Below, in pieces: positions 1 to 64,000 of a DNA stretch of 64,000 nucleotides (positions are counted from its first letter, which is position 1; each line of letters opens with the position of its first letter). The position numbers and the translations under genes were made by a program. The stretch is from assembly GCF_007747995.1 (NCBI RefSeq), contig NZ_CP036276.1, forward strand, positions 6,810,001 through 6,874,000, given 5' to 3'. A model generated the notes under the pieces. That model was not told where the DNA came from, did no database searches, and was given only the letters and a program-made list of their open reading frames with translations. The DNA comes from Symmachiella dynata. GTDB taxonomy: Bacteria; Planctomycetota; Planctomycetia; Planctomycetales; Planctomycetaceae.

Positions 1-2113
1 ACATGAATCCCATGAAGATCATCATGTACTTCATCATCTTAGCCTGCATGGCCGATTGTTCGTCGGTTGGCGGCGGCATGAATAATTTTTGCTGGACGAT
101 GAACAGTACAATCGTGATGATCGGCAGTAGATTGAACGTATCGCCTAAACTAAAGGGGAGATTGAAGCCCAAGGGAAAGAGTGCGTCTGGAGCGGCAAGG
201 TTGTCGATCCACAAAAAGTGAGCCATCCGCAGATTCACGCTGCTCCGCAGTGCGGTATACAGACCGAAAAAGACCGGCATTTGAATGAACAGCACCAGAC
301 AGCCGCTAAAGGGGTTGTACTTGTGTTTGCGGAACAACTCCATCTGGGCGCGGCCCATTTTTTCCCGGTCGTCGCCGTACTTCTTTTTCAGCGCATCGAT
401 TTCCGGTTTGATCTCCTGCATCTTCGCGGCGCCCAGTGCCTGCTTGCGGGAGAGCGGGAACATGCACAAGCGAACCATGACCGTGAGCAAGATGATTGCC
501 ACGCCATAGTTGGGAATCACCGCGTAGAACATATCCAGCAACCACAACATCACCTTGGCGATGGCTCCGAACCAGCCGAGATCCATAATCGCCTCGGCGC
601 CGTGCGGCTCCAGCAATTCTTTCCGTTTTGGTCCCGCAAAGAGTTCGTACTCATGTGTCAGCGTTTCACCCGGTTTTAAGTCTGCGTCGTTGGAGGTGAT
701 CGACACACTAATGTCGGTCCGCTCGGGATGCTCCTTGTCGATGGTGCCGCTGGCGACTTGCGTATAGTTACGAAAATAGGAGTTATCCAAAGTCGGTTCG
801 TTGGCGGGCTGCAGGAAGGCGGCGAAGTATTGCGCATCAACGCCGATATATTTGAGAATCGGTTGATCCCACAGGCTCGTTTCCCCTTCGGCGATTTCCT
901 GGGCTGAAAGCGAGTCGGAATGAAAAGTCTTGTCTTCACGATCTAAAAACGCGAATTGCACATCGCGAAACTTGCGAGCCCCGACCACGCTTTCCAGCGG
1001 AACGCCCACCGGACCTTGCAGAACATAATTGACGTTCTGCGCTTCTTTTGACAGGTTCTTGATGCTGAAATCAAAATCGAGGACATAAGCGCCAACTTCG
1101 TCTTCCGGTTTGTCCCCTTTGGCCTTATTCACCTGATAAGTCTTGGTCAATTCGAATCGGCCATCGGGCGAAGTGATGCGAAAGACCGCCTTGGAACCGT
1201 CTTTTGCCTTCTCCACCAATTCCCAATTCACCGAATTCAGCGATTCAATCGCCTCGGCAAATTGGTCTTCAATTTGCGGCACCGTGACCTGTAAGGTCAT
1301 CGGTGTCAGCATGGGTGCACCGATCTCGATCCAACGCACAATGTCGTTGATGTCTTCGGCGGAGAGCTTCTTCCCCTTGGGGGGCATTTTGAAGTTCTCG
1401 TTCTCCTGCCGGATGGCCTGCACAATCAAACTGTGGCTGGGGTCGCCGGGGACGACCGGCGCACCGGTATCACTGCCGGCCAACAAACCGTTGCGGGAAT
1501 CAATCCGAAAGCCCCCCGCCGGTCCGGGCTTGGCGTGGCATTTGTAACAATTTTTGCGGAAGATCGATTGGACTTTAAGAACCAGTTGGTCCTGTTGCAG
1601 TTGTTCTTTGCGCAGCTTATCGCGGTCCGCCTGATCGCTACTACCAACAACCTTCAACGGGGCTTGGCGATCCTTGAGGTTGCGATACCGCGGATCGTTG
1701 AGTTCCACATACTCGATAGCCGCGCCGCGGGTATCGATCGTCACAGCCATGCGAAAACCGCTGTCGGGATCGTCAGATCCGATCAGGACTGTCTCGTTTG
1801 GGAACTGTGGAATCTTGAGGTCGGTAACCGCTGGCTGTTCTTGCTTGTCGGCATCCTCCGGAGCCGCATCGTCTCCGGCAGCTTCGGCAACGGCTGCCTT
1901 CTCCTCGGGATCCTTCACATCGTCGGCGGCATCCGCCGGTGGCGCATCGGGTTCCTGATCCGCTACTGCGGCTTTTTGCGGATCTTTCTCGGCAACCTCA
2001 GCATTCGCGGCTGGTTTGTTGGGTTGCTGTGGTGGGGGATTGAACCACATCCACCCCAAATAGATCGCCGACGCAGCGACCATAAAAATCCAAAAGCGTT
2101 GATTATTTTCCAT
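1..2113 (-). CDS. yidC: YidC/Oxa1-type membrane insertase with inserted c-type haem domain (3' end beyond window)
   Basis: Membrane protein insertase that helps place and fold inner-membrane proteins, with or without SecYEG. Reading the minus strand gives 704 residues without a stop before the window edge. It starts MENNQRFWIFMVAAS with a TM helix at about 7-23, followed by a long Ala/Glu/Asp-rich linker to about 90. The periplasmic beta domain begins near 100 and resumes after about 255 (a stretch near SPDGRFELTKTYQV is typical). The conserved insertase core starts near 510 and keeps the groove arginine (TVMVRLCMFPLS) and a QMPVFFGLYTALR segment. Odd: residues about 178-252 form a planctomycete-type cytochrome domain with NCYKCH (C189, C192, H193) and a possible axial Met in FKMPPKGKKLS. 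The frame is continuous on both sides of this insert, so it is not an assembly join of two genes. The C-terminus is not visible. Family call is certain; haem loading is inferred. Confidence 0.93.
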   Translation of the reverse strand, partial: MENNQRFWIFMVAASAIYLGWMWFNPPPQQPNKPAANAEVAEKDPQKAAVADQEPDAPPADAADDVKDPEEKAAVAEAAGDDAAPEDADKQEQPAVTDLKIPQFPNETVLIGSDDPDSGFRMAVTIDTRGAAIEYVELNDPRYRNLKDRQAPLKVVGSSDQADRDKLRKEQLQQDQLVLKVQSIFRKNCYKCHAKPGPAGGFRIDSRNGLLAGSDTGAPVVPGDPSHSLIVQAIRQENENFKMPPKGKKLSAEDINDIVRWIEIGAPMLTPMTLQVTVPQIEDQFAEAIESLNSVNWELVEKAKDGSKAVFRITSPDGRFELTKTYQVNKAKGDKPEDEVGAYVLDFDFSIKNLSKEAQNVNYVLQGPVGVPLESVVGARKFRDVQFAFLDREDKTFHSDSLSAQEIAEGETSLWDQPILKYIGVDAQYFAAFLQPANEPTLDNSYFRNYTQVASGTIDKEHPERTDISVSITSNDADLKPGETLTHEYELFAGPKRKELLEPHGAEAIMDLGWFGAIAKVMLWLLDMFYAVIPNYGVAIILLTVMVRLCMFPLSRKQALGAAKMQEIKPEIDALKKKYGDDREKMGRAQMELFRKHKYNPFSGCLVLFIQMPVFFGLYTALRSSVNLRMAHFLWIDNLAAPDALFPLGFNLPFSLGDTFNLLPIITIVLFIVQQKLFMPPPTDEQSAMQAKMMKYMMIFMGFM

Positions 2114-2116
2114 TGT

Positions 2117-2932
2117 TTACCGGCCGTCGCGGAGGCGATCCCCCAGGAAGTTATCGAGATCGGGGATGTCGTAAATTTTTCCCGCCGTGTCTTCAAAACC
2201 ATAATCAACGCGGCGATATGTCAATTTGGCCGGAGGAGCGGGTGTGGCCGACTCCACGTCGGTCTCAGCGGCCGCTTCGGCCTCGGCGTCGGATATGTTT
2301 TCATTTTCTAACACAACATAACAAGCGCGGGGATCGCCATCGCGCGGCTGTCCCACAGAGCCGACATTGACCATCAACTTGCCGCCGGTCAATTCATATT
2401 CGTGATTGATTTCCGACGGACTGAAGAAATTCAAGTTTTCGGTGAAGACGCCGGGAACGTGTGTGTGTCCCTGAAAACAATACTTTTGAATGAGTCCGAA
2501 GATCCGCTCCATCTTGAGTTGGTTGTAGATGTCTTCGGGAAAGACATATTCGTTAAGCGGGTTGCGAGCGGACCCGTGCACAAACTTAAAGTCGCCCTCG
2601 TTGTGCATGCGGGGCAATTCCCCCAGGAACTCCCAACGGCGTTCATTGCCGGCCGGATCACCCGATTCTAAGACCGAGCGTGTCCAAAAAATTGCTCGTT
2701 CTGCTCCGGCGTTAAAACCCTCAGGATCAAACAGCGCCCCTTGATCGTGGTTTCCCAGCAGGCACATCTTGCACGACTTCATCACTAAATCGACGCATTC
2801 ACGCGGGTTGGGGCCGTATCCGACCACATCACCCAGGCAATAGATTTCGTCGATTCCCAAACCTTTGATGTCCGCGAGTACGGCCTCGAGGGCTTCCAGG
2901 TTTCCATGAATGTCGCTGATGATGGCTTTCAA
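2117..2932 (-). CDS. calcineurin-like metallophosphoesterase (YfcE/MJ0936-like)
   Basis: Predicted cytoplasmic phosphodiesterase or phosphatase with a dinuclear metal centre; the substrate is unknown. The 271 residues contain the ordered family motifs: DIHGN at 7-11, [10 protein letters not shown] near 34-43, GNHDQGA near 60, and GHTHVPG near 155. The C-terminal 60 residues form an acidic, Ala/Glu-rich linker and a tail not needed for the fold. The start is TTG: the in-frame codons upstream are only CTG-AAT after a TAA, so no ATG is available. Its TAA stop lies 3 nt before the ATG of yidC, so the two are probably cotranscribed with this gene first. No clear Shine-Dalgarno is visible. A link to membrane protein insertion is only suggested by the spacing. 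Confidence 0.88.
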
Positions 2933-2941
2933 ATTCAGTTA

Positions 2942-3400
2942 CACCGTCGCAAAAATATGGATGTACGGGGAGACGTTTCGAACCTTAGGCCCGGATCAGG
3001 CACGCTGCAAGTCACCTGGGAAGCGGTTAAGTCGCAAAGCCTACAAAATAACATGGTCTGACGAGAATGAAACTCAAAGCGCCCCAGCAATTTAATCGAA
3101 CCGGCCGCAGTGTGTTTACCAAGCCTACTCTACTCGGATTCCGAGTATCCAGGCCGCGAAATATCAACTTCGCGAATTAACACCTGCGCATGGCGACCGA
3201 AATTCCTGCCTCCGAAAGCCATCTACGCTCAGCCACCCCCCTCTCGAGCGAATCGGGTGACATCATGATTCAATAATACAGGGGGTAAACAGCAATTCTA
3301 GCGTGGTCGAAGTCGGATGAGTAGGGAAAAACTGCATTCTCCATGAGGCAATGCTCCTCACTCGGTGCCTAAATCGCCCCCCGTCGCTTCTGAGTGAACG
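2942..3400. other. intergenic region with one short palindrome
   Basis: No convincing gene in this 459-base gap between two genes on the same strand. It should hold the promoter of the phosphoesterase-yidC unit. The only structure noticed is a perfect palindrome, TACTCGG-ATT-CCGAGTA, at 3131-3147, which could be an operator or one more member of the three-nucleotide-loop palindromes described elsewhere in the window. Confidence 0.4.
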
Positions 3401-4552
3401 TTATACCGTAACGACTAAATTGTCGCGGTGAACAATTTCTACATATGGGAGTGATTCGTACAATTGGGCGATATCTTCGCTTCTTTTGCCTGCCAACTGG
3501 CGAATCTCCGCCGTGCTGTAGTTCGTCAGGCCGCGGGCAAATTCGTTTCCCGTTGCGTCAATCAACGCAACCACGTCTCCTTTTTCCACCTGTCCCTCGA
3601 CTCCGACGATTCCGATGGCCAACAACGAACGGCCATCCCGCTCAACGGCTGTCCGCGCTCCGGCATCTAGAATCAGCTTGCCCTTGGGGGGCTTGGAATA
3701 ACCGATCCACCGTTTCCAAGCCGGAACCGAAACTCCCTGCGCCAGGAACAACGTCCCGGTTTCCTCGCCCGCTAAGACTTTCATCAATGTGCCCGATTTG
3801 GTCCCGTTCGCAATGATGACGTTTTCCCCCACGGCCGTCGCCATTTTAACCGCGCTGAGCTTAGCGCGCATGCCGCCCGTCCCGCGTTTGCTGCGGTCGG
3901 CGGTCGCTATTTGCAGCAGTTTGTCGTCCCATTCCTTGACCAACGGAATCGTCTTTGAATCCGAATTATCCGGAGGGCCATCCATGAGACCGTCCACGGT
4001 CGATAAGATGACTAGCAACGGCGAATGCATCAGATTTGTGACCAATGCGGCCAATCGATCGTTGTCGCCAAAAGCGATTTCGTCGACGCTCACGGTATCG
4101 TTCTCATTGACGATGGGAACTGCACCGTTTTCAAACAGCGTCAAAATCGTATTGCGGACGTTGAGATATCGCGAACGGTTGTCGAAATCGTCAGCAGTGA
4201 GCAGCAACTGAGCCGCGTGACAGCCATGTTTCTTCAAACAATCGTCATAATGCCGGATCAAGTGGGCTTGTCCGATGGCAGCAGCAGCCTGCAAATGCGG
4301 CAGATCGCGGGGCCGTTGGCGCAAACCGAGCAATCCCATGCCGGCACCGACCGCCCCGCTGGAGACCAAGACAACCCGCCGGCCGGTTTCACGAACACGC
4401 TGGATTTCCTCGCTCAACGCACTCAGTCGCTCGAGATTGAGCGTATCGTCTTCGCGGGACAGGACGCTTGTCCCGACTTTGACGACCAACGTGCGGGCGG
4501 TTTCAATCACCTCGCGGCGAACCAGATTGACCATGTCGCGGTTTCCATCCAA
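3401..4552 (-). CDS. proB: glutamate 5-kinase with C-terminal PUA domain
   Basis: Phosphorylates L-glutamate to gamma-glutamyl phosphate, the first step of proline synthesis, in the cytoplasm. The 383 residues match the full-length two-domain form. The amino-acid kinase domain (about 15-270) shows [22 protein letters not shown], the substrate segment [22 protein letters not shown], and [12 protein letters not shown]. The PUA domain (about 290-375) begins near [13 protein letters not shown] and is often tied to proline feedback. Two starts are possible, MDGNRD or MVNLVR six residues later; neither has a strong ribosome site. No proA or obg neighbour is present, and the divergent purF-type gene begins about 200 bases away. 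Confidence in function is high. Confidence 0.95.
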
Positions 4553-4768
4553 TGAAATTTGGGAAACCTCGAATTTACCGCATGGCTCGGTTTACGGCAA
4601 CTTGATCGACTTTACGGTCATTTCCATCGCCGGCGGTGAGAATTCGTTCATTTGTTGGTTGGTTCGCAGCGGCTGGTTGAGTATGATGCCAAAGTATTAA
4701 GGAAGCATAAAGACGCACTTGCTTTCCTCGCCCCACCCTCGCATCCCTAAGTGAATGCCGAATCACCG

Positions 4769-6361
4769 ATGGCCGAGTTGAATCACGAGTGCGGCGTTGC
4801 CGCGGTTTATCACCTTCCCGACCGTGGCGTCAGCCCGCTCGCCCCCCCTCAAGGTGTGGAACATACATCCAATTTGATTCCGCGGTTGCTGCTCGATATC
4901 CAAAATCGCGGCCAATTGGCAGCGGGGATGACGACCTTCAATCCGCACCGCAATCAACTCATCGATACCCACAAAGACGTGGGCACGGTGACCGAAGTCT
5001 TCCATTTAAACCATCAGGATAGCTACAGATCCCTGATGCGCAAGTACGCTGGACGGGCCGCGATTGGACACGTTCGCTACGCCACGTGCGGCAAGGATGA
5101 CAAAAGCTACGCGCAGCCCTTCGAACGGCATCATATCGAAAAACCGAAATGGTTTAGCTTTGCCTTCAATGGTCAGTTGGCGAACTATCCGCGTTTGCGG
5201 GATGAAATCCTCTCGGAGAACGATTTCCACCTCGCGCGCGAAACCGACACCGAAGTCTTGATGCATATGATTTGTCATCAACTCTCGGGAGATCGTCGGC
5301 CGGAAATGATCGAAATGCTCACGGAACTGAGCCTGCATTTCGACGGCGCCTATAACATCGTCTACCTCAACGCACTGGGCAACATGTTTGTCGCCCGCGA
5401 TCCCTTGGGGATTCGACCGCTGTGTTACGCGAAAGAAGGCCCGCTCTTCGCCGCCGCGAGCGAATCGGTCGCCTTGGCCAATCTTGGATTTCGCGAATCC
5501 AGCATTAAAAGCCTGCACCCGGGCGAAGCGGTCATCATTCGCGATGGCGAGTTTTCGATTCAGCAATTCACCGCCAGCCCCAATCGCGCCCACTGTTTCT
5601 TTGAGTGGATTTATTTCGCCAACGTCGCCAGTACGCTGGATGACCAAAGTGTCTACCTGACCCGTAAGCGGCTGGGCGAGGAATTGGCTGATGTGGAAAC
5701 TCTGGAGATCGACGAAGACACGATCGTCGTCCCGGTTCCCGACACGGCCAAAGCGGCAGCCGATAGCTTGGCCTTTCAACTGAAAGTCCCCTGTCTGGAA
5801 GGCCTGATTCGCAATCGCTATGTCGGGCGGACCTTCATCGAGGGAGCCAACCGCGCTGACAAAGCCAAGACCAAATACACGCCGCTACCCGAAGTTCTTC
5901 GCGGCAAGAAAGTCCTGCTCGTCGAGGATACGATCGTCCGTTCGACGACCATGAAGGTTTTAGTCTCGCAACTCAAGGAGCGGGGCGGAGCGAGCGAAGT
6001 TCATGTGCGGGTGGCTTGCCCGCCGATCATCGCCCCCTGTTTTTACGGAATCGACATGTCGACGATTTCGGAGTTGTTCGCGCCGAAGTTCATGGACAAC
6101 GGCCCGCTGACGCCGGAAATTGAAGTCACGATGGCCGAGACGCTGGGAGCGGACAGCTTAAAGTATCTGCCCATCGAAGCGATTTCTCGCTGCGTCGGCT
6201 TTCCCAAAGAATCGTTGTGCCAAGCCTGCATCGACGGAAAATATCCCACTCCCGCCGGTGTGCAGCTGTACCAAATCGCCCTCGAAAAACTAGAATTGGG
6301 CGAAGAAGAAAACGACGGGCGGGCCTATGACGCCCCTTTATCGGTGACGGCCCGAACCTAG
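4769..6361 (+). CDS. purF: amidophosphoribosyltransferase (PurF-type)
   Basis: Transfers the glutamine amide nitrogen to PRPP to make phosphoribosylamine, the committed step of purine synthesis. Class II glutaminase domain: catalytic Cys in [10 protein letters not shown], then [20 protein letters not shown] and [12 protein letters not shown]. Phosphoribosyltransferase domain: the PRPP loop [15 protein letters not shown]. Cysteines in [20 protein letters not shown] and SLCQAC fit the [4Fe-4S] type known from Bacillus. The ATG start puts the nucleophile at residue 8, so a short propeptide would be cut off; a GTG at 4751 would add six residues. The motif NRGQLAAG differs from the usual HRGQESAG, so this may be a divergent subgroup. 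It is transcribed away from proB; no other pur gene is nearby. Confidence 0.88.
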
Positions 6362-6492
6362 GCCTCGACGTGCGCCAGTCGATGTTTCCGCTGCAGCCTG
6401 ACGATTCCACCAAGGAAGAGCCTCCCGAGGAAACCGACGACACGCCGGACGACGATCGCTAATTCCTTTCGCCAGATCTATACAAAAACAAC

Positions 6493-6882
6493 ATGCTCCG
6501 CGAACACGAAATCCAAGTCCGCGTCCGGTATAGCGAAACCGACGCCATGGGTTACCTGCATCACGCCAACTATCTCAACTTCTTCGAGATGGGCCGCACG
6601 GAACTACTGCGAGCCTCCGGGGGAAATTATCGCTCCGTTGAAGAGCAAGGACTGTTCATCGTTGTTGTCAAAATGGAAGTCCGCTATCGCGCCCCGGCTC
6701 GATACGACGACATGCTGACCGTCAAAACCCAACTCATCCGTTCTTCGCCGGCGAAGTTGATCCACAACTACCAAGTCTTCCGCGACGACGTTTTGCTCTG
6801 CGAAGCGGAGACCCTGTTGGGGTGCGTCGATGCCGAAGGGAAGATCCAACGTATGCCGGATTTCTTGAGCGAGCAATCGTAA
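6493..6882 (+). CDS. acyl-CoA thioesterase, 4HBT/YbgC family
   Basis: Predicted hot-dog-fold thioesterase that hydrolyses acyl-CoA or related thioesters in the cytoplasm; the natural substrate cannot be read from sequence. The 129 residues are the usual size. The active-site region [20 protein letters not shown] has the family Asp (D17) and the HANYL helix start. The ATG is preceded by ACAAAAACAAC, without a Shine-Dalgarno. It follows the purF-type gene by about 130 bases and may be transcribed with it. YbgC members often sit with tol-pal genes; none is here, so a general acyl-CoA role is as likely. Confidence 0.88.
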
Positions 6883-6925
6883 GGCGTGTCGTCAAATACG
6901 TGACTAAAGAGTTCAGGGTGGCCGC

Positions 6926-7073
6926 GATAGCTCTGCTATCGGGGCGGGCGCAGCCCGCAAGAAGCCGCAATTTCCGCGCTCTGAAACGAGCAGAATCTTG
7001 TTGGCGGGGAGAGCTGAAACTGCTGCTTCTTGTGCCTGCGGCACACCGATTGCCGTTGGCAATCGCTGCCACC
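6926..7073. repeat. palindrome-rich dispersed repeat, copy 1
   Basis: Between convergent genes lies a run of perfect hairpins, each with a three-base loop: GATAGC-TCT-GCTATC (6926), GCGGGC-GCA-GCCCGC (6944), GTGCC-TGC-GGCAC (7032) and CGATTGCC-GTT-GGCAATCG (7047). The last two, with about 70 bases around them from 7003, recur almost unchanged at 15832-15903. The location between two 3' ends suggests a role in transcript ends or simply a tolerated repeat. No gene is seen in the 329 bases between the flanking coding regions. Confidence 0.75.
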
Positions 7074-7211
7074 CGATGGGTTTTCTCCACGAGCAAATAT
7101 CGTTTGTTGCTCTGAGGAAAAGGCCGGAGTGAGGTGTTTGCGGAGTTGAAGATTTCAACTCACCAAACCTACCGCTCAATTGACAAAGTCAGCATCATGG
7201 CTATGCGCAGC

Positions 7212-8834
7212 TCATACTTGATAGACGCCGGTGCGGAATGGTTCGTCGTTGGCGTGGCGGGTGGCGATTGCTAGTGACTGAATGAGGACCGCTCGCGTGT
7301 CGGCCGGTTCGATGATTTCATCCACCCAACCCCGCGCTGCTGCGTAACGGATGTCGGTTTGCTCTTCGTAGGAATCGACGATCTGCTGCCGCAAGCTTTC
7401 CATTTCGTCGGCATCGGGGATTTGTCCTTGCCGTTTGAGGGCGGCAATATTGACTTGCAAAATCGTCGAAGCTGCTTGTCCGGCCCCCATCACGGCGTAA
7501 TGCGCCGTTGGCCAGGCAAAAATAAATCGCGGGTCAAACGCCTTGCCACACAACGCATAATTCCCCGCACCATAACTGCCGCCCAGCACGACGGTTAGCT
7601 TGGGAACGCGACTGTTAGAAATGGCGCTGACCAATTTAGCGCCCGCACGGATGATGCCCGCTTGCTCCGAATCGCGGCCCACCATAAACCCATAGACGTC
7701 CTGCAAAAAGACAATGGGCAACCAGGTTTGGTTGCAGTCCATCACAAACCGTGCGGCTTTGTCCGCGCTTTCGTGATAAACCACGCCGCCGAATTGTAGA
7801 CCCGACTTCTCTGTTTTTTCCGGATGATGTTGGTTGGAGACGATCCCGACGTTCTGCCCCCCAATGCGCGCATAACCACATACCATCGTCTTGCCGTACT
7901 CGGCTTTGTATTCCTGAAAACTGCCGGCATCGACAATGCAGTCGATCACGTCGCGAATCTCATATTGCCGCTGCGGATCGGGCGTGACGATCTCGGTCAG
8001 CTCCGCAGGATCGCGGGCGGGGGGCACCGGGTCTTGCCGCGTGAACTTGTCGCTCACCGCATCGTGTGGGAGCGTCGCCGCTAACGCGCGCAGGCGGGCG
8101 AGACAACTTTCATCGTCCGGTTCACGGAAATCGATCGTGCCGCTGATCGCCGCATGCATCTCCGCGCCGCCTAACTCCTCGTGCGAAGCAGCCTGACCGA
8201 TCGAACTTTGTACGAGCGCCGGACCGGCTAAATATAATCCCGAGCCTTCGGTCATGACCAACTTGTCGCACAGCACCGGCAAGTATCCACCGCCGGCAAC
8301 ACAGTTGCCCATAATGGCGGCCAACTGCGAGATGCCCATGGCGGACAGGACCGCGTTGTTGCGGAAGATGCGGCCGAAGTCGTCTTCGTCAGGGAAAATT
8401 TCATCCTGCATCGGCAACAAGACACCGGAGGAGTCGACCAGATAAATCAACGGAAGTCGATTGGTCATCGCGATGCGTTGTGCGCGCAACACTTTTTTTG
8501 CCGTCATGGGATAAAAGGCGCCTGCTTTGACGGTGGCGTCGTTGGCAATCACCATAAACGACCGTCCTTCAACGCGTCCCAGTCCGCAAATCACGCTCGC
8601 GGCCGGCGCCGGGCCCCACTGTTCATACATACCCCACGCCGCCCAGCGACCGATTTCCAGAAACTCGCTGCCGGGATCAATCAGTCCGGCAATCCGTTCG
8701 CGGGCCGTCAGGCGGCCTTTTTCGTGTTGCCGCACAATGGCTGCTTCGCCGCCCCCTTGCGCGATCTCCTCGCGCTGCGCACGATGTTCGCCCAACAATT
8801 CCTGCCATGCGTTTGCCGAGGACTCGTCATTCAT
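7212..8834 (-). CDS. acyl-CoA carboxylase carboxyltransferase (beta) subunit
   Basis: Carboxyltransferase half of a biotin-dependent acyl-CoA carboxylase; transfers carboxylate from carboxybiotin to an acyl-CoA such as methylcrotonyl-, propionyl- or geranyl-CoA. About 540 residues with both crotonase-like halves: the N-terminal half contains GRLTARERI and MGNCVAGGGYLPVL, the C-terminal half VSNQHHPEKTEKSG, FLQDVYGFMVG and LGGSYGAGNYALCG. The C-terminal AWPTAHYAVMG and GWVDEIIEP are typical of methylcrotonyl-type subunits. The open frame extends 24 codons further upstream, but MNDESSANAWQELL is the likely start. No biotin carboxylase or biotin carrier gene is in the window, so the partner subunit must be encoded elsewhere. 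Specificity is not settled. Confidence 0.9.
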   Translation of the reverse strand: MNDESSANAWQELLGEHRAQREEIAQGGGEAAIVRQHEKGRLTARERIAGLIDPGSEFLEIGRWAAWGMYEQWGPAPAASVICGLGRVEGRSFMVIANDATVKAGAFYPMTAKKVLRAQRIAMTNRLPLIYLVDSSGVLLPMQDEIFPDEDDFGRIFRNNAVLSAMGISQLAAIMGNCVAGGGYLPVLCDKLVMTEGSGLYLAGPALVQSSIGQAASHEELGGAEMHAAISGTIDFREPDDESCLARLRALAATLPHDAVSDKFTRQDPVPPARDPAELTEIVTPDPQRQYEIRDVIDCIVDAGSFQEYKAEYGKTMVCGYARIGGQNVGIVSNQHHPEKTEKSGLQFGGVVYHESADKAARFVMDCNQTWLPIVFLQDVYGFMVGRDSEQAGIIRAGAKLVSAISNSRVPKLTVVLGGSYGAGNYALCGKAFDPRFIFAWPTAHYAVMGAGQAASTILQVNIAALKRQGQIPDADEMESLRQQIVDSYEEQTDIRYAAARGWVDEIIEPADTRAVLIQSLAIATRHANDEPFRTGVYQV

Positions 8835-9108
8835 GGAATTTTGTTTTTTCTGTTTAGATTCGGATTCAAAACCCGGTCGCGCTTGTTTCGGCAAGTTATA
8901 GATCAATCTCTGCCGGACGCGGCGGAGCGTTTTGAAACGACCAGTCGCCGGGTCAGCGATGCGAACGTGCTGGTGCGGGTAGCCTGTCCATGGTTCTCGC
9001 TGTTAGAATAGTAAATACTATAATCGAAAACGGCGCCTGAAGCGTGTCATACCGTTTGAAATCCCCACTGTAAATCGCGACCGGAAAATCGCGACCGGAG
9101 TCGATTGA

Positions 9109-12100
9109 ATGCCCCGCCCGTTGATGTGCCTGCTCTGTCTCCTGATGCTCGGACTATTCGTCGCACCGGTTGTGGCGGTGGAAGAAGACGAAGAGGATGC
9201 GGATTATCTGCCCGGACTGTCCGCCGTCTATTCGTCCGGTAAAAAAACAATTCGCCGGATCGATCCAGACATTGAGTTTGTCTGGGGAACCGCCAGCCCC
9301 GATCCGCGCTTGCCAGCGGGCCCCTTTCAAGCCAAGTGGCAAGGGCGATTGCTGTTGCAGGAGCCGAGCACTTACCGGTTCTACGCTTACGTCCAAGGTC
9401 AAGTGACGATCACGCTGGACGGAAAAGAAGTGCTTTCTGGAAAGCCGCAACAGCCGGGGTGGATCAAAGGTCCGCCGTTGGAATTCGATTTCGGTGAGTT
9501 TGAACTGGATGTGCAGTACAAAAAAACGGGAAAGGCCGGTCAGCTCAAACTGTTTTGGTCCGCGGACCGCTTCGACCGCGAACCATTGCCGGCACGGTTT
9601 CTGTACCGCAATGACATTGCCGCCGACCTGAAACAAATTGAACGGGGGCAAAGGGCTTTCGCTGCCCACCGCTGCAATCGCTGCCATCGTGGAGAACAGG
9701 AACAACTCAGCGCCCCGGCTCCCAGTTTAGTACATGCTGCCGGCGGGTTGTCGCGTGCTTGGATCGTCGATCAATTGTCCGGCGCTGCAGCTGACGATCC
9801 GCATGCCAACATGCCGCAATTTGGTTTCGATCGCAAACAAGCTGAGACCATCGCCGCATTTTTACTACAAGGCGATCCGGTCGCCACCACGGATATGCCC
9901 GCAGCTAAAGATGAAACCGTCGCGCGTCGGGAAGGCGAAATTCTGTTGCGCTCCGTCGGGTGCCTCGCCTGCCATACTCATGGTGAGTACGGAACGACTT
10001 CAGAATATACCGGTGGGGACCTAAGCCAGATTGGCAAAAAGCGAAGCCGCGATTGGATCTACACCTGGTTGGCCCACCCGGAGAAATTGAATCGTGACCA
10101 CCGCATGCCGGTGGTCAAATTGACGAAAGAAGAACGCGCGCAATTGGCGCTCTATTTAACGCCGACTGAGCAATCGGCTGATCCAGGCAAATCACAACAA
10201 GACTCGGCGGAAAAAATCGAAGCCGGTCGCGCATTAGTCCTCACGGCCCGCTGCGCCAACTGTCACCGCATTCCGGGTGTTGATGAAAACCTCGCCAACA
10301 TTCCGAAGTTGTCCGCCGCGACAATGAAATCGGCGCAGTCTTGTTTGTCCGCACTACCCGCGGACCAACATTCCCGCCCAGTTTATCCGCACGTCGATTC
10401 AGCAGACATTGCCGCTTATGTCGCGGCGCATGATGAACTGCTGACTCCCATTGGAGAATTTGAACAGGGGCGGCAACTGTTGGTGCAGCGGAATTGCTTG
10501 AACTGCCATGAACGCGACCTGGGCAAAGGAATCGTGGCCATTGCCGGAAAGATGTCGCGGGTCGATGAAACCTTGCAGGGACAAAGCGAAGCACTCATTC
10601 CGCCGGCGCTGACAGCGGTTGGCGATAAGTTGAAAGATGACGCGCTGTCCGAGGCCGTCAGCGGTGAACAAAAGAAACCGCGGCTGCCTTGGCTCAAAGT
10701 CCGCATGCCGCGATTTCAGCATACCGATGCCGAAAAACAAGCCTTGACGAAATACCTAATCGGCCATGATCGCATCCCGAGTTTTAATACTGACCCGCCC
10801 GCCAAAGTCACGGAGACCGAGCGCAGGCAAGCCTTGATTGCCGGACATGAACTTGTCGGTGGCAAAGGGTTTAGTTGCGTTGCTTGCCATGCCTTTGGCA
10901 AGTTCGAACCGCGCAACGTCGCACTGGGCACCCGTGGTTCTGATCTGCTGATGTTGGGCCAGCGCATGCGGCGGGAGTATTTCCTGCGGTGGACACGTTC
11001 GCCCTTGCGGATTGTGCCGGGTATGGAGATGCCTTCGTTCGACAAACCGGTTCCAAAAATTCTGGCCGGCAATCATGATCGGCAATTGGCGGCGATCTGG
11101 GATGGCCTCAACGATCCCAACTTCACCGTGCCGACCAATCCTTCGGTAGTCGAACAATATTTGGTCGTCCGCCCCGATGAACCCCCGCGCATCGTGCGCG
11201 ACGTGTTCACGAATCACAAAGCAGATGGTGGTTATACGCCGCGCTCATTCGCCGTAGGACTACCGAATCGGCACAATGTGTTTTACGACCTCGATACGTT
11301 TTCGCTACGCCAATGGTGGCTGGGCGATTTTGCCCGCCAACGCACGCAAGGCAAAAGTTGGTTTTGGGACGCGGCCGGTGTGACCATTGCCGTGGGAACA
11401 CCCAACGCCCCCGACATCGCACTCCACGCCGACGGTACCGCAGCCGATGCGTTGTTGATTCCTACCCGCGACCAAGGCACACACGGCCGCTTGGTCGGTT
11501 ATCATACTGACAGCAACGGTGTGCAGCTTGAATATGTCTTGAATTTCCCCAACGACCGGCAACTGCACGTCACTGAAACGATCGGTCCGGTCATGGACCC
11601 GGACCGTCCTCAACTGACAGGTTGGACGCGCCGTATTTCCGTGAGCGGCATCCCGGAGGGATTCCAGGCGGTTTTATTACATCGCACGCCCGAGGTCGCG
11701 TTTGGCAATCCCCTGGTCGAAGCCATAGACGAATCGGCCACACCGTGGGAGTCCGTTTCGGCCGATGGCAAAACTCAAGGCAGCGTGATTGACAAAACGG
11801 GTGATACGGCCTTGGGAGCATTTCGCTACCTGTGCGAACTGAAACCGGAGGAACTCGGCAAGAATCCCGCAACGCCTTCGAAATTCCCCATCGAAAAAAT
11901 CACCTCGGTGCCGGGATATGACGGAATCCGTCTGCCATTGTCACGATCGATTATGCCGACAGCGATCGCCTGGACGCATGACGGAAAGATGGTGTTCACC
12001 TCCCTCAAAGGGCATGTTTACATCGCCGAGGATACCGATGGCGATGGCATTGAGGATGAATTGAAGCTCTTCGAAGAAGGACTCGCCGCTGCTTACGGTG

Positions 12101-13260
12101 TGATCGCCGACGGAGCGGATTTGATCGTGGCCCACAAACCGGAATTGCTACGACTGCGCGACACCGACGGCGATGGCCGCGCGGATGTGCGAGAAGTCGT
12201 CGCTACTGGCTGGGGTTTCAACGACAATTACCACGACTGGACGACCGGCATCGTGCGGGACTCAGCCGGCAATATGTACGTGGGACTGGGCAGTGACTAT
12301 GCACAAAAAAAACGGCGGGCCGAACACACACGTTGGCGCGGTAAAGTGCTGCGGATCGATCCGTCGGGCAAGATCGAACCGTTAGGGCACGACCTGCGTT
12401 ACCCTACCGGGCTGGCGATCGATCAAGAGGATCGTGTCTACATGTCCGATCAACAAGGAGTGCAGAACACCTTCAATGAGATCAACCATCTCGTGCCGGG
12501 ACGGGGTTACGGCGTGACCAGTCCGCATCGTGACTCACCCGATTCGCCTCCCATGTGGCCGGCAGTGCAACTGCCGCACCCCTGGACGCGGAGCGTGAAC
12601 GGCATCTTCTTTTTGAACTCTGAACGTGACAATAAAAACCAAGTCTTCGGCCCCTTCGCCGGTCATGGCATTGGCTGTGAATACGACACACGGGCGCTGA
12701 TTCGCTTCACGACGCAACAAGTCGGTGACGTTCTGCAAGGCGCCGCCTATCGACTCAGCCGCACGGACATCGAAGACGCCACCGCCAATTTCACCGGCGC
12801 GCTCAGCGGTGCTGTCAGCCCCGATGGCGACATCTACATCGGCAGCATTCACGATAGCGGATGGTTGGGCGGACACAATCTCGGCGACATCGTGCGGTTG
12901 CGACCCAATGGCAAATTGCCGCTCGGCATTCGCGAACTCCGCGCGAATCCGCAAGGCTTCACGTTGACCTTCACTGCCCCGGTGAATCGCGAAGCTGCCG
13001 CCGATCCGAAAAACTACACCATCTCCGCCTACACACGCATCTGGGAGGGTGGCTACGCAACTCCCGAATCGGGCCGCCACAAAGTGACCGTCACCGGCGC
13101 CCAAGTTTCTGAAGATGGCCGTGAAGTTATCTTGACTGTCGACGCGCTGCAGGAGAAATTTGTCTACGAAGTCAGCTGCGGCCGCATCGGCCCGGACCCC
13201 AACCAACCCCTTTGGCCGTCAATCGGCTACTACACCATGACCGTCGTCCCGAAAAAGTAG
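9109..13260 (+). CDS. PA14 / pentahaem cytochrome c / beta-propeller protein (planctomycete type)
   Basis: Large exported protein of 1383 residues. Signal peptide at 1-24 (hydrophobic LMCLLCLLMLGLFVAPVVA). A PA14-like sugar-binding domain covers about 35-165. Five CxxCH haem sites follow: C189 (CNRCH), C285 (CLACH), C382 (CANCH), C463 (CLNCH) and C590 (CVACH). A beta-rich region of unclear family spans about 690-910. A propeller like glucose/sorbosone dehydrogenases runs from about 935 to 1270 and contains calcium-type loops DTDGDGIEDE and DTDGDGRADV. An Ig-like C-terminal domain ends the chain. The likely role is periplasmic oxidation of a carbohydrate or alcohol with electrons passed through the haems; this is inferred from domain types. 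It is transcribed alone, and its TAG stop lies inside a 27-nt palindromic repeat. Confidence 0.88.
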   Translation: MPRPLMCLLCLLMLGLFVAPVVAVEEDEEDADYLPGLSAVYSSGKKTIRRIDPDIEFVWGTASPDPRLPAGPFQAKWQGRLLLQEPSTYRFYAYVQGQVTITLDGKEVLSGKPQQPGWIKGPPLEFDFGEFELDVQYKKTGKAGQLKLFWSADRFDREPLPARFLYRNDIAADLKQIERGQRAFAAHRCNRCHRGEQEQLSAPAPSLVHAAGGLSRAWIVDQLSGAAADDPHANMPQFGFDRKQAETIAAFLLQGDPVATTDMPAAKDETVARREGEILLRSVGCLACHTHGEYGTTSEYTGGDLSQIGKKRSRDWIYTWLAHPEKLNRDHRMPVVKLTKEERAQLALYLTPTEQSADPGKSQQDSAEKIEAGRALVLTARCANCHRIPGVDENLANIPKLSAATMKSAQSCLSALPADQHSRPVYPHVDSADIAAYVAAHDELLTPIGEFEQGRQLLVQRNCLNCHERDLGKGIVAIAGKMSRVDETLQGQSEALIPPALTAVGDKLKDDALSEAVSGEQKKPRLPWLKVRMPRFQHTDAEKQALTKYLIGHDRIPSFNTDPPAKVTETERRQALIAGHELVGGKGFSCVACHAFGKFEPRNVALGTRGSDLLMLGQRMRREYFLRWTRSPLRIVPGMEMPSFDKPVPKILAGNHDRQLAAIWDGLNDPNFTVPTNPSVVEQYLVVRPDEPPRIVRDVFTNHKADGGYTPRSFAVGLPNRHNVFYDLDTFSLRQWWLGDFARQRTQGKSWFWDAAGVTIAVGTPNAPDIALHADGTAADALLIPTRDQGTHGRLVGYHTDSNGVQLEYVLNFPNDRQLHVTETIGPVMDPDRPQLTGWTRRISVSGIPEGFQAVLLHRTPEVAFGNPLVEAIDESATPWESVSADGKTQGSVIDKTGDTALGAFRYLCELKPEELGKNPATPSKFPIEKITSVPGYDGIRLPLSRSIMPTAIAWTHDGKMVFTSLKGHVYIAEDTDGDGIEDELKLFEEGLAAAYGVIADGADLIVAHKPELLRLRDTDGDGRADVREVVATGWGFNDNYHDWTTGIVRDSAGNMYVGLGSDYAQKKRRAEHTRWRGKVLRIDPSGKIEPLGHDLRYPTGLAIDQEDRVYMSDQQGVQNTFNEINHLVPGRGYGVTSPHRDSPDSPPMWPAVQLPHPWTRSVNGIFFLNSERDNKNQVFGPFAGHGIGCEYDTRALIRFTTQQVGDVLQGAAYRLSRTDIEDATANFTGALSGAVSPDGDIYIGSIHDSGWLGGHNLGDIVRLRPNGKLPLGIRELRANPQGFTLTFTAPVNREAAADPKNYTISAYTRIWEGGYATPESGRHKVTVTGAQVSEDGREVILTVDALQEKFVYEVSCGRIGPDPNQPLWPSIGYYTMTVVPKK

Positions 13261-13283
13261 GGTGCGTCGCGACGCACCTTTCT
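13257..13283 (+). repeat. 27-nt palindromic 3'-end element, copy 1
   Basis: Centred on the perfect 18-bp palindrome GGTGCGTCGCGACGCACC, preceded by GTAG and followed by TTTCT. The stop codon of the cytochrome gene is part of it. The same 27 bases occur downstream of iorB and, inverted, downstream of the minus-strand esterase gene, so orientation relative to the gene is constant. Position and the T-rich end fit a transcription terminator or RNA 3'-end stabiliser, although the palindrome has no spare loop bases. Confidence 0.8.
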
Positions 13284-13819
13284 AGGTAGGACAAATGATC
13301 CTCCTCATACATCAATGCGCTGCACACGTTTTGACGCAAGTTTTTTAGCCGCAGAGGATTTCTCAATGGGGCCTCAATTGATTAAGCGACAGCGATAAGT
13401 CGAGTTGTAAATTGGGAGTGACCAACCGAACAAGCCAGCGAAGTCGAGTCAATCAAACCGTTCAACCGAAAACACTACAATCAAACAACCGTTCCAGGCC
13501 GTTCGCCACTTCAATTCTCTGTGACCTCTGTGTTCTCTGTGGCAAATAATTGCGAGCGCAAACGGTCGGTTTGGGATTTTGAGAGTCCCGCCTGAAAATC
13601 CGTGTTTCATCCGTGTTCAATCTGTGGCTAAGAAAATAACGGTCCGATTTGGTTGCGGCTCAGCCGCGCTCAGCGATTTGCAACCTGCCGATATTTTCCG
13701 CTGACAGTCGTAACCTTCTTGAACGCTGCGAGCGGCCTTCCTAGAATCCATAGCACGCCCCGCGCTGGCGGCCGCGATATTCCTCCGGGTCATCTACTCC
13801 CAACAAGCAGCGATCACTC
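13284..13819. other. intergenic region with decayed repeats
   Basis: No gene seen in 536 bases. The first about 75 bases continue the similarity with the region after iorB (both contain GCACACGT followed by TTTAGCC-C-AGAGGA). At 13515-13545 lies CTGTGACCTCTGTGTTCTC and at 13597-13630 TCCGTGTTTCATCCGTGTTC, low-complexity repeats whose reverse complement is also found near 45390-45415. The remainder must contain the moxR promoter, which was not identified. Confidence 0.45.
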
Positions 13820-14842
13820 ATGGCAAAAGAACCCCGCGACTTCGGCGAGTTTTTGGAAAAGTTCAAACGTCATCGCGATGTGATGCACGAAGAACTGCAT
13901 AAAGTGATCATCGGCCAGGACGAGGTCATTGAGCAGATCTTTGCCGCCATCTTCACCGGCGGGCATTGCCTGCTGGTTGGTGTTCCTGGTTTGGCGAAGA
14001 CGCTCCTCGTCAGCACGATATCGCAAATCCTCGACGTCCGCTTCAAACGGATTCAATTCACACCCGACCTGATGCCCTCGGACATCACCGGGACCAACGT
14101 GTTGGACGAACAAGAATCGGGCCGCCGTGACTTTCGCTTTGTCGAAGGTCCGGTCTTTACCAATATTCTGCTGGCGGACGAAATCAACCGGACGCCTCCC
14201 AAAACTCAGGCAGCGCTGTTGCAGGCGATGCAGGAACATGAAGTCACCATCGGGCAAACCACCTATCCGCTGCCCGATCCGTTTTTTGTGATCGCCACAC
14301 AAAACCCGATCGAACAGGAAGGGACGTATCCGCTGCCCGAAGCGCAGTTGGACCGCTTTATGTTCAACATCATCGTCGATTACCCCACCGTCGAAGAAGA
14401 AGAACAAATCCTCGACAGCACCACCGGCGCCGAACAACCCGAGATCCGCAAAGTCCTCTCCGCTCGTTCGATTCAATATCTGCAAAAGCAGATCAAGATG
14501 ATCGAAGTCGCGCCGCTCACGATCAGTTACGTCGCCAAGTTAGTTCGCTCCAGTCGTCCGCAAGATGACTCCGCCCCCAAGTTCGTTCAAGAATTGGTCG
14601 ATTGGGGAGCCGGTCCGCGTGCGGGGCAAAACTTGATTGCCGGTGGGCGAGCGATGGCCGCTATGGACGGACGCCCGAGCGTCTCGTTGGATGACATCCG
14701 CAAAGTGGCTGTCCCCGTCCTGCGACACCGCATTTCGACGAACTTCCAAGCTCAGGCGGAAGGGATGTCCACCGACGACATCATCCGCCGCTTGCTCGCC
14801 GAAACCCCTGAACCGACCGTGCCAAAATACGAAAAGGCGTAA
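13820..14842 (+). CDS. MoxR-family AAA+ ATPase
   Basis: AAA+ chaperone-like ATPase of the MoxR group, usually acting with von Willebrand factor A proteins to mature metalloenzymes or envelope complexes. The 340 residues have Walker A GVPGLAKT near 57, Walker B ILLADEINR near 117, sensor 1 ATQNP, the Arg-rich EAQLDRFMF segment, and a C-terminal lid domain. The ATG is well placed and the gene ends 12 bases before the DUF58 gene, the standard MoxR-DUF58 pair. No further members (BatA/BatB-type, transglutaminase) follow on this strand; the pair ends in a repeat. Function is known at family level only. Confidence 0.93.
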   Translation: MAKEPRDFGEFLEKFKRHRDVMHEELHKVIIGQDEVIEQIFAAIFTGGHCLLVGVPGLAKTLLVSTISQILDVRFKRIQFTPDLMPSDITGTNVLDEQESGRRDFRFVEGPVFTNILLADEINRTPPKTQAALLQAMQEHEVTIGQTTYPLPDPFFVIATQNPIEQEGTYPLPEAQLDRFMFNIIVDYPTVEEEEQILDSTTGAEQPEIRKVLSARSIQYLQKQIKMIEVAPLTISYVAKLVRSSRPQDDSAPKFVQELVDWGAGPRAGQNLIAGGRAMAAMDGRPSVSLDDIRKVAVPVLRHRISTNFQAQAEGMSTDDIIRRLLAETPEPTVPKYEKA

Positions 14843-14854
14843 TCATAGCCCTCT

Positions 14855-15751
14855 ATGTCATCGACTGAAAAATACCTCAAGCCCGAAGTCATCCGCACCG
14901 TTTCCCGGTTGGACTTGCGCGCGCGATTCATCGTCGAGGGATTTTTCAACGGGTTGCACGCCAGCCCGTACCACGGATTCAGCGTCGAATTCAGCGAACA
15001 TCGCCGCTACACACAAGGGGACGACCTCAAGGATATCGACTGGCTGGTCTTCGCGAAGACTGATCGGTACTACGTCAAAAAATATCAGGCTGAAACCAAC
15101 CTCACCGGTTATCTGGTGATGGATCTCTCGGAAAGTATGGCCTACACCTACCGGCAGGAACTGACCAAGTTCGACTACAGTATCTGTCTGTCAGCGGCGC
15201 TGGCGTACTTGATGATCCACCAACAGGATCCGGTGGGCTTAATTACGTTCGACGAAAAAATCCGCCATTCGATTCCCGCCAAAAGCAAACGGACGCAATT
15301 GGGCAACATCTTGGCGCTGTTGTCCAAACTACAGCCGACGGGGCAGACGGAGATTTCAAAAAACCTGCAACGGATCGCCGCGATGCTGCGGCATCGCAGT
15401 TTGGTGATGATTTTTTCTGATCTGCTGGCCGATTCTGGACCGGTTATCGACGCGCTGCACATGTTGCGACATGCCGGACATGATGTGATTTTGTTTCACA
15501 TCATGGACGAAGCGGAAGTGAATTTTCCGTTTGACGGGATGGTCGATTTTCGCGATCCGGAAACCGGTGAAACGATGCTGGTCGACGCTGCCGGCATTCG
15601 CGGGGATTATCTCGACAGCGTGGGTGCTCTGCGGGAAAACTACCGCAAGGAATGCTTGTCCGCCGGCGTGGATTATGTCGCGCTCGACACCAGTATTCCC
15701 TTTGACCGAGCGCTGGTGGAGTACCTGTCCCAGCGCAAAGCCCGGTTTTAG
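14855..15751 (+). CDS. DUF58 protein (von Willebrand factor A-like)
   Basis: Partner of the MoxR ATPase upstream. The 298 residues carry the DUF58 signature (HRRYTQGDDLKDIDW near 47-61, then KKYQAETN) and a vWA-like core with MDLSESMAY near 89, a MIDAS-type D-x-S-x-S motif for metal-dependent protein binding. No membrane segment is evident, so it is probably cytoplasmic or loosely membrane-bound. MoxR and DUF58 proteins are thought to work together in folding or metal insertion of client proteins; the client here is unknown. Confidence 0.92.
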   Translation: MSSTEKYLKPEVIRTVSRLDLRARFIVEGFFNGLHASPYHGFSVEFSEHRRYTQGDDLKDIDWLVFAKTDRYYVKKYQAETNLTGYLVMDLSESMAYTYRQELTKFDYSICLSAALAYLMIHQQDPVGLITFDEKIRHSIPAKSKRTQLGNILALLSKLQPTGQTEISKNLQRIAAMLRHRSLVMIFSDLLADSGPVIDALHMLRHAGHDVILFHIMDEAEVNFPFDGMVDFRDPETGETMLVDAAGIRGDYLDSVGALRENYRKECLSAGVDYVALDTSIPFDRALVEYLSQRKARF

Positions 15752-15831
15752 GCCACCGGGGTGCATTGCCCAGTAATAGCCATCTATTAGCATCCGCACT
15801 TCCTCGCTCTTATTGGGAGCAGAGGCTCATT

Positions 15832-15903
15832 GGCAGGGAGAGCTGAAATTGCTGCTTCTTGTGCCTGCGGCACACCGATTGCCTTTGGCAATCGCTGCCA
15901 CCC
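15832..15903. repeat. palindrome-rich dispersed repeat, copy 2
   Basis: Nearly identical to the block at 7003-7073, including GTGCC-TGC-GGCAC at 15861 and CGATTGCC-TTT-GGCAATCG at 15876. The arms are unchanged between copies while the loop differs (GTT against TTT), which suggests selection or copying that preserves pairing. Both copies lie between convergent 3' ends. Confidence 0.75.
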
Positions 15904-15955
15904 TGAGGGGGGTCCCGTGGTGAAATGCTATTTTTTACCGTGGGAGCGGGGAGGA

Positions 15956-17011
15956 TTACGGGGTGGTCGGTAGTGCGACATCCAACTCCGTGGCGGTTTT
16001 TACCAATCGTTGCCAGTTGCCGTCGTCGAAGGGAATGCCATCCTGCAGACGTTGTTCGCGGACCTCGCGGCTACGGTCGCCGGGTAAGCGAATTCGCTCG
16101 ACGTTTACTTGGCGGCGGCTGTTGCGTATCGAAGCGATCAGTTGGTCGGCTTGCGCCAGAAAATGTTCTGTCCCGGCGAATTGTTGTGGCTGCCAGACGA
16201 TTGCCAACACATTGTTGCAACTATCCGCATCCTCTTGTGGGGGGCAGAATCCGCCCGACAGGCCGCCGATGAGAATATCCAGTATCAGCCCCAAGCCAAA
16301 TCCCTTATAACCTGCCTGCGCCCCGCCCAGCGGTTGGATTGTGCCAGGGGGATCAGCGCGGCGAACTTCTGGGTCGTTGGTCGGTTCCCCAGCGCCATCC
16401 AACAACCAGCCGTCAGGGCAGGGGACCCCTTCGGCGAGGGCCAAACGAATTTTGCCGTTGGCGACGGCTGAGGTGGAAATATCCAACACCAGTGGACCGT
16501 CGCTGGTGGGTACGCCAATTGCCAGCGGATTGGTACTGATCTGTGGTTCGGTTCCCCCCGGTGGGGCCACAACCCGCAGCGAGCCGTTGTCATTGACCGC
16601 CACCAGCGCTGCGAAACCTGCTTCGGCGGCTAACTCGACCCATTCTCCTAAGCGCCCAATGTGCCCGCACCGCATGAGTGTTCCGCTGGCAATGCCCAGG
16701 GAACCTGCTTTGTCCATCAATCGCTGGATCAAACGGCGGGCTTGGACTTGTCCGAAACCAAACTGTGCATCAGCCGCCAACATCGCCGCTGTCTCCGAGT
16801 GAACAGCCAACTCGACACCCGGCACCAGTTCGCCGATGCGCAATTGCCGCACATAGTCGCGAATTCGCATCACCCCATGCGAATCATGTCCCCGCAGATT
16901 CGCCTCGACGAGGCTAGCAGCCACAATCGCAGCTTCCTCGCTGGGGACACCCGCAGCTTGGAATAGTTGTGTGGCAAATTGTTGTAGTGTGGTCGCGGAA
17001 TAATTGGGCAT
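15956..17011 (-). CDS. malate/L-lactate dehydrogenase family oxidoreductase (Ldh2)
   Basis: NAD(P)-dependent 2-hydroxyacid dehydrogenase of the Ldh2/YlbC/ComC type, unrelated to Rossmann lactate dehydrogenases. The 351 residues contain the signatures ANLRGHDSHGVMR (catalytic His region near 38-50), MRCGHIGRLGEW near 113, STNPLAIGVPT and LDISTSAVANGKI near 175, and GYKGFGLGLILDIL near 233. Possible substrates include malate, lactate, sulfolactate or ureidoglycolate. No pathway neighbour decides among them. It is transcribed alone toward the palindromic repeat. Confidence 0.9.
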   Translation of the reverse strand: MPNYSATTLQQFATQLFQAAGVPSEEAAIVAASLVEANLRGHDSHGVMRIRDYVRQLRIGELVPGVELAVHSETAAMLAADAQFGFGQVQARRLIQRLMDKAGSLGIASGTLMRCGHIGRLGEWVELAAEAGFAALVAVNDNGSLRVVAPPGGTEPQISTNPLAIGVPTSDGPLVLDISTSAVANGKIRLALAEGVPCPDGWLLDGAGEPTNDPEVRRADPPGTIQPLGGAQAGYKGFGLGLILDILIGGLSGGFCPPQEDADSCNNVLAIVWQPQQFAGTEHFLAQADQLIASIRNSRRQVNVERIRLPGDRSREVREQRLQDGIPFDDGNWQRLVKTATELDVALPTTP

Positions 17012-17157
17012 GGTCGATGATTTGTTTTAGCTTAAGGAAGCAGCCTCATGGAAAGACGTGCTGGCTCGCTACTTGGGAGTGCAGCTGTTTTGTCTTCCAA
17101 TTCTGGCGACTTGAAGAGGTATGGTGGATTCATTGGGGGCGAGATCGCTGGTTTGCG

Positions 17158-17200
17158 AAAACCCTCACCCCGGTCCTCTCCCAGAGGGAGAGGGAGTAAA
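17158..17200. repeat. palindromic intergenic repeat
   Basis: Contains CCTCTCCC-AGA-GGGAGAGG at 17175-17193, a perfect 8-bp hairpin with a three-base loop, next to ACCCTCACCCC. It lies between the dehydrogenase start and the end of the next minus-strand gene. Short repeats of this look are common between genes of many bacteria. Confidence 0.6.
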
Positions 17201-17238
17201 GATATTCCCCGCCGTACGATGCTTGGCGAGGCCATTGG

Positions 17239-17868
17239 CTAGACACAGATTTCGACCTCTAGGAATTTGTGGGGATCCTTTTGGTACTGTGCGGCGAGTT
17301 GTTTGAGGGTCTCCCAACGGGTGCTGTGACGGGGGGACTCGAATTGCGGGATCTCCTCGGGAAGTTTTTGTAGTAATGCTTTTTTAACAAGCATCGCCCG
17401 GATTTTTCGCGTGCGCATGTCACCGGCGCATTCACTGGTTAGGCAGATCAGGTACCGTTCCACCTTCACATCGAGGTGCATATCGCGTTTGAGCGTGCCG
17501 GTCGCGAATTTCTCGGCGACCTCGTTGAGTACCGCATTCAAGTAGTACCAATGGTCTTCTTTTTCCAGCGGAATGATGGCGTCCTGCTCGCTGGTGTTTC
17601 TTGCTGCGGCATTGATTGTGTCGACGGCGACCGCATTGAGAAAGACATCGGCGCAATTTTTTTCGATCACCGTGCGAATATAAAGCTTGCCGTCATGGAT
17701 CGTGTTGAGCGACACATTGATGCGGTCGAAGAATTCCTTTTTGGCCCAATCCGCTTTGGCTTTGCGTTTGCCAAAGAACCAACCAACCGCCATAAAGCCG
17801 GCGGCTGTTAGGAATTTGATCCAGTGTTCCTGAAATTGCTCAACGACAGCATCGAGAAATTCTTGCAT
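17239..17868 (-). CDS. hypothetical protein with one N-terminal membrane segment
   Basis: Not recognised. From ATG (MQEFLDAVVEQF) the product has about 209 residues: a TM helix near 17-33 (FLTAAGFMAVGWFFG) followed by a basic KRKAKADW and a mostly helical soluble domain, probably cytoplasmic by the positive-inside rule. No catalytic motif is visible. The frame opens 15 codons further up, but those are unlikely to be translated. The next upstream gene on the same strand is another hypothetical, about 110 bases away, so they may share a transcript. Confidence 0.75.
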   Translation of the reverse strand: MQEFLDAVVEQFQEHWIKFLTAAGFMAVGWFFGKRKAKADWAKKEFFDRINVSLNTIHDGKLYIRTVIEKNCADVFLNAVAVDTINAAARNTSEQDAIIPLEKEDHWYYLNAVLNEVAEKFATGTLKRDMHLDVKVERYLICLTSECAGDMRTRKIRAMLVKKALLQKLPEEIPQFESPRHSTRWETLKQLAAQYQKDPHKFLEVEICV

Positions 17869-17974
17869 GGCGGATTCCGTCCATCCTCCGGCAGGCTTGT
17901 GTTGTTTCCTCACCTAAACAGACAAGAATTCTACCGAAGTTGTTCGCAAAAAACGACGCGGCCGAAGCGTTGCT

Positions 17975-18577
17975 TCAAATGTCGATTCGCAAATCAATGG
18001 AGAAGTTTGCATGCGATTCGTCGCGATCGATCAACTCCATCGGCGTGATGCTGTAGTAGCCTCCCAGTTTGGGGCCGCCGGCATAACTTTCGCGGCGCGG
18101 ATCCTGATTCACGACCCGACGAAAACCGTACTGTTGTGTCATAAAGTGCGTGAGCCGCAATGGGTTTCCCGTGGTGCCCACAAAAGTGATCCGTCGTAAA
18201 CGTTGCCGCGTATCGAAATAGTACGTTAGGCTTCCAGCCAGATCCGTGTCATCGATTCCCGTCACTAGCGGCACGCGATAACCTTGCAGATCCAAATGCC
18301 GCAGGCTGGCGGAGACTTGTTGCCATTTATTCATCACGTGGTTGGGCGTCAAATCGAAGCGAAAGATCTCGGAAAAATCTTGAACTTGAGGGCCGGAAAC
18401 TGCGACGACCTCGTCACCAGCTTCCGCCAATGTCTCGCTGACGATTTCGGGGTCGACCAGAATTTCATCGTCAGCGAACAGTCCCGTTATCCCATCCTCA
18501 CCGGCCGGAGCGGTTTTGTATTGCATGTAGCCGAAACCGGCCGCCGTGAAAATCATTGCTGAAATGAGCAGTCGCAT
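17975..18577 (-). CDS. hypothetical membrane-anchored protein
   Basis: Not recognised with confidence; it resembles a planctomycete-restricted family of unknown function. The product has 200 residues. N-terminal hydrophobic segment MRLLISAMIFTAAGFGYMQY acts as signal anchor; an acidic stretch (about 30-65) follows, then a domain with YYFDTRQRLRRITFVG near 125 and HFMTQQYGFRRV near 148, perhaps alpha/beta. The ATG two codons inside a TTG-opened frame is chosen. Extracytoplasmic location is inferred. Confidence 0.75.
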   Translation of the reverse strand: MRLLISAMIFTAAGFGYMQYKTAPAGEDGITGLFADDEILVDPEIVSETLAEAGDEVVAVSGPQVQDFSEIFRFDLTPNHVMNKWQQVSASLRHLDLQGYRVPLVTGIDDTDLAGSLTYYFDTRQRLRRITFVGTTGNPLRLTHFMTQQYGFRRVVNQDPRRESYAGGPKLGGYYSITPMELIDRDESHANFSIDLRIDI

Positions 18578-18881
18578 GACCAACTTCCCCCTGCGGGAAA
18601 TGAGGAGTGCACCGGATGAACAACAGACGTTTTATGGACGGATCTCTCCCCGCCCGGTGCGCAGGGGGCCGCCTTAATTAAATTATCGACCACCGACCGG
18701 CCCCAACATCGGATGTCGAATCTGCAAAGGTAGAGGCTACGGGACCACACAAACCGATAGCTGCCGTAGAACATGCAACATCCGCATCGCCGCTGCACCA
18801 TACGATTGACACGGGCACCTACAAACCTGACAACTAGGATGTCTTAACCCCGATCCTGCCTATCCAGACTGGTGGTGAACC

Positions 18882-20216
18882 ATGCTGAAAATTTTGAATG
18901 CAACGGCGATGTTGATCCTGTGGGGTGCTGCCTGCCAACTCTTCGCCGCCGAACAGCGCCCACCCAATGTGATCATTATTCTGGCCGACGACATGGGGTA
19001 CGGTGATGCGGGATGCTACGGCAGTGAGACGTTAAAAACCCCACACTTGGATCGGTTGGCGGCTGAGGGGATGCGGTTCACGGACTTTCATTCCAGCGGT
19101 GCCGTCTGTAGCCCGACCCGCGCCGGTCTCATGACCGGCCGCTATCAACAACGTGCTGGTATTCCCGGCGTTGTGTTTGCCGATCCTAAGCGCAATCGAC
19201 ACCACGGTCTGCAGACCACTGAAATCGTGCTTCCAAAATTACTCCGCCAAGCGGGTTATGCGACCGCTTTGTTCGGAAAGTGGCATCTTGGGTATCGCAA
19301 GCAGTTCAATCCCATCCACCACGGCTTCGATCGATTTCGGGGATTTGTGAGCGGCAATGTCGATTATATTTCACACATCGACGGCACGGGCGTTGCCGAT
19401 TGGTGGCACGACGATCAACTCACACCCGAAGAGGGCTACACAACGCGGCTGATCAATCGCAATGCGGTGGAATTCATTGAGCAACATCGTGATCGGCCGT
19501 TCTTTCTATATTTGGCGCACGAGGCAGTGCATTCCCCTTACCAGGCGGCGGATGATGTTCCGGTTCGCGCGGTGGGTCGCAAGCGGATTCCTGGCACAGC
19601 TCGCAGGGACATTGCCCGCGCCTATCAACAAATGATGACCGAAATGGACAACGGTATCGGTGAGGTGTTGAACACGCTCCAGCGGTTGGAGTTGGACCGG
19701 GAGACGTTGGTCTTCTTTTTCTCCGACAACGGACCGACGAAAAACGGTTCCAACGGAGGCTTACGGGGGTTCAAGGGGAGTCTGTGGGAAGGGGGACATC
19801 GCGTGCCCGCCGTGGCGCGCTGGACAGGGCACATTCCACCGGGAACCGTCAACGGCACAACGTGTATCAGCCTCGACCTGATGCCCACGATTTTGGCCAT
19901 CGCCGATGTTGAGGTACCGGAAGGCCATCATCTCGACGGGGCCGATCTTTCGTCAGTCTTGGCCGGGGAAGAAAACCGTCTCACGCGGCCACTCTTTTGG
20001 AGCTATCGCAACAGTTCAGCGATGCGCGACGGGAATTGGAAGCTAATCGTCGACCGGAACAATGCGGATCCGCAGCTTTTCAATCTAGCCGACGACCCCC
20101 AAGAAGAGACGAACCTGGCCGACCAGCAACCGGCACGCGTTGAGGCGATGCTCAAATCGCTTGCGGCATGGAAGGCGGATGTCCTCAGCGGAGCCACCAA
20201 ACAGCCGGAGAGATAG
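18882..20216 (+). CDS. exported sulfatase (type I, Cys-type)
   Basis: Hydrolyses sulfate esters, probably of polysaccharides taken up or degraded at the envelope. Signal peptide about 1-23 (ending near LFAAEQRPP). The 444 residues have metal ligands in IILADDMGYGD, the formylglycine site CSPTRAGLMTGR with C76 as the residue to be converted, KWHLG, and FFFSDNGPT. Thr replaces the more common Ser after Pro, still compatible with the CxPxR rule. No formylglycine-generating enzyme gene is in the window. Sulfatases are strongly expanded in planctomycetes. Transcribed alone; the exact substrate is unknown. Confidence 0.95.
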   Translation: MLKILNATAMLILWGAACQLFAAEQRPPNVIIILADDMGYGDAGCYGSETLKTPHLDRLAAEGMRFTDFHSSGAVCSPTRAGLMTGRYQQRAGIPGVVFADPKRNRHHGLQTTEIVLPKLLRQAGYATALFGKWHLGYRKQFNPIHHGFDRFRGFVSGNVDYISHIDGTGVADWWHDDQLTPEEGYTTRLINRNAVEFIEQHRDRPFFLYLAHEAVHSPYQAADDVPVRAVGRKRIPGTARRDIARAYQQMMTEMDNGIGEVLNTLQRLELDRETLVFFFSDNGPTKNGSNGGLRGFKGSLWEGGHRVPAVARWTGHIPPGTVNGTTCISLDLMPTILAIADVEVPEGHHLDGADLSSVLAGEENRLTRPLFWSYRNSSAMRDGNWKLIVDRNNADPQLFNLADDPQEETNLADQQPARVEAMLKSLAAWKADVLSGATKQPER

Positions 20217-20240
20217 CGGTGTCTGCGTGAAGTTTGCTGA

Positions 20241-20423
20241 TTAGGCAGCCGTTTTGTACTCGTCCGCGCTGACGCGTTTCACCGATTGATAGGCGATGAT
20301 TAAGCCCAAGGTGAGCGTTAAGACCCCTTGGAGCAGACCAACCGAGGTGAAGCTGTCACTGAGCCCGACGTTGAGTAGTCCATCAATAATGGCAACGCCG
20401 GCACTGAGTTGCATGCGAAACAT
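20241..20423 (-). CDS. small hydrophobic protein, 60 aa
   Basis: Unrecognised. MFRMQLSAGVAIIDGL then one or two hydrophobic stretches (GVAIIDGLLNVGL, and GLLQGVLTLTLGLIIAY near 29-45) and a charged tail KRVSADEYKTA, as expected for a small inner-membrane protein. An internal ATG would start it at residue 4. There is no Shine-Dalgarno. It is convergent with the sulfatase gene, 24 bases from its stop. The regular membrane pattern favours a real gene, but the length makes it uncertain. Confidence 0.45.
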   Translation of the reverse strand: MFRMQLSAGVAIIDGLLNVGLSDSFTSVGLLQGVLTLTLGLIIAYQSVKRVSADEYKTAA

Positions 20424-20996
20424 AAGGAGGTTCTCCGTTCGGTGCCCGCGATTGGATCCGCAGGATGTAAGTTGAATTCCAACAATGTTTTGCTGAATTC
20501 ATCCAGTGGGTGAATTTCCTTCCCGAAAATTATCAGGATTCGCCATCAACGTCAATTTCTCTTCCAGACAGCGGAAGCCCGTACCACGTAACATGCTGTA
20601 GTGAAACAGATTACACACATTTGCTTTGCAACCACAGTGAACCTCGGAGTCGAATCTATTGGTCTGTGGTGGTGCAGTTCATTGACGGGCCAGTGTTCGG
20701 GAGTTACCGTATTTTTTTATTCCTTTATCACTCAACAGCTTTGGGCGGTTACGGACGTTATTGAATCGTCATCGATGTGCCGACCGATGCTGGTCAAGCC
20801 GCTGCTTCAATGGCCCCCAACAGTGATGCCAGGACCCGGTTCCGTCCTGTCATTCTCCTCTATAACGACCAGCATCGTTGCGCTGGAATGCAGGCCATTG
20901 CGGGCGAAGTATTGGTTGGATTCAGTCGTCATTCGACGTCATCGCCGATTACGGACATCTTCGCTGTCGTTTTCTATGGATTAACAATTCATTCCT
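20424..20996. other. intergenic region, nothing identified
   Basis: 573 bases between divergent genes. Short open frames here lack recognisable composition. It presumably carries the promoters of the small membrane protein and of the MMPL transporter, but no clear boxes or repeats were found. Confidence 0.35.
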
Positions 20997-23612
20997 ATGT
21001 TTGGCAAGCTTGGTAAACTGATCAGCGGCCGATGGAAGACCGTCTTCATCGGGTGGTTGATATTCTTTGCCTTCATCCAATGGGTGTCGCCCCATTGGAA
21101 AGAAGTGGCGCTGGATGGCGAATTCGATCATCTGCCCAAAGAAATGGACAGCATCCAAGGAGAAAAACGGTTCGCCGAAGCGTTTCCCGACGATCTGTTG
21201 GCCAGCAGCATTGTGGTGATCGTGCGCCGCGAAAACGGCGAATTGAACGACAACGACATGGCCTTCATCGAGGAGGAATTACGAACTCGGCTGGAAACCA
21301 TTTTGGCCGACATCGATGATGTGGTCATCAACGAACAACTGGCCGTTGCTGAAGCAAATTTAGGCAAAGAAGAATTTGCCCGCCGGAAATCATCGCTGGA
21401 AGCCGAACTAGTCCGTCGCCTCGAAATCGGTCCGATTCCAGAGAGCGATATCACACAGATCACGTCGATCCGTTCCCCTACGGATGATTTGATTGGCGAA
21501 ATGTTGATCAGTGAGGACCGGCAAGCGGCGCTCGTCATTGTGGGGCTGTCCGAGAAATTTCTCGAATATGGCAACCGCGATACGATACAGCGGATTGAGA
21601 CATTGATCGCCAGACCGGGAGGCGAACTGTTCGAAGAAGAACTGATTCCCGATGGTCTCGACTTGCAACTCAGCGGTACGGCAACGGTCGGACGCGATAT
21701 GCTCGAAGCGCGTGATGAGAGCGCCGCTGCCACGGAGACATGGACCGTTGGCCTAGTGATCCTGCTGCTGATCTTGATCTATCGCGCGCCGCTCTTGGCG
21801 CTGATTCCGCTGATTACGGTGGGGATTGCCAACCAAGTCTCGTTGTCGTTGGCCGCCTTGCTATCGCAATTTAATGCCAATGACGCCAATATTTTGTTTG
21901 GCTTTCGCACCTTTGTGGAAATGCACGTCTATATGACGGTCATTCTTTATGGGGCGGGCGTCGATTATTGCCTGTTTTTAATTGCTCGTTACAAAGAAGA
22001 ACTGGACGCCGGCGCCGATATTGACCAGGCGGTCTCAGAAGCAGTCGGAAAAGTCGGGTCGGCACTGACCGCCAGCGCGCTCACCACGGCGTTCGGCATC
22101 GGCATGATGGTGCTGGCCGCCTTCGGTAAATTTCGCGACGCCGGCATCGGCATTGCGCTGAGTCTGATCGTTGTTTTGGTCGCTTCGCTGACCTTGACTC
22201 CCACTCTGTTGCGATTGTTTGGCCGATTTGCATTTTGGCCACATATTCGTAGTGAACGGATCACCGCGACCGCCGGATGGATTTCCGGCAGCACGCTGAT
22301 GTCGATGCTGATCGAACTGAATCCTCTCAGTAATGGCTGGGAAAAGGTCGGACAGGCAGTGCTCAATCATCCGCGGAGGCTGTGGGGTTGGACGATGGCG
22401 CTCATGATCCCTTTTGCTGCGGTCGGGGTGCTTTCGTGGAATCATCTTAGCTATGGGCTGATGTCAGAATTGCCGTCGGACGATGCTAGCGTTGTGGGTG
22501 CCAAAGCCATACAGGGGCATTTTCCGGAAGGGACGGCGGGACCGCTGACGGTGTTGTTGGCAAACGATCAGATGAATTTCAATAGCAGCGATGCCAAGGA
22601 AAAAATCGCTGAGTTGACCGCAATACTGCGAGGAAAAAGCGATGAGTTGAATATCGCCGACGTTCGCAGTCTCTCTTCCCCGTTTGGTAGTCATGAACCG
22701 AGTTGGGAGGGACTTTCAGGCATTCCACTTGCTTTAAAACGGCAAGCGGTCAATGAGAAGACCAAGGAGTATTACGTCACGCAAGTTGAGGGCTTGAGCG
22801 GCGACACCACGCGATTGGATGTGATCTTCAACGAAGATCCATTTTCCAAAAACAGCATCGCGCGGCTGGATGGCGTGGAAAAAGTCATCCGCGATTTTTT
22901 TTCCAAACAAGACGAACCGCTCAAAGCGACCCATATGAATTTCATCGGGTCCACGGCGAACATCCGCGATTTAAAGACGACCACGGACCGCGATCGAATT
23001 GTGATCGATGTCGCCGTGTTGTCCGTCGTGTTGGTGATTCTCTGGATTTTGCTCCGCCGGTTCTCGATCTCGTTGTATTTGATTCTGACGGTGTTCTTCA
23101 GCTACTTCGTCACCATCGGTTTCACGTATGTGCTGTTTTGGTTCTTGGAGTCGACTGGGGAGTTCGCGGGTCTGGATTGGAAAGTGCCGATCTTCCTGTT
23201 CACGTTCCTGATCGCCGTTGGCGAAGACTACAACATCTACTTGATGACGCGTATCGATGAGGAACAACAGCGGCGTGGACCGATTGAGGGGATTCGCGTC
23301 GCCTTGCTGCGCACGGGCGGCATCATTTCCAGTTGCGGCATCATCATGGCGGGCACATTTTCGTCGCTCGTGCTGGGCGGAACGCTCAAAGGCATGCAGC
23401 AGTTGGGGTTTGCGCTGATGTTCGGCGTGTTGTTGGACACGTTCGTCGTCCGGCCGATCCTCGTCCCCGCCTATCTGGTCATGCTACACCGTGGCGATTT
23501 TGGCAAATGGACCTGGCTGCTGGGCGGAGGGACGGTCCCGACTGTCGCTGAGCCGAAATCACCGGCAACGGATCTCGAAACGCCCGTCGACAACCAACTT
23601 CAAAACGGCTAG
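20997..23612 (+). CDS. MMPL/RND family transporter
   Basis: Large inner-membrane exporter of the RND superfamily, MMPL branch, which moves lipids or hydrophobic compounds with proton-motive force. The 871 residues show the duplicated plan: TM1 near 13-30, a large periplasmic loop, a block of TMs at about 245-420 containing GAGVDYCLFLIARYKEEL, then TM7 near 460-480, a second loop, and a second TM block from about 665 containing GEDYNIYLMTRIDEEQQRRG. These Asp-Tyr motifs lie where the proton relay sits in MmpL proteins. It is not in an operon; the PhyH gene converges 50 bases downstream. Cargo unknown. Confidence 0.93.
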   Translation: MFGKLGKLISGRWKTVFIGWLIFFAFIQWVSPHWKEVALDGEFDHLPKEMDSIQGEKRFAEAFPDDLLASSIVVIVRRENGELNDNDMAFIEEELRTRLETILADIDDVVINEQLAVAEANLGKEEFARRKSSLEAELVRRLEIGPIPESDITQITSIRSPTDDLIGEMLISEDRQAALVIVGLSEKFLEYGNRDTIQRIETLIARPGGELFEEELIPDGLDLQLSGTATVGRDMLEARDESAAATETWTVGLVILLLILIYRAPLLALIPLITVGIANQVSLSLAALLSQFNANDANILFGFRTFVEMHVYMTVILYGAGVDYCLFLIARYKEELDAGADIDQAVSEAVGKVGSALTASALTTAFGIGMMVLAAFGKFRDAGIGIALSLIVVLVASLTLTPTLLRLFGRFAFWPHIRSERITATAGWISGSTLMSMLIELNPLSNGWEKVGQAVLNHPRRLWGWTMALMIPFAAVGVLSWNHLSYGLMSELPSDDASVVGAKAIQGHFPEGTAGPLTVLLANDQMNFNSSDAKEKIAELTAILRGKSDELNIADVRSLSSPFGSHEPSWEGLSGIPLALKRQAVNEKTKEYYVTQVEGLSGDTTRLDVIFNEDPFSKNSIARLDGVEKVIRDFFSKQDEPLKATHMNFIGSTANIRDLKTTTDRDRIVIDVAVLSVVLVILWILLRRFSISLYLILTVFFSYFVTIGFTYVLFWFLESTGEFAGLDWKVPIFLFTFLIAVGEDYNIYLMTRIDEEQQRRGPIEGIRVALLRTGGIISSCGIIMAGTFSSLVLGGTLKGMQQLGFALMFGVLLDTFVVRPILVPAYLVMLHRGDFGKWTWLLGGGTVPTVAEPKSPATDLETPVDNQLQNG

Positions 23613-23662
23613 CCCGTTCAGAGGTGAACCGAGTGGTCATGTCGGGCAATGGCCACGATGCG

Positions 23663-24478
23663 TCAGATCACCGGCAGCATGAGTTCGGCGAGCGCCGCAG
23701 ACCGCGTTCCTGGCAGAGGTCGGTTTTCTGTCGGGCGGAATGTGAACACCACCGAGAATTTTGATTCGTCCGTCGTGTTGTTTCCCGCTGCATGAAATGT
23801 GCGGCTGTGGAAAAAGAGAACGTCGCCTGGTGAAAGTTTTACGTCCACGCGGCGGTCAATCAGTTCTTGGTTTTGCGGCTGGGTTGGATCTAAGAAACAA
23901 CCCTCGTCGAACCGATCGGGTGCAAACTGCATCGCGTGCGTGCCGGGAATCACGCTCAGGCAGCCGTTTTCCGGCGTCTCATTCCCTAACGCCAACCACA
24001 AGCTGACCAGATTGGGCTGCTCGAACGACCAAAAACGGATGTCCTGATGCCAATGCGTCTGACTGCTGTATTGCGGCTGTTTGGTCATGATGCAATTGTG
24101 ATGGGTCAAGGGCATCACGACGGGAGCGGCCAACAATTGTGACAGCCGCCCGGCAACCCCTGGACTGCAGATCCACTGTGTGAACACCGGATGCCGCGCA
24201 TGGGCCATCAACAGCCGCCGCACCGTTCGACCTCCCGCAGCAGACCGTGAGGGAGGGGCACCGGGGTAGTGCACATCGGCCTCAAGCTCCACAGGTTCGA
24301 TGGGTTGTTCCAGATGCGTGCGGGTGACCGACAACATCGTTTCCACAGTCGACGCATGCCCCATTCCCGGGACGATGATAAAGCCGTCACGGTGAAATTG
24401 TTCGATTTCGTCCGCCGAAAAACAATCCGGCAGCAATGGCGATGAACGTTTCGAGGGAGATGAGATTTCAGTGGGCAT
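23663..24478 (-). CDS. phytanoyl-CoA dioxygenase (PhyH) family protein
   Basis: Predicted Fe(II)/2-oxoglutarate oxygenase. In 271 residues the family features are LPDCFSADEIEQFHRDGFIIV near 17-37, the metal motif HWHQDIRFW (H-x-D), IPGTH and FFHSRTFHAAGNNT with the distal His, and FTFRPTENR near the C-terminus with the 2-oxoglutarate-binding Arg. These enzymes hydroxylate small molecules, and in planctomycetes many are of unknown substrate. Monocistronic as far as can be seen; convergent with the transporter gene. Confidence 0.9.
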   Translation of the reverse strand: MPTEISSPSKRSSPLLPDCFSADEIEQFHRDGFIIVPGMGHASTVETMLSVTRTHLEQPIEPVELEADVHYPGAPPSRSAAGGRTVRRLLMAHARHPVFTQWICSPGVAGRLSQLLAAPVVMPLTHHNCIMTKQPQYSSQTHWHQDIRFWSFEQPNLVSLWLALGNETPENGCLSVIPGTHAMQFAPDRFDEGCFLDPTQPQNQELIDRRVDVKLSPGDVLFFHSRTFHAAGNNTTDESKFSVVFTFRPTENRPLPGTRSAALAELMLPVI

Positions 24479-24814
24479 CGTCGGACTGTGAAATTTAGGG
24501 AGTGAACTCGGCCAACGGACTTGGATCGCGATCCGCAGCCATCGTGTATGGGGTAATCGTCGTAGCCTTCACCCGAAAGGTCAAGCGGTCCTGGCATTTT
24601 TGCGATCAGTGGGGCAAATTGGTATCGCTGCGCGGATTTCCTAACATGAGAACAGGTTTCATTTTGCGAAAACGGAAAGGGTGGGTAATCCCAGTTTGTG
24701 AAATCGCGGATGTTGCCGATAGACCTTGGCGGGTCTGCTGTCTATGATTGAATGTGACAATGATCGTGGATCCTCGGTTCGCCGATTTTCCCAAAGCTCG
24801 ATGTCTGTACAAGT

Positions 24815-24892
24815 AGTTTCAAAACCCTCGGACGCGTCACGCAAACACTTGTATTATAGATTCCTGAACAGGCGCAACCGGGTTTTGAAACT
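24815..24892 (+). promoter_or_regulatory. 13-bp inverted repeat bracketing a candidate promoter
   Basis: AGTTTCAAAACCC at 24815-24827 and its exact complement GGGTTTTGAAACT at 24880-24892 enclose a TATTAT box near 24852. The second arm ends about 30 bases before the adaptor start. It could be a two-site operator or, if transcription starts upstream, a leader hairpin. The box itself is a weak call; the inverted repeat is exact. The rest of the 438-base gap after the PhyH start shows nothing else. Confidence 0.4.
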
Positions 24893-24922
24893 GGTTCTAG
24901 ACAATGGGGCGGTTGAGTGGAT

Positions 24923-26344
24923 ATGGCGGACGAAAAAAAACCAATGACGCGCGGCTGGCTGCGAGTTGTCATTACGATTGTCTGTTGCATCCTCGCCTTG
25001 CTGGGCGGGGGCATGATCTTTCAAGCGCTGGCTAGCCTGAAGGAAAAACCCCAACAAAGCGAAGTCGAGGAAAAGGTCTACAAGGTCGACGTTTTCGAGA
25101 CGGAGCAAATCCCGCTGGGAGAAGTGATCTCGGGTTTTGGAACGTCGCGGGCTTATCGAGAAGTCGTTCTATCCGCTGAGGTCGGCGGACGGGTCGTTGA
25201 GAAGCATCCCTCCTTGAAACCAGGGGCAAACGTCGTTGCCTCGCAGGTCGAGGTCGACAGCCAAGGCCGCACGCGGCCGACTCCCCAGTCGTTGCCGTTG
25301 GTCCGTATCGACCCGGAGACCTACAAACAACGCGTGGCGCAGGCATCGGGCCGCATCGCTGAGATCGACGCGGAACTCAAAGTGCTGGCCGAGCAGGAAG
25401 CCAATAACGAACGCTTGATCAAAAAAGCCGCTGCCGATGTCGAAGTTTACCAAAGCGAATATCAACGCATTGAGGATCTGGGAAAACGGGGCGTGATCTC
25501 CAAAACGGAACTGACGACCGCCCGATTGGAATTGGAGCGGTACAAGCAATCCGTTTTGAATCTGGATAACGAAACCCGGTTGTTTCCCGTCCGTCGACTC
25601 CAACTTGAGCGCAAACGGGCGACGGCGGTCTCGGATTTGGAAACAGCGCAGCTCGACCTTGCCCGCACAGAAATCCGGCCACCCTTTAGCGGTGCTCTGA
25701 GCGAAGTCATGGTCGAAGTCGGCCAAAACCTGCGTCCCGGCGATCCGTTGGTCAAATTGCTGGACCTGGACGTGATCGAAGTTCCCGTCCCGTTGGCGCT
25801 GGGGGACTATGAAAAAGTAGCTGCGTTGTTAAAGGCGGGGGACAACCCCACTGTGAGATTGGCCCGAAATACGACTTCCCCCGCGCAATGGACGGGAATC
25901 ATCGAACGGGTTTCGCCTCAAGCGGATGAGTCGACGCGAACAGTCGAGGTTTACATTCGCGTGGAAAACGCCGACCAGCCGATCCCCTTGCTTCCCGGCA
26001 CGTTCGTCAACGCCAGAATCCAGGGACCGGTGATCCCCAGCGCCATCGCCATTCCGCGGGATTGCATCACAGACGGGACGGTCTATGTCGCCGACGACGG
26101 CCGCGCTGTGAAACGTCGCATCGAACGCGGCCACACCTTGCAATCGTTAGTATTGATCGACGAAGGGCTGGAAGCGGGCGATCAAGTCATCCTGACCAAC
26201 CTCGACATCCTCGATGATCGCGCCAAAGTCGACGTCCAACAAGTCCGCAGGTTGGCCGATGAATTGGAATTGATGGAAGTCCCGTTGGTCGTGCCGAAAG
26301 TCGCCGAACAAGAACGGGCGTCCGAGGACGGTGCGAGCCAATAG
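24923..26344 (+). CDS. HlyD/RND-type periplasmic adaptor protein 1
   Basis: Membrane fusion protein that links an inner-membrane permease to the outer envelope. 473 residues from ATG (a GTG two codons upstream is possible). TM anchor near 15-35 (VVITIVCCILALLGGGMIF), barrel-sandwich half-motifs near 75-120 and 250-275 (RPPFSGALSEVMVEVGQNLRPGDPLVKL), long coiled-coil hairpin about 130-245, and beta-barrel and membrane-proximal domains to about 430. First gene of an adaptor-permease-adaptor set. Its downstream partner is now 1.1 kb away because a transposase block lies between. Cargo unknown. Confidence 0.92.
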   Translation: MADEKKPMTRGWLRVVITIVCCILALLGGGMIFQALASLKEKPQQSEVEEKVYKVDVFETEQIPLGEVISGFGTSRAYREVVLSAEVGGRVVEKHPSLKPGANVVASQVEVDSQGRTRPTPQSLPLVRIDPETYKQRVAQASGRIAEIDAELKVLAEQEANNERLIKKAAADVEVYQSEYQRIEDLGKRGVISKTELTTARLELERYKQSVLNLDNETRLFPVRRLQLERKRATAVSDLETAQLDLARTEIRPPFSGALSEVMVEVGQNLRPGDPLVKLLDLDVIEVPVPLALGDYEKVAALLKAGDNPTVRLARNTTSPAQWTGIIERVSPQADESTRTVEVYIRVENADQPIPLLPGTFVNARIQGPVIPSAIAIPRDCITDGTVYVADDGRAVKRRIERGHTLQSLVLIDEGLEAGDQVILTNLDILDDRAKVDVQQVRRLADELELMEVPLVVPKVAEQERASEDGASQ

Positions 26345-26451
26345 GGGGCGGAGACGCCACGGTTATTTCACCGAGTTGCAGTTCAATCCCAAACCGATGG
26401 CTTTGCCGTCGTTCAGGGCGTCCCACGCCTTACGCCTAGCGCCTGGTTTTT

Positions 26452-26716
26452 GTGTCGCCCTTTCAGGGCTATTTCTCTACACTGGACCACATCCCAGGGC
26501 GGCACTGCGTTCGCTCCGCTCACGCGAGCTTGCCCTGGGCTAACATGTTTATGCCCCGTTGGGGCAAACCAACGGCCCCAAAGGCTCGAACGGCCCCGTT
26601 GGGGCCAGTGTTTAGCCCCGACAGGGGCGATAACATGTCAGCCCAGGGCAAAGCGCAGCGCCGCCCTGGGTTACAGAATGCCCGCAACACAAAACAGCCC
26701 TGAAAGGGCGGCACAA
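26452..26716. repeat. REP/BIME block upstream of transposase
   Basis: About 265 bases of nested palindromes: ends GCCCT-TTC-AGGGC and GCCCT-GAA-AGGGC are reverse complements of each other, with TGCCCC-GTT-GGGGCA and GGCCCC-GTT-GGGGCC inside and CCCAGGGC/GCCCTGGG arms around. A very similar block follows the transposase gene in the same order, so the two are direct repeats of a composite palindrome. Confidence 0.85.
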
Positions 26717-26731
26717 TCGCTCGAGGTCGCC

Positions 26732-27178
26732 ATGCCCCAATCCCTGGTCAAGAACCTCATTCACCTCGTCTATAGCACGAAACATCGTCGACCGTGGATA
26801 CATGAAAACATACGCGACCGTTTGTTCGCCTACCAAGCGGGAATATTCCTGCATTGGGAAAGCCCTGCGATCGTGATTGGGGGTGCCGACGATCATGTGC
26901 ATGCATTGTTCGCACTGTCAAAAAATCACCCGCTTAAAAAAATCGTCGAAGAGGTTAAGAAAGGGAGTTCGAAATGGATGAAGGGTGAGGGCGTGACGGA
27001 TTTCTATTGGCAGAATGGCTACGCAGGTTTTTCGGTGAGTGAATCGAACGTTGCGGATGTCAAGAAATACATTGAAAACCAAGCAGAGCATCATCGCCGA
27101 ATGACATTTCAGGACGAATTGAAGTTGTTATTGCAGCGACATCGAATCGAATTTGATGAACGGTATCTTTGGGATTGA
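26732..27178 (+). CDS. REP-associated tyrosine transposase (IS200-like, Y1)
   Basis: HUH single-strand transposase domesticated for or acting on REP palindromes. 148 residues from MPQSLVKNLIHLVYSTKHR, matching the IS200/Y1 domain length. The HUH motif is H55-V-H57 (DDHVHALF); the nucleophilic tyrosine is probably Y113 (KKYIENQAEHH). Conserved YWQNGYAGFSVS sits before it. The frame is open further upstream through the palindromic block, but that part is repeat DNA. All catalytic residues are present, so the gene may be active. Confidence 0.93.
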   Translation: MPQSLVKNLIHLVYSTKHRRPWIHENIRDRLFAYQAGIFLHWESPAIVIGGADDHVHALFALSKNHPLKKIVEEVKKGSSKWMKGEGVTDFYWQNGYAGFSVSESNVADVKKYIENQAEHHRRMTFQDELKLLLQRHRIEFDERYLWD

Positions 27179-27182
27179 GACT

Positions 27183-27444
27183 TGTGTCGCCCTTTCAGGG
27201 CGAACTCTCTACACTGGACCGCATCCCAGGGCGGCACTGCGTTCGCTGCGCTCACGCGAGCTTGCCCTGGGCTAAATTGTTTATGCCCCTGTCGGGGCAA
27301 ACCAACGACCCGAACGACCCCAACGGCCGGACGACCCAAACGGGCCCCAACGGGGCCTTCACATGTCAGCCCAGGGCAAGCGCAGCGCCGCCCTGGGTTA
27401 CGTGTATGCCCGCACCACAATTAGCCCTGAAAGGGCGGCACAAC
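27183..27444. repeat. REP/BIME block downstream of transposase
   Basis: Second copy of the composite palindrome, in the same orientation as the first: it begins GTCGCCCTTTCAGGGC and ends GCCCTGAAAGGGCGGCAC. The middle has diverged (an added run with ACGACCC repeats and a different GCCCC hairpin), while the outer arms are nearly unchanged. Confidence 0.85.
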
Positions 27445-27466
27445 TCACCCCCCGGGAGACTCGACG

Positions 27467-29845
27467 TTGAGTGTTCTTGATCGCAAATTGAGCCGCGATC
27501 TGTATGCGGTCAAGGGGCTGTTGATTGCCATCGTGGCGATTCTCACCGTGGGGATTGCCGGGTTCGTTTTGTACCTGTCGCTGTACTACAACCTGGAACT
27601 CTCGCGCCGCAGTTATTACGCACAAAGCCGGATGGCCGATTTTTGGATTGACATCGAAAAAATCCCCCAGCTCGAATTACAGCGCCTGCGGGAAATCCGT
27701 GGCATCTCCGATTTTCGACCGCGGATTAACTTCAGCGTCTCGGTCGATCTGGAGGGAGTGGATCGGCCGCTGTCGGGGGAGGTGATTTCCCTGCCCGCTG
27801 AGCCGACACCGGTGATCAATAATATTGTGATTCGCAGCGGGGGATACTTCACCAATCTCCGCAGCGAAGAGGTCATCGTCAGCGACGCCTTTGCTCGAGC
27901 GCGGGGAATCAAACCGGGCGATACGATTCACCTGTTACTCAACAACCGCCGTCAAGAATTGTTCGTCGTCGGAACGGCTGTAAGTCCCGAGTACGTCTAT
28001 ACGATGTCGCAAGGGGGAATTTTTCCCGATGCGAATAACTACGGCATTTTCTTTGTCAAGCATTCGTTTGCAGAAGAGGTGTTCGATTTCCAAGGAGCGG
28101 CCAATCAAGTGGTTGGCCTGCTGGCTCCCGAAGTCCGAGAGCGACCGCAGCGCGTGCTCGATCAAATCGAAACGGTGCTGGCGCCCTATGGGAAACCAAC
28201 AGCGACGGCGCTGGCCAAACAATCCTCGAACCAGATGGTGGTCGACCAACTGGAGAAGATCAAAATTGAGTCGATGATTTTGCCGCCGATTTTTATGGTG
28301 GTCGCCATCTCGATTCTCAACGTGTTGATGATGCGGATTGCCGAGCAACAACGGACGATCGTGGGCACGCTGAAAGCGATCGGTGTCAGTAACTGGACCA
28401 TCTTCGGTCATTACCTAAATTTTGGTGTGATTATTGGACTGATCGGTGGGATCCTCGGCGTGGGATTGGGTTATTGGTTGGCCGGCATCGTCACAGAAAT
28501 GCAGGCTCAGTTTTTTGAATTCCCGCGACTGATCAATCGTCCCTATCCGTACATCTTGGGTGTCGGTTTGTTGTTGAGCGTTTTGTTCTCGGTCTTGGGG
28601 ACGCTCCGAGGCGTGCGGGCGGTGATGCGGCTCAAGCCGGCTGAGGCGATGCGACCCAAGCCGCCGGTCGTGGGACGACGGACGTTTTTAGAACGTGGAA
28701 GTTTTTTCTGGCGGCGGCTCGATTTCCGCTGGCAGCTCGTGATCCGCAGCATCTTCCGCCAGCGCGTACGTACTGCCACGGGACTATTCGCTGCGATGAC
28801 GGGGGCCTCCCTGGTGTTTGTCACCATGCACATGATGGACTCGTTCCAGGAGATCATCACGTTTCAGTTCGATAAAATGATGCTCAGCGATTACGAAATC
28901 TCACTGAAAGGGGAGCACGATTTTAGTGTGGTTTATGAGGCACAACGGTTGTCCGGTGTGGATCTTGTCGAACCAGTGTTTGGAGTTGGCTGCACATTTC
29001 ACAACGGCCTGCACAAGAAAAAAGGGGGCATCACAGGAATCGTCCCGACCGCACGACTGACGGTTCCCCGCGACGCAGAGGGAATCCCCGTTCCCATTCC
29101 CCAGACCGGTGTGATGCTGAATCGCCAACTGGCAAACATGCTGCATGTCTCCGCCGGCGATCAATTGACCATTGTTCCGCTCAAAGGGGAGACACGAGAA
29201 ATCACGATCCCGGTGACGCGTGTTTATGAATCGCTGATGGGCATCTCCGCGTTCGCCAATCTCGAATACTTAAACCATCTCGTGGGAGAAGAGACGTCGG
29301 TGACGTCACTCCAATTGAAAGTCCAGCCGGGGGAAGAGGCGCGGCAGCAGTTGTTCCGGGAATTGAAACAGTTCCCCGCTTTGCAGGGCGTCGGCTCGGC
29401 GCGCGAGCAAAAGATGTTGTTGGAAGAATTGATCTTGGGTCCCACGATCGCCGTAGTAGCCATCATGGTTCTGTTCGCAGGTTTGATTTTTTGTGGCAGC
29501 GTATTGACTGCTTCGCTAATATCCTTAGCCGAACGGCAGCAGGAGATCGCTACGCTGCGGGTGTTGGGATATACGCCGCACGAAGTGGGGGCGATCTTCT
29601 TTCGCGAAAGTTTTTTGATCAACATGCTGGGAACAGCCATCGGGTTGCCGTTGGGCTATTGGCTCAGCTACGTGATCGACGAAGCCTCGAGTACTGAAAT
29701 GTTGCGGATGCCGTTTGTCATCGAGCCGCGTAGTTTTTGGATCACTATTGTCACCGGTGTGGTCTTCACGTTCATCGCGCACTTCCCGGTCCAATGGGCG
29801 GTCCGTAAAATGGATTGGCAACGGGCATTGAACGTGAAGGAATGA
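27467..29845 (+). CDS. ABC transporter permease, double FtsX/MacB-like domains
   Basis: Inner-membrane permease of 792 residues with the LolC/MacB-type plan duplicated: TM near 17-39, periplasmic domain, a three-TM FtsX domain about 265-395 (AEQQRTIVGTLKAIGVSNWTIFG), then a second TM near 440, a second periplasmic domain, and a second FtsX domain about 655-785 (AERQQEIATLRVLGYTPHEVG). The start is TTG with GGGAG about ten bases before it; no in-frame ATG exists upstream before a TGA inside the repeat block. Such permeases work with an ATPase of the LolD type, and none is encoded here. Probably exports a lipid, peptide or polysaccharide. Confidence 0.9.
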   Translation: MSVLDRKLSRDLYAVKGLLIAIVAILTVGIAGFVLYLSLYYNLELSRRSYYAQSRMADFWIDIEKIPQLELQRLREIRGISDFRPRINFSVSVDLEGVDRPLSGEVISLPAEPTPVINNIVIRSGGYFTNLRSEEVIVSDAFARARGIKPGDTIHLLLNNRRQELFVVGTAVSPEYVYTMSQGGIFPDANNYGIFFVKHSFAEEVFDFQGAANQVVGLLAPEVRERPQRVLDQIETVLAPYGKPTATALAKQSSNQMVVDQLEKIKIESMILPPIFMVVAISILNVLMMRIAEQQRTIVGTLKAIGVSNWTIFGHYLNFGVIIGLIGGILGVGLGYWLAGIVTEMQAQFFEFPRLINRPYPYILGVGLLLSVLFSVLGTLRGVRAVMRLKPAEAMRPKPPVVGRRTFLERGSFFWRRLDFRWQLVIRSIFRQRVRTATGLFAAMTGASLVFVTMHMMDSFQEIITFQFDKMMLSDYEISLKGEHDFSVVYEAQRLSGVDLVEPVFGVGCTFHNGLHKKKGGITGIVPTARLTVPRDAEGIPVPIPQTGVMLNRQLANMLHVSAGDQLTIVPLKGETREITIPVTRVYESLMGISAFANLEYLNHLVGEETSVTSLQLKVQPGEEARQQLFRELKQFPALQGVGSAREQKMLLEELILGPTIAVVAIMVLFAGLIFCGSVLTASLISLAERQQEIATLRVLGYTPHEVGAIFFRESFLINMLGTAIGLPLGYWLSYVIDEASSTEMLRMPFVIEPRSFWITIVTGVVFTFIAHFPVQWAVRKMDWQRALNVKE

Positions 29846-29852
29846 GACGTCA

Positions 29853-29993
29853 GTGGCCGGTGGCCGGTGGCCAGATAGAATGTGGAGGGGCGTTACAGGT
29901 AGAAATGGTGATTAGTGTTTCTTATCCACTATCGATATACATCAGCCAACCCTCAAGCCTGTCCCCTCAAGCCCCAAGCCTAACCAAAGGAAA
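29853..29993. repeat. diverged inverted relative of the 61-kb tandem repeats
   Basis: The gap between permease and second adaptor begins GTGGCCGGTGGCCGGTGGCC and ends CTCAAGCCTGTCCCCTCAAG, which is the reverse complement of the ends of the repeat units upstream of uvrC (AGGCTTGAGGCGACAGGC at one end, GGCCACTGGCCACT at the other). The middle is not alike, so the relation is partial. Confidence 0.5.
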
Positions 29994-29996
29994 ACC

Positions 29997-31238
29997 ATGT
30001 TACGTTGGATCTGGGTTGTGCTCATCCTGGGAGTTGTTGCCGGGGGTGTGGTGTTTTTCCGCTCGCCGTTGGAAGTTCCGGTCGATGTGGCGATAGCTCA
30101 CAAGGGGGACATTCGTGTTTACGTCGAGGAGCGGGCGAAAACGCGTGTGCCGGAGACGTATCGTATTTCCATGCCGCTCGCCGGGCGGGTGTTGCCGATT
30201 TCGCTTAAAGCGGGGGACCGTGTTACTAAAGGAGAGGTCGTTGCCAGGCTCGATCCGGCGGATCTGGATCGCGATGTCTCGCAAGAATCGATTCGTGTGC
30301 TCGGTTTTGATCGCATGATTGAAACGCTGGGGAATAGTATCAAAAGTTCGCAGCAGCAGTTGCTGGCCCGCGAGGCGAAGCTCAAGTATGCCGAAGAGGA
30401 ACACCGGCGGATCTCACAATTGTTCGAACGCAAGGCGGTTCCCGAGGCTGAAAAGAGCGAAGCGGAATTATTAGAGATTGAAAGCCGTGCGGAACTACGC
30501 AAAGACGAGTTGACGCATCTGAACTACAAAATTGCGCTAGCGCTCACGCAGTTGTTTCGGCAGGACCAAATTGAAACGCAAGCCGCAACGCAGCGTGATC
30601 GCAAGCGGGCGGAGATTCATAGTCCCGTTGACGGCGTGGTATTGGAAAAAATGGAATCCAACGAACGCGTACTCCCGTCGGGCGAAGTACTGTTGGAAAT
30701 CGGCCAACCTGAAAAATTGGAGGTCGAAGCGGAAATCTTGGCCCAGGATGCGGTGACCATTCAGGTCGGCTTTCCGGTGGAAATCAGCGGCGCCGCCATT
30801 GGCCCCGAACCAATCACCGGCAAGGTGACGCGGATTTATCCGCGCGGTTTCACCAAGGTCTCGTCGCTGGGCGTGGAACAACAACGGGTACAGGTCGTGA
30901 TCGCGTTTGATCCAGCGGGGCTTGAGCAACTCAAAAAAGCGGGGCGGAAATTGGGTATCGATTATCGTGTCCGCGTCAAGATCTTCACGCAGCAAAAACA
31001 AGACGCGCTGATCATTCCCCGCTCAGCGATCTTTCGCAGCACCGCTGGGAATTGGCAAGCGATGGTGGTTCGCGATGGGAAGGCGCAGTTGGTGGACCTC
31101 ATGATTGGACTGGCCAACGACTTCGAGGTCGAGGTCCTCTCGGGCGCCAACGAAAACGAACCGGTGATCCTCGCCCCCGACTCGTCTCTCGTCGACGGCC
31201 AACCGGTCGAAGCGATACTCCCGACCGAGTCAGAATGA
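29997..31238 (+). CDS. HlyD/RND-type periplasmic adaptor protein 2
   Basis: Second membrane fusion protein of the operon, 413 residues. TM anchor at 4-20 (WIWVVLILGVVAGGVVFF), barrel-sandwich halves near 55-85 (MPLAGRVLPISLKAGDRVTK) and 200-235 (IHSPVDGVVLEKMESNERVLPSG), a coiled-coil hairpin about 95-190, and C-terminal barrel to about 405. The ATG follows AAAGGAAAACC, a fair ribosome site. Having two different adaptors around one permease is uncommon; they may form a mixed ring or serve two substrates. Confidence 0.9.
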   Translation: MLRWIWVVLILGVVAGGVVFFRSPLEVPVDVAIAHKGDIRVYVEERAKTRVPETYRISMPLAGRVLPISLKAGDRVTKGEVVARLDPADLDRDVSQESIRVLGFDRMIETLGNSIKSSQQQLLAREAKLKYAEEEHRRISQLFERKAVPEAEKSEAELLEIESRAELRKDELTHLNYKIALALTQLFRQDQIETQAATQRDRKRAEIHSPVDGVVLEKMESNERVLPSGEVLLEIGQPEKLEVEAEILAQDAVTIQVGFPVEISGAAIGPEPITGKVTRIYPRGFTKVSSLGVEQQRVQVVIAFDPAGLEQLKKAGRKLGIDYRVRVKIFTQQKQDALIIPRSAIFRSTAGNWQAMVVRDGKAQLVDLMIGLANDFEVEVLSGANENEPVILAPDSSLVDGQPVEAILPTESE

Positions 31239-31267
31239 GCTGGTCGTCTGCCAGTCGCACGTTTCCA

Positions 31268-31304
31268 CAAAAAAACCGCCGAACAGGGTGACCCATTCGG
31301 CGGT
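31268..31304 (-). terminator. intrinsic terminator of the YHS gene (bidirectional shape)
   Basis: Stem ACCGCCGAA / TTCGGCGGT (9 bp, 12-base loop) between convergent genes. Read on the minus strand it is followed by a run of seven T, a strong rho-independent terminator. On the plus strand it is followed by TCTTGTTT, so it may also stop the transporter operon, less strongly. Confidence 0.85.
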
Positions 31305-31330
31305 TCTTGTTTGAATTCAAAACTTGGAAG

Positions 31331-31969
31331 TCACGATTTCTTGTCCGCTTTTTTCTGTTTGTTCTTTTTGCGTTTCTCGACAATTTGCGGGACCTTCTTG
31401 GCGAACTTTTTGGGATTCGCTTCAAAGGCCGCCGGGCACTTCGGACAACAGAAGTAGACGTTTAATCCTCTGAACGAGACTTTTTGGTCAGCCACAATCG
31501 GTGCGCCGGAGACAGGGCAGGTGGTTTGCAGTGTGAAACCTTTGTCGAAATCAGCAAAGACCAATGCGATCGCATCGTCGCCCGCCTTTTCGGCTTTGGC
31601 TTGGCAATTGCCGCAGCAGAAACCAACTTTGGTTCCAGCGATATCGACGGTCTTTTCTTCATTGATCGGTTTGCCGGTCAGCGGACAAGCGACCTCGGTG
31701 ATTTGTTTGGTGTATAGCAACTGGTGGTTGGCTTTGGCCAGGAATTTGTCCGGATCGGCCTTATAAGCTTTCGGGCAATTCTCACAGCAGAAGAAAAGCT
31801 TCTTGCCGCGATAGTCCACGAAGGAGGCCTCTTTAGCCGGAGCGCCGGAGACGATGCATTTGGCGTCGAATTTTTTCTCGGCGGTCTTTTCTTCTTCAGC
31901 ACTATTGGCGCTGATGGTGAATCCGAGTGCGACACAGGCGCAGACTACGGTGAGGAAGCGTTTGGACAT
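31331..31969 (-). CDS. exported protein with three tandem YHS-like metal-binding repeats
   Basis: Predicted periplasmic metal-binding protein of 212 residues. Signal peptide 1-23 (RFLTVVCACVALGFTISANSA). Three repeats each have C-[IP]-x-[ST]-G then a FCCxNC or FCCPKC pair: CIVSGAPA with FFCCENC, CPLTGKPI with GFCCGNC, CPVSGAPI with YFCCPKC. These motifs are seen in YHS and TRASH-type domains that bind copper, zinc or other soft metals. Lys-rich C-terminus (about 190-212). Monocistronic with a strong terminator; a 261-base gap before it has no evident site. Metal identity is unknown. Confidence 0.85.
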   Translation of the reverse strand: MSKRFLTVVCACVALGFTISANSAEEEKTAEKKFDAKCIVSGAPAKEASFVDYRGKKLFFCCENCPKAYKADPDKFLAKANHQLLYTKQITEVACPLTGKPINEEKTVDIAGTKVGFCCGNCQAKAEKAGDDAIALVFADFDKGFTLQTTCPVSGAPIVADQKVSFRGLNVYFCCPKCPAAFEANPKKFAKKVPQIVEKRKKNKQKKADKKS

Positions 31970-32230
31970 GCGGTTGCCCTTTCGTGAGATGGTGCGATTG
32001 TCGGATCGTCAGCAGAAAACGTAGTTCTATGATCCGTGATATCTGTCGTGGAAAATGTAATCTAGCACACACTTGTGGTGCGAATTCAGACATATTACCA
32101 ATATGGCAATCGCTTAGCCTACCATCAATTCGCAGGTTTCCTCAACTGCAATTCCCGCATTCGTACCACGTTTCAGTGAGGAATCCAGAGATCAATCACC
32201 ACGGCGTGGGCGGACGGGCCCCTCAAGATT

Positions 32231-33880
32231 TCACGATTGCGATGGCGGCGTCTCGTTAAAACCGTCGAAGCGGAACATCTCCATGTCGCCTTTGCCTTTG
32301 ACGGTAATCGCTCCCAGCGGCGTGCCGTGGCTGTCGTTTTCGATACGGCTCCAGGCTTCACGGCTGAGGACGACTGAGCCTTTGATGCCGTGACTTTCCA
32401 TGCGTGCGGCGGTGTTCACCGTGTCGCCCCACAGGTCAAACAGGTATTGCCGGCGACCGAGCACACCGCCGACGACCGACCCGGTGTGGATGCCGATGCG
32501 GACGTTCCAGCCAATGGGCAAATCAAGCGTGGCTTGGATCATTTCCAATCCACAGCGGACACAGTTCAGCACCGGTTCGTCACTGTCCCCAAACAGCCCG
32601 CAGGCCGCCATAAACGCATCGCCGATGGTTTTGACTTTTTGCACGCCGTGCCGTAGGGCAATTTCTTCCCAGATGACGACGAGTTTTTGCAAATTGGAAA
32701 CAACATCTTCGGGGGAGTGCTGATCACAATAGGGAGTAAAATTGACGATATCGGCGAATAAGACGGCGACATTATCGTAGCGGCGGGGCACAACCTCGTT
32801 GGTGGTCTTGAGTTCCGAAACGATATCGGCCGGCAGAATCACGTGCAGCAACTCGTCGGCACGCTGTTTTTCTTGCTCGATGCGATTCAGGTAGGAGATT
32901 TCGCGTTGCCGGAACCGCCGTTTTTCTAAACAGGCGCCGACCCGTGCTTTGAGAACGACGGGGTTAAAGGGTTTGGGGAGATAGTCTTCGGCACCCAATT
33001 CGATACAGCGGGCGACGATTTCCATTTCCTCTAGTGCGGAAATCATGATGATCGGTGTTTCTCGTAACCGCGGATCGCTTTTCGTCCGTGCGAGGACTTC
33101 GAAACCGTTGATGCCGGGCATGACGATATCCAGGAGCATCAAATCGAAGTCGCCATCGTTGAGCAATTCCAACGCTTCGTTGCCGTCCCGCGCGGTGGCG
33201 ACCGTGTGTCCTTGGATTTCTAAATGCCGACTGAGAATGTCGCGATTGATGTCGTTATCGTCGACGACCAACACATGTCCCTGTTCCGTGGCGATGGCGG
33301 CATCCTTTTTGTAGTCGAAAATCGCGTGCAGGTGATCCAAGTCTCCCAGGTCGGGGGCCACGACGGACGCATCGATATCCCAAGCGGCCAAAATTTTGTC
33401 GACCAGTTCGGCCGAACGCAATCCCGCGTTATGAATCAGCCGCAGTTCGGGAATGAAGCCGGACAGAAATTGCTCCTCGGCATCTTCCAGCCACATCTCT
33501 GAATAGTTGATGACCGGGTTGAGTTCGTTGAGCATATCGTGCCGCAGTCGCGAACGGACCGACTCGTCATCGACGGTCGGTTCTCCCGGCGCCGCCGGGG
33601 CCAGGATTTGATGCACCAAAGCTGTGAGCGACTCGCCGGCGGATTGAATTTTGAGGATGTCCCCGGAGAAGCCGGGCTGATCCATGTCGCGGGCGACTGT
33701 GAGAATGTGACCGCTGACGTCGCTGATCACGCGGACCGGTGTCAGCAATTCGTCCCGTTTGGTGGCCAAGAACGCCCGTCGGACGCGGTCGGTCACATGT
33801 GTGGTGGTGGTGGCGGGAAGGTCAGGCTGTGCGTCATCGTGACGACGCTGTTGGCCACCCGTCCGAGGCGTGTATGTCAT
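32231..33880 (-). CDS. DHp-like domain / receiver / class III adenylate-guanylate cyclase fusion
   Basis: Cytoplasmic signalling protein of 549 residues. Domains: a helical region with an H-box-like RHDMLNELNPVINYSEMW near 100-120, resembling the dimerisation domain of histidine kinases but with no ATPase domain after it; a receiver domain (HVLVVDDNDINRDIL near 204, phospho-acceptor D251 in LLDIVMPGING, Lys in LPKPFNP); a coiled coil; and a class III cyclase domain (LFADIVNFTPYC with metal Asp D377, GDAFMAACG, DLWGDTVNTAARMES). The start codon ATG overlaps the TGA of the upstream receiver gene by one ATGA, so the two are translationally coupled. Makes cAMP or cGMP under phosphorelay control, by inference. 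Confidence 0.9.
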   Translation of the reverse strand: MTYTPRTGGQQRRHDDAQPDLPATTTTHVTDRVRRAFLATKRDELLTPVRVISDVSGHILTVARDMDQPGFSGDILKIQSAGESLTALVHQILAPAAPGEPTVDDESVRSRLRHDMLNELNPVINYSEMWLEDAEEQFLSGFIPELRLIHNAGLRSAELVDKILAAWDIDASVVAPDLGDLDHLHAIFDYKKDAAIATEQGHVLVVDDNDINRDILSRHLEIQGHTVATARDGNEALELLNDGDFDLMLLDIVMPGINGFEVLARTKSDPRLRETPIIMISALEEMEIVARCIELGAEDYLPKPFNPVVLKARVGACLEKRRFRQREISYLNRIEQEKQRADELLHVILPADIVSELKTTNEVVPRRYDNVAVLFADIVNFTPYCDQHSPEDVVSNLQKLVVIWEEIALRHGVQKVKTIGDAFMAACGLFGDSDEPVLNCVRCGLEMIQATLDLPIGWNVRIGIHTGSVVGGVLGRRQYLFDLWGDTVNTAARMESHGIKGSVVLSREAWSRIENDSHGTPLGAITVKGKGDMEMFRFDGFNETPPSQS

Positions 33881-34254
33881 GGGGTGGACCGTTTTTCCAA
33901 CAGGGTTTGGATGGTTTCGAGCAATTGAGAAAAATTGATCGGCTTGGCTTCGTAGTCGTCGCAACCGGCGGCCAAAGCTTTTTCGCGATCGCCCGCCATG
34001 GCATGTGCGGTCAGGCCAATGATGGGGATGTCGCAAGTTTCGGCCGCCTTTTTGATCGTCCGCGTCGCTTCGTAGCCATCCATCACGGGCATCTGCATGT
34101 CCATCAAGACCAAGTCGGGCGCTTCGGAGTTGGCCTTTTCGCAGGCATCGACGCCGTTGACAGCGCCCACGACATCAAAACCTCGCTTTTGAAGACGGCG
34201 CGTCAGCATGTCGCGATTGTCTTCGGTGTCGTCAACAAGCAAAATCTTCGGCAT
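33877..34254 (-). CDS. single-domain response regulator (CheY-like)
   Basis: Stand-alone receiver of 125 residues. It has the acid pocket VDDTEDN at 7-13, phospho-acceptor D52 in LMDMQMPVMDG, the Thr of IIGLTAHAM near 82, and the Lys of EAKPINFS near 105. With no output domain it likely shuttles phosphate between the hybrid kinase encoded 0.3 kb upstream and the receiver-cyclase protein whose gene overlaps its stop. ATG start fits the first beta strand MPKILLVDD. Confidence 0.93.
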   Translation of the reverse strand: MPKILLVDDTEDNRDMLTRRLQKRGFDVVGAVNGVDACEKANSEAPDLVLMDMQMPVMDGYEATRTIKKAAETCDIPIIGLTAHAMAGDREKALAAGCDDYEAKPINFSQLLETIQTLLEKRSTP

Positions 34255-34554
34255 CCGCCGCGTCCTTTCGAGTTTTGAGGATGTCGTCCGTCATCGCGAA
34301 TCTTCACCTGTCTCCGCCCCCCAAGACAGAGATCACAAGATCGTACAAAAACCGGACACCGTACGGGCAAAGGTTTCGTGAATCGCGCCAAACTGAGGGC
34401 ACGAGGTATCGATGAGCGCGATTACAACTATTGTTCCATCTCAAAACCCCGGACGCAACGCGGAATTTTGAATGCGGAAACTTCAATCAGCAGTCACAGC
34501 CAGGCCCGCGGCATAGCAACTTGCTTCTCATGGGGCTCCCCAATCGGACTAGGA
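34255..34554. other. intergenic region, nothing identified
   Basis: 300 bases between the hybrid kinase stop and the receiver start, all read from the minus strand. No repeat or terminator was found. It may carry a promoter for the receiver-cyclase pair, or the three genes may be one transcript. Confidence 0.35.
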
Positions 34555-37500
34555 TTACGACTCCTCTTCGGTGCCTGTTTGTCTGATCCCGCTCGCCGAG
34601 TGCATCATGGCGCGGACCTCGTTCAGTAAATCGTCTCGCGAACAGTGTCCTTTTTGCAAGATTCGCGTCACACCGCCATTGAGACGCTTGCGGTCTTCGG
34701 CGTCAAGTTCTTTGGCAGTCACCACAATCACGGGGATGCTCCGCCATTGCGGCGCCTTGCGAATTTCGGCCAAAAACTCGAACCCGTCCATTTCGGGCAT
34801 CATCAAATCCAGCAGAATCAGCGAGGGTCGGACTTTAGCAACTTCATCCAATGCGATTCGACCGTTGGCGGCTTCGGCGATCGTCCAATCCGAATTCTGC
34901 AACATCCGTCTGAGCAATTCCCGTGTGGCTTCGTCGTCTTCCACAATCAACACCGCGTCCTGAGACGGCGCGCCGTCGCGGTGTTTGTTGACCAACGACA
35001 TCAGCCGGTCACGGTCGACCGGCTTGGTCAAATAGTCGGTCGCCCCCAACGCGTAACCTAGGTTTTCGTCATCGACCATCGTGATCATGATCACCGGCAC
35101 GTCGCACAGCTGCGGATCGGATTTGAGGTCGGACAAAACGGCCCAGCCGTCGACCTCGGGCATCATCACGTCGAGGGTAATGAAGGCGGGTTTGGTTTGT
35201 CGTGCGATCCGCAAACCTTCATGTCCGCCATCGGCCGTGACGACGTGGAACCCTTCCTTCTCCAAAAAACGTCGCAGCAAATCACGCGATGCCGGGTCGT
35301 CGTCGATCACCAACACGTCGGTCGACTCCCCTGGACGCGGTTTGAGGAGGGGCGTTTCGGGCACGACGGGAGTTTCCGGTTCCTCAACAGGGGCCGACGC
35401 AACCACCTCAGCTGGAATCCGGACGGTAAACGTTGAGCCTTTCCCGGGGTGGCTTTCTACCGTAACGCCCCCGCCCATCAATTCGCAGAATCTGCGGCTG
35501 ATCGATAACCCCAGTCCCGTACCGCCGTATTTGCGCGTGGTGGAACTGTCGGCCTGTGTGAATGTCTGAAACAGTTTGCCCAAATGTTCCGGCGTCATGC
35601 CGATGCCGGTATCTTTGACCTGAAATTGAATGTACGGCGCGTCCTCTACATCGATCCGCTGTACGTTGAGATCGATCTGTCCGTTTTCGGTGAATTTGCA
35701 AGCATTGCTCAGAAGGTTCAATAAAACTTGCCGTACGCGTGTATGATCGGCGTACATCTCGCCAACGTCATCGTTGCTCTGCAGCGCGAGTGTATTGCCG
35801 TTCTTTTTGACCAACGGATCGACCGTGTCGACAACGCTCTCCACGAGTTGCTGGATGTTGAACCGCTCCAGGTGCAACTCCATTTTCCCCGCATCGATTT
35901 TGGAGAGATCGAGAATATCGTTGATCAACGTGAGCAGATGCCGCCCGGCTTCGATGATTTTATTCAGATCCTCGATCAACGACTGGTTACCATCGTCCTC
36001 GGCATCTTCGATCAAAAGTTCGCCATAGCCGATAATCGCATTCAACGGCGTCCGCAGTTCGTGGCTCATTTGCGCAAGAAATGCGCTCTTGGCGCGATTG
36101 GCGTCTTCGGCTTCGTCGCGAGCAGTGGAGAGATCAGCGTTGGTTTGTTGTAGCTTCAACGTCCGTTCGCGGACGCGGTTCTCCAAATGCACCTTGGCTT
36201 CTTTGAGGTGTTCATTGAGGCTACGGATCTCACGTTCAGTTTCTTTTTGCTCCGTCACATCCCGCGCAATGGCTGTGAAGAGTCGCCGCTCGCCAATACG
36301 GACTTCACTGACCGAGATCTCCATAGGAAACTTGGTGCCATCCTTGCGTTGGCCAATTGTTTCGCTGGCGAGTTCCACAATATCGCTGAAGCGGGTCAAA
36401 GTGGGCGCTGAATCCGAAGCGCTGCCAGTGGGGAGTGGCGGGGTATGCCCTTCACGGCCCAGTAACCGGCTAAAACTGGTGCCGATTGCTTCTTCGGCCG
36501 TATAGCCAAAAATCTCCTCGGCCGCTTGGTTATAAGATTCCACCATTCCCAGCCCGTTGCAGATGATGATGCCTTCGGCGGCTGTGCTGACAATGGCGCT
36601 CATGCGGGCTTCTCGATCAGCCAGATCGGCGTTGCGCTCTTGCAACTGTTTGACCATATCGGAGAACGACCGGGCGAGCACGCCGATTTCGCTTTTGTCT
36701 TTGACTGGCAGTGAGACGTCGAAGTTCCCGTCGGCCAATTGAGTCGTCGCTGCATTGATGCGTTGTAAAGGACGCGTCATCACGCCCGAGACTAGAAAGG
36801 CCAACAAGGCCCCGATCAGGATCAACATTCCGACGACCAGCAGCGCATAATTCCGGACCGCCGCTCCTTCGGCGAGAAACTCTTCATAGGAGGCGGCAAT
36901 CACCATGCCCAGGTACCGATCAGGGTTACCGGGATCGAAGTACAAGCGGCGAAAGTGCAATGCGAACGTATCCATGCGGACGTTCGTATCACGTGTGAGT
37001 TTGCCGGGAAAGCGTCGTTCCAAATCGCGAGCAACCCGTTCGAGCACCTCAGGGTCGTTGCCACGTACCCGAATGATACTCACATCTGGAAACACATCGC
37101 GAAAGAACGGCACCGAAGATTCTTCGTCTTGGATTTCCCGCAATCGTTGATTGAGCTCGTCGACACCTTCAGGAGCTGCCGCGCTATCGACGTGCATCGT
37201 CAGCATATACAGCGGGCGCTTGTCGATTTTTGACTCATCTCGCAAGTCGAGCCGCTCCTTATCGACCGAGATACCGCGGCGCTGAAGATCTTCGGAATTG
37301 GGAAGGTCATAGACGTGGTTGAGTTCGGCAAACCCCTCCTGGTCTTGCAAGCGATAGTGCTTCCCCAATTCATTGTGATCAGCGGCCCACTCATTGACAT
37401 CAACCGCATCGAAAACGAATTGTTTGTCTTCATCGGGATGGATCAAAAAGTCGCCGCGATCGTTTGTTAGATAGACAAACAGTCGCGATGATTGAATGGT

Positions 37501-38157
37501 GCGTGCGAGTTTTTGAAAATCGAGATTGATCACGGCGATCCCAATGAAATCCCCCTCGTCGTTCAATATCTGCACGGCGGCCCGCAGCACCGGTAAAAAC
37601 GGTTGTTCAACAACCCCCTCTTCATCGCGGTTTAAGTTAATCTCAGATAAGTAAACCTGTTGCGGCAACAGTTTTTCAGTTTCGGTGAAATACAATTCTT
37701 CACCGTTGCGGGCCTCGGGATATAAGTGCTCGTGCACCTCTCCGTCTTTGACGTCAATCCGGATCAACTCACGCCCACCGTCCGCTTCACCGATCAACCG
37801 CACTTGATCGTACGGCTTATTTTTCATCGCTTTTTGAAACGCGATCGACAGAGCCTTGCGGAGTTCTTGTTCTGTTTGACCGCCAATCGGATCGATGCCA
37901 TCGGGGGAGTTTTGCGCGCGAACAAGCTCTCTGACCTCCGGCAGCCCCGACAAGGCCAGGACATCTTCGCGGAGCGTCGCTATCGACGACAGCATCTGCA
38001 GGCCGAGGCTGTATCCTTCGTCGCGAAAGTCGGTCAGTTCATGCTCGGTGAGAATTCTCTCCGACTCATTGATCATCAACAGACCAATGGTCCCCGCCGT
38101 CAAAATGACCAACCCGGTGGCCAGCGCACCGATTTTGAATGCAATCCCGAACTTCAT
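34555..38157 (-). CDS. hybrid sensor histidine kinase with Cache-type sensor, PAS and two receivers
   Basis: Membrane sensor of about 1200 residues from ATG ([16 protein letters not shown]; the frame is open 34 codons more). TM1 about 5-27, large periplasmic sensor to about 430 of dCache character, TM2 near 435-458, HAMP about 460-510, PAS about 530-650, coiled coil, HisKA with H699 in [16 protein letters not shown], HATPase with the N box LLSNACKF and [12 protein letters not shown], then two receivers with D996 ([10 protein letters not shown]) and D1117 ([11 protein letters not shown]). The nearby receiver and receiver-cyclase genes are natural downstream partners. The ligand is unknown. Confidence 0.93.
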
Positions 38158-38551
38158 AAATGCTGCCGGCTTGGAGAAATGGTTCTTGATGAAAACAAAC
38201 GGGATTGGGCGACTTTCGCGCTCATTCACCAGCCTACTTGCGGGGACGCCCGAACGCAAGATGTTATTAGGCTCGGGGCTTGAGCAGACTGGCAGGAAGA
38301 TAGAGACCGCCTCGCCTATACCGATTGCCCTGACCTGGACGGGATGTTCGCCGTAAAGAACGGTCTAAACCTCAAGATTTGGTTGACAGGAACATTTGCC
38401 CCACACCGGACTATCGTTGTGTTTTATTCCCCGCCTCGGTTACCATAGAACGTGATAAATAAACGTAATATTTGGCAACAGTCGAAGTCTCGGCGACTGC
38501 CGCCAACGGAGTCTCACCACGAATTTTTACTGCTTAAACCGGGCACAAAAC
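38158..38551. other. intergenic region between divergent genes
   Basis: About 390 bases (290 if the kinase uses its most upstream start). AT-rich toward 38440-38475 (GTGATAAATAAACGTAATAT), where promoters for both directions could lie. No repeat, RNA gene or further coding region was found. Confidence 0.35.
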
Positions 38552-38938
38552 ATGTCGGATCAACATGACATTGTCGAACTGATTTCACTCAATCGGAAAC
38601 TGTTAGCAGCCATCGATGGAAAAGACTGGGGCACGTATGTCGATCTGTGCGACGCCGACCTCACCGCCTTCGAACCGGAAGCTGTCGGCCATTTGGTGAA
38701 AGGTTTGGAATTTCACCGCTTCTATTTCGATCTGGAAAAAGAAGGCCCGCGGCAAAGCACGATCAGCTCTCCTCATGTTAGGTTGGTCGGGGATGTTGCC
38801 GTTGTGACTTATACACGTTTGACGCAGTTTATTGGCATTGATGGGGAGCCGCAAACAGCGACCGCCGAAGAAACCAGAATCTGGCATCACACCGATGGCA
38901 GTTGGCGGCACATTCACTTTCACCGATCGACCAATTGA
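38552..38938 (+). CDS. CaMKII association-domain (SnoaL-like) protein
   Basis: 128-residue single-domain protein of the NTF2/SnoaL fold that matches the association domain of calcium/calmodulin-dependent kinase II: LLAAIDGKDWGTYVDLCD, then LTAFEPEAVGHLVKGLEFHRFYF and a C-terminal WHHTDGSWRHIHFHRS. In bacteria these stand-alone domains form oligomers and their role is poorly known; a small-molecule pocket is likely. Cytoplasmic, no signal. The Tat protein gene starts about 35 bases downstream, so cotranscription is possible. Confidence 0.88.
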   Translation: MSDQHDIVELISLNRKLLAAIDGKDWGTYVDLCDADLTAFEPEAVGHLVKGLEFHRFYFDLEKEGPRQSTISSPHVRLVGDVAVVTYTRLTQFIGIDGEPQTATAEETRIWHHTDGSWRHIHFHRSTN

Positions 38939-38974
38939 CAATACCAGCAATCCTACACCTATTGACTCGAAGCT

Positions 38975-40273
38975 ATGACGATGAATCATTCCCCCCTCGC
39001 GACGAACTTGGCCGACCAATGTACCGGACACAATCGCCGGCAGTTTCTCAAGACCGCCGCAGCGGCCGGGTTATCGATCACGGCTATGACCGGTGGACTG
39101 CAAGCGGCAGCTCCCCAAGAACTGCCCCCCACACGGACAATCACGCGGGGACCAAAATTCCATTGGTTCGGCTACTATGACAAATTGGAATTCGATCCCA
39201 GCGGGCGGTATGTCTTGGGGATGGAGGTCGACTTCGAACACCGCTCGCCGCGGGCGGATGATGAAATCAAAATCGGTATGGTCGATCTGCAGGACAACGA
39301 CCGTTGGATTGAATTGGGCAGCAGCACGGCATGGGGTTGGCAGCAGGGATGCATGTTGCAATGGCGGCCTGGTTCGGACCGCGAGATCGTGTGGAACGAT
39401 CGTGAAGACGGCCGGTATGTTTGTCGCATCATGGATGTCTTCTCGCGCAAGCAGCGAACCATCGACCAAGCGATCTATGCACTCAGCCCCGATGGACGCA
39501 CGGCGGTGGGCTTAGATTTTGCTCGTGTCAACGACGTACGCCCCGGATATGGCTATGTGGGGATTCCGGACAGCAACTCGGATGAGTTGGCGCCGGCCGA
39601 CTCGGGGATCTATCGCGTCGATCTCGAGACGGGCGAATCCCAGACCATTATTCCCATTGCCGAGGCACTCAAAACCGTCGACAAAAAGGAATGGAATTCG
39701 GAGTGCAAACATTATTTTAACCATTTGCTCGTGAATCCCGACGGCACGCGGTTCATCATGTTGCATCGTTGGCAATATCCCGATGGCCACCGCCGCACGC
39801 GGATGTTAACGGCGAACACCGACGGCAAGGACTTGCGGATCGTCGACGACAACGGCTTGACCTCGCATTTTATCTGGCGCGACCCGAACACCATTCTGGC
39901 CTACTCCGAGCAGCAACCGCACGGGCGGGGGTTCTTTTTGTTTCAGGACGAGACCGGCGGCGAAGCCGAGTTTATTGGAAAAGGAATCCTCAAACGCGAC
40001 GGACATTGCTCGTATCTACCGGGTGACGAGTGGATCCTCAACGACACCTATCCCGACTCGAACCGCAACCAAATGCCGCATTTGTTTCATATCGCGACCG
40101 GCAAAGTGGTGCCGCTGGGTTATTTTCGATCCGCGCCGGAATACAAAGGCGAGTGGCGCTGCGACACGCATCCACGGTTCAGTCCCGATGGGACCAAAGT
40201 CGTGGTCGATACCCCTCATGGCGGACACGGACGACAATTGCATCTCATCGACATCAGCGGCATTGTCAGTTAA
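38975..40273 (+). CDS. Tat-exported beta-propeller protein
   Basis: 432 residues with a twin-arginine signal (NRRQFLKTAAAAGLSITAM at about 22-40) and an Ala-x-Ala cleavage region near 48. The mature part reads as a propeller with repeated Asp-Gly/Trp blades (FDPSGRYVLGMEVD, LSPDGRTAVGLDFAR, VNPDGTRFIMLHRW, FSPDGTKVVVDTPHGG). It resembles oligogalacturonate-lyase or TolB-like propellers, with His residues (HYFNHLL, HRWQYPDGHR, RDGHCSY) that could bind metal. Folded export by Tat would suit a cofactor or metal loaded in the cytoplasm. Enzyme activity is not proven. Confidence 0.8.
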   Translation: MTMNHSPLATNLADQCTGHNRRQFLKTAAAAGLSITAMTGGLQAAAPQELPPTRTITRGPKFHWFGYYDKLEFDPSGRYVLGMEVDFEHRSPRADDEIKIGMVDLQDNDRWIELGSSTAWGWQQGCMLQWRPGSDREIVWNDREDGRYVCRIMDVFSRKQRTIDQAIYALSPDGRTAVGLDFARVNDVRPGYGYVGIPDSNSDELAPADSGIYRVDLETGESQTIIPIAEALKTVDKKEWNSECKHYFNHLLVNPDGTRFIMLHRWQYPDGHRRTRMLTANTDGKDLRIVDDNGLTSHFIWRDPNTILAYSEQQPHGRGFFLFQDETGGEAEFIGKGILKRDGHCSYLPGDEWILNDTYPDSNRNQMPHLFHIATGKVVPLGYFRSAPEYKGEWRCDTHPRFSPDGTKVVVDTPHGGHGRQLHLIDISGIVS

Positions 40274-40355
40274 CGGGCGTCTTACGCTGTGGATGCTACG
40301 ACTGCTCCGCGGCAGTCTCTCCTGATTTCGAATCAACGACAAGCGTGGGATAGCG

Positions 40356-41339
40356 GTGCAGGTAATCGCGACGATCGACTGGTGGACCATCGGAGGATAC
40401 GGCATAGCGATCGTGTTATGCGCGGTCCTCATTGTGCCGATCTTGCTGGGGATTTTCTATACCAAAGAATTCCAACGGCTCTTTGAAAGCGCGCTGCCGT
40501 TGCAAGCAGAGCTCGTAGAGCCCGCTCCGGATGACGATCCGGTCGAGTTGACCACCTCAACTGGTCGCCGACTTGTGGGAAGTTTGTTCCGGCATCGCGG
40601 CGGTGAGCGCCACGGGCTGATCATCTTTTGCCACGAATTCACCGGCAATCGCTGGATGTTTCAGCCCTACGTCGACTTCATGCGCGACGATGGTTTCGAC
40701 GTGTTTTCGTTCGACTTTTCGAACCACGGGCAAAGCGACGCGATCGACGGCTACCAGCCGCTGCAATGGGTCACCGAGCACGAAGTGGCCGATGTCGAAA
40801 CGGCGATCGAATATGTCACGTCACGGCAAATTGCTGCGTACGATGAAATTGGATTATTTGGAGTCTCCAAGGGAGGCGGTGCAGCCATTGTCGCAGCTGC
40901 GCGCAATCCCCGGATTCAGGCAGTGATCACCGATGGCGCCTTCCCCACGCATTCCATCGTCACCATCTACGTCGAGCGCTGGGTGCACTTGGTCGTCGCC
41001 TTTGGCGGATTTCTGCGGATGCTCCCGCAATGGGTGCACGCGGGTATCACGCGTATGGAGTTGTTGCGAATACAGCGACGCCGACATTGTCGCTATCCCC
41101 ATGTGGAGTCATCGTTTAGGGTGCTTACTCGGCGTCCGTGGTTTCTGATTCACGGCAATCGGGACAATTACGTTCGCACGGAGGTCATCGAGGCGATTTT
41201 TAATGGAAATGGCCAACCGGAGCAATTTTGGAAAGTCAGTGGGGCAAAGCACAACCAGAGCATTCAAGTGGCACAGCAGGAATACCACGACAAGGTACGT
41301 TCATTTTTCCTAACGCACTTAAATCCTAGCAACTCGTGA
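40356..41339 (+). CDS. membrane-anchored alpha/beta hydrolase
   Basis: 327 residues starting at GTG. N-terminal TM near 12-33 (GYGIAIVLCAVLIVPILLGIF), then an alpha/beta hydrolase domain: oxyanion-side LIIFCHEFTGNRW, nucleophile elbow GVSKGGG (Ser about 171), acid and histidine near FLIHGNRDNYV and SGAKHNQS. Orientation of the soluble domain is uncertain. It may hydrolyse an ester, thioester or peptide. It starts 82 bases after the Tat propeller gene and may share its transcript. A weak hairpin (GGGAGA/TCTCCC at 41376-41394) follows the stop. Confidence 0.82.
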   Translation: MQVIATIDWWTIGGYGIAIVLCAVLIVPILLGIFYTKEFQRLFESALPLQAELVEPAPDDDPVELTTSTGRRLVGSLFRHRGGERHGLIIFCHEFTGNRWMFQPYVDFMRDDGFDVFSFDFSNHGQSDAIDGYQPLQWVTEHEVADVETAIEYVTSRQIAAYDEIGLFGVSKGGGAAIVAAARNPRIQAVITDGAFPTHSIVTIYVERWVHLVVAFGGFLRMLPQWVHAGITRMELLRIQRRRHCRYPHVESSFRVLTRRPWFLIHGNRDNYVRTEVIEAIFNGNGQPEQFWKVSGAKHNQSIQVAQQEYHDKVRSFFLTHLNPSNS

Positions 41340-41859
41340 ACCCATAAGCTTTGCGTTATGCGAACATTCTGCATTGGGAGAGCGCTGTTCTCCCCTTATT
41401 CGTTTGCGATTTTCCAGATAGATCCTTACCATGAGCAGTTAAGAGTCTGTGTAAACTACACAGAGTTGTGCGTTTCCGTCGGTATGGTGAATTGGGACTT
41501 CATCATTTTTGCGGCCGTTTCAATTCTGCAGTTACACACGAATGGAAACTATCGTTGGGTCCCCCCGCGATCGCATCTCCCAGGGCTGGGAACAATCGGT
41601 CACGGCAGTGAGTTGATAGTTTTCCCCAGAAATGTGCAAATAGAGTCTATCTGCCCTGGTCCGGTCGTAAGATCAATCGTGGTAACTCGGATAACCAATT
41701 CGCAAAATCCCCAGTGAGGGTTCGCATCGTGTAAGCGATGCCAAATTGTGTCGTATGCACCAGTCGGCAGTCGATGAGGAATTAGGTTCGGTTGGGAAAT
41801 CCTCCTATTGCGCCGTCTGATTTAAACCGCATTGTATCGATTGGCAACCAAGGAAATTG
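41340..41859. other. intergenic region, no gene supported
   Basis: 520 bases before the acyltransferase operon. It holds the weak hairpin after the hydrolase and must contain the operon promoter. One open frame of 119 codons runs through it on the plus strand but shows no domain, no ribosome site and unusual amino-acid make-up. Confidence 0.35.
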
Positions 41860-42873
41860 ATGTCGGTAGGCGTACGCAAAACAACTGACGAGACCGCTGA
41901 AACGGTCAAAGCCCACTCCACGGCCGACCCGGTCGCTTGGCTTTTCCCCGGACTGGGCTCGCGGTTTGTCGGCATGGGAGCCGATATCATCGGCAAATCC
42001 CCCGTAGCCGACAAATTGATTGCACTCGCTGCTGAGAAACTAGGCTACGACATTCTTGAGGTGTGCCTCTCCGGCAGCGGCCGGAAAATTGTGCCGCCGC
42101 GTATTGAGGCACAAGTCATTTACGTCATCAACTGTGCCTACGTAGATGTCTTGCGCAGCTTGGACCGCCAACCGCAGTTCGTCTGCGGACACAGCCTGGG
42201 AAGTTGGGCCGCTGCTTACGCCTCCGGAGCAATCGATTTCGCATCCGGTTTAGAAATGGTCACCACCGTCGAAGATCTGTTGGAACAACGGATCGCAGAC
42301 GGTGAACAAGCAATGGGTGTAATCATCGGACTAGGCGAGGAAACCGTAACAGGGATCTGCGCTGACCAACAAGATGTTTACCTTGCCAACAGCAACTCCC
42401 CGGAACAATTTGTGATTGCCGGCCGCGCCGCCGGTGTCGATGCGGCCTTGGAAAAAGCTGGAGAGCTGGCGGCAAAGAAATCCCAACGCATTGCCGGCTC
42501 ACGGGCCATGCACACTCCCTTGCTGGCCGATGTGAACGGCGAACTCCAAACAGCGCTGGCGAAGATTACGATCAACGAGCCGACCATTCCTCAAATGAAC
42601 TGCGACACGGCGTGCCCCATGCACACGGCGGAGTATGTTCGCCGACATTTAGGCCAATTCCTCCAACAACCTGTGCGTTGGGAGGCTTCCATGCACGCGT
42701 TAAAAGCTTTGGGCGTCGCACAGTTTGTTGAAGTCGGCGCCGCAGCAGTTCTGACTGGGATGATGCCGTTCATTGATCCCTCTGCGAAAATTGAAACGGT
42801 CTCCGATTTGCTCGCACAAGATGAAACGGCCAATGCCATTGACCTGACAAGTCCTGTTTTGACGGACCGGTAG
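41860..42873 (+). CDS. FabD-like acyltransferase
   Basis: 337 residues of the malonyl-CoA:ACP transacylase fold. Nucleophile S112 in CGHSLGSW and general base H218 in RAMHTPLLA are present. Two typical features are changed: the oxyanion motif is PGLGSRF instead of PGQGSQ, and the region that normally has LVxxRG (carboxylate-binding Arg) reads MVTTVEDLLEQR. It may therefore use a non-carboxylated acyl-CoA. ATG is preceded by AAGGAAATTG, a good ribosome site. The stop lies 3 bases before iorA, so acyl transfer is probably linked to the acyl-CoA made by IorAB. Confidence 0.85.
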   Translation: MSVGVRKTTDETAETVKAHSTADPVAWLFPGLGSRFVGMGADIIGKSPVADKLIALAAEKLGYDILEVCLSGSGRKIVPPRIEAQVIYVINCAYVDVLRSLDRQPQFVCGHSLGSWAAAYASGAIDFASGLEMVTTVEDLLEQRIADGEQAMGVIIGLGEETVTGICADQQDVYLANSNSPEQFVIAGRAAGVDAALEKAGELAAKKSQRIAGSRAMHTPLLADVNGELQTALAKITINEPTIPQMNCDTACPMHTAEYVRRHLGQFLQQPVRWEASMHALKALGVAQFVEVGAAAVLTGMMPFIDPSAKIETVSDLLAQDETANAIDLTSPVLTDR

Positions 42874-42876
42874 TTC

Positions 42877-44682
42877 ATGACGAACCCTTTGCAACCACTA
42901 TTACTTTCGGGCAACCAAGCGATCGCACGCGGCGCCTACGAAAGCGGCGTACGTGTCGCCACCGGCTACCCGGGAACTCCCGCTACGGAAATCGTGGAGA
43001 GCGCCTCGACCTACGGCTCGTTGGAAGCCATGTGGTCGGTGAACGAGAAGGTCGCGCTGGAGACCGCGCTGGGAGCCGCATTTGCCGGCGTCCGCTCGAT
43101 GGTCTCCATGAAACACGTTGGGCTGAACGTGGCAGCCGATCCGCTGTTCTCCGCTTCGTACACAGGCATCAACGGCGGCATGCTGGTCATTGTCGGCGAT
43201 GACCCTTCGGCGCACAGTTCACAAAACGAGCAAGACAGTCGGCATTACGCCCGCGCCGCTAAACTCCCCATGCTCGAGCCCTCCAACAGCCAGGAGGCGA
43301 AGGACTTTGTCGGGATCGCTTTGCACTTGAGCGAAAAATACGACACGCCCGTTATGATGCGGCTTACCACGCGGGTGTGTCATACGCAAAGTCGCGTCAC
43401 GCTGGGCTCCCCCGATCCGTCACGCAATGGAGCCACAGGGTTTCAACCCGATTTCGACAAATACGTCCTGCTGCCTCGCCAAGCCATCAGCCGGCACATG
43501 GTGATCGAAGATCGCATGCTGCACATGGCCGACTTGGCTGAACGACTCGACATCAACCAGACGGAATTCCGCGACACCAAATTAGGCATCGTCACCTCCG
43601 GGATGTGTTATGCCTATGTCCGCGAAGCTTTTCCGGAAGCGTCGGTCTTGAAATTGGGCATGACCTATCCGCTGCCGGCCGAATTGATTCGTGATTTTGC
43701 GTCAAAGGTCGACCGGTTGTTGGTCATCGAAGAACTCGACCCGTTTCTCGAAGAGCATATTCGCGCACTGGGAATCGAAGTCGAAGGCAAGAGTTGGGTC
43801 CCCCGCGTCGGCGAGTTGACACCGCAGCGGATTTTGGCAAGTTTTGCCGCCGGTGTTCCGCAACCGATCGAAAACGGCGACCCCGAGGTTCCCGGCCGCG
43901 CCCCGCGCATCTGCCCCGGTTGCCAATACCTGGGCATCTTTTCAGTCGTCTCCAAGTTGAACGTGACGGTTGCCGGCGACATTGGCTGCTACACGCTCGG
44001 ATCGTTCGCCCCCTGGAATGGCATCGACACGGTTGTCTGCATGGGGGCCAGCATCGGCACCGCCTTGGGCATGGAAAAGGCGCTGAAGAACAAAGGCCAG
44101 GGCCGGATTTTGGCGGTCATTGGTGACGGCACGTTATTGCACTCCGGCATTCCCGCGCTGATGGACGTGGTCTACAACAAGGGGCAGATCACGATCCTCA
44201 TTCTGGACAACTCCACCACTGCCATGACCGGACTGCAAGGGCATCCCGGCAACGGCCAAGGCCTGCAGGGCCGGGAGTCGCAGGGCATCGACATCGAAAA
44301 GCTGTGCGAAGCGATCGGCATCGAGTGGATCCGCGTCGCCAATCCATACGACATGGATGAGACCGAGGATATCCTCCGTGACGCACTGGAGCATCCCGGA
44401 CCCGCTGTCGTCATCAGCCGCGCGCCCTGTCTGCTCATCGAACGCAAAGCGCCCGTGCAACAAGCGTTCGTCACCGCCGAAGCCTGTACGGGATGTGGCG
44501 AGTGCATGAAAGTTGGTTGCCTGGCCGTCGAAAAGCACGTGCTGGACGAAAATTGGGTGGCGCGGATCAACGAGGATCTGTGCATCGGTTGCACATTGTG
44601 CGTCCAAGCCTGTCCCGAAGATGCGATCGCGCCGCGCTCATTAACGGCCACCCCCAACTTGATTGAGTTGCAACCCTCATGA
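42877..44682 (+). CDS. iorA: indolepyruvate:ferredoxin oxidoreductase alpha subunit
   Basis: Oxidative decarboxylation of aryl or branched 2-oxo acids to acyl-CoA with ferredoxin, thiamine diphosphate-dependent. 601 residues: pyrimidine-binding half (GYPGTPATEIVE, NEKVALETALGAA), TPP/Mg half (GDGTLLHSG, LDNSTTAMTG), and two [4Fe-4S] sites at the C-terminus (CTGCGECMKVGC and CIGCTLCVQACP). The length and order match IorA. Middle gene of acyltransferase-iorA-iorB and overlaps iorB by four bases. Cytoplasmic. In an aerobic planctomycete it could serve amino-acid degradation or run in reverse under low oxygen. Confidence 0.94.
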   Translation: MTNPLQPLLLSGNQAIARGAYESGVRVATGYPGTPATEIVESASTYGSLEAMWSVNEKVALETALGAAFAGVRSMVSMKHVGLNVAADPLFSASYTGINGGMLVIVGDDPSAHSSQNEQDSRHYARAAKLPMLEPSNSQEAKDFVGIALHLSEKYDTPVMMRLTTRVCHTQSRVTLGSPDPSRNGATGFQPDFDKYVLLPRQAISRHMVIEDRMLHMADLAERLDINQTEFRDTKLGIVTSGMCYAYVREAFPEASVLKLGMTYPLPAELIRDFASKVDRLLVIEELDPFLEEHIRALGIEVEGKSWVPRVGELTPQRILASFAAGVPQPIENGDPEVPGRAPRICPGCQYLGIFSVVSKLNVTVAGDIGCYTLGSFAPWNGIDTVVCMGASIGTALGMEKALKNKGQGRILAVIGDGTLLHSGIPALMDVVYNKGQITILILDNSTTAMTGLQGHPGNGQGLQGRESQGIDIEKLCEAIGIEWIRVANPYDMDETEDILRDALEHPGPAVVISRAPCLLIERKAPVQQAFVTAEACTGCGECMKVGCLAVEKHVLDENWVARINEDLCIGCTLCVQACPEDAIAPRSLTATPNLIELQPS

Positions 44683-45290
44683 GATCAGCAACGCTTACGA
44701 GCCAGTCGTCCGTGATGTTCACCGGCGTCGGCGGGCAGGGAATCCTGCTGGCGGGCGATGTGTTGGCGGCCGTCGCCCTGCAAGCGGGGTTGGACGTCAA
44801 GAAAAGTGAAATCCGCGGATTGAGCCGCCGCTTCGGCAGCGTCTGGTGCCAAGTCCGTATGGCCGAAGAAGTCCACTCGCCCGTCTGCGGCGAAGGGGCG
44901 ATTGATTTCTTAGTTTCGCTGGAGATGCAAGAAGGCCTGCGACGCTTGCCGTATCTCAACAACAACGGCACCGCACTGATCAACCGCTTGTGGATTGACA
45001 GCAACGGTACCTCCCGCTCCGAACCGCCGCCGGAGTTTGATGAACTGAAATATTCCAACTGCCTGTGGCTGGACGGCACCGAAACCACCCACAACGCCGA
45101 GCAAACGCGGAGCCTGAATTTCTATATGCTCGGCGCGCTGTCCGGCATCTTGCCCTTCGACGAGTCGACCTGGAAGGCCGCCATCGAATCGGTCGTACAA
45201 CCACGGTTCCTCCCCGCCAACCTCGAAATGTTCGCCGCCGGCAGCGACGCCGTCCTCATGCACCCCGCCACCCCACGCAAACCCAAATAG
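44679..45290 (+). CDS. iorB: indolepyruvate:ferredoxin oxidoreductase beta subunit
   Basis: Gamma-type subunit of the 2-oxoacid oxidoreductase, 203 residues, containing TGVGGQGILLAGDVLAAVA near 15-33 and the SEIRGLSRRFGSVWCQVR segment that contacts CoA. Starts inside the stop of iorA (ATGA), which implies coupled translation and a fixed subunit ratio. The C-terminal part (SLNFYMLGALSGILPF) is typical. Its 3' end is followed within ten bases by the 27-nt palindromic element. Confidence 0.93.
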   Translation: MRSATLTSQSSVMFTGVGGQGILLAGDVLAAVALQAGLDVKKSEIRGLSRRFGSVWCQVRMAEEVHSPVCGEGAIDFLVSLEMQEGLRRLPYLNNNGTALINRLWIDSNGTSRSEPPPEFDELKYSNCLWLDGTETTHNAEQTRSLNFYMLGALSGILPFDESTWKAAIESVVQPRFLPANLEMFAAGSDAVLMHPATPRKPK

Positions 45291-45298
45291 CGCAAAGC

Positions 45299-45325
45299 GT
45301 AGGGTGCGTCGCGACGCACCTTTCT
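45299..45325 (+). repeat. 27-nt palindromic 3'-end element, copy 2
   Basis: Identical over all 27 bases to the copy after the pentahaem gene, again right after a stop codon and in the same orientation to the gene (here iorB). Similarity continues weakly for about 75 bases beyond. Confidence 0.8.
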
Positions 45326-45694
45326 AAGTAGTCCGGTGGATCATCCCAACCAACCCATACGCCGCACACGTATGGACAACAGGATTTAGCCACAGAGGAC
45401 ACCGAGAGCACAGAGAAAAGATTGGCAACCCGCTCTTTTAACTTGCCAGCGCAACCTTCTCCCCAAAGATTCTCAGTGGTCAATCTTCCCAGGCAGTCTA
45501 CCTCACATCGCACCGATCGAGGTAGGACGAAAGATTCCTCGCCCCTTATCGTCGCCACCAATGCGTCTCAGCGATGATACTTTCCAGCAAGCTGATACTT
45601 ACCTCTCGTCGAAAAAACCTTGCTGTCGGCCGCCAAAACGCGTATGACAAGGGACCGGTACGAACACGTTATCATCCCATCGAGGCACAAACCT
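45326..45694. other. intergenic region with decayed repeats
   Basis: About 370 bases without a supported gene. The first 90 bases are a diverged relative of 13284-13360, including GCACACGT and TTAGCCACAGAGGA. GAGAGCACAGAGAAAAG near 45402 is the reverse-complement style of the CTCTGTG repeat at 13515. The promoter of the small coiled-coil gene was not found. Confidence 0.4.
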
Positions 45695-45895
45695 ATGCCC
45701 GGAATTATCAATGGTGGCGCGGGGAGGTATGCGGACAGCTTACAAACCGAGTTTGACGAAAAGATGCAGCAACTCGAGCAGCAACTCCAGTCAGCAGCCA
45801 GCCTACCAGCCCAAGAAGACTTGAAGCGGCAAATCGCCGAGACCGAAGCTCGCCACCGGGAAACGCTCAAGTCGCTTTGTTACAATCTATACTAA
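45695..45895 (+). CDS. small coiled-coil protein, 66 aa
   Basis: Unrecognised. From MPGIINGGAGRYADSL the product is mostly a charged helix (FDEKMQQLEQQLQSAA, then LKRQIAETEARHRETLKSL) with heptad-like spacing, ending CYNLY. It resembles small planctomycete proteins annotated only as hypothetical. The ATG sits at a glycine-rich N-terminus; the frame is open upstream but the extra residues look random. The sirtuin gene follows 45 bases after the stop. Confidence 0.6.
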   Translation: MPGIINGGAGRYADSLQTEFDEKMQQLEQQLQSAASLPAQEDLKRQIAETEARHRETLKSLCYNLY

Positions 45896-45914
45896 GCCTC
45901 GCCGCTCGAATTGT
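45896..45914 (+). repeat. 19-bp direct repeat flanking the sirtuin gene, left copy
   Basis: GCCTCGCCGCTCGAATTGT, beginning at the stop of the coiled-coil gene. The same 19 bases recur after the sirtuin gene, 884 bases away, with unrelated bases further out. Confidence 0.75.
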
Positions 45915-45940
45915 TCTACTTCGCCTGGTCGGTCACGCCC

Positions 45941-46711
45941 ATGCCACATCAACAAACCATTGATACGATCGTCCGCATACTTCGCAAAAGCCGGAGCATT
46001 CTGTTCGTGACTGGAGCGGGAATGTCAGCGGACTCTGGGGTCCCGACGTATCGCGGCATTGGGGGGCTCTATGAGGTTGAATCCACGGAAGACGGGTTGC
46101 CGATTGAAGCCATCCTTTCCGGAACGATGATTCGCACAAATCCGCTACTGACTTGGAAGTACCTCGCCGCTATTGCCGCCGCAGCGGAGGGGGCGACTAT
46201 CAACCGGGGGCATTCTGTCATCGCGGAAATGGAACGCCATTTCCCCCGTGTCTGGACTTTGACTCAAAATGTCGATGGCTTTCATCGTGCAGCGGGTTCA
46301 CAGAACGTGATTGAAATACACGGCAATATGCGGTCACTCTCCTGTATGGGGTGTACTTATCGCCGGAACCTAGATGAGACGGCTGGTTTACAAATCCCGC
46401 CTCGTTGTCCTGCTTGTGACGACATCCTCCGACCGGACGTCGTGCTTTTCGAGGAGGCCTTGCCCGAAGACTCGCTGCGGAGTCTGCAACGTCAACTGGA
46501 AACCGGTTTCAGTGTCGTTTTCAGCATCGGGACCAGCGGGCTGTTTCCTTATATCCAAGAACCCATAGCGGCTGCCCGTCGGCGTGGTGTGCCGACAATT
46601 GAAATCAATCCTGATGAAACCATCATTTCGTCCATGGTCGATTATCAGCTACAGTTGGGTGCCGCTGACGCGCTGCAGCAGATATGGCAGCGATATTCGT
46701 TGGCCAACTGA
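45941..46711 (+). CDS. Sir2-family NAD-dependent deacylase
   Basis: Sirtuin, 256 residues from ATG (MPHQQTIDTIVRILRKS). NAD motif GAGMSADSGVPTYRG near 26-40, TQNVDGFH, catalytic His in IEIHGN, and a zinc ribbon of CMGC and CPAC; GTSGLFPY and PTIEINPDET follow. It removes acyl groups from lysines or, in some members, consumes NAD in defence; the short single-domain form fits the former. The listed frame could start earlier but residues before MPHQQ are not typical. A macro-domain gene lies 3 kb away, not adjacent. The gene is enclosed by a 19-bp direct repeat. Confidence 0.93.
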   Translation: MPHQQTIDTIVRILRKSRSILFVTGAGMSADSGVPTYRGIGGLYEVESTEDGLPIEAILSGTMIRTNPLLTWKYLAAIAAAAEGATINRGHSVIAEMERHFPRVWTLTQNVDGFHRAAGSQNVIEIHGNMRSLSCMGCTYRRNLDETAGLQIPPRCPACDDILRPDVVLFEEALPEDSLRSLQRQLETGFSVVFSIGTSGLFPYIQEPIAAARRRGVPTIEINPDETIISSMVDYQLQLGAADALQQIWQRYSLAN

Positions 46712-46779
46712 TGTCGGCCGAGGAATGATGAAATTGAATAGCTGCGTCTTGAACAACCGTGGAATGAATTCAGAAGCCT

Positions 46780-46798
46780 GCCTCGCCGCTCGAATTGT
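46780..46798 (+). repeat. 19-bp direct repeat flanking the sirtuin gene, right copy
   Basis: Exact second copy of GCCTCGCCGCTCGAATTGT, 69 bases after the sirtuin stop and 21 bases before the next gene's ATG. Confidence 0.75.
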
Positions 46799-46819
46799 GA
46801 ATGGGATTGAAACGCAACC

Positions 46820-47215
46820 ATGGACACGCTCTTTAATAAGCCAGCTTCCCCGGTGGCCGAACAAGCTCCACCGAAATCGTTGTTAGAAATCGCCAAGATC
46901 ATTTTTTTGTCGTGGGAAAAACTACGCATCGGCTATTTGGCGATACTCATCCTGATAACGCTCGTGCCGTCGTTGCTCGCCCCCAGCGAAGTGTGGTATT
47001 CCGTTCGCTTTTGGGTCCGGCTTGCCGAAGGGGCAGTGCTCGCCAATATTTGCTATTTCGCCGGGCCGATCATAGAAACGTACTGGACCTGGTTGGGCTT
47101 CCGCGGTTCATGGCTGCGGATTGTCTTGTTCATCGTCGGCACGTTGTTCGCTTGCCTGCTTGCGTTAGGAGTCATGGCAACACTGTTGCTGCACGGCATG
47201 GATCATTTAGATTGA
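46820..47215 (+). CDS. hypothetical membrane protein, 131 aa
   Basis: Three or so TM segments: near 37-55 (IGYLAILILITLVPSLLA), 70-88 (GAVLANICYFAGPIIETYW) and 100-123 (IVLFIVGTLFACLLALGVMATLL). Sequence like KSLLEIAKIIFLSWEKLR before the first helix is seen in conserved small membrane proteins of bacteria without known function. ATG is preceded by GAAACGCAACC, no ribosome site. It lies between the sirtuin and pilT genes. Confidence 0.75.
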   Translation: MDTLFNKPASPVAEQAPPKSLLEIAKIIFLSWEKLRIGYLAILILITLVPSLLAPSEVWYSVRFWVRLAEGAVLANICYFAGPIIETYWTWLGFRGSWLRIVLFIVGTLFACLLALGVMATLLLHGMDHLD

Positions 47216-47245
47216 CCTTCGCAGCGTGCCTGAAATACACAATGC

Positions 47246-47327
47246 CGTAGGGCAGGCTCCCGCCTGCCTGAGTTATGAAGAGCGACACCACCAATCAAAT
47301 CCACGGCAGGCGGGAGCCTGCCCTACG
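47246..47327. repeat. 23-bp perfect inverted repeat element
   Basis: CGTAGGGCAGGCTCCCGCCT and three more bases at 47246-47268 are exactly complementary to 47305-47327, with 36 bases between. Palindromic ends with short unrelated core resemble a MITE-like or terminator-like repeat. It sits directly after the small membrane protein gene and ends 24 bases before pilT. Confidence 0.7.
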
Positions 47328-47351
47328 ACTTTTTAGCGCTCGGTAACCAAC

Positions 47352-48449
47352 ATGATCGAACCGCATTTGCCGCAACAGAGCGAGACGACTGCCGTGATCC
47401 GCGACGCGCTGGCGGCGGCGGTTCAGCAGGGGGCTTCTGACTTGCATGTGGTTGTCGGGCATCCGCTCACGTTGCGGTTGAACGGCCGATTGCAGGAATT
47501 GCCTGGGCCGGTTTTGACCGATGGGATTGTCGCCCCGGCATTGCGCGATCTGTGTCCGCCGGAACGTTGGCAATTGTTCCAGGCAGAGCACAATCTCGAT
47601 TTCGCGTTGGAGTTGGACATCAACGGGCAACCGGGCCGATTTCGCGTGAACTATTTTGTGAACGGCGAGCACAGCGGCGGTTGTTTTCGCGTGATCCCCG
47701 CTGCCATTCCCAGTTTTCAATGGGCCGGTTTTCCGGTCGAAGTTGCAGACCGATTGACGCAAATCCGCAACGGGTTAGTGCTCTTTTCCGGCGTAACCGG
47801 AGCGGGCAAGACGACCTCGTTGGCGATGATCATCAATCTGTTGATGCAAGGCAGCGGGCTGCGGATCATCACCGTCGAAGAGCCGATCGAATACGTCTTT
47901 CCCATGCGGAGCGGGTCGTTGATCACGCAGCGCGAAGTCGGCCGCGATGTCCAGTCGTTTGCCGATGGTTTGAAGTACGGCTTGCGGCAGGATCCCGACG
48001 TGATTTTGGTTGGCGAAATCCGCGATAAACAGACTGCTCAAATGGCACTCAGCGCCGCTGAGACGGGGCACCTGGTGTTTTCCACACTGCACACCCGCGA
48101 TGCCAAGGGGGCCATTTCACGGTACACCGATTTCTTTCCGCAAAACGTGCAAAACGAAATCCGCGGGCAACTCTCGCAAAGCCTGCAAGCAGTGATCTGC
48201 CAGCACCTACTCCCCAGCTTCGACGGAGAAAAGCGCGAGTTGGCCCTGGAGATCCTCTACCGCAACTCCCCCATCGCCAGCGCCATCCGCTCCGGCAAAA
48301 CCGACAGCATCGACCGCAACATCCTCACCGGCCGCGCCGACGGGATGATCACCTTTGACGAATCGATCAAGCGTCTGTTGCAAGCGGGAAAGATCGATCG
48401 CGAAACGGCAGAGCGGTTCGTGACCGACACAGGGATGTTAGCCCGGTGA
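47352..48449 (+). CDS. pilT: PilT-type ATPase of type IV pili or related machine
   Basis: Hexameric retraction ATPase, 365 residues. N-terminal PAS-like part (ASDLHVVVGHPLTLRLNGRL near 27-46), Walker A SGVTGAGKTTS near 152, Asp box VEEPIEYVF, Walker B VILVGEIRDKQT, His box GHLVFSTLHTRD, and QHLLPSFDG near 290. The expected catalytic Glu and Arg residues are present. No pil structural genes are adjacent, which is common for planctomycete pilT. The start ATG follows a 23-bp inverted repeat; no strong ribosome site. Confidence 0.93.
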   Translation: MIEPHLPQQSETTAVIRDALAAAVQQGASDLHVVVGHPLTLRLNGRLQELPGPVLTDGIVAPALRDLCPPERWQLFQAEHNLDFALELDINGQPGRFRVNYFVNGEHSGGCFRVIPAAIPSFQWAGFPVEVADRLTQIRNGLVLFSGVTGAGKTTSLAMIINLLMQGSGLRIITVEEPIEYVFPMRSGSLITQREVGRDVQSFADGLKYGLRQDPDVILVGEIRDKQTAQMALSAAETGHLVFSTLHTRDAKGAISRYTDFFPQNVQNEIRGQLSQSLQAVICQHLLPSFDGEKRELALEILYRNSPIASAIRSGKTDSIDRNILTGRADGMITFDESIKRLLQAGKIDRETAERFVTDTGMLAR

Positions 48450-48486
48450 TGTCCCATACTTTTTGTAGAGACCGAAGGAACCCACG

Positions 48487-48690
48487 ATGCCGTATGTAAA
48501 TATCCAAATTACCCGCGGCGCCACCCGCGAGCAGAAAGCGGAGCTGGTCAAAGACACGACCGCTTCGCTCGTCCGCGTGCTGGGGAAGCAACCGGAACAT
48601 ATCCACGTCGTGATTCAGGAAATCGCCGAAGAAGACTGGGGCTATGCGGGCCTGTTGACGGATGAGTGGAAGCAGCAGCAATCGAAATAG
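48487..48690 (+). CDS. 4-oxalocrotonate tautomerase family protein
   Basis: 67-residue tautomerase-fold protein. Mature N-terminal proline (MPYVNIQITRG) is the catalytic base after Met removal; KAELVKDTTASLVRVLGK and HIHVVIQEIAEEDWGYAG follow the family pattern, with the Trp-Gly pocket. Substrate is unknown; members act on 2-hydroxymuconate or related enols. ATG is preceded by AAGGAACCCACG, a weak ribosome site. Possibly read through from pilT, 37 bases upstream. Confidence 0.9.
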   Translation: MPYVNIQITRGATREQKAELVKDTTASLVRVLGKQPEHIHVVIQEIAEEDWGYAGLLTDEWKQQQSK

Positions 48691-48707
48691 AAACGTGACC
48701 AGCATCC

Positions 48708-48776
48708 TTTTTCGTGTATTTCGTGCCTTTCGTGGTTGTAATAAATGAACCACGAAATTGACGAAAGACACGAAAA
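48708..48776. repeat. CGTG-rich inverted repeat, copy 1
   Basis: TTTCGTGTATTTCGTGCC followed by TTTCGTGGTT, a short turn, then AACCACGAAATTGACGAAAG and ACACGAAAA: an imperfect palindrome of about 69 bases. Closely similar copies are found at 49221 and 51075 within 2.5 kb, always between genes. Confidence 0.8.
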
Positions 48777-48821
48777 GTCGGCCGGTGAAACCAGGCATCC
48801 GGTAGCGAGGCCATACGAACG

Positions 48822-49097
48822 ATGAATCTTATCGAGTCACATATGTTTCACTATGCAAGCGGAGAACCTGTCGAGATCGGTGATAAAGTTGATTATTTAT
48901 ACGCCAACGGCTGGCATCGCCACGTCGTCGTCTCAATCTTCGCGCCGATGACGGCGGAGGCAGAAGGATTTGATTGTCGCGAAACTGGAGGCGTCTTCCT
49001 GGCCGACGATACAAGTGCAACCGCTGGAATGTTGTTGATGCCGCCGGATCGAGATGACTGGGATGAGGTAAAGTTTATCGGTCGCGCGCAGTCGTAA
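48822..49097 (+). CDS. hypothetical protein, 91 aa
   Basis: Unrecognised. MNLIESHMFHYASGEPVEIGDKVDYLY: a second Met (residue 8) could be the start. GDKVDY followed by WHRHVVVSIFAP resembles an SH3-like barrel; GGVFLADDTSATAGMLLMPP and a closing WDEVKFIGR recall a small conserved family in several phyla. Cytoplasmic. Lies between two copies of the CGTG repeat. Confidence 0.7.
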   Translation: MNLIESHMFHYASGEPVEIGDKVDYLYANGWHRHVVVSIFAPMTAEAEGFDCRETGGVFLADDTSATAGMLLMPPDRDDWDEVKFIGRAQS

Positions 49098-49220
49098 TAT
49101 CTGTCGTACCGCCCAGTGGCCCGCCTATTGGTGATCATGAAAGACGCGATAGCGCATTGTGAATTTGGCGGTCTCCAGTGCGTCGTGTGATCTCGCCATT
49201 AAGTAGAGAGGCCGTATTCT

Positions 49221-49289
49221 TTTTTCGTGTATTTCGTGCCTTTCGTGGTTGTAATCAATAAACCACGGAATTGACGAAAGACACGAAAA
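49221..49289. repeat. CGTG-rich inverted repeat, copy 2
   Basis: Nearly the same 69 bases as copy 1, with CAATAAACC in place of AATGAACC at the turn and one added G. The 278 bases between the flanking genes show nothing else but this repeat. Confidence 0.8.
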
Positions 49290-49375
49290 GTCGGTTCGTG
49301 AAAGGTGAGAATTCATTCAGAGCAGCATGTAGATCTTTCGGTAGGTAAACAACCAAACAAAGGAACGACTTCACG

Positions 49376-49678
49376 ATGCCGCGCCCTCAATTTACGAAAC
49401 AAGAGCAGGTCCTCATTGACTGGGTGAAAGTATCCTCGGGTGACAGCAGTTCTTATATGTGGACGTATCTGGTGACAACGGCAATCATCGCTGGATTTGC
49501 TGTTTATTTTGAAAGTATTGTGATGCTGGTATGCGCGTTTGTGATCGTCGGTTTCTTTCGTATCAAGGAGGAGCACGCCCAAAAAAGATGGGCTCCGATT
49601 TGGACGTCGATCCTCACGAAGTACGAAGAGGCATTAGCAGATGGTGACGTGTCCCCCGAGCAAGAGGGCGAGACTTAG
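49376..49678 (+). CDS. hypothetical membrane protein, 100 aa
   Basis: Unrecognised. Soluble N-terminus (MPRPQFTKQEQVLIDWVK), two adjacent TM segments near 29-45 and 48-61 (LVTTAIIAGFAVYF, IVMLVCAFVIVGFF), and a charged C-terminal helix (KEEHAQKRWAPIWTSILTKYEE) ending in an acidic tail. ATG is preceded by GGAACGACTTCACG, GGA about ten bases away. The macro-domain gene begins 30 bases downstream. Confidence 0.65.
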   Translation: MPRPQFTKQEQVLIDWVKVSSGDSSSYMWTYLVTTAIIAGFAVYFESIVMLVCAFVIVGFFRIKEEHAQKRWAPIWTSILTKYEEALADGDVSPEQEGET

Positions 49679-49708
49679 TTCTGACGAACGACAGCTGTAC
49701 CAAGTATT

Positions 49709-50188
49709 GTGGAAATTAGACCATTGAATCTAGAAATCGTCGACGGTGACTTGCTCGATCAAGATGTGGACGTGATCGTCAATGCGTGGAACCGCAATAT
49801 CATTCCCTGGTGGCTGCTGTTGCCGCAAGGCGTCTCGGGAGCGATCAAAAAGCGGGGCGGTTATGCGCCGTTCCGGGAGTTGGGCAAGCTCGGCCCGATT
49901 CCACTGGGAGGGGCCGTGGTCACGGGTGCGGGCCAGCTTCCGTACAAAGCGATCATCCACGTCGCCGGCATCAGCATGTGGTGGCGGTCCTCAGAACGCT
50001 CGATCCGCGATTCCACCCGCAATGCCCTGGTTGTTGCCACAGAGCAAGGCTTTCAATCCATCGCCTACCCACTCATCGGCGCCGGCACCGGCGGCGGATC
50101 ACCGGACGACGTCCTGGCGATCATGCAGGATGAGCTCGCGAAATGCGACTATGACGGTTTAGTGCGCCTCGTGCGATTTCGTCGTTGA
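49709..50188 (+). CDS. macro-domain (ADP-ribose-binding) protein
   Basis: 159 residues starting at GTG. Macro fold: VDGDLLDQDVDVIVNAWN near 11-28, PQGVSGAIKKRGG in place of the usual GGGV loop, IIHVAG, and PLIGAGTGGG near 118. Members bind or hydrolyse ADP-ribose derivatives; the NAWNRN-PWWLLLPQ variant is a distinct branch. No ADP-ribosyltransferase is adjacent. A sirtuin gene lies 3 kb upstream on the same strand, so a shared NAD/ADP-ribose role is possible but unproven. Confidence 0.88.
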   Translation: MEIRPLNLEIVDGDLLDQDVDVIVNAWNRNIIPWWLLLPQGVSGAIKKRGGYAPFRELGKLGPIPLGGAVVTGAGQLPYKAIIHVAGISMWWRSSERSIRDSTRNALVVATEQGFQSIAYPLIGAGTGGGSPDDVLAIMQDELAKCDYDGLVRLVRFRR

Positions 50189-50217
50189 AACCAACCCTAT
50201 ATAACCACGGTGCAAAC

Positions 50218-50910
50218 ATGAGATGGTTTTATGCCGTTTTGATGACGGCCATGATATTCATCACAGGATGTGGAGGGTCTGCCGGAGGCGTTCATGTTTG
50301 GGACGCTGTTGAACAAAACGATGCGGCGGGTATCAAAACCTATTCCAATGCGGAGGGTGACCTTGACATCCGTAACTTCGGTGGAGAGACACCATTGTTC
50401 CTCGCACTCTCCCTGAAACATTTCGAGAGCTACAAAGCGCTTTTGGAGTGCGGAGCAGATCCCAATATCATTATGAGCAAGCAGCGCGTTGTCACACATT
50501 GGGCGGCCATGGAAGGCGATGCAAAATGGCTCAAGTTAGCCTTGGAGCATGGAGCAGATCCTAACTTAGTCAATATTGGTTCTGGACCTCCCCCTGAAGG
50601 AACTCCACTTCATTTCGCCATCGGTAGGCACATCGACAATATCAAGCTCCTAATTCAATACGGTGCTGACATCGATAAACCGGACTACTTAAACTGTTCT
50701 CCCATTACACAAGCTGCTATGCAAAACGAATTTGAAGTAGTTATTCTCCTCCTCGAAAGTGGTGCGGATTACAAAAGCGCGCGTTGTGGAGGAAGGACGT
50801 TTCAGGAGATCATGGATGAAAGAAAACTGATCAAGGGCAAGTATTTTGATCGGCCTGAAGTTCAAGACCAATTGCGCGCTATTGAAACCTGGCTAGAAGA
50901 GCACAAATAA
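50218..50910 (+). CDS. ankyrin-repeat lipoprotein
   Basis: 230 residues. Signal with lipobox MIFITGCGG (Cys near 17), then four or five ankyrin-like repeats: GGETPLFLALSLKHFESYKA, ECGADPNIIM, EHGADPNLVN with TPLHFAIGRHIDNIKLL, QYGADIDKPD and ESGADYKSA. It is a surface or periplasmic protein-binding scaffold. ATG is chosen over an earlier frame opening that overlaps the macro gene. No ribosome site. Palindromic repeats follow the stop. Confidence 0.85.
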   Translation: MRWFYAVLMTAMIFITGCGGSAGGVHVWDAVEQNDAAGIKTYSNAEGDLDIRNFGGETPLFLALSLKHFESYKALLECGADPNIIMSKQRVVTHWAAMEGDAKWLKLALEHGADPNLVNIGSGPPPEGTPLHFAIGRHIDNIKLLIQYGADIDKPDYLNCSPITQAAMQNEFEVVILLLESGADYKSARCGGRTFQEIMDERKLIKGKYFDRPEVQDQLRAIETWLEEHK

Positions 50911-50926
50911 CCGCCCCGGGGTGGCT

Positions 50927-51039
50927 CACAAAGATTCTTTGTGGGCCGACGAAGTCGGCAGGCGTTGCTTCAACTTTCACGGCGCTGCGGCGCAAATGCT
51001 CCTGCGGCTGCGCCGCCCCGAAAGAGAATCTTTCGGGGC
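50927..51039. repeat. cluster of three-base-loop palindromes
   Basis: CACAAAG-ATT-CTTTGTG (50927), GCCGAC-GAA-GTCGGC (50945), GCGGC-TGC-GCCGC (51004) and GCCCCGAAAGA-GAA-TCTTTCGGGGC (51015) lie head to tail, the whole framed by GGTGGC and GCCACC. Located between convergent genes. Confidence 0.8.
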
Positions 51040-51074
51040 CACCCGGCGTTGCTTGCCATTTCATTTTTTTCAAT

Positions 51075-51122
51075 TTTTTCGTGTATTTCGTGCTTTTCGT
51101 GGTTGTAATAAATGAACCACGA
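51075..51122. repeat. CGTG-rich repeat, copy 3 (right arm incomplete)
   Basis: Left arm and turn match copies 1 and 2 (TTTTTCGTGTATTTCGTGC to AATGAACCACGA), then similarity stops. Partial copy next to the M3 peptidase stop. Confidence 0.75.
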
Positions 51123-51153
51123 TAATTCGGCCGGTACAACCGCCCACACGTCC

Positions 51154-53247
51154 TCATCCCAACAACCCGTTGTGCCGCAACAGCGCCTCGGTGCTGGGTT
51201 GGCGGCCGCGGAAGTCTTCGAAGACTTCCATGGGGTGACGGCTGCCGCCTTGGGAGAGGATGGTGTTGCGGAAGCGGCGACCGGTGTCGGCGACGGCGGC
51301 TTCGTCCTCCAAGCCGGCATCCTCGAAGGCAGAGAAGGCGTCGGCGCTGAGGACTTCGGCCCATTTGTAGCTGTAATACCCCGCCGCATAACCGCCGGCG
51401 AAAATGTGGCTGAAGGCGCACAGGAAACGGTCTTCGGGCAACAGCGGCAAGACGGAGGTGGTTTCCGCCACGCGGCGCTGCACGTCGAAAATGGTTTCTG
51501 TCCCGTCGGGATCGAAGTTGCTGTGCAGTTCCAGATCGGTGATGCCAAACGACAATTGCCGTAGCATCATCGAACCAGCGCGGAAGTTGCGCGCCGCACA
51601 GATTTTTTCGAACAGTTCATCCGGCAACGGTTCGCCCGTTTCGACATGCGACGTCATGCCGATCAGCGTCGGTTTGTGGTAGCACCAGTTTTCCATGAAC
51701 TGGCTGGGCAATTCGACCGCATCCCATTCGACACCGTTGATCCCCGACGCGTCCGCTTCATTCACCGTGGTGAGCATGTGTTGCAAACCGTGGCCGAATT
51801 CGTGGAACAAGGTTTCGACTTCGCGGAAGGTCATCAACGACGGTTTGTCCCCCACCGGCGGCGTGCTGTTGCAGACCAGATGCGCGACCGGCAATTGCAC
51901 TTCACCATCCAACATCCGCCGGCTGAGGCAATCATCCATCCATGCGCCGCCCCGTTTGTTTTCCGGACGGGAATAGGGATCGAGATAAAACGCCGCCAAC
52001 GGTGTGCCGTCTTCATCGGCAATCTTGAAGTAACGCACATCCTTTTGCCAAACCGGGGCTTCGCCATCCGCAGCTGTGACCACGATACCAAACAACCGCC
52101 GCACCAAACCGAACATCCCTTCCAGCACGTTGGGCAAGGCAAAGTACGGTCGCAATTCTTCGTCGGTGTAATCAAACTTCTGTTCGCGCAGCCGCTCGGC
52201 CCAGAAGGCGACATCCCAATGCAATAGTTCCTCGGTTTGTCCCGAAGCGGCGGCGAGCTCTTTGAGGTCTTCCAAATCCTGCTGTGCATTGTCGTACGAT
52301 GCAGCCCGCAATTCTTCGGAGAGTGTGAGCACCGCTTCGACGCTCGGCGCCATTTTTTTGGCCAGGCTCAGTTGCGCGAAGTTTTGATATCCCAACAGCG
52401 CCGCCTTTTGTTGGCGGAGTTGCAGCGTGCGTGTGATGATGTCGGTGTTGTCCCATTCCCCGGACGAAGCACGCGTGAGGTAAGCCCGAAACACCTGTTC
52501 GCGCTGCCCGCGATTGCGGCTGTGCTGTAAAAACGGCTGCACGACTGGGCCGTCCAAAGTGACTCGCCACGGCCCGGCCTCGGGTGTGGCTGCGGGTTCG
52601 TCTTCGTCTTTGGCTTGGTTGTAAGACTGCGCGGTGAGTTGTTTGAGACTTTCCGGCCAGCCTTCGACATCGGCCGCAGCGGTGACGGTCAGCGACCAAG
52701 CTTTGGTGGCATCGAGCACGTGATTGGAAAAATCGGTGCTCAGTTTCGAAAGATCGCGCGCGATTTGGTTGAACCGTTCGAGCGCCTCTCCTTCCAAGCC
52801 AACACCAGCCAATTCGGCGTTGAGCAATTTGTCGTCGACGATACGCCGCTGCGTTTCTGATAACGTCGCCCAGACATCCCCGTCTTTGATCGCTTTAAGC
52901 GCCTTGTAGATCGGTTGGCTTTGCCCAACGCGGAGTCCGAAATTCACGACATCCTGCAGCACGGTTTCATGGGCTTCACGGATTTCCGGCGAGTTTTGCA
53001 CGCTCAGCAGATGCCCCACCGGCCCCCAGGCTTGTTCGAAGGGTTGATCCAACTCTTCGAGCGGCTGCATGATGCCGTCCCAGGTGGGAGTGGCATTTTG
53101 TTCGATGTCGGCCAACTGTTTTTCAGCTTCGGCAATGCAATGTTTGACCGCCGGCACCACGTGCTCAGGTTGGATCGCGTTAAACAGCGGCAGCCCCGCA
53201 TGTTGCAGTAGCGGATTGTATTCCAAGGTGTCCGTGTTGGATGTCAT
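51154..53247 (-). CDS. prlC: M3-family oligopeptidase (oligopeptidase A-like)
   Basis: Zinc oligopeptidase, 697 residues, the family's normal length. Catalytic HEFGH at 482-486 in [13 protein letters not shown], third ligand Glu in the helix following [19 protein letters not shown]-terminal [20 protein letters not shown] is a standard start for the group. Cytoplasmic; cleaves short peptides, including signal-peptide fragments in E. coli. ATG start preceded by weak GGGACTCAAC. Monocistronic. Confidence 0.94.
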
Positions 53248-53288
53248 TAGTTGAGTCCCTTCGGTGTTGATATTTTCGTGAGTCTGCC

Positions 53289-53435
53289 CTGGTTCCCAAA
53301 CTCTGTTTGGGAACCAGTATTGGCGAAGCTCTGCTTCGCGCGGTCGGGTGAATCGGTTTGATTTCGTTTGTGGTTATTTATCGTTGGCGAAGCAGAGCTT
53401 CGCTTGAGTGCGTTCCCAAACAGAGTTTGGGAACG
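53289..53435. repeat. nested palindromic repeat with TCT/AGA loops
   Basis: Order: CTGGTTCCCAAAC-TCT-GTTTGGGAACCAG (53289), GCGAAGC-TCT-GCTTCGC (53323), then in opposite sense GCGAAGC-AGA-GCTTCGC (53387) and CGTTCCCAAAC-AGA-GTTTGGGAACG (53411). The pairs form an overall inverted repeat around a 47-base centre. The 303-base gap between two minus-strand genes holds only this and the 27-nt element. Confidence 0.85.
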
Positions 53436-53517
53436 AGTTATTGTCTTTTCTAACTTTGCGAACTTTGCGGCTTTGCGTGAGGTCTTTTTTCAGTAGGGCT
53501 ATCAGTCGCCCTCTGCG

Positions 53518-53544
53518 AGAAAGGTGCGTCGCGACGCACCCTAC
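53518..53544 (-). repeat. 27-nt palindromic 3'-end element, copy 3
   Basis: Reverse complement of the copies at 13257 and 45299, again immediately after a stop codon (esterase gene, minus strand), so the gene-to-element orientation is the same in all three. Confidence 0.8.
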
Positions 53545-53550
53545 ATTTCG

Positions 53551-55872
53551 TTATTTTTGCTTTTCGATGTGGTTGCGGATGAATTGTTTGAATTCGTCTT
53601 TGATGTCTTGCGGGGCGGCGTGGCCCATGGCGGGGCGCTCAACGGTTTGTTTTTCGCCGCGGAGTTGATTGTAGGCGGCAAAGTTTGTCGTGGGCGGGCA
53701 GACGGCATCGATGAAGCCGATGCTTAGAATCGCGTCCGCATCGGTTCGGGCAGCGAAGTTCACCGCATCGAAATACCGCGACGCCTCTAAAGCCGCTGCT
53801 TCGGGTTGGCCGGCATCGTCGATCGGCACCAGTTTGGGCCAACCGTTGATGCGATTGATCACGCGTCCGGAGTGATCGCACATCGCGGGGACGCCGACAG
53901 CAATGGCGGTCACGCGCGGTTCTAATCCCGCAGCCACCAGGGATTGTCCGCCCCCTTGGCTATGTCCGCTGACGATCAAAATCTTGCCATCCCATTCCGG
54001 TTGCGCGGTCAAAAAGTCCATTGCTCGCATCAGCCGCAGATACATGCCGAGAAAGTAACTCGTATCGCGCGAGTCGCGTCCATCGTGACGGTAGGTTTTT
54101 AACTTACCGGTCGCCAAGTCGCGATAGAATTTCGCCGGACGGCCGTTGGGGATGCCATGGGCGTTGATGTCGAGCGCCAACAATCCCATCCGCGCCCCCT
54201 CGACGGCATTGCCCAACGAAGAACTTCGCACCCCAGAGCCATGCACATAGAGTAACGCGGGCAAACTTTTGGGCGCTGCGTTTTTGGGCCGCGCCAAATA
54301 CCCCGACACAGGTGTGGGGCCGAGACAATTGACCTGCACGTCAAATGTCTCAATCTCCTCATCCGGTGACTTGACCGGCGTGACTTCAGCCGTCGCAGGC
54401 ACAGCGGCGAGCCGCTCCTTTTGCATCGCCCAGAACTCGTCGAAATCCTCCGGAGCCGGCAAGCTGGGTTGGATCATTTCGGGACTGACCGCCGCTGCGG
54501 CGATGGCCGTTAAGGGGCGACCGGCTTTGGGCGTGACCTTCACGACGCAGCGCAAAAACCCTGGTTCGGGCATCACACCGCGAACGTGGATCGGTTTCCC
54601 TTGTAGTTCCGCTCGCCCAACGGTCAATGCCGTCAGGCCATCCTTGGTCAATGTATAGTTCACCCGGCCCGACGTCGCTGGTTGGCCATATTTGAGTACG
54701 TCGATTTGAAAATCAACCGGTTCGGCGGTTTCATAACGCGCGTTTTCGCGATCGGTCGAAACACTCACATCGTAAGGTTGCACCTCCCGTACGCGATGAC
54801 TGAGGGTATCGCCAATGAAGATTTCATCGCTGGGACTCACGCAGATCCCGTGCGGACGCGCCAACCCTGCTGTGAGTGCCGGACGATTGTCGCCGTTATA
54901 CTTTGCGACATCCGGTCCAGCTCCGGCCACGGTGGCGATCATGCCGGTCTGTGGATCGATTTTGCGAATGACTTGGTTCTCGGTGTCGCAAACGAATACG
55001 TCACCGTTGCTCCCCACAGCAATGCCCTTGGGGCCGTTGAACGTCGCTTCGAGCGCGGGGCCGTTGTCACCGGAAAATCCTTTTTTACCCGTTCCGGCAA
55101 TATGTTGAATTTTGCCGCTGGCCAGATCCAATTTCCAAATACTGTGTCCTTCGCGCAGTGCAATCCACATGGTTTGGCCGTCGATATCCAAGGCGCGCGG
55201 CCCAAGAATGGGTTGGCCTTTTACCGCTGCACCGTCGGTTGGCAAAGTTTTTTCGCCGTTGCCAGCAATCGAGTCGACGATACCTGTCTTGAGATCGATA
55301 CGACGGATGCGGTGATTGCCGATGTCGGCCACGTACAATCCGCCATTGTCATCCAAGGCAATACTGTGTGGTCTGGAAAACTGAGCTTTAATCGCCGGTC
55401 CGCCGTCACCGGCATAACCTTGCTGGCCCGTTCCCGCTACAGTGGAAATGATTCCCGTTTTCGCATCGACGCGGCGGATGAGGTGATTTTGCATTTCGAC
55501 GAAGAACATATTTCCGTCGGCATCAAAACGAACTTCGTACGGTTCGTTGAGCATCGCTTCGGTCGCCGGGCCGCCGTCGCCGGAGTACCCTTTTTGGCCA
55601 TTACCCGCAACTACGGTCAATTTTTTGGTTTTTCGATCCAATCGCCACACGCGGTGATTGAGCACCTCAGTGATGTAGAGTGCCCCATCGGGTCCAAGCT
55701 CCACGCCGAACGGCTGTCCGATATTCACGCCATCGCTGCGGCCTTGGCTGACGTTGTTGTCCGGTTTGCCGGTTCCCGCTACAGTCGATATCTTTCCGGC
55801 GAGGGCAAATTCCGTCACGCCTAAGGCGACAGCCAATACGGTGACGAATGCGAGCAGATGACGTTGTCTCAT
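53551..55872 (-). CDS. NHL-propeller / CE7 acetyl esterase fusion protein
   Basis: 773-residue exported protein. Signal peptide 1-25 (LLAFVTVLAVALGVTEFALA). NHL-type propeller about 27-370 with six-fold repeats of TVAGTGxxGYxGDGGPA and GxLYxxExxNHRIRR. Then an Ig-like linker (about 375-460) and a carbohydrate esterase family 7 domain: VHGSGVRSS, nucleophile elbow SGHSQGGGQSL (Ser about 633), acid near GFIDAVCPPT, and catalytic His in MGHAAP. It deacetylates xylan or other sugars; the propeller may bind the polysaccharide. The frame is open farther upstream, but MRQRHLLAF is the signal start. Confidence 0.9.
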   Translation of the reverse strand: MRQRHLLAFVTVLAVALGVTEFALAGKISTVAGTGKPDNNVSQGRSDGVNIGQPFGVELGPDGALYITEVLNHRVWRLDRKTKKLTVVAGNGQKGYSGDGGPATEAMLNEPYEVRFDADGNMFFVEMQNHLIRRVDAKTGIISTVAGTGQQGYAGDGGPAIKAQFSRPHSIALDDNGGLYVADIGNHRIRRIDLKTGIVDSIAGNGEKTLPTDGAAVKGQPILGPRALDIDGQTMWIALREGHSIWKLDLASGKIQHIAGTGKKGFSGDNGPALEATFNGPKGIAVGSNGDVFVCDTENQVIRKIDPQTGMIATVAGAGPDVAKYNGDNRPALTAGLARPHGICVSPSDEIFIGDTLSHRVREVQPYDVSVSTDRENARYETAEPVDFQIDVLKYGQPATSGRVNYTLTKDGLTALTVGRAELQGKPIHVRGVMPEPGFLRCVVKVTPKAGRPLTAIAAAAVSPEMIQPSLPAPEDFDEFWAMQKERLAAVPATAEVTPVKSPDEEIETFDVQVNCLGPTPVSGYLARPKNAAPKSLPALLYVHGSGVRSSSLGNAVEGARMGLLALDINAHGIPNGRPAKFYRDLATGKLKTYRHDGRDSRDTSYFLGMYLRLMRAMDFLTAQPEWDGKILIVSGHSQGGGQSLVAAGLEPRVTAIAVGVPAMCDHSGRVINRINGWPKLVPIDDAGQPEAAALEASRYFDAVNFAARTDADAILSIGFIDAVCPPTTNFAAYNQLRGEKQTVERPAMGHAAPQDIKDEFKQFIRNHIEKQK

Positions 55873-56074
55873 GATGAACGGCCTTAGAATGATTGCGGCA
55901 ATGATTGATCGTTGGGAGAGCGACTCGTAGTTTATCGCGGAACCGGTTGGAATTCCAAGGCGCGTGTCGTAATGCGCGTGGCCGCTGCAGGTACAAACCA
56001 CTACCATAACAATGGCTATTTCGTCCTCCCAGCCTCCGGCTCCGCCGAGGGGTATTGCACAGCAGTAGATAAAA

Positions 56075-57382
56075 ATGACGACCAACCATCCCGATCCCCG
56101 CTCCCTCACCCGCGAAGAAATCCGCAAAATCCAGTCCGAGCGGCTGGTTGAAATGTTGGCGGAGATCATTCCCCAAAACTCGTTTTGGACGACTCGTTTC
56201 GAAGAGGCGGGAATTGATCCAGCCACGATCAGGAGCGTCGACGACCTGCCGCGATTACCAACGGTGACCAAAGCCGAGATTCTCGCCGACCAAGCGGCAC
56301 ATCCGCCGTACGGGTCCAACTTGACCTACCACGTCGATATGTACAGCCGTTTGCACCAAACCTCAGGCACGACCGGAGCGCCGATGCGTTGGATGGACAC
56401 GCCGACCTGTTGGAATTGGCTGATGCGTTGCTGGTCCCAGATCTATCAAATCATTCGTCTCACGCCGCAAGACCGGTTGGTGTTCCCGTTTTCATTCGGG
56501 CCGTTTCTAGGATTCTGGGCCGGGTTTGAAGGAGCGGTCCGGTTGGGAAATATGTGTCTACCGGGTGGAGGCATGAGCAGCCAGGCGCGACTGGAATTGA
56601 TCGAGCAACACGGCGCCACGTTTGTCTGTTGCACGCCGACTTATGCGCTGCGGCTAGCCGAAATCGCGCGCGAACAGGGCATCGATCTGGCCGGCAACTC
56701 GGTCCGCATTATCTTGGTAGCCGGCGAACCGGGCGGAAATATCCCCGCAACGCGACGCGCCATCGAAACGGCCTGGGGCGCGCGGGTCATCGATCATTGG
56801 GGAATGACTGAGGTCGGCGCGCTGGCCGTGGAAAGTATCGACCGCCCCGGCAGCTTGTACATGCTGGAAACCGAGTGTATCGCCGAGATCATCGACCCCG
56901 CGACGGGACAACCGGTGGCCGTAGGCGAAGAAGGGGAGCTGGTCGTCACAAATCTCGGCCGTCACGGCAGCCCGCTCATCCGTTACCGAACGGGGGATCG
57001 AGTCCGCGCCGCTATCCCGGCAGCCGACGACGACTTACAAATGCTCAGTTTGGACGGCGGAATTCTGGGCCGCACGGACGACATGATCACCATTCGCGGC
57101 AACAACGTTTATCCTTCCAAGTTAGAAGGGATTTTGCGAGAGTTCGACGACATCGTCGAGTACCGCATCGAAGTCAGCACGCGCAAATCGATGCATCACG
57201 TAAAAATCGAAATCGAGCCGCAGCCGCACATTCAAGACTCGGAAGCCAAATTTCAGTTGGCGTCGAAATTGGCTGAGGCGATCAAAGACCGTCAAAATTT
57301 CCACGCAGAGATCAGCATCGTCCCCAGCGGCAGCCTCCCCCGCTTCGAGTTAAAAGGCCGCCGTTTTTTCCGTGTGGAGTAA
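56075..57382 (+). CDS. phenylacetate-CoA ligase (PaaK) family AMP-forming ligase
   Basis: Adenylate-forming ligase, 435 residues. P-loop HQTSGTTGAPM near 93, ATP/acid-binding region DHWGMTEVGALAVES, the motif GELVVTNLGRHGSPLIRYRTGDR and hinge ILGRTDDMITIRGNNVYPSKLE, and C-terminal PRFELKGRRFFR. Usual for PaaK-like enzymes that convert aryl- or alkyl-acetic acids to CoA esters. Transcribed divergently from the esterase gene, with 200 bases between and no clear promoter. No paa ring-oxygenase genes are present, so another acid may be the substrate. Confidence 0.92.
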   Translation: MTTNHPDPRSLTREEIRKIQSERLVEMLAEIIPQNSFWTTRFEEAGIDPATIRSVDDLPRLPTVTKAEILADQAAHPPYGSNLTYHVDMYSRLHQTSGTTGAPMRWMDTPTCWNWLMRCWSQIYQIIRLTPQDRLVFPFSFGPFLGFWAGFEGAVRLGNMCLPGGGMSSQARLELIEQHGATFVCCTPTYALRLAEIAREQGIDLAGNSVRIILVAGEPGGNIPATRRAIETAWGARVIDHWGMTEVGALAVESIDRPGSLYMLETECIAEIIDPATGQPVAVGEEGELVVTNLGRHGSPLIRYRTGDRVRAAIPAADDDLQMLSLDGGILGRTDDMITIRGNNVYPSKLEGILREFDDIVEYRIEVSTRKSMHHVKIEIEPQPHIQDSEAKFQLASKLAEAIKDRQNFHAEISIVPSGSLPRFELKGRRFFRVE

Positions 57383-57485
57383 CTATGGTCACAATTCGTT
57401 CTCCCCGGGAGGGCAAAGCTCCTGCTGAGCCGCGCGCAACGAAACGGCTCACAGGGCTGTTTGGCGCGCAACATTGCCAGCGACC

Positions 57486-58238
57486 TTAAGCTTGCCTATT
57501 GATTTTTTCTGATGCTTCGCGGTGTGCCCTCGCATGAGGCATGCGCGGCTCGGCGGGAGCCTCGCCCTCCCTGATCGCTGGGATGAATTCGCGAACAGCG
57601 GGCAGCGCGCAAAGTTGCCAACCGTCATCCTGTAACCGCGGCAACAATTCCGCCATCGCCGCTGGCGTCACAGCGCGGGACTTGGGGTTATCGTGCAAGC
57701 AAACAATGCTGCCCGGGCGAATGCGGTTGTGTGTCCATTGTGCGACATGCGCTGCCGTCGCGGTCGGTGTGAAATCGCCCGGCAGGACGTCCCACATGAC
57801 TAACTTTTGACCAGCATGTTTGCACCAGGTCAATGTGGCCGGCGTGATGCGTCCAAACGGGGGGCGCATCCAACGGATTGGCTCACCAGTCAATTGCTGC
57901 AGGATGTCGGTCGCACGTTCCAATTCCGCTTTGTATTCGTCGCTGGACACCTTCCAGGCGTTGGCGTGCGAATAGGTGTGATTGCCAATGGCATGCCCTG
58001 CGGAGAGCATGTCCCGCACCATTTGCGGCCGCTGCTCGGCATGATCGCCTCTTAGAAAAAACGTGGCGCTGGCCTGATGGCGGTCTAAGATCTCCAACAG
58101 CTGCGGCGTGGCGACCTCATCTGGTCCGTCATCGAACGTCAAATACAGATTTTTCCCCTGGGAGGGCATTTTCCAAAGCGGATCCCAGATGACATGGCGA
58201 AGCATGCGGGGCAAATAAGTGCCGATGACGTGAACCAT
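57486..58238 (-). CDS. polysaccharide deacetylase (NodB family)
   Basis: 250 residues, no obvious signal peptide. NodB motifs: LTFDDGPDE near 31-39 (catalytic Asp pair), GNHTYSH near 81-87 (metal His), MRPPFGRITP near 119, and DVLPGDF near 145. Probably removes acetyl groups from a sugar polymer, such as peptidoglycan or chitin-like material, in or near the membrane. C-terminal 30 residues are charged and variable. Convergent with the PaaK-type gene; nothing links the two. Confidence 0.93.
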   Translation of the reverse strand: MVHVIGTYLPRMLRHVIWDPLWKMPSQGKNLYLTFDDGPDEVATPQLLEILDRHQASATFFLRGDHAEQRPQMVRDMLSAGHAIGNHTYSHANAWKVSSDEYKAELERATDILQQLTGEPIRWMRPPFGRITPATLTWCKHAGQKLVMWDVLPGDFTPTATAAHVAQWTHNRIRPGSIVCLHDNPKSRAVTPAAMAELLPRLQDDGWQLCALPAVREFIPAIREGEAPAEPRMPHARAHREASEKINRQA

Positions 58239-58539
58239 AGACCATTCCTACAGGCAAGATTGTCGATGTGCCGAATTTGAGGCGGCGAAAGTTTAGCCAA
58301 ATTCGGCGATCTTGTTGAGAGCGAATGTGGTGTGAAGTGATACGATTTGAGACCAACCACTCACAACGATGAAATTGACCTCTTGGTGGGGATTGACGCC
58401 CAAGCAGCGGTCTGCGACAAATAAAGTCCACGACATTTTCTATCCACAATTCCAGCCGTCGATTTTCAACGCTCTCAAAGTTTTGGAAAATACGATTACG
58501 GTTCTCTTTGCCGCGATTGCGGCCAAAATTCAGGACGTT

Positions 58540-59784
58540 ATGCAAACCACATTTGGCCGTTGCTACCAAGTCATCGATGATTCGGTCTCTGAAATGGATG
58601 CCGAATTGACGGAACTCAGGCGATTTTTACACGCTCATCCCGAACCGAGCGGCGAAGAGGTGCAGACCACGCGGTTGGTGCTGGGCCGCTTGGAGGAGGC
58701 GGGACTGGAACCGCATATCTGTCACGGCGGATTGGGGCTGATCGCTGACCTTGAACTGGGGCACCCTGCTGCCGATGCACCGCGCATCGCCGTGCGAGCC
58801 GATATGGACGCGCTGCGGTTGGTGGATGAAAAGGACGTCCCCTACGCTTCGCAAAACCATGGCGTCACGCACGCCTGTGGTCACGATGCTCATACAACCA
58901 TCACCTACGCCGCTGCCAAAACAGCGATACAACTTCGCGCCGCCATGGCTGAGTGTGAGCCGGGGGTGGGGGTCAAGATGCGTTTCATTTTTCAACCGGC
59001 GGAAGAAACCTGTGAAGGGGCGAAATCGCTGGTGGAGCAGGGGGTGCTCAAAGGGGTGGACGCCATCCTCGCCTTGCATCTCGACCCCGAACGGCCCGTT
59101 GGCGATGCCGGCGTACGGGACGGATTTCTGACGGCCAATTGCGATGAAATCGATTTCTTCATCCAAGGCCGGGGAGGACATGCCGCTCGGCCACATCACT
59201 CGATCGATCCTATCGCTGCCGCGTCGCAATTGGTCGGGGCGTTGTACCAGTATATCCCCCGGTCTGTGGATTCACGCGACCCCGCGGTCTTCACCGTCGG
59301 CAAAATCTTGGGGGGTTACGCCGCGAATGTCATTCCCGAAAGCGTGGAACTGCTCGGCACGCTCCGCACTATCGGCCGCGACACACGTTCGCGCATCATT
59401 CAACGTATCCGCGAGATCACGCATGGCGTGAGTGAATCGAGTGGCGTAAAAATCACCGTCGAATTCCGCAACCCACTGGCATCGGTCGACAACGATAAAA
59501 ACATCAATCGCCTGCTCACCCAGGCCGCTCGTGACGTGCTGGGCGACTCGCATGTCAAACAGATTGATAAACCGAGCATGGGCTCAGAAGATTTCGGCGT
59601 CTATTTGGAACATGTACCGGGCGCTATGTACCGGCTGGGCTGTGCTGCTCCCAATTGTCCAGCGCACTTTTTGCATTCGCCAAAATTCGACATCGACGAG
59701 CGAGTGCTCCAACTCGGGCCGCGTATTTTTCTACGAGCGGCGCTACTGATTTCTCAAGAACTGAAAGCCGTTTCCGAGGGGTGA
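58540..59784 (+). CDS. M20D amidohydrolase / aminoacylase-like peptidase
   Basis: About 414 residues from MQTTFGRCYQVIDDSV (the frame is open 57 codons further but the start of the fold is at MDAELTELRRFLHAHPE). Metal-ligand motifs: RADMDALRL, HACGHDAHTT, AEETCEGAKSL, LHLDPERPVGDAG, then the dimerisation domain HAARPHHSIDP, and MGSEDFG. Family members hydrolyse N-acyl amino acids, hippurate or IAA conjugates. The stop lies eight bases before the next gene, a tight pair. The 300 bases before the start show no feature. Confidence 0.9.
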   Translation: MQTTFGRCYQVIDDSVSEMDAELTELRRFLHAHPEPSGEEVQTTRLVLGRLEEAGLEPHICHGGLGLIADLELGHPAADAPRIAVRADMDALRLVDEKDVPYASQNHGVTHACGHDAHTTITYAAAKTAIQLRAAMAECEPGVGVKMRFIFQPAEETCEGAKSLVEQGVLKGVDAILALHLDPERPVGDAGVRDGFLTANCDEIDFFIQGRGGHAARPHHSIDPIAAASQLVGALYQYIPRSVDSRDPAVFTVGKILGGYAANVIPESVELLGTLRTIGRDTRSRIIQRIREITHGVSESSGVKITVEFRNPLASVDNDKNINRLLTQAARDVLGDSHVKQIDKPSMGSEDFGVYLEHVPGAMYRLGCAAPNCPAHFLHSPKFDIDERVLQLGPRIFLRAALLISQELKAVSEG

Positions 59785-59791
59785 GTGACTG

Positions 59792-60916
59792 ATGACGATG
59801 CCGTCTTTAGAGTTTAAACGTAACGATTATCCCACTGTCGGCGTGGAAATCGAATTACAACTCGTCGACGCCGAAACCATGGCCTTGTCGAATTCGATTT
59901 CTGATATCCTGGCGGAACTTCCCGCGGAAATTGAAGCGCGGGTCAAACCGGAGCTGATGCAGTCGTATTTAGAAATCAACACCGGCATCTGCAATACCGT
60001 CAACGACGTCGAACGCGACCTCCGTTCGGTCCTGCAACAGGTCGAAGCGATTACCGACAACTTAAACCTGAAGCTCTTTTGGGGAGCGACGCATCCCTTT
60101 TCTTCCTGGCGGGATCAAAAAATCACCGTCAACGATCGCTATTATCGCCTCGTGGAATTGATGCAAGACGTCGCCCGACGACTGGTGACATTTGGGTTGC
60201 ACGTTCATGTCGGCGTCGACACGGGCGACAAGGCGATCATGATTTGCGATCGCATGATGCGACACCTGCCGCTGTTTTTAGCCTTGTCGGCCAACTCCCC
60301 CTTTTGGGAAGGCCGCAACACGGGGCTGCACTCCAATCGCTCTAAAATCATGGAAGGCCTCCCAACGGCGGGACTCCCCAGTCAAATGCGCAACTACAGC
60401 GAATACGTTTGGCTGGTACGTCACTTGGAAGAAACCGGGTTTATCAACTCCGTCCGCGAAATCTGGTGGGATGTGCGACCGCACAACAATTTTGGCACAG
60501 TAGAGATCCGCATGTGCGACATGCCCGCCCGACTCGATCAGGTGCTCGCCTTGACCGCCTTAACACAATGCTTGGTGGTGGCACTCTCGCGCGAAATTGA
60601 CAACGGCACCTACCAATCGGAGTACCATCCCATGATGGTCGAGCAAAACAAATGGCGGGCCACCCGTTTCGGTTCCGATGCCCGCTTGGTCAACAGCGAC
60701 GACTATAAGACGTACTCAGTCCAAGAAACGACCGACAACTTGGTCGACTTGCTACTCCCCATCGCCAAGGACCTGGATTGCCTCGAACGACTCGAATCCG
60801 TCCGCGACCTCCCCAAGCAAACCGGCGCTGACCAACAACTAGAAATCTTCGCCGAAACCAACAGCCGCAAAGAAGTCGTCCAACAAATGCTAGCCGCCAA
60901 TCACTGGGCGAAGTAG
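59792..60916 (+). CDS. YbdK-type carboxylate-amine ligase (GCS2 family)
   Basis: ATP-dependent ligase of the glutamate-cysteine-ligase type 2 family, 374 residues. VGVEIELQLVD near 16, YLEINTGIC near 65, HVHVGVDT near 141, VRPHNNFGTVEIRMCDMPA near 228, and HPMMVEQNKWRATRFG near 279 are conserved. E. coli YbdK has weak gamma-glutamylcysteine activity; the natural substrates of others are unknown. It follows the M20 gene by seven bases and is cotranscribed; a hydrolase-ligase pair acting on amide bonds is a reasonable inference. Confidence 0.9.
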   Translation: MTMPSLEFKRNDYPTVGVEIELQLVDAETMALSNSISDILAELPAEIEARVKPELMQSYLEINTGICNTVNDVERDLRSVLQQVEAITDNLNLKLFWGATHPFSSWRDQKITVNDRYYRLVELMQDVARRLVTFGLHVHVGVDTGDKAIMICDRMMRHLPLFLALSANSPFWEGRNTGLHSNRSKIMEGLPTAGLPSQMRNYSEYVWLVRHLEETGFINSVREIWWDVRPHNNFGTVEIRMCDMPARLDQVLALTALTQCLVVALSREIDNGTYQSEYHPMMVEQNKWRATRFGSDARLVNSDDYKTYSVQETTDNLVDLLLPIAKDLDCLERLESVRDLPKQTGADQQLEIFAETNSRKEVVQQMLAANHWAK

Positions 60917-61375
60917 GCTTGAGGCGTGAGGGAACAGGCGTGAGGGTTGGCCGATTCAAACCGAATCGCACTTGCCAAACTCGCAGACCATGTAAGGATT
61001 ACAGGAGTCTCCGCATTTTTGGCCACTGGTCACTCTATCAGGCTGTAGACTTTAGACCGTAGACCATAGGGACCGTTGGCCTGAGGCTTGAGGGAACAGG
61101 CGTGAGGGCTGGCCGATTCAAGCAGGAATGCACCTAACGTACTCATATAGAATGTAAGGTTAACACAAGCCCCCACTTTTTTTCTGGCCACTGGCCACTC
61201 TATCAGGCTGTAGACTTTAGACCGTAGACTATAGGGACCGTTGGCCTGAGGCTTGAGGCGACAGGCGTGAGGGCTGGCCGATTCAAATCGAATCACCCTT
61301 GCTAAACTCACATACCATGTAAGGATTGCAGCACCCCCTTTTTTTCTGGCCACTGGCCACTCGCCACCGGCCACT
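60917..61375. repeat. three tandem diverged repeats of about 165 bp
   Basis: Units start at 60916, 61084 and 61249, each beginning AGGCTTGAGG, passing through GGCCGATTCAA, TGTAAGG and GGCCACTGG, and (units 1 and 2) ending CTATCAGGCTGTAGACTTTA and ATAGGGACCGTTGGCCTG. Unit 3 stops before that part. They are 80-90 percent alike by eye. No gene is inside, and the run ends 27 bases before uvrC. A related inverted fragment lies at 29853. Confidence 0.85.
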
Positions 61376-61401
61376 CTTTTCTGCCTACTGCCTACTAAAA
61401 A

Positions 61402-62727
61402 ATGACCACCCCCACCAAACCAACCCCTCCAGATCCCCGTGAAAAGGTTCGCACCTTTCCCACAACGCCGGGGGTCTATCTGATGAAGGATGGGCAGGGG
61501 CGGGTGATTTATGTTGGTAAGGCGGTCAATCTGCGGAGTCGGGCTTCGAGTTATTTTACGGAGGCGGCTGCTATTGAGCGCCGTACGGCGGAATTGGTGA
61601 CGCAAATCCGTGATATTGATTTCCTGGAAGCGGATAGCGAAGTCGATGCGTTGTTGATGGAAGCGCGGTTGATTAAGGACATTCAGCCGACCTTCAATCA
61701 GGAATTGAAGGACGACAAAACGTTTCCCTATTTGGAGATTTTCATTCGCGAAGATTTCCCCCGCGTAGAATTTACCCGCACACCACAAAATCGCGGGACG
61801 AAGTTATACGGGCCCTTCACCAATGCCAAGAAGTTGCGAGGCACGATTGCCGTCTTGCAAAAGATCTTTCGCTTCCGCACTTGTACACTCGATATCGAAG
61901 ATGGCGACGAGCGCTGGCGGTGGTTTCGGCCCTGTTTGCTCCACAGCATCAATCAATGCACGGCGCCCTGTAATTTGCGAATCAGTAAGGAAGATTATCG
62001 CCGCGACATTGCCCGCTTGCGAATGTTTCTCGACGGCAAAAAGGCGCGATTGCTCACCGACATGCGGAAGGAAATGGAACAGGCGTCCGCGTCACTGCAA
62101 TTTGAAAAAGCAGTGCGGCTGCGCGATCAATTGCATTTGCTGGAGAGCATGAACCTCCGCGGCGATTTGGAGGAGCACGTGCAACCGGAAGTGTTTTATA
62201 TCGATCCCAAAAAAGGAGTCGCTGGGCTGAAGCAGATTTTCAAATTGGAGCACCCGCCCCGCCGTATCGAAGGGGTCGACATTGCCCATCTGGGAGGGGG
62301 CGAAACGGTGGCGAGCTTAGTGCAATTTATCGACGGTATGCCATTCAAAAGCGGCTATAAACGTTACAAGATTCGCACGGTTGCAGGCGTCGATGATTTT
62401 GCCGCCATTCACGAAGTCGTCGCCCGGCGATTGGACCGCCTGCGCAATGAAGGCGAGTCGTTTCCCGATATACTGCTGATCGACGGCGGCAAGGGCCAAC
62501 TCAGTTCCGCAATGGCGGCCATGCGCGCCCTGGAGATCGACCCGCCGTTTACGATTTCGCTCGCCAAACGTGAGGAAGAAGTCTACGTCCCCGGCGAAGA
62601 AGAACCCCGCCGCCTGAGCCGACATTCCTACGGTCTGCGGCTGTTGCAATACGTCCGCGACGAAGCCCACCGTTTCGCACAGCACTACCACCACATCCTG
62701 CGCAGCAAATCAACGCTGGGCGAATAA
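61402..62727 (+). CDS. uvrC: UvrC-like excinuclease, short form without HhH domain
   Basis: Nuclease subunit of nucleotide excision repair. 441 residues, compared with about 600 in typical UvrC. GIY-YIG domain at about 20-100 (PGVYLMKD, IYVGKAVNLRSR), Cys cluster CLLHSINQCTAPC, UVR segment about 213-240 (QASASLQFEKAVRLRDQL), RNase-H-like endonuclease about 275-430 with the expected triad (D in GVDIAHLGGGETVAS, D in DILLIDGGKGQL, H in RDEAHRFAQ). Missing: the linker between UVR and RNase H is short, and the C-terminal helix-hairpin-helix is absent. No sign of a frameshift: the stop is followed by a palindromic repeat. Confidence 0.9.
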   Translation: MTTPTKPTPPDPREKVRTFPTTPGVYLMKDGQGRVIYVGKAVNLRSRASSYFTEAAAIERRTAELVTQIRDIDFLEADSEVDALLMEARLIKDIQPTFNQELKDDKTFPYLEIFIREDFPRVEFTRTPQNRGTKLYGPFTNAKKLRGTIAVLQKIFRFRTCTLDIEDGDERWRWFRPCLLHSINQCTAPCNLRISKEDYRRDIARLRMFLDGKKARLLTDMRKEMEQASASLQFEKAVRLRDQLHLLESMNLRGDLEEHVQPEVFYIDPKKGVAGLKQIFKLEHPPRRIEGVDIAHLGGGETVASLVQFIDGMPFKSGYKRYKIRTVAGVDDFAAIHEVVARRLDRLRNEGESFPDILLIDGGKGQLSSAMAAMRALEIDPPFTISLAKREEEVYVPGEEEPRRLSRHSYGLRLLQYVRDEAHRFAQHYHHILRSKSTLGE

Positions 62728-62743
62728 CCGAGTGCTCCCAAAT

Positions 62744-62823
<80 letters not shown>

Positions 62824-62838
62824 ACGTCCGGCACTGCT

Positions 62839-64000
62839 TTAGGCCGCTGGTGCGGCGACCTTGGCGTCGCTGAATTTCTCGTTCCCTTTGGCCATCTCTC
62901 GCAATTTGGCACAAGGAGTCATCCGTACCATCTTCTCGGCAAACTTGTCGAGCGTTTCGCAGACATGCTGGATGCCCACAGAGTCGGCATATTGCAATGG
63001 GCCGCCGCGAAACGGGGCGAAGCCGGTTCCCAGGACCATCGCCAAGTCAATATCATCCGGCTTTGAGGCGATGCCTTCTTCCAGGCAGCGGGCTGCTTCG
63101 TTGATCATGGGATAGATCAACCGTTGGATGATCACCTCACGCGATAACGTGGCACTAATTCCCGACGGACCGCTCCGCCGCATTTGCTCAATGGCTTCTG
63201 TCACGTCCGGGGCGAGTTGTTTCTTCTTGCCGGTTCCTTGGATCAGGCGTTTGCCGCCGCCCGATTTGGCGCGCATCTCACCCAACTTGGTCCACAGCGT
63301 GGCCGATTTCATGCGGTCGCCATAAGCGGCGTGCATGTTGGCGGCGACGTGGGCGGCGATATCTAAGCCGACCAGATCGGCCATTTTGATCGGCCCCATC
63401 ACCATTCCAAACTCGGTTGCCGCACGGTCGATTTCCAACGGTTCAGCGACTTCCTCGAGCAAATAGCCGACTTCGTTCATATAGGGCGCTAGAATGCGAT
63501 TCACCAAAAAGCCGGCGCAATCCCCGACAACGATCCCTGTCTTGCCGAGTTTTTGCACCGTGGCAAATGCAGTGGCGATCGCCGCATCGTTGGTGTAGGG
63601 CGTGCGAATGATCTCCACCAGTTTCATTTGTTGCGGAGGATTGAAAAAATGCAGGCCCACAATCCGCTGCGGACGGGACATGCCTTCAGCGATATCGGAA
63701 ACGGTCAGCGAACTCGTATTGGTCGCCAACACCGTATCCGGACCGGTTGCTTCAGCCAGGTCGCGAAAGACTTCGCGTTTGATCTCGAGGTTTTCAACGA
63801 TCGCCTCAATGACGATGTCCGTGCGCTTCAATCCACTGTAGTCGGTGATCGGCCGCAAATGATCCAACGTACGCGTTCGTTCAAGTGGCGTAATCCGCTT
63901 ACGTGCGAGATCTTTATTTAGCAACCCATTGATTGTCTGCAGACCTGCGGAAACCGCTTTGGCGTTGATGTCCTTCAGCCGCGTCCAGACATTCTTACGG
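62839..64000 (-). CDS. 3-hydroxyacyl-CoA dehydrogenase, FadJ/FadB-type (5' end beyond window)
   Basis: C-terminal part of a beta-oxidation enzyme; the frame is open to the right edge, so the start and the NAD-binding GxGxxG are outside. Seen: ENLEIKREVFRDLAEA, TNTSSLTVSDIA, RIVGLHFFNPPQQMKLVEII (catalytic His), GDCAGFLVNRILAPYMNE, then the second C-terminal repeat with SREVIIQRLIYPMINEAARC and GFAPFRGGPLQYADSVG. Two 3HCDH_C-like parts fit the fused FadJ type rather than single-domain Hbd. An N-terminal enoyl-CoA hydratase is predicted beyond the edge. No thiolase gene is downstream here. Confidence 0.9.
   Translation of the reverse strand, partial: RKNVWTRLKDINAKAVSAGLQTINGLLNKDLARKRITPLERTRTLDHLRPITDYSGLKRTDIVIEAIVENLEIKREVFRDLAEATGPDTVLATNTSSLTVSDIAEGMSRPQRIVGLHFFNPPQQMKLVEIIRTPYTNDAAIATAFATVQKLGKTGIVVGDCAGFLVNRILAPYMNEVGYLLEEVAEPLEIDRAATEFGMVMGPIKMADLVGLDIAAHVAANMHAAYGDRMKSATLWTKLGEMRAKSGGGKRLIQGTGKKKQLAPDVTEAIEQMRRSGPSGISATLSREVIIQRLIYPMINEAARCLEEGIASKPDDIDLAMVLGTGFAPFRGGPLQYADSVGIQHVCETLDKFAEKMVRMTPCAKLREMAKGNEKFSDAKVAAPAA

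Follow-up and report, generated by a model that had tools for sequence, protein, structure and literature searches.

A PSCyt1-type cytochrome c domain within the periplasmic P1 domain of YidC in the planctomycete genus Symmachiella

The membrane protein insertase YidC is essential in bacteria where this has been tested, and it usually keeps its plan. The N-terminal helix, the P1 domain, which is periplasmic, and the insertase core are common to E. coli YidC (6al2, 3wvf), to the YidC/Oxa1/Alb3 family and to the YidC of Symmachiella, which differs from the E. coli protein in that its P1 holds a cytochrome c domain within some 114 additional residues. Domains of the same type, PSCyt1, lie near the N-terminus of PSCyt1-PSCyt2-PSD1 (DUF1549/DUF1553) proteins (868-1149 aa in the three that were scanned), whereas the domain in YidC is internal to a membrane insertase. 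The nearest member of this group in the host genome is 49-51% identical over the domain. Among the matches listed in a profile search of solved structures with the domain, FoxE (1.2e-13) and hydrazine synthase alpha (8.5e-7), both c-type haem proteins, were the nearest; these are redox proteins, not insertases. Another type of YidC, found in two other planctomycete families (f5 and f7), carries a PDZ domain, which is a peptide-binding domain. Like the Symmachiella protein, it has an extra P1 domain beside the PLxVV strand, but its PDZ stands before the strand and the cytochrome of Symmachiella after it. A review (PMC7618853) gives SecD and SecF, and probably emerging chains, as contacts of P1 in E. 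coli, and a 2017 paper states that nothing was known of the function of PSCyt domains (PMC5615132). Searches of an open-licence library of papers turned up no description of either a cytochrome or a PDZ domain in YidC. Both families are known, and their combination in one frame looks new.

The window, i.e., the whole stretch of 64,000 nucleotides that was analysed, comes from a genome that forms a single contig of 7,767,809 bases. The yidC gene lies on its minus strand (1..2113), as do all features of the protein given here. Its frame starts with ATG at window position 2113 and is open up to the window edge, and the gene continues for 239 bases past this edge, stop included, to give a protein of 783 aa (L002:3263-5614). 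The N-terminal helix, residues 2-24 (2042..2110), is presumed to be transmembrane from the AlphaFold2 model and the sequence. The first part of P1, residues 99-158 (1640..1819), has the PLKVVG strand at its end, and the remainder covers residues 273-525 (539..1297), where the Pfam family YidC_periplas matches at residues 296-525 (E 2.7e-12, 47.6 bits, cut-off 24, profile 71-283 of 283). The YidC/Oxa1 insertase core starts from residue 536 (1..508) and is matched by 60KD_IMP at residues 536-727 (E 1.6e-51, 174.9 bits, cut-off 35). Since PF02096 (60KD_IMP) has one match in the host genome at E <= 0.001, this protein is presumed to be the one that inserts membrane proteins, and no second, normal YidC was found in the same genome at that threshold.

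Between the two parts of P1 lies the insert, residues about 159-272 (1298..1639). PSCyt1 (PF07635) matches here at residues 189-247 (E 1.5e-13, 51.6 bits, cut-off 22, profile 1-59 of 59), and Cytochrome_CBB3 gives a weaker match between the two P1 parts (E 2.9e-8). Neither PSCyt2, PSD1 nor PDZ is among the six Pfam families that match this YidC at E <= 1. It was confirmed that a cytochrome c (PSCyt1) domain resides inside the P1 domain in one frame. A sequence-only reading had already made this claim, with the domain at 1318-1585, or residues 177-265; its identification holds with both PSCyt1 and YidC_periplas found, and its borders are now adjusted to residues about 180-268 (1310..1576) for the cytochrome-like part, within the longer insert. 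The NCYKCH motif and the KMPP methionine on which that reading drew are intact and conserved. The CYKCH haem-attachment motif occupies residues 189-193 (1535..1549), and Met243 (1385..1387) is the presumed second axial haem ligand. In an alignment of 29 domains, consisting of 26 PSCyt1 segments from genomes of the Symmachiella genus and the three inserts described below, CXXCH and the distal Met are invariant in 29/29, and an invariant Trp is kept too. All eight invariant columns of this alignment, including C189, C192, H193 and M243, are kept in the YidC of strain Mal52. The insert is beyond chance, because the PSCyt1 match has an E-value of 1.5e-13 and the eight invariant columns include the Met and the residues of the haem motif.

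Structure comparison agrees with these assignments to different degrees. The full-length AlphaFold2 model has a mean pLDDT of 78.1, with high values in most of P1 and the core and values below 50 at insert residues 191-203 and 205-223. Its best Foldseek match is E. coli YidC 6al2 (E 1.1e-25), 3blc was matched as well, and phmmer aligned residues 474-731 to 3wvf at E 1.3e-36. When the insert was modelled in isolation with the 29 aligned domains, the pLDDT was 88.2 and helices appeared where they would be expected in a cytochrome c. Foldseek matches of this model are weak, with 22 at E <= 10 and none at <= 0.001, and the top one is hydrazine synthase (E 0.13, probability 0.92). Seventeen of the 22 presumably are or contain cytochrome c domains, judging from their titles. 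The profile search weighs more for the identity of the domain; among the best 60 of its 70 structure matches, those below FoxE and hydrazine synthase alpha are mainly c-type cytochromes.

The insert is present in all three analysed genomes of the genus, where the whole protein aligns end to end. The YidCs of the other two genomes are 91% and 64% identical to that of Mal52 over the protein (BLAST). Within the family, 162 of 170 genomes matched an insert-less YidC, and 158 junctions could be judged, in 86 genomes by reading the frame and in 72 by one match spanning the junction. The remaining 155 of these 158 YidCs, those of the family's other genera, lack the insert, and CXXCH occurs only in the three proteins of the genus. 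A match counted as spanning the junction when its net excess did not go beyond 57 residues, which was so in 95 rows, 23 of which belong to genomes whose frames were read too; net excess may mask an insert offset by deletions, yet the best row of the three insert genomes began only past the insert. Four genomes with a YidC fragment only (G089, G098, G106 and G181) stand outside the 158, and in G115 the match barely passes the junction. In family f7, any match was obtained in 59 of 61 genomes, with no PSCyt1 match within a YidC frame and no CXXCH in the YidC frames of 11 genomes. In family f5, all 100 genomes had a match, and CXXCH was found in 0 of the 54 whose frames were read. A sample of the phylum gave a match in 191 of 199 genomes, and none beyond the host genome spanned the insert among the matches listed. 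CXXCH was seen in only one of 19 named loci, L072 (JANQPT010000038.1, 29227-31506), which fits G002:C38 and is the same genome as G002 of the genus. Among the matches listed, one other YidC had a match that spanned the insert region (G293, family f5). It was rejected as a second cytochrome-bearing YidC, as it is without CXXCH and its segment was read as PDZ-like.

The insert is under purifying selection. Between the Mal52 gene and that of G001, dN/dS is 0.20 in the insert, 0.16 in the N-terminal linker, 0.12 in P1a, 0.06 in P1b and 0.02 in the core, so that constraint on the insert is weaker than on most of YidC. Against G002 the insert gives 0.22, in a comparison where dS was not computable for P1a and P1b. 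CYKCH, DTG, PGD, KMPP and the Trp are identical in all three inserts. In a tree of the 29 domains, all from the Symmachiella genus, the three inserts form one clade (100/100) with a long stem (1.16). They belong to an open group of 10 rows supported at 84/90. Of its seven other members, two were scanned, together with one protein outside the group, and all three are large PSCyt1-PSCyt2-PSD1 proteins, in line with the earlier remark that this type of segment is usual in large proteins. PSCyt1 domains are plentiful in the host genome, in which the insert domain finds 32 matching places besides YidC (E <= 0.001). The best of them reaches 79.3 bits; among the matches listed, a domain from another family (G340) scores higher, at 88.1 bits and 52% identity, and a paralogue within the same genome is thus only a possible source.

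The position of the insert was compared with that of PDZ on a profile of 47 insert-less YidCs, in which the PLxVVG strand takes model positions 138-143. In the cytochrome-bearing YidCs, the second aligned segment begins at 148-149, past the strand, and the left edge of the insert is not sharp because the first segment continues into it. In PDZ-type YidCs, of which there were 23 (two look like the same protein), the second segment of the 8 clearest begins ahead of the strand, at 135-138, and the rest are ragged. The idea that PDZ and cytochrome share one loop was dropped, as the profile alignment puts them in adjacent loops on opposite sides of one strand. PDZ models match at E <= 0.01 in 7 of 10 YidCs scanned with Pfam, those seven having been chosen for it; the PDZ cut-off is exceeded in six, and L139 is slightly below. 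These seven, from f5, f7 and named relatives (L036, L041, L074, L080, L136, L139 and L140), have PDZ before the PLxVV strand in P1. A PDZ-like motif was also seen in 28 of 40 further YidC frames of f5. Other additions exist: L013 (G024) has, past the PLxVV strand and on the cytochrome's side, about 70 added residues that belong to no Pfam family, and L050 (G009) and L033 (G023) are long stop-to-stop YidC frames (1024 and 819 aa) whose additional sequence lies in other parts of the protein. Because PDZ stands across the same strand in f5 and f7, this part of P1 seems to be tolerant of added domains, and the PDZ arrangement suggests that it is a site where planctomycetes equip the insertase with new functions.

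How did a cytochrome domain come to be there, and what may it do? Most simply, there was one insertion in the ancestor of the Symmachiella genus, into the loop just past a short P1 strand of the only YidC found, and the domain would then have been retained by selection. Cytochrome c maturation operates in the periplasm. Since P1 is located on this side, the motif is intact and two places in the host genome match PF01578 (cytochrome c assembly family), haem is probably attached, at C189/C192 with H193 and M243 as ligands, and it is quite likely to be bound by the insert in vivo. Most likely the mono-haem domain forms an appendage with a fold of its own, the insertase core being unaltered, and it could offer a redox-active docking module next to membrane or exported haem proteins as they emerge. 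That the insert has some selected function is fairly probable, and the redox-docking role specifically is put forward tentatively. Taken as a whole, a single insertion kept by selection as a haem-loaded, redox-active docking appendage is the explanation we favour, with moderate confidence. The interpretation in the sequence-only reading is partly supported: the inserted domain and its intact haem motif hold up, whereas the further step, a link between the insertion of respiratory proteins and redox state or haem supply, is speculative. A stronger version, in which the sole insertase would respond to redox state or haem through this domain, so that insertion is gated or electrons are delivered during haem-protein assembly at the YidC-Sec site, appears unlikely. 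Through the insert, the assembly of membrane proteins could be connected with electron flow or haem. Symmachiella dynata Mal52 (DSM 101177) has been cultured (PMC7716862), and a haem-binding domain in its YidC would be a direct handle on whether electron transfer or haem supply can be linked to insertion.

The main rival to a selected appendage is a tolerated passenger, which folds and may bind haem, having arrived by chance in a permissive loop, with selection acting only against misfolding in an essential protein. Several observations fit such a history. According to the review PMC7618853, E. coli YidC with a large P1 deletion still inserts; additions are met across the same strand (PDZ in other families) and after it (the non-Pfam insert of G024); P1a, P1b and the core all evolve more slowly than the insert; and 155 of 158 assessable family members manage without it. 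However, the haem-motif residues are unchanged between proteins that are 64-67% identical, which suggests, without proving it, selection for haem beyond the fold, and we give the passenger a minor though real share of the probability. It could also be supposed that the PSCyt1 fold serves as a haem-free adaptor, a protein-binding module with haem absent or not always attached. The adjoining PDZ in other families and the PSCyt function called unknown in PMC5615132 would suit this, but CXXCH, Met and Trp are all intact, the domain faces the periplasm and the genome has members of the cytochrome c assembly family, so an adaptor without haem is improbable.

A genome with 32 further PSCyt1-matching places might in principle yield an artefact, by a misassembly or frame error that fuses a PSCyt1 gene to yidC. 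Against this, the genome is in one contig, the same junctions recur in two further genomes and the flanking order is as in relatives; a genuine single-frame insertion is practically certain, and an artefact can be dismissed almost entirely. A pseudogene was likewise rejected, given the one-contig genome and the open frame in all three genomes. Of the two things that the sequence-only reading had named as telling together against it, relatives without the insert do exist, but there is no frame break here and three genomes agree. Directly upstream of yidC is a metallophosphoesterase gene (2117..2932, minus strand), and the order phosphoesterase-yidC-mnmE, with mnmE outside the window, is shared by loci that have the insert and loci that lack it. 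Among 87 loci of 2.6 to 6.5 kb, which include several genomes twice and are in many cases too short for both genes, mnmE lies near yidC in 48 and the phosphoesterase in 71. Because the flanking genes are alike with and without the insert, the cytochrome domain was spliced into a resident gene; the same set in relatives without the insert also means that the neighbouring genes point to no partner of it. Rfam at gathering scores gave no match in window 1-6500. About 7 kb from yidC, window 9109-13257 (plus strand) encodes a protein of 1383 aa that matches PA14, cytochrome c and DUF7133.
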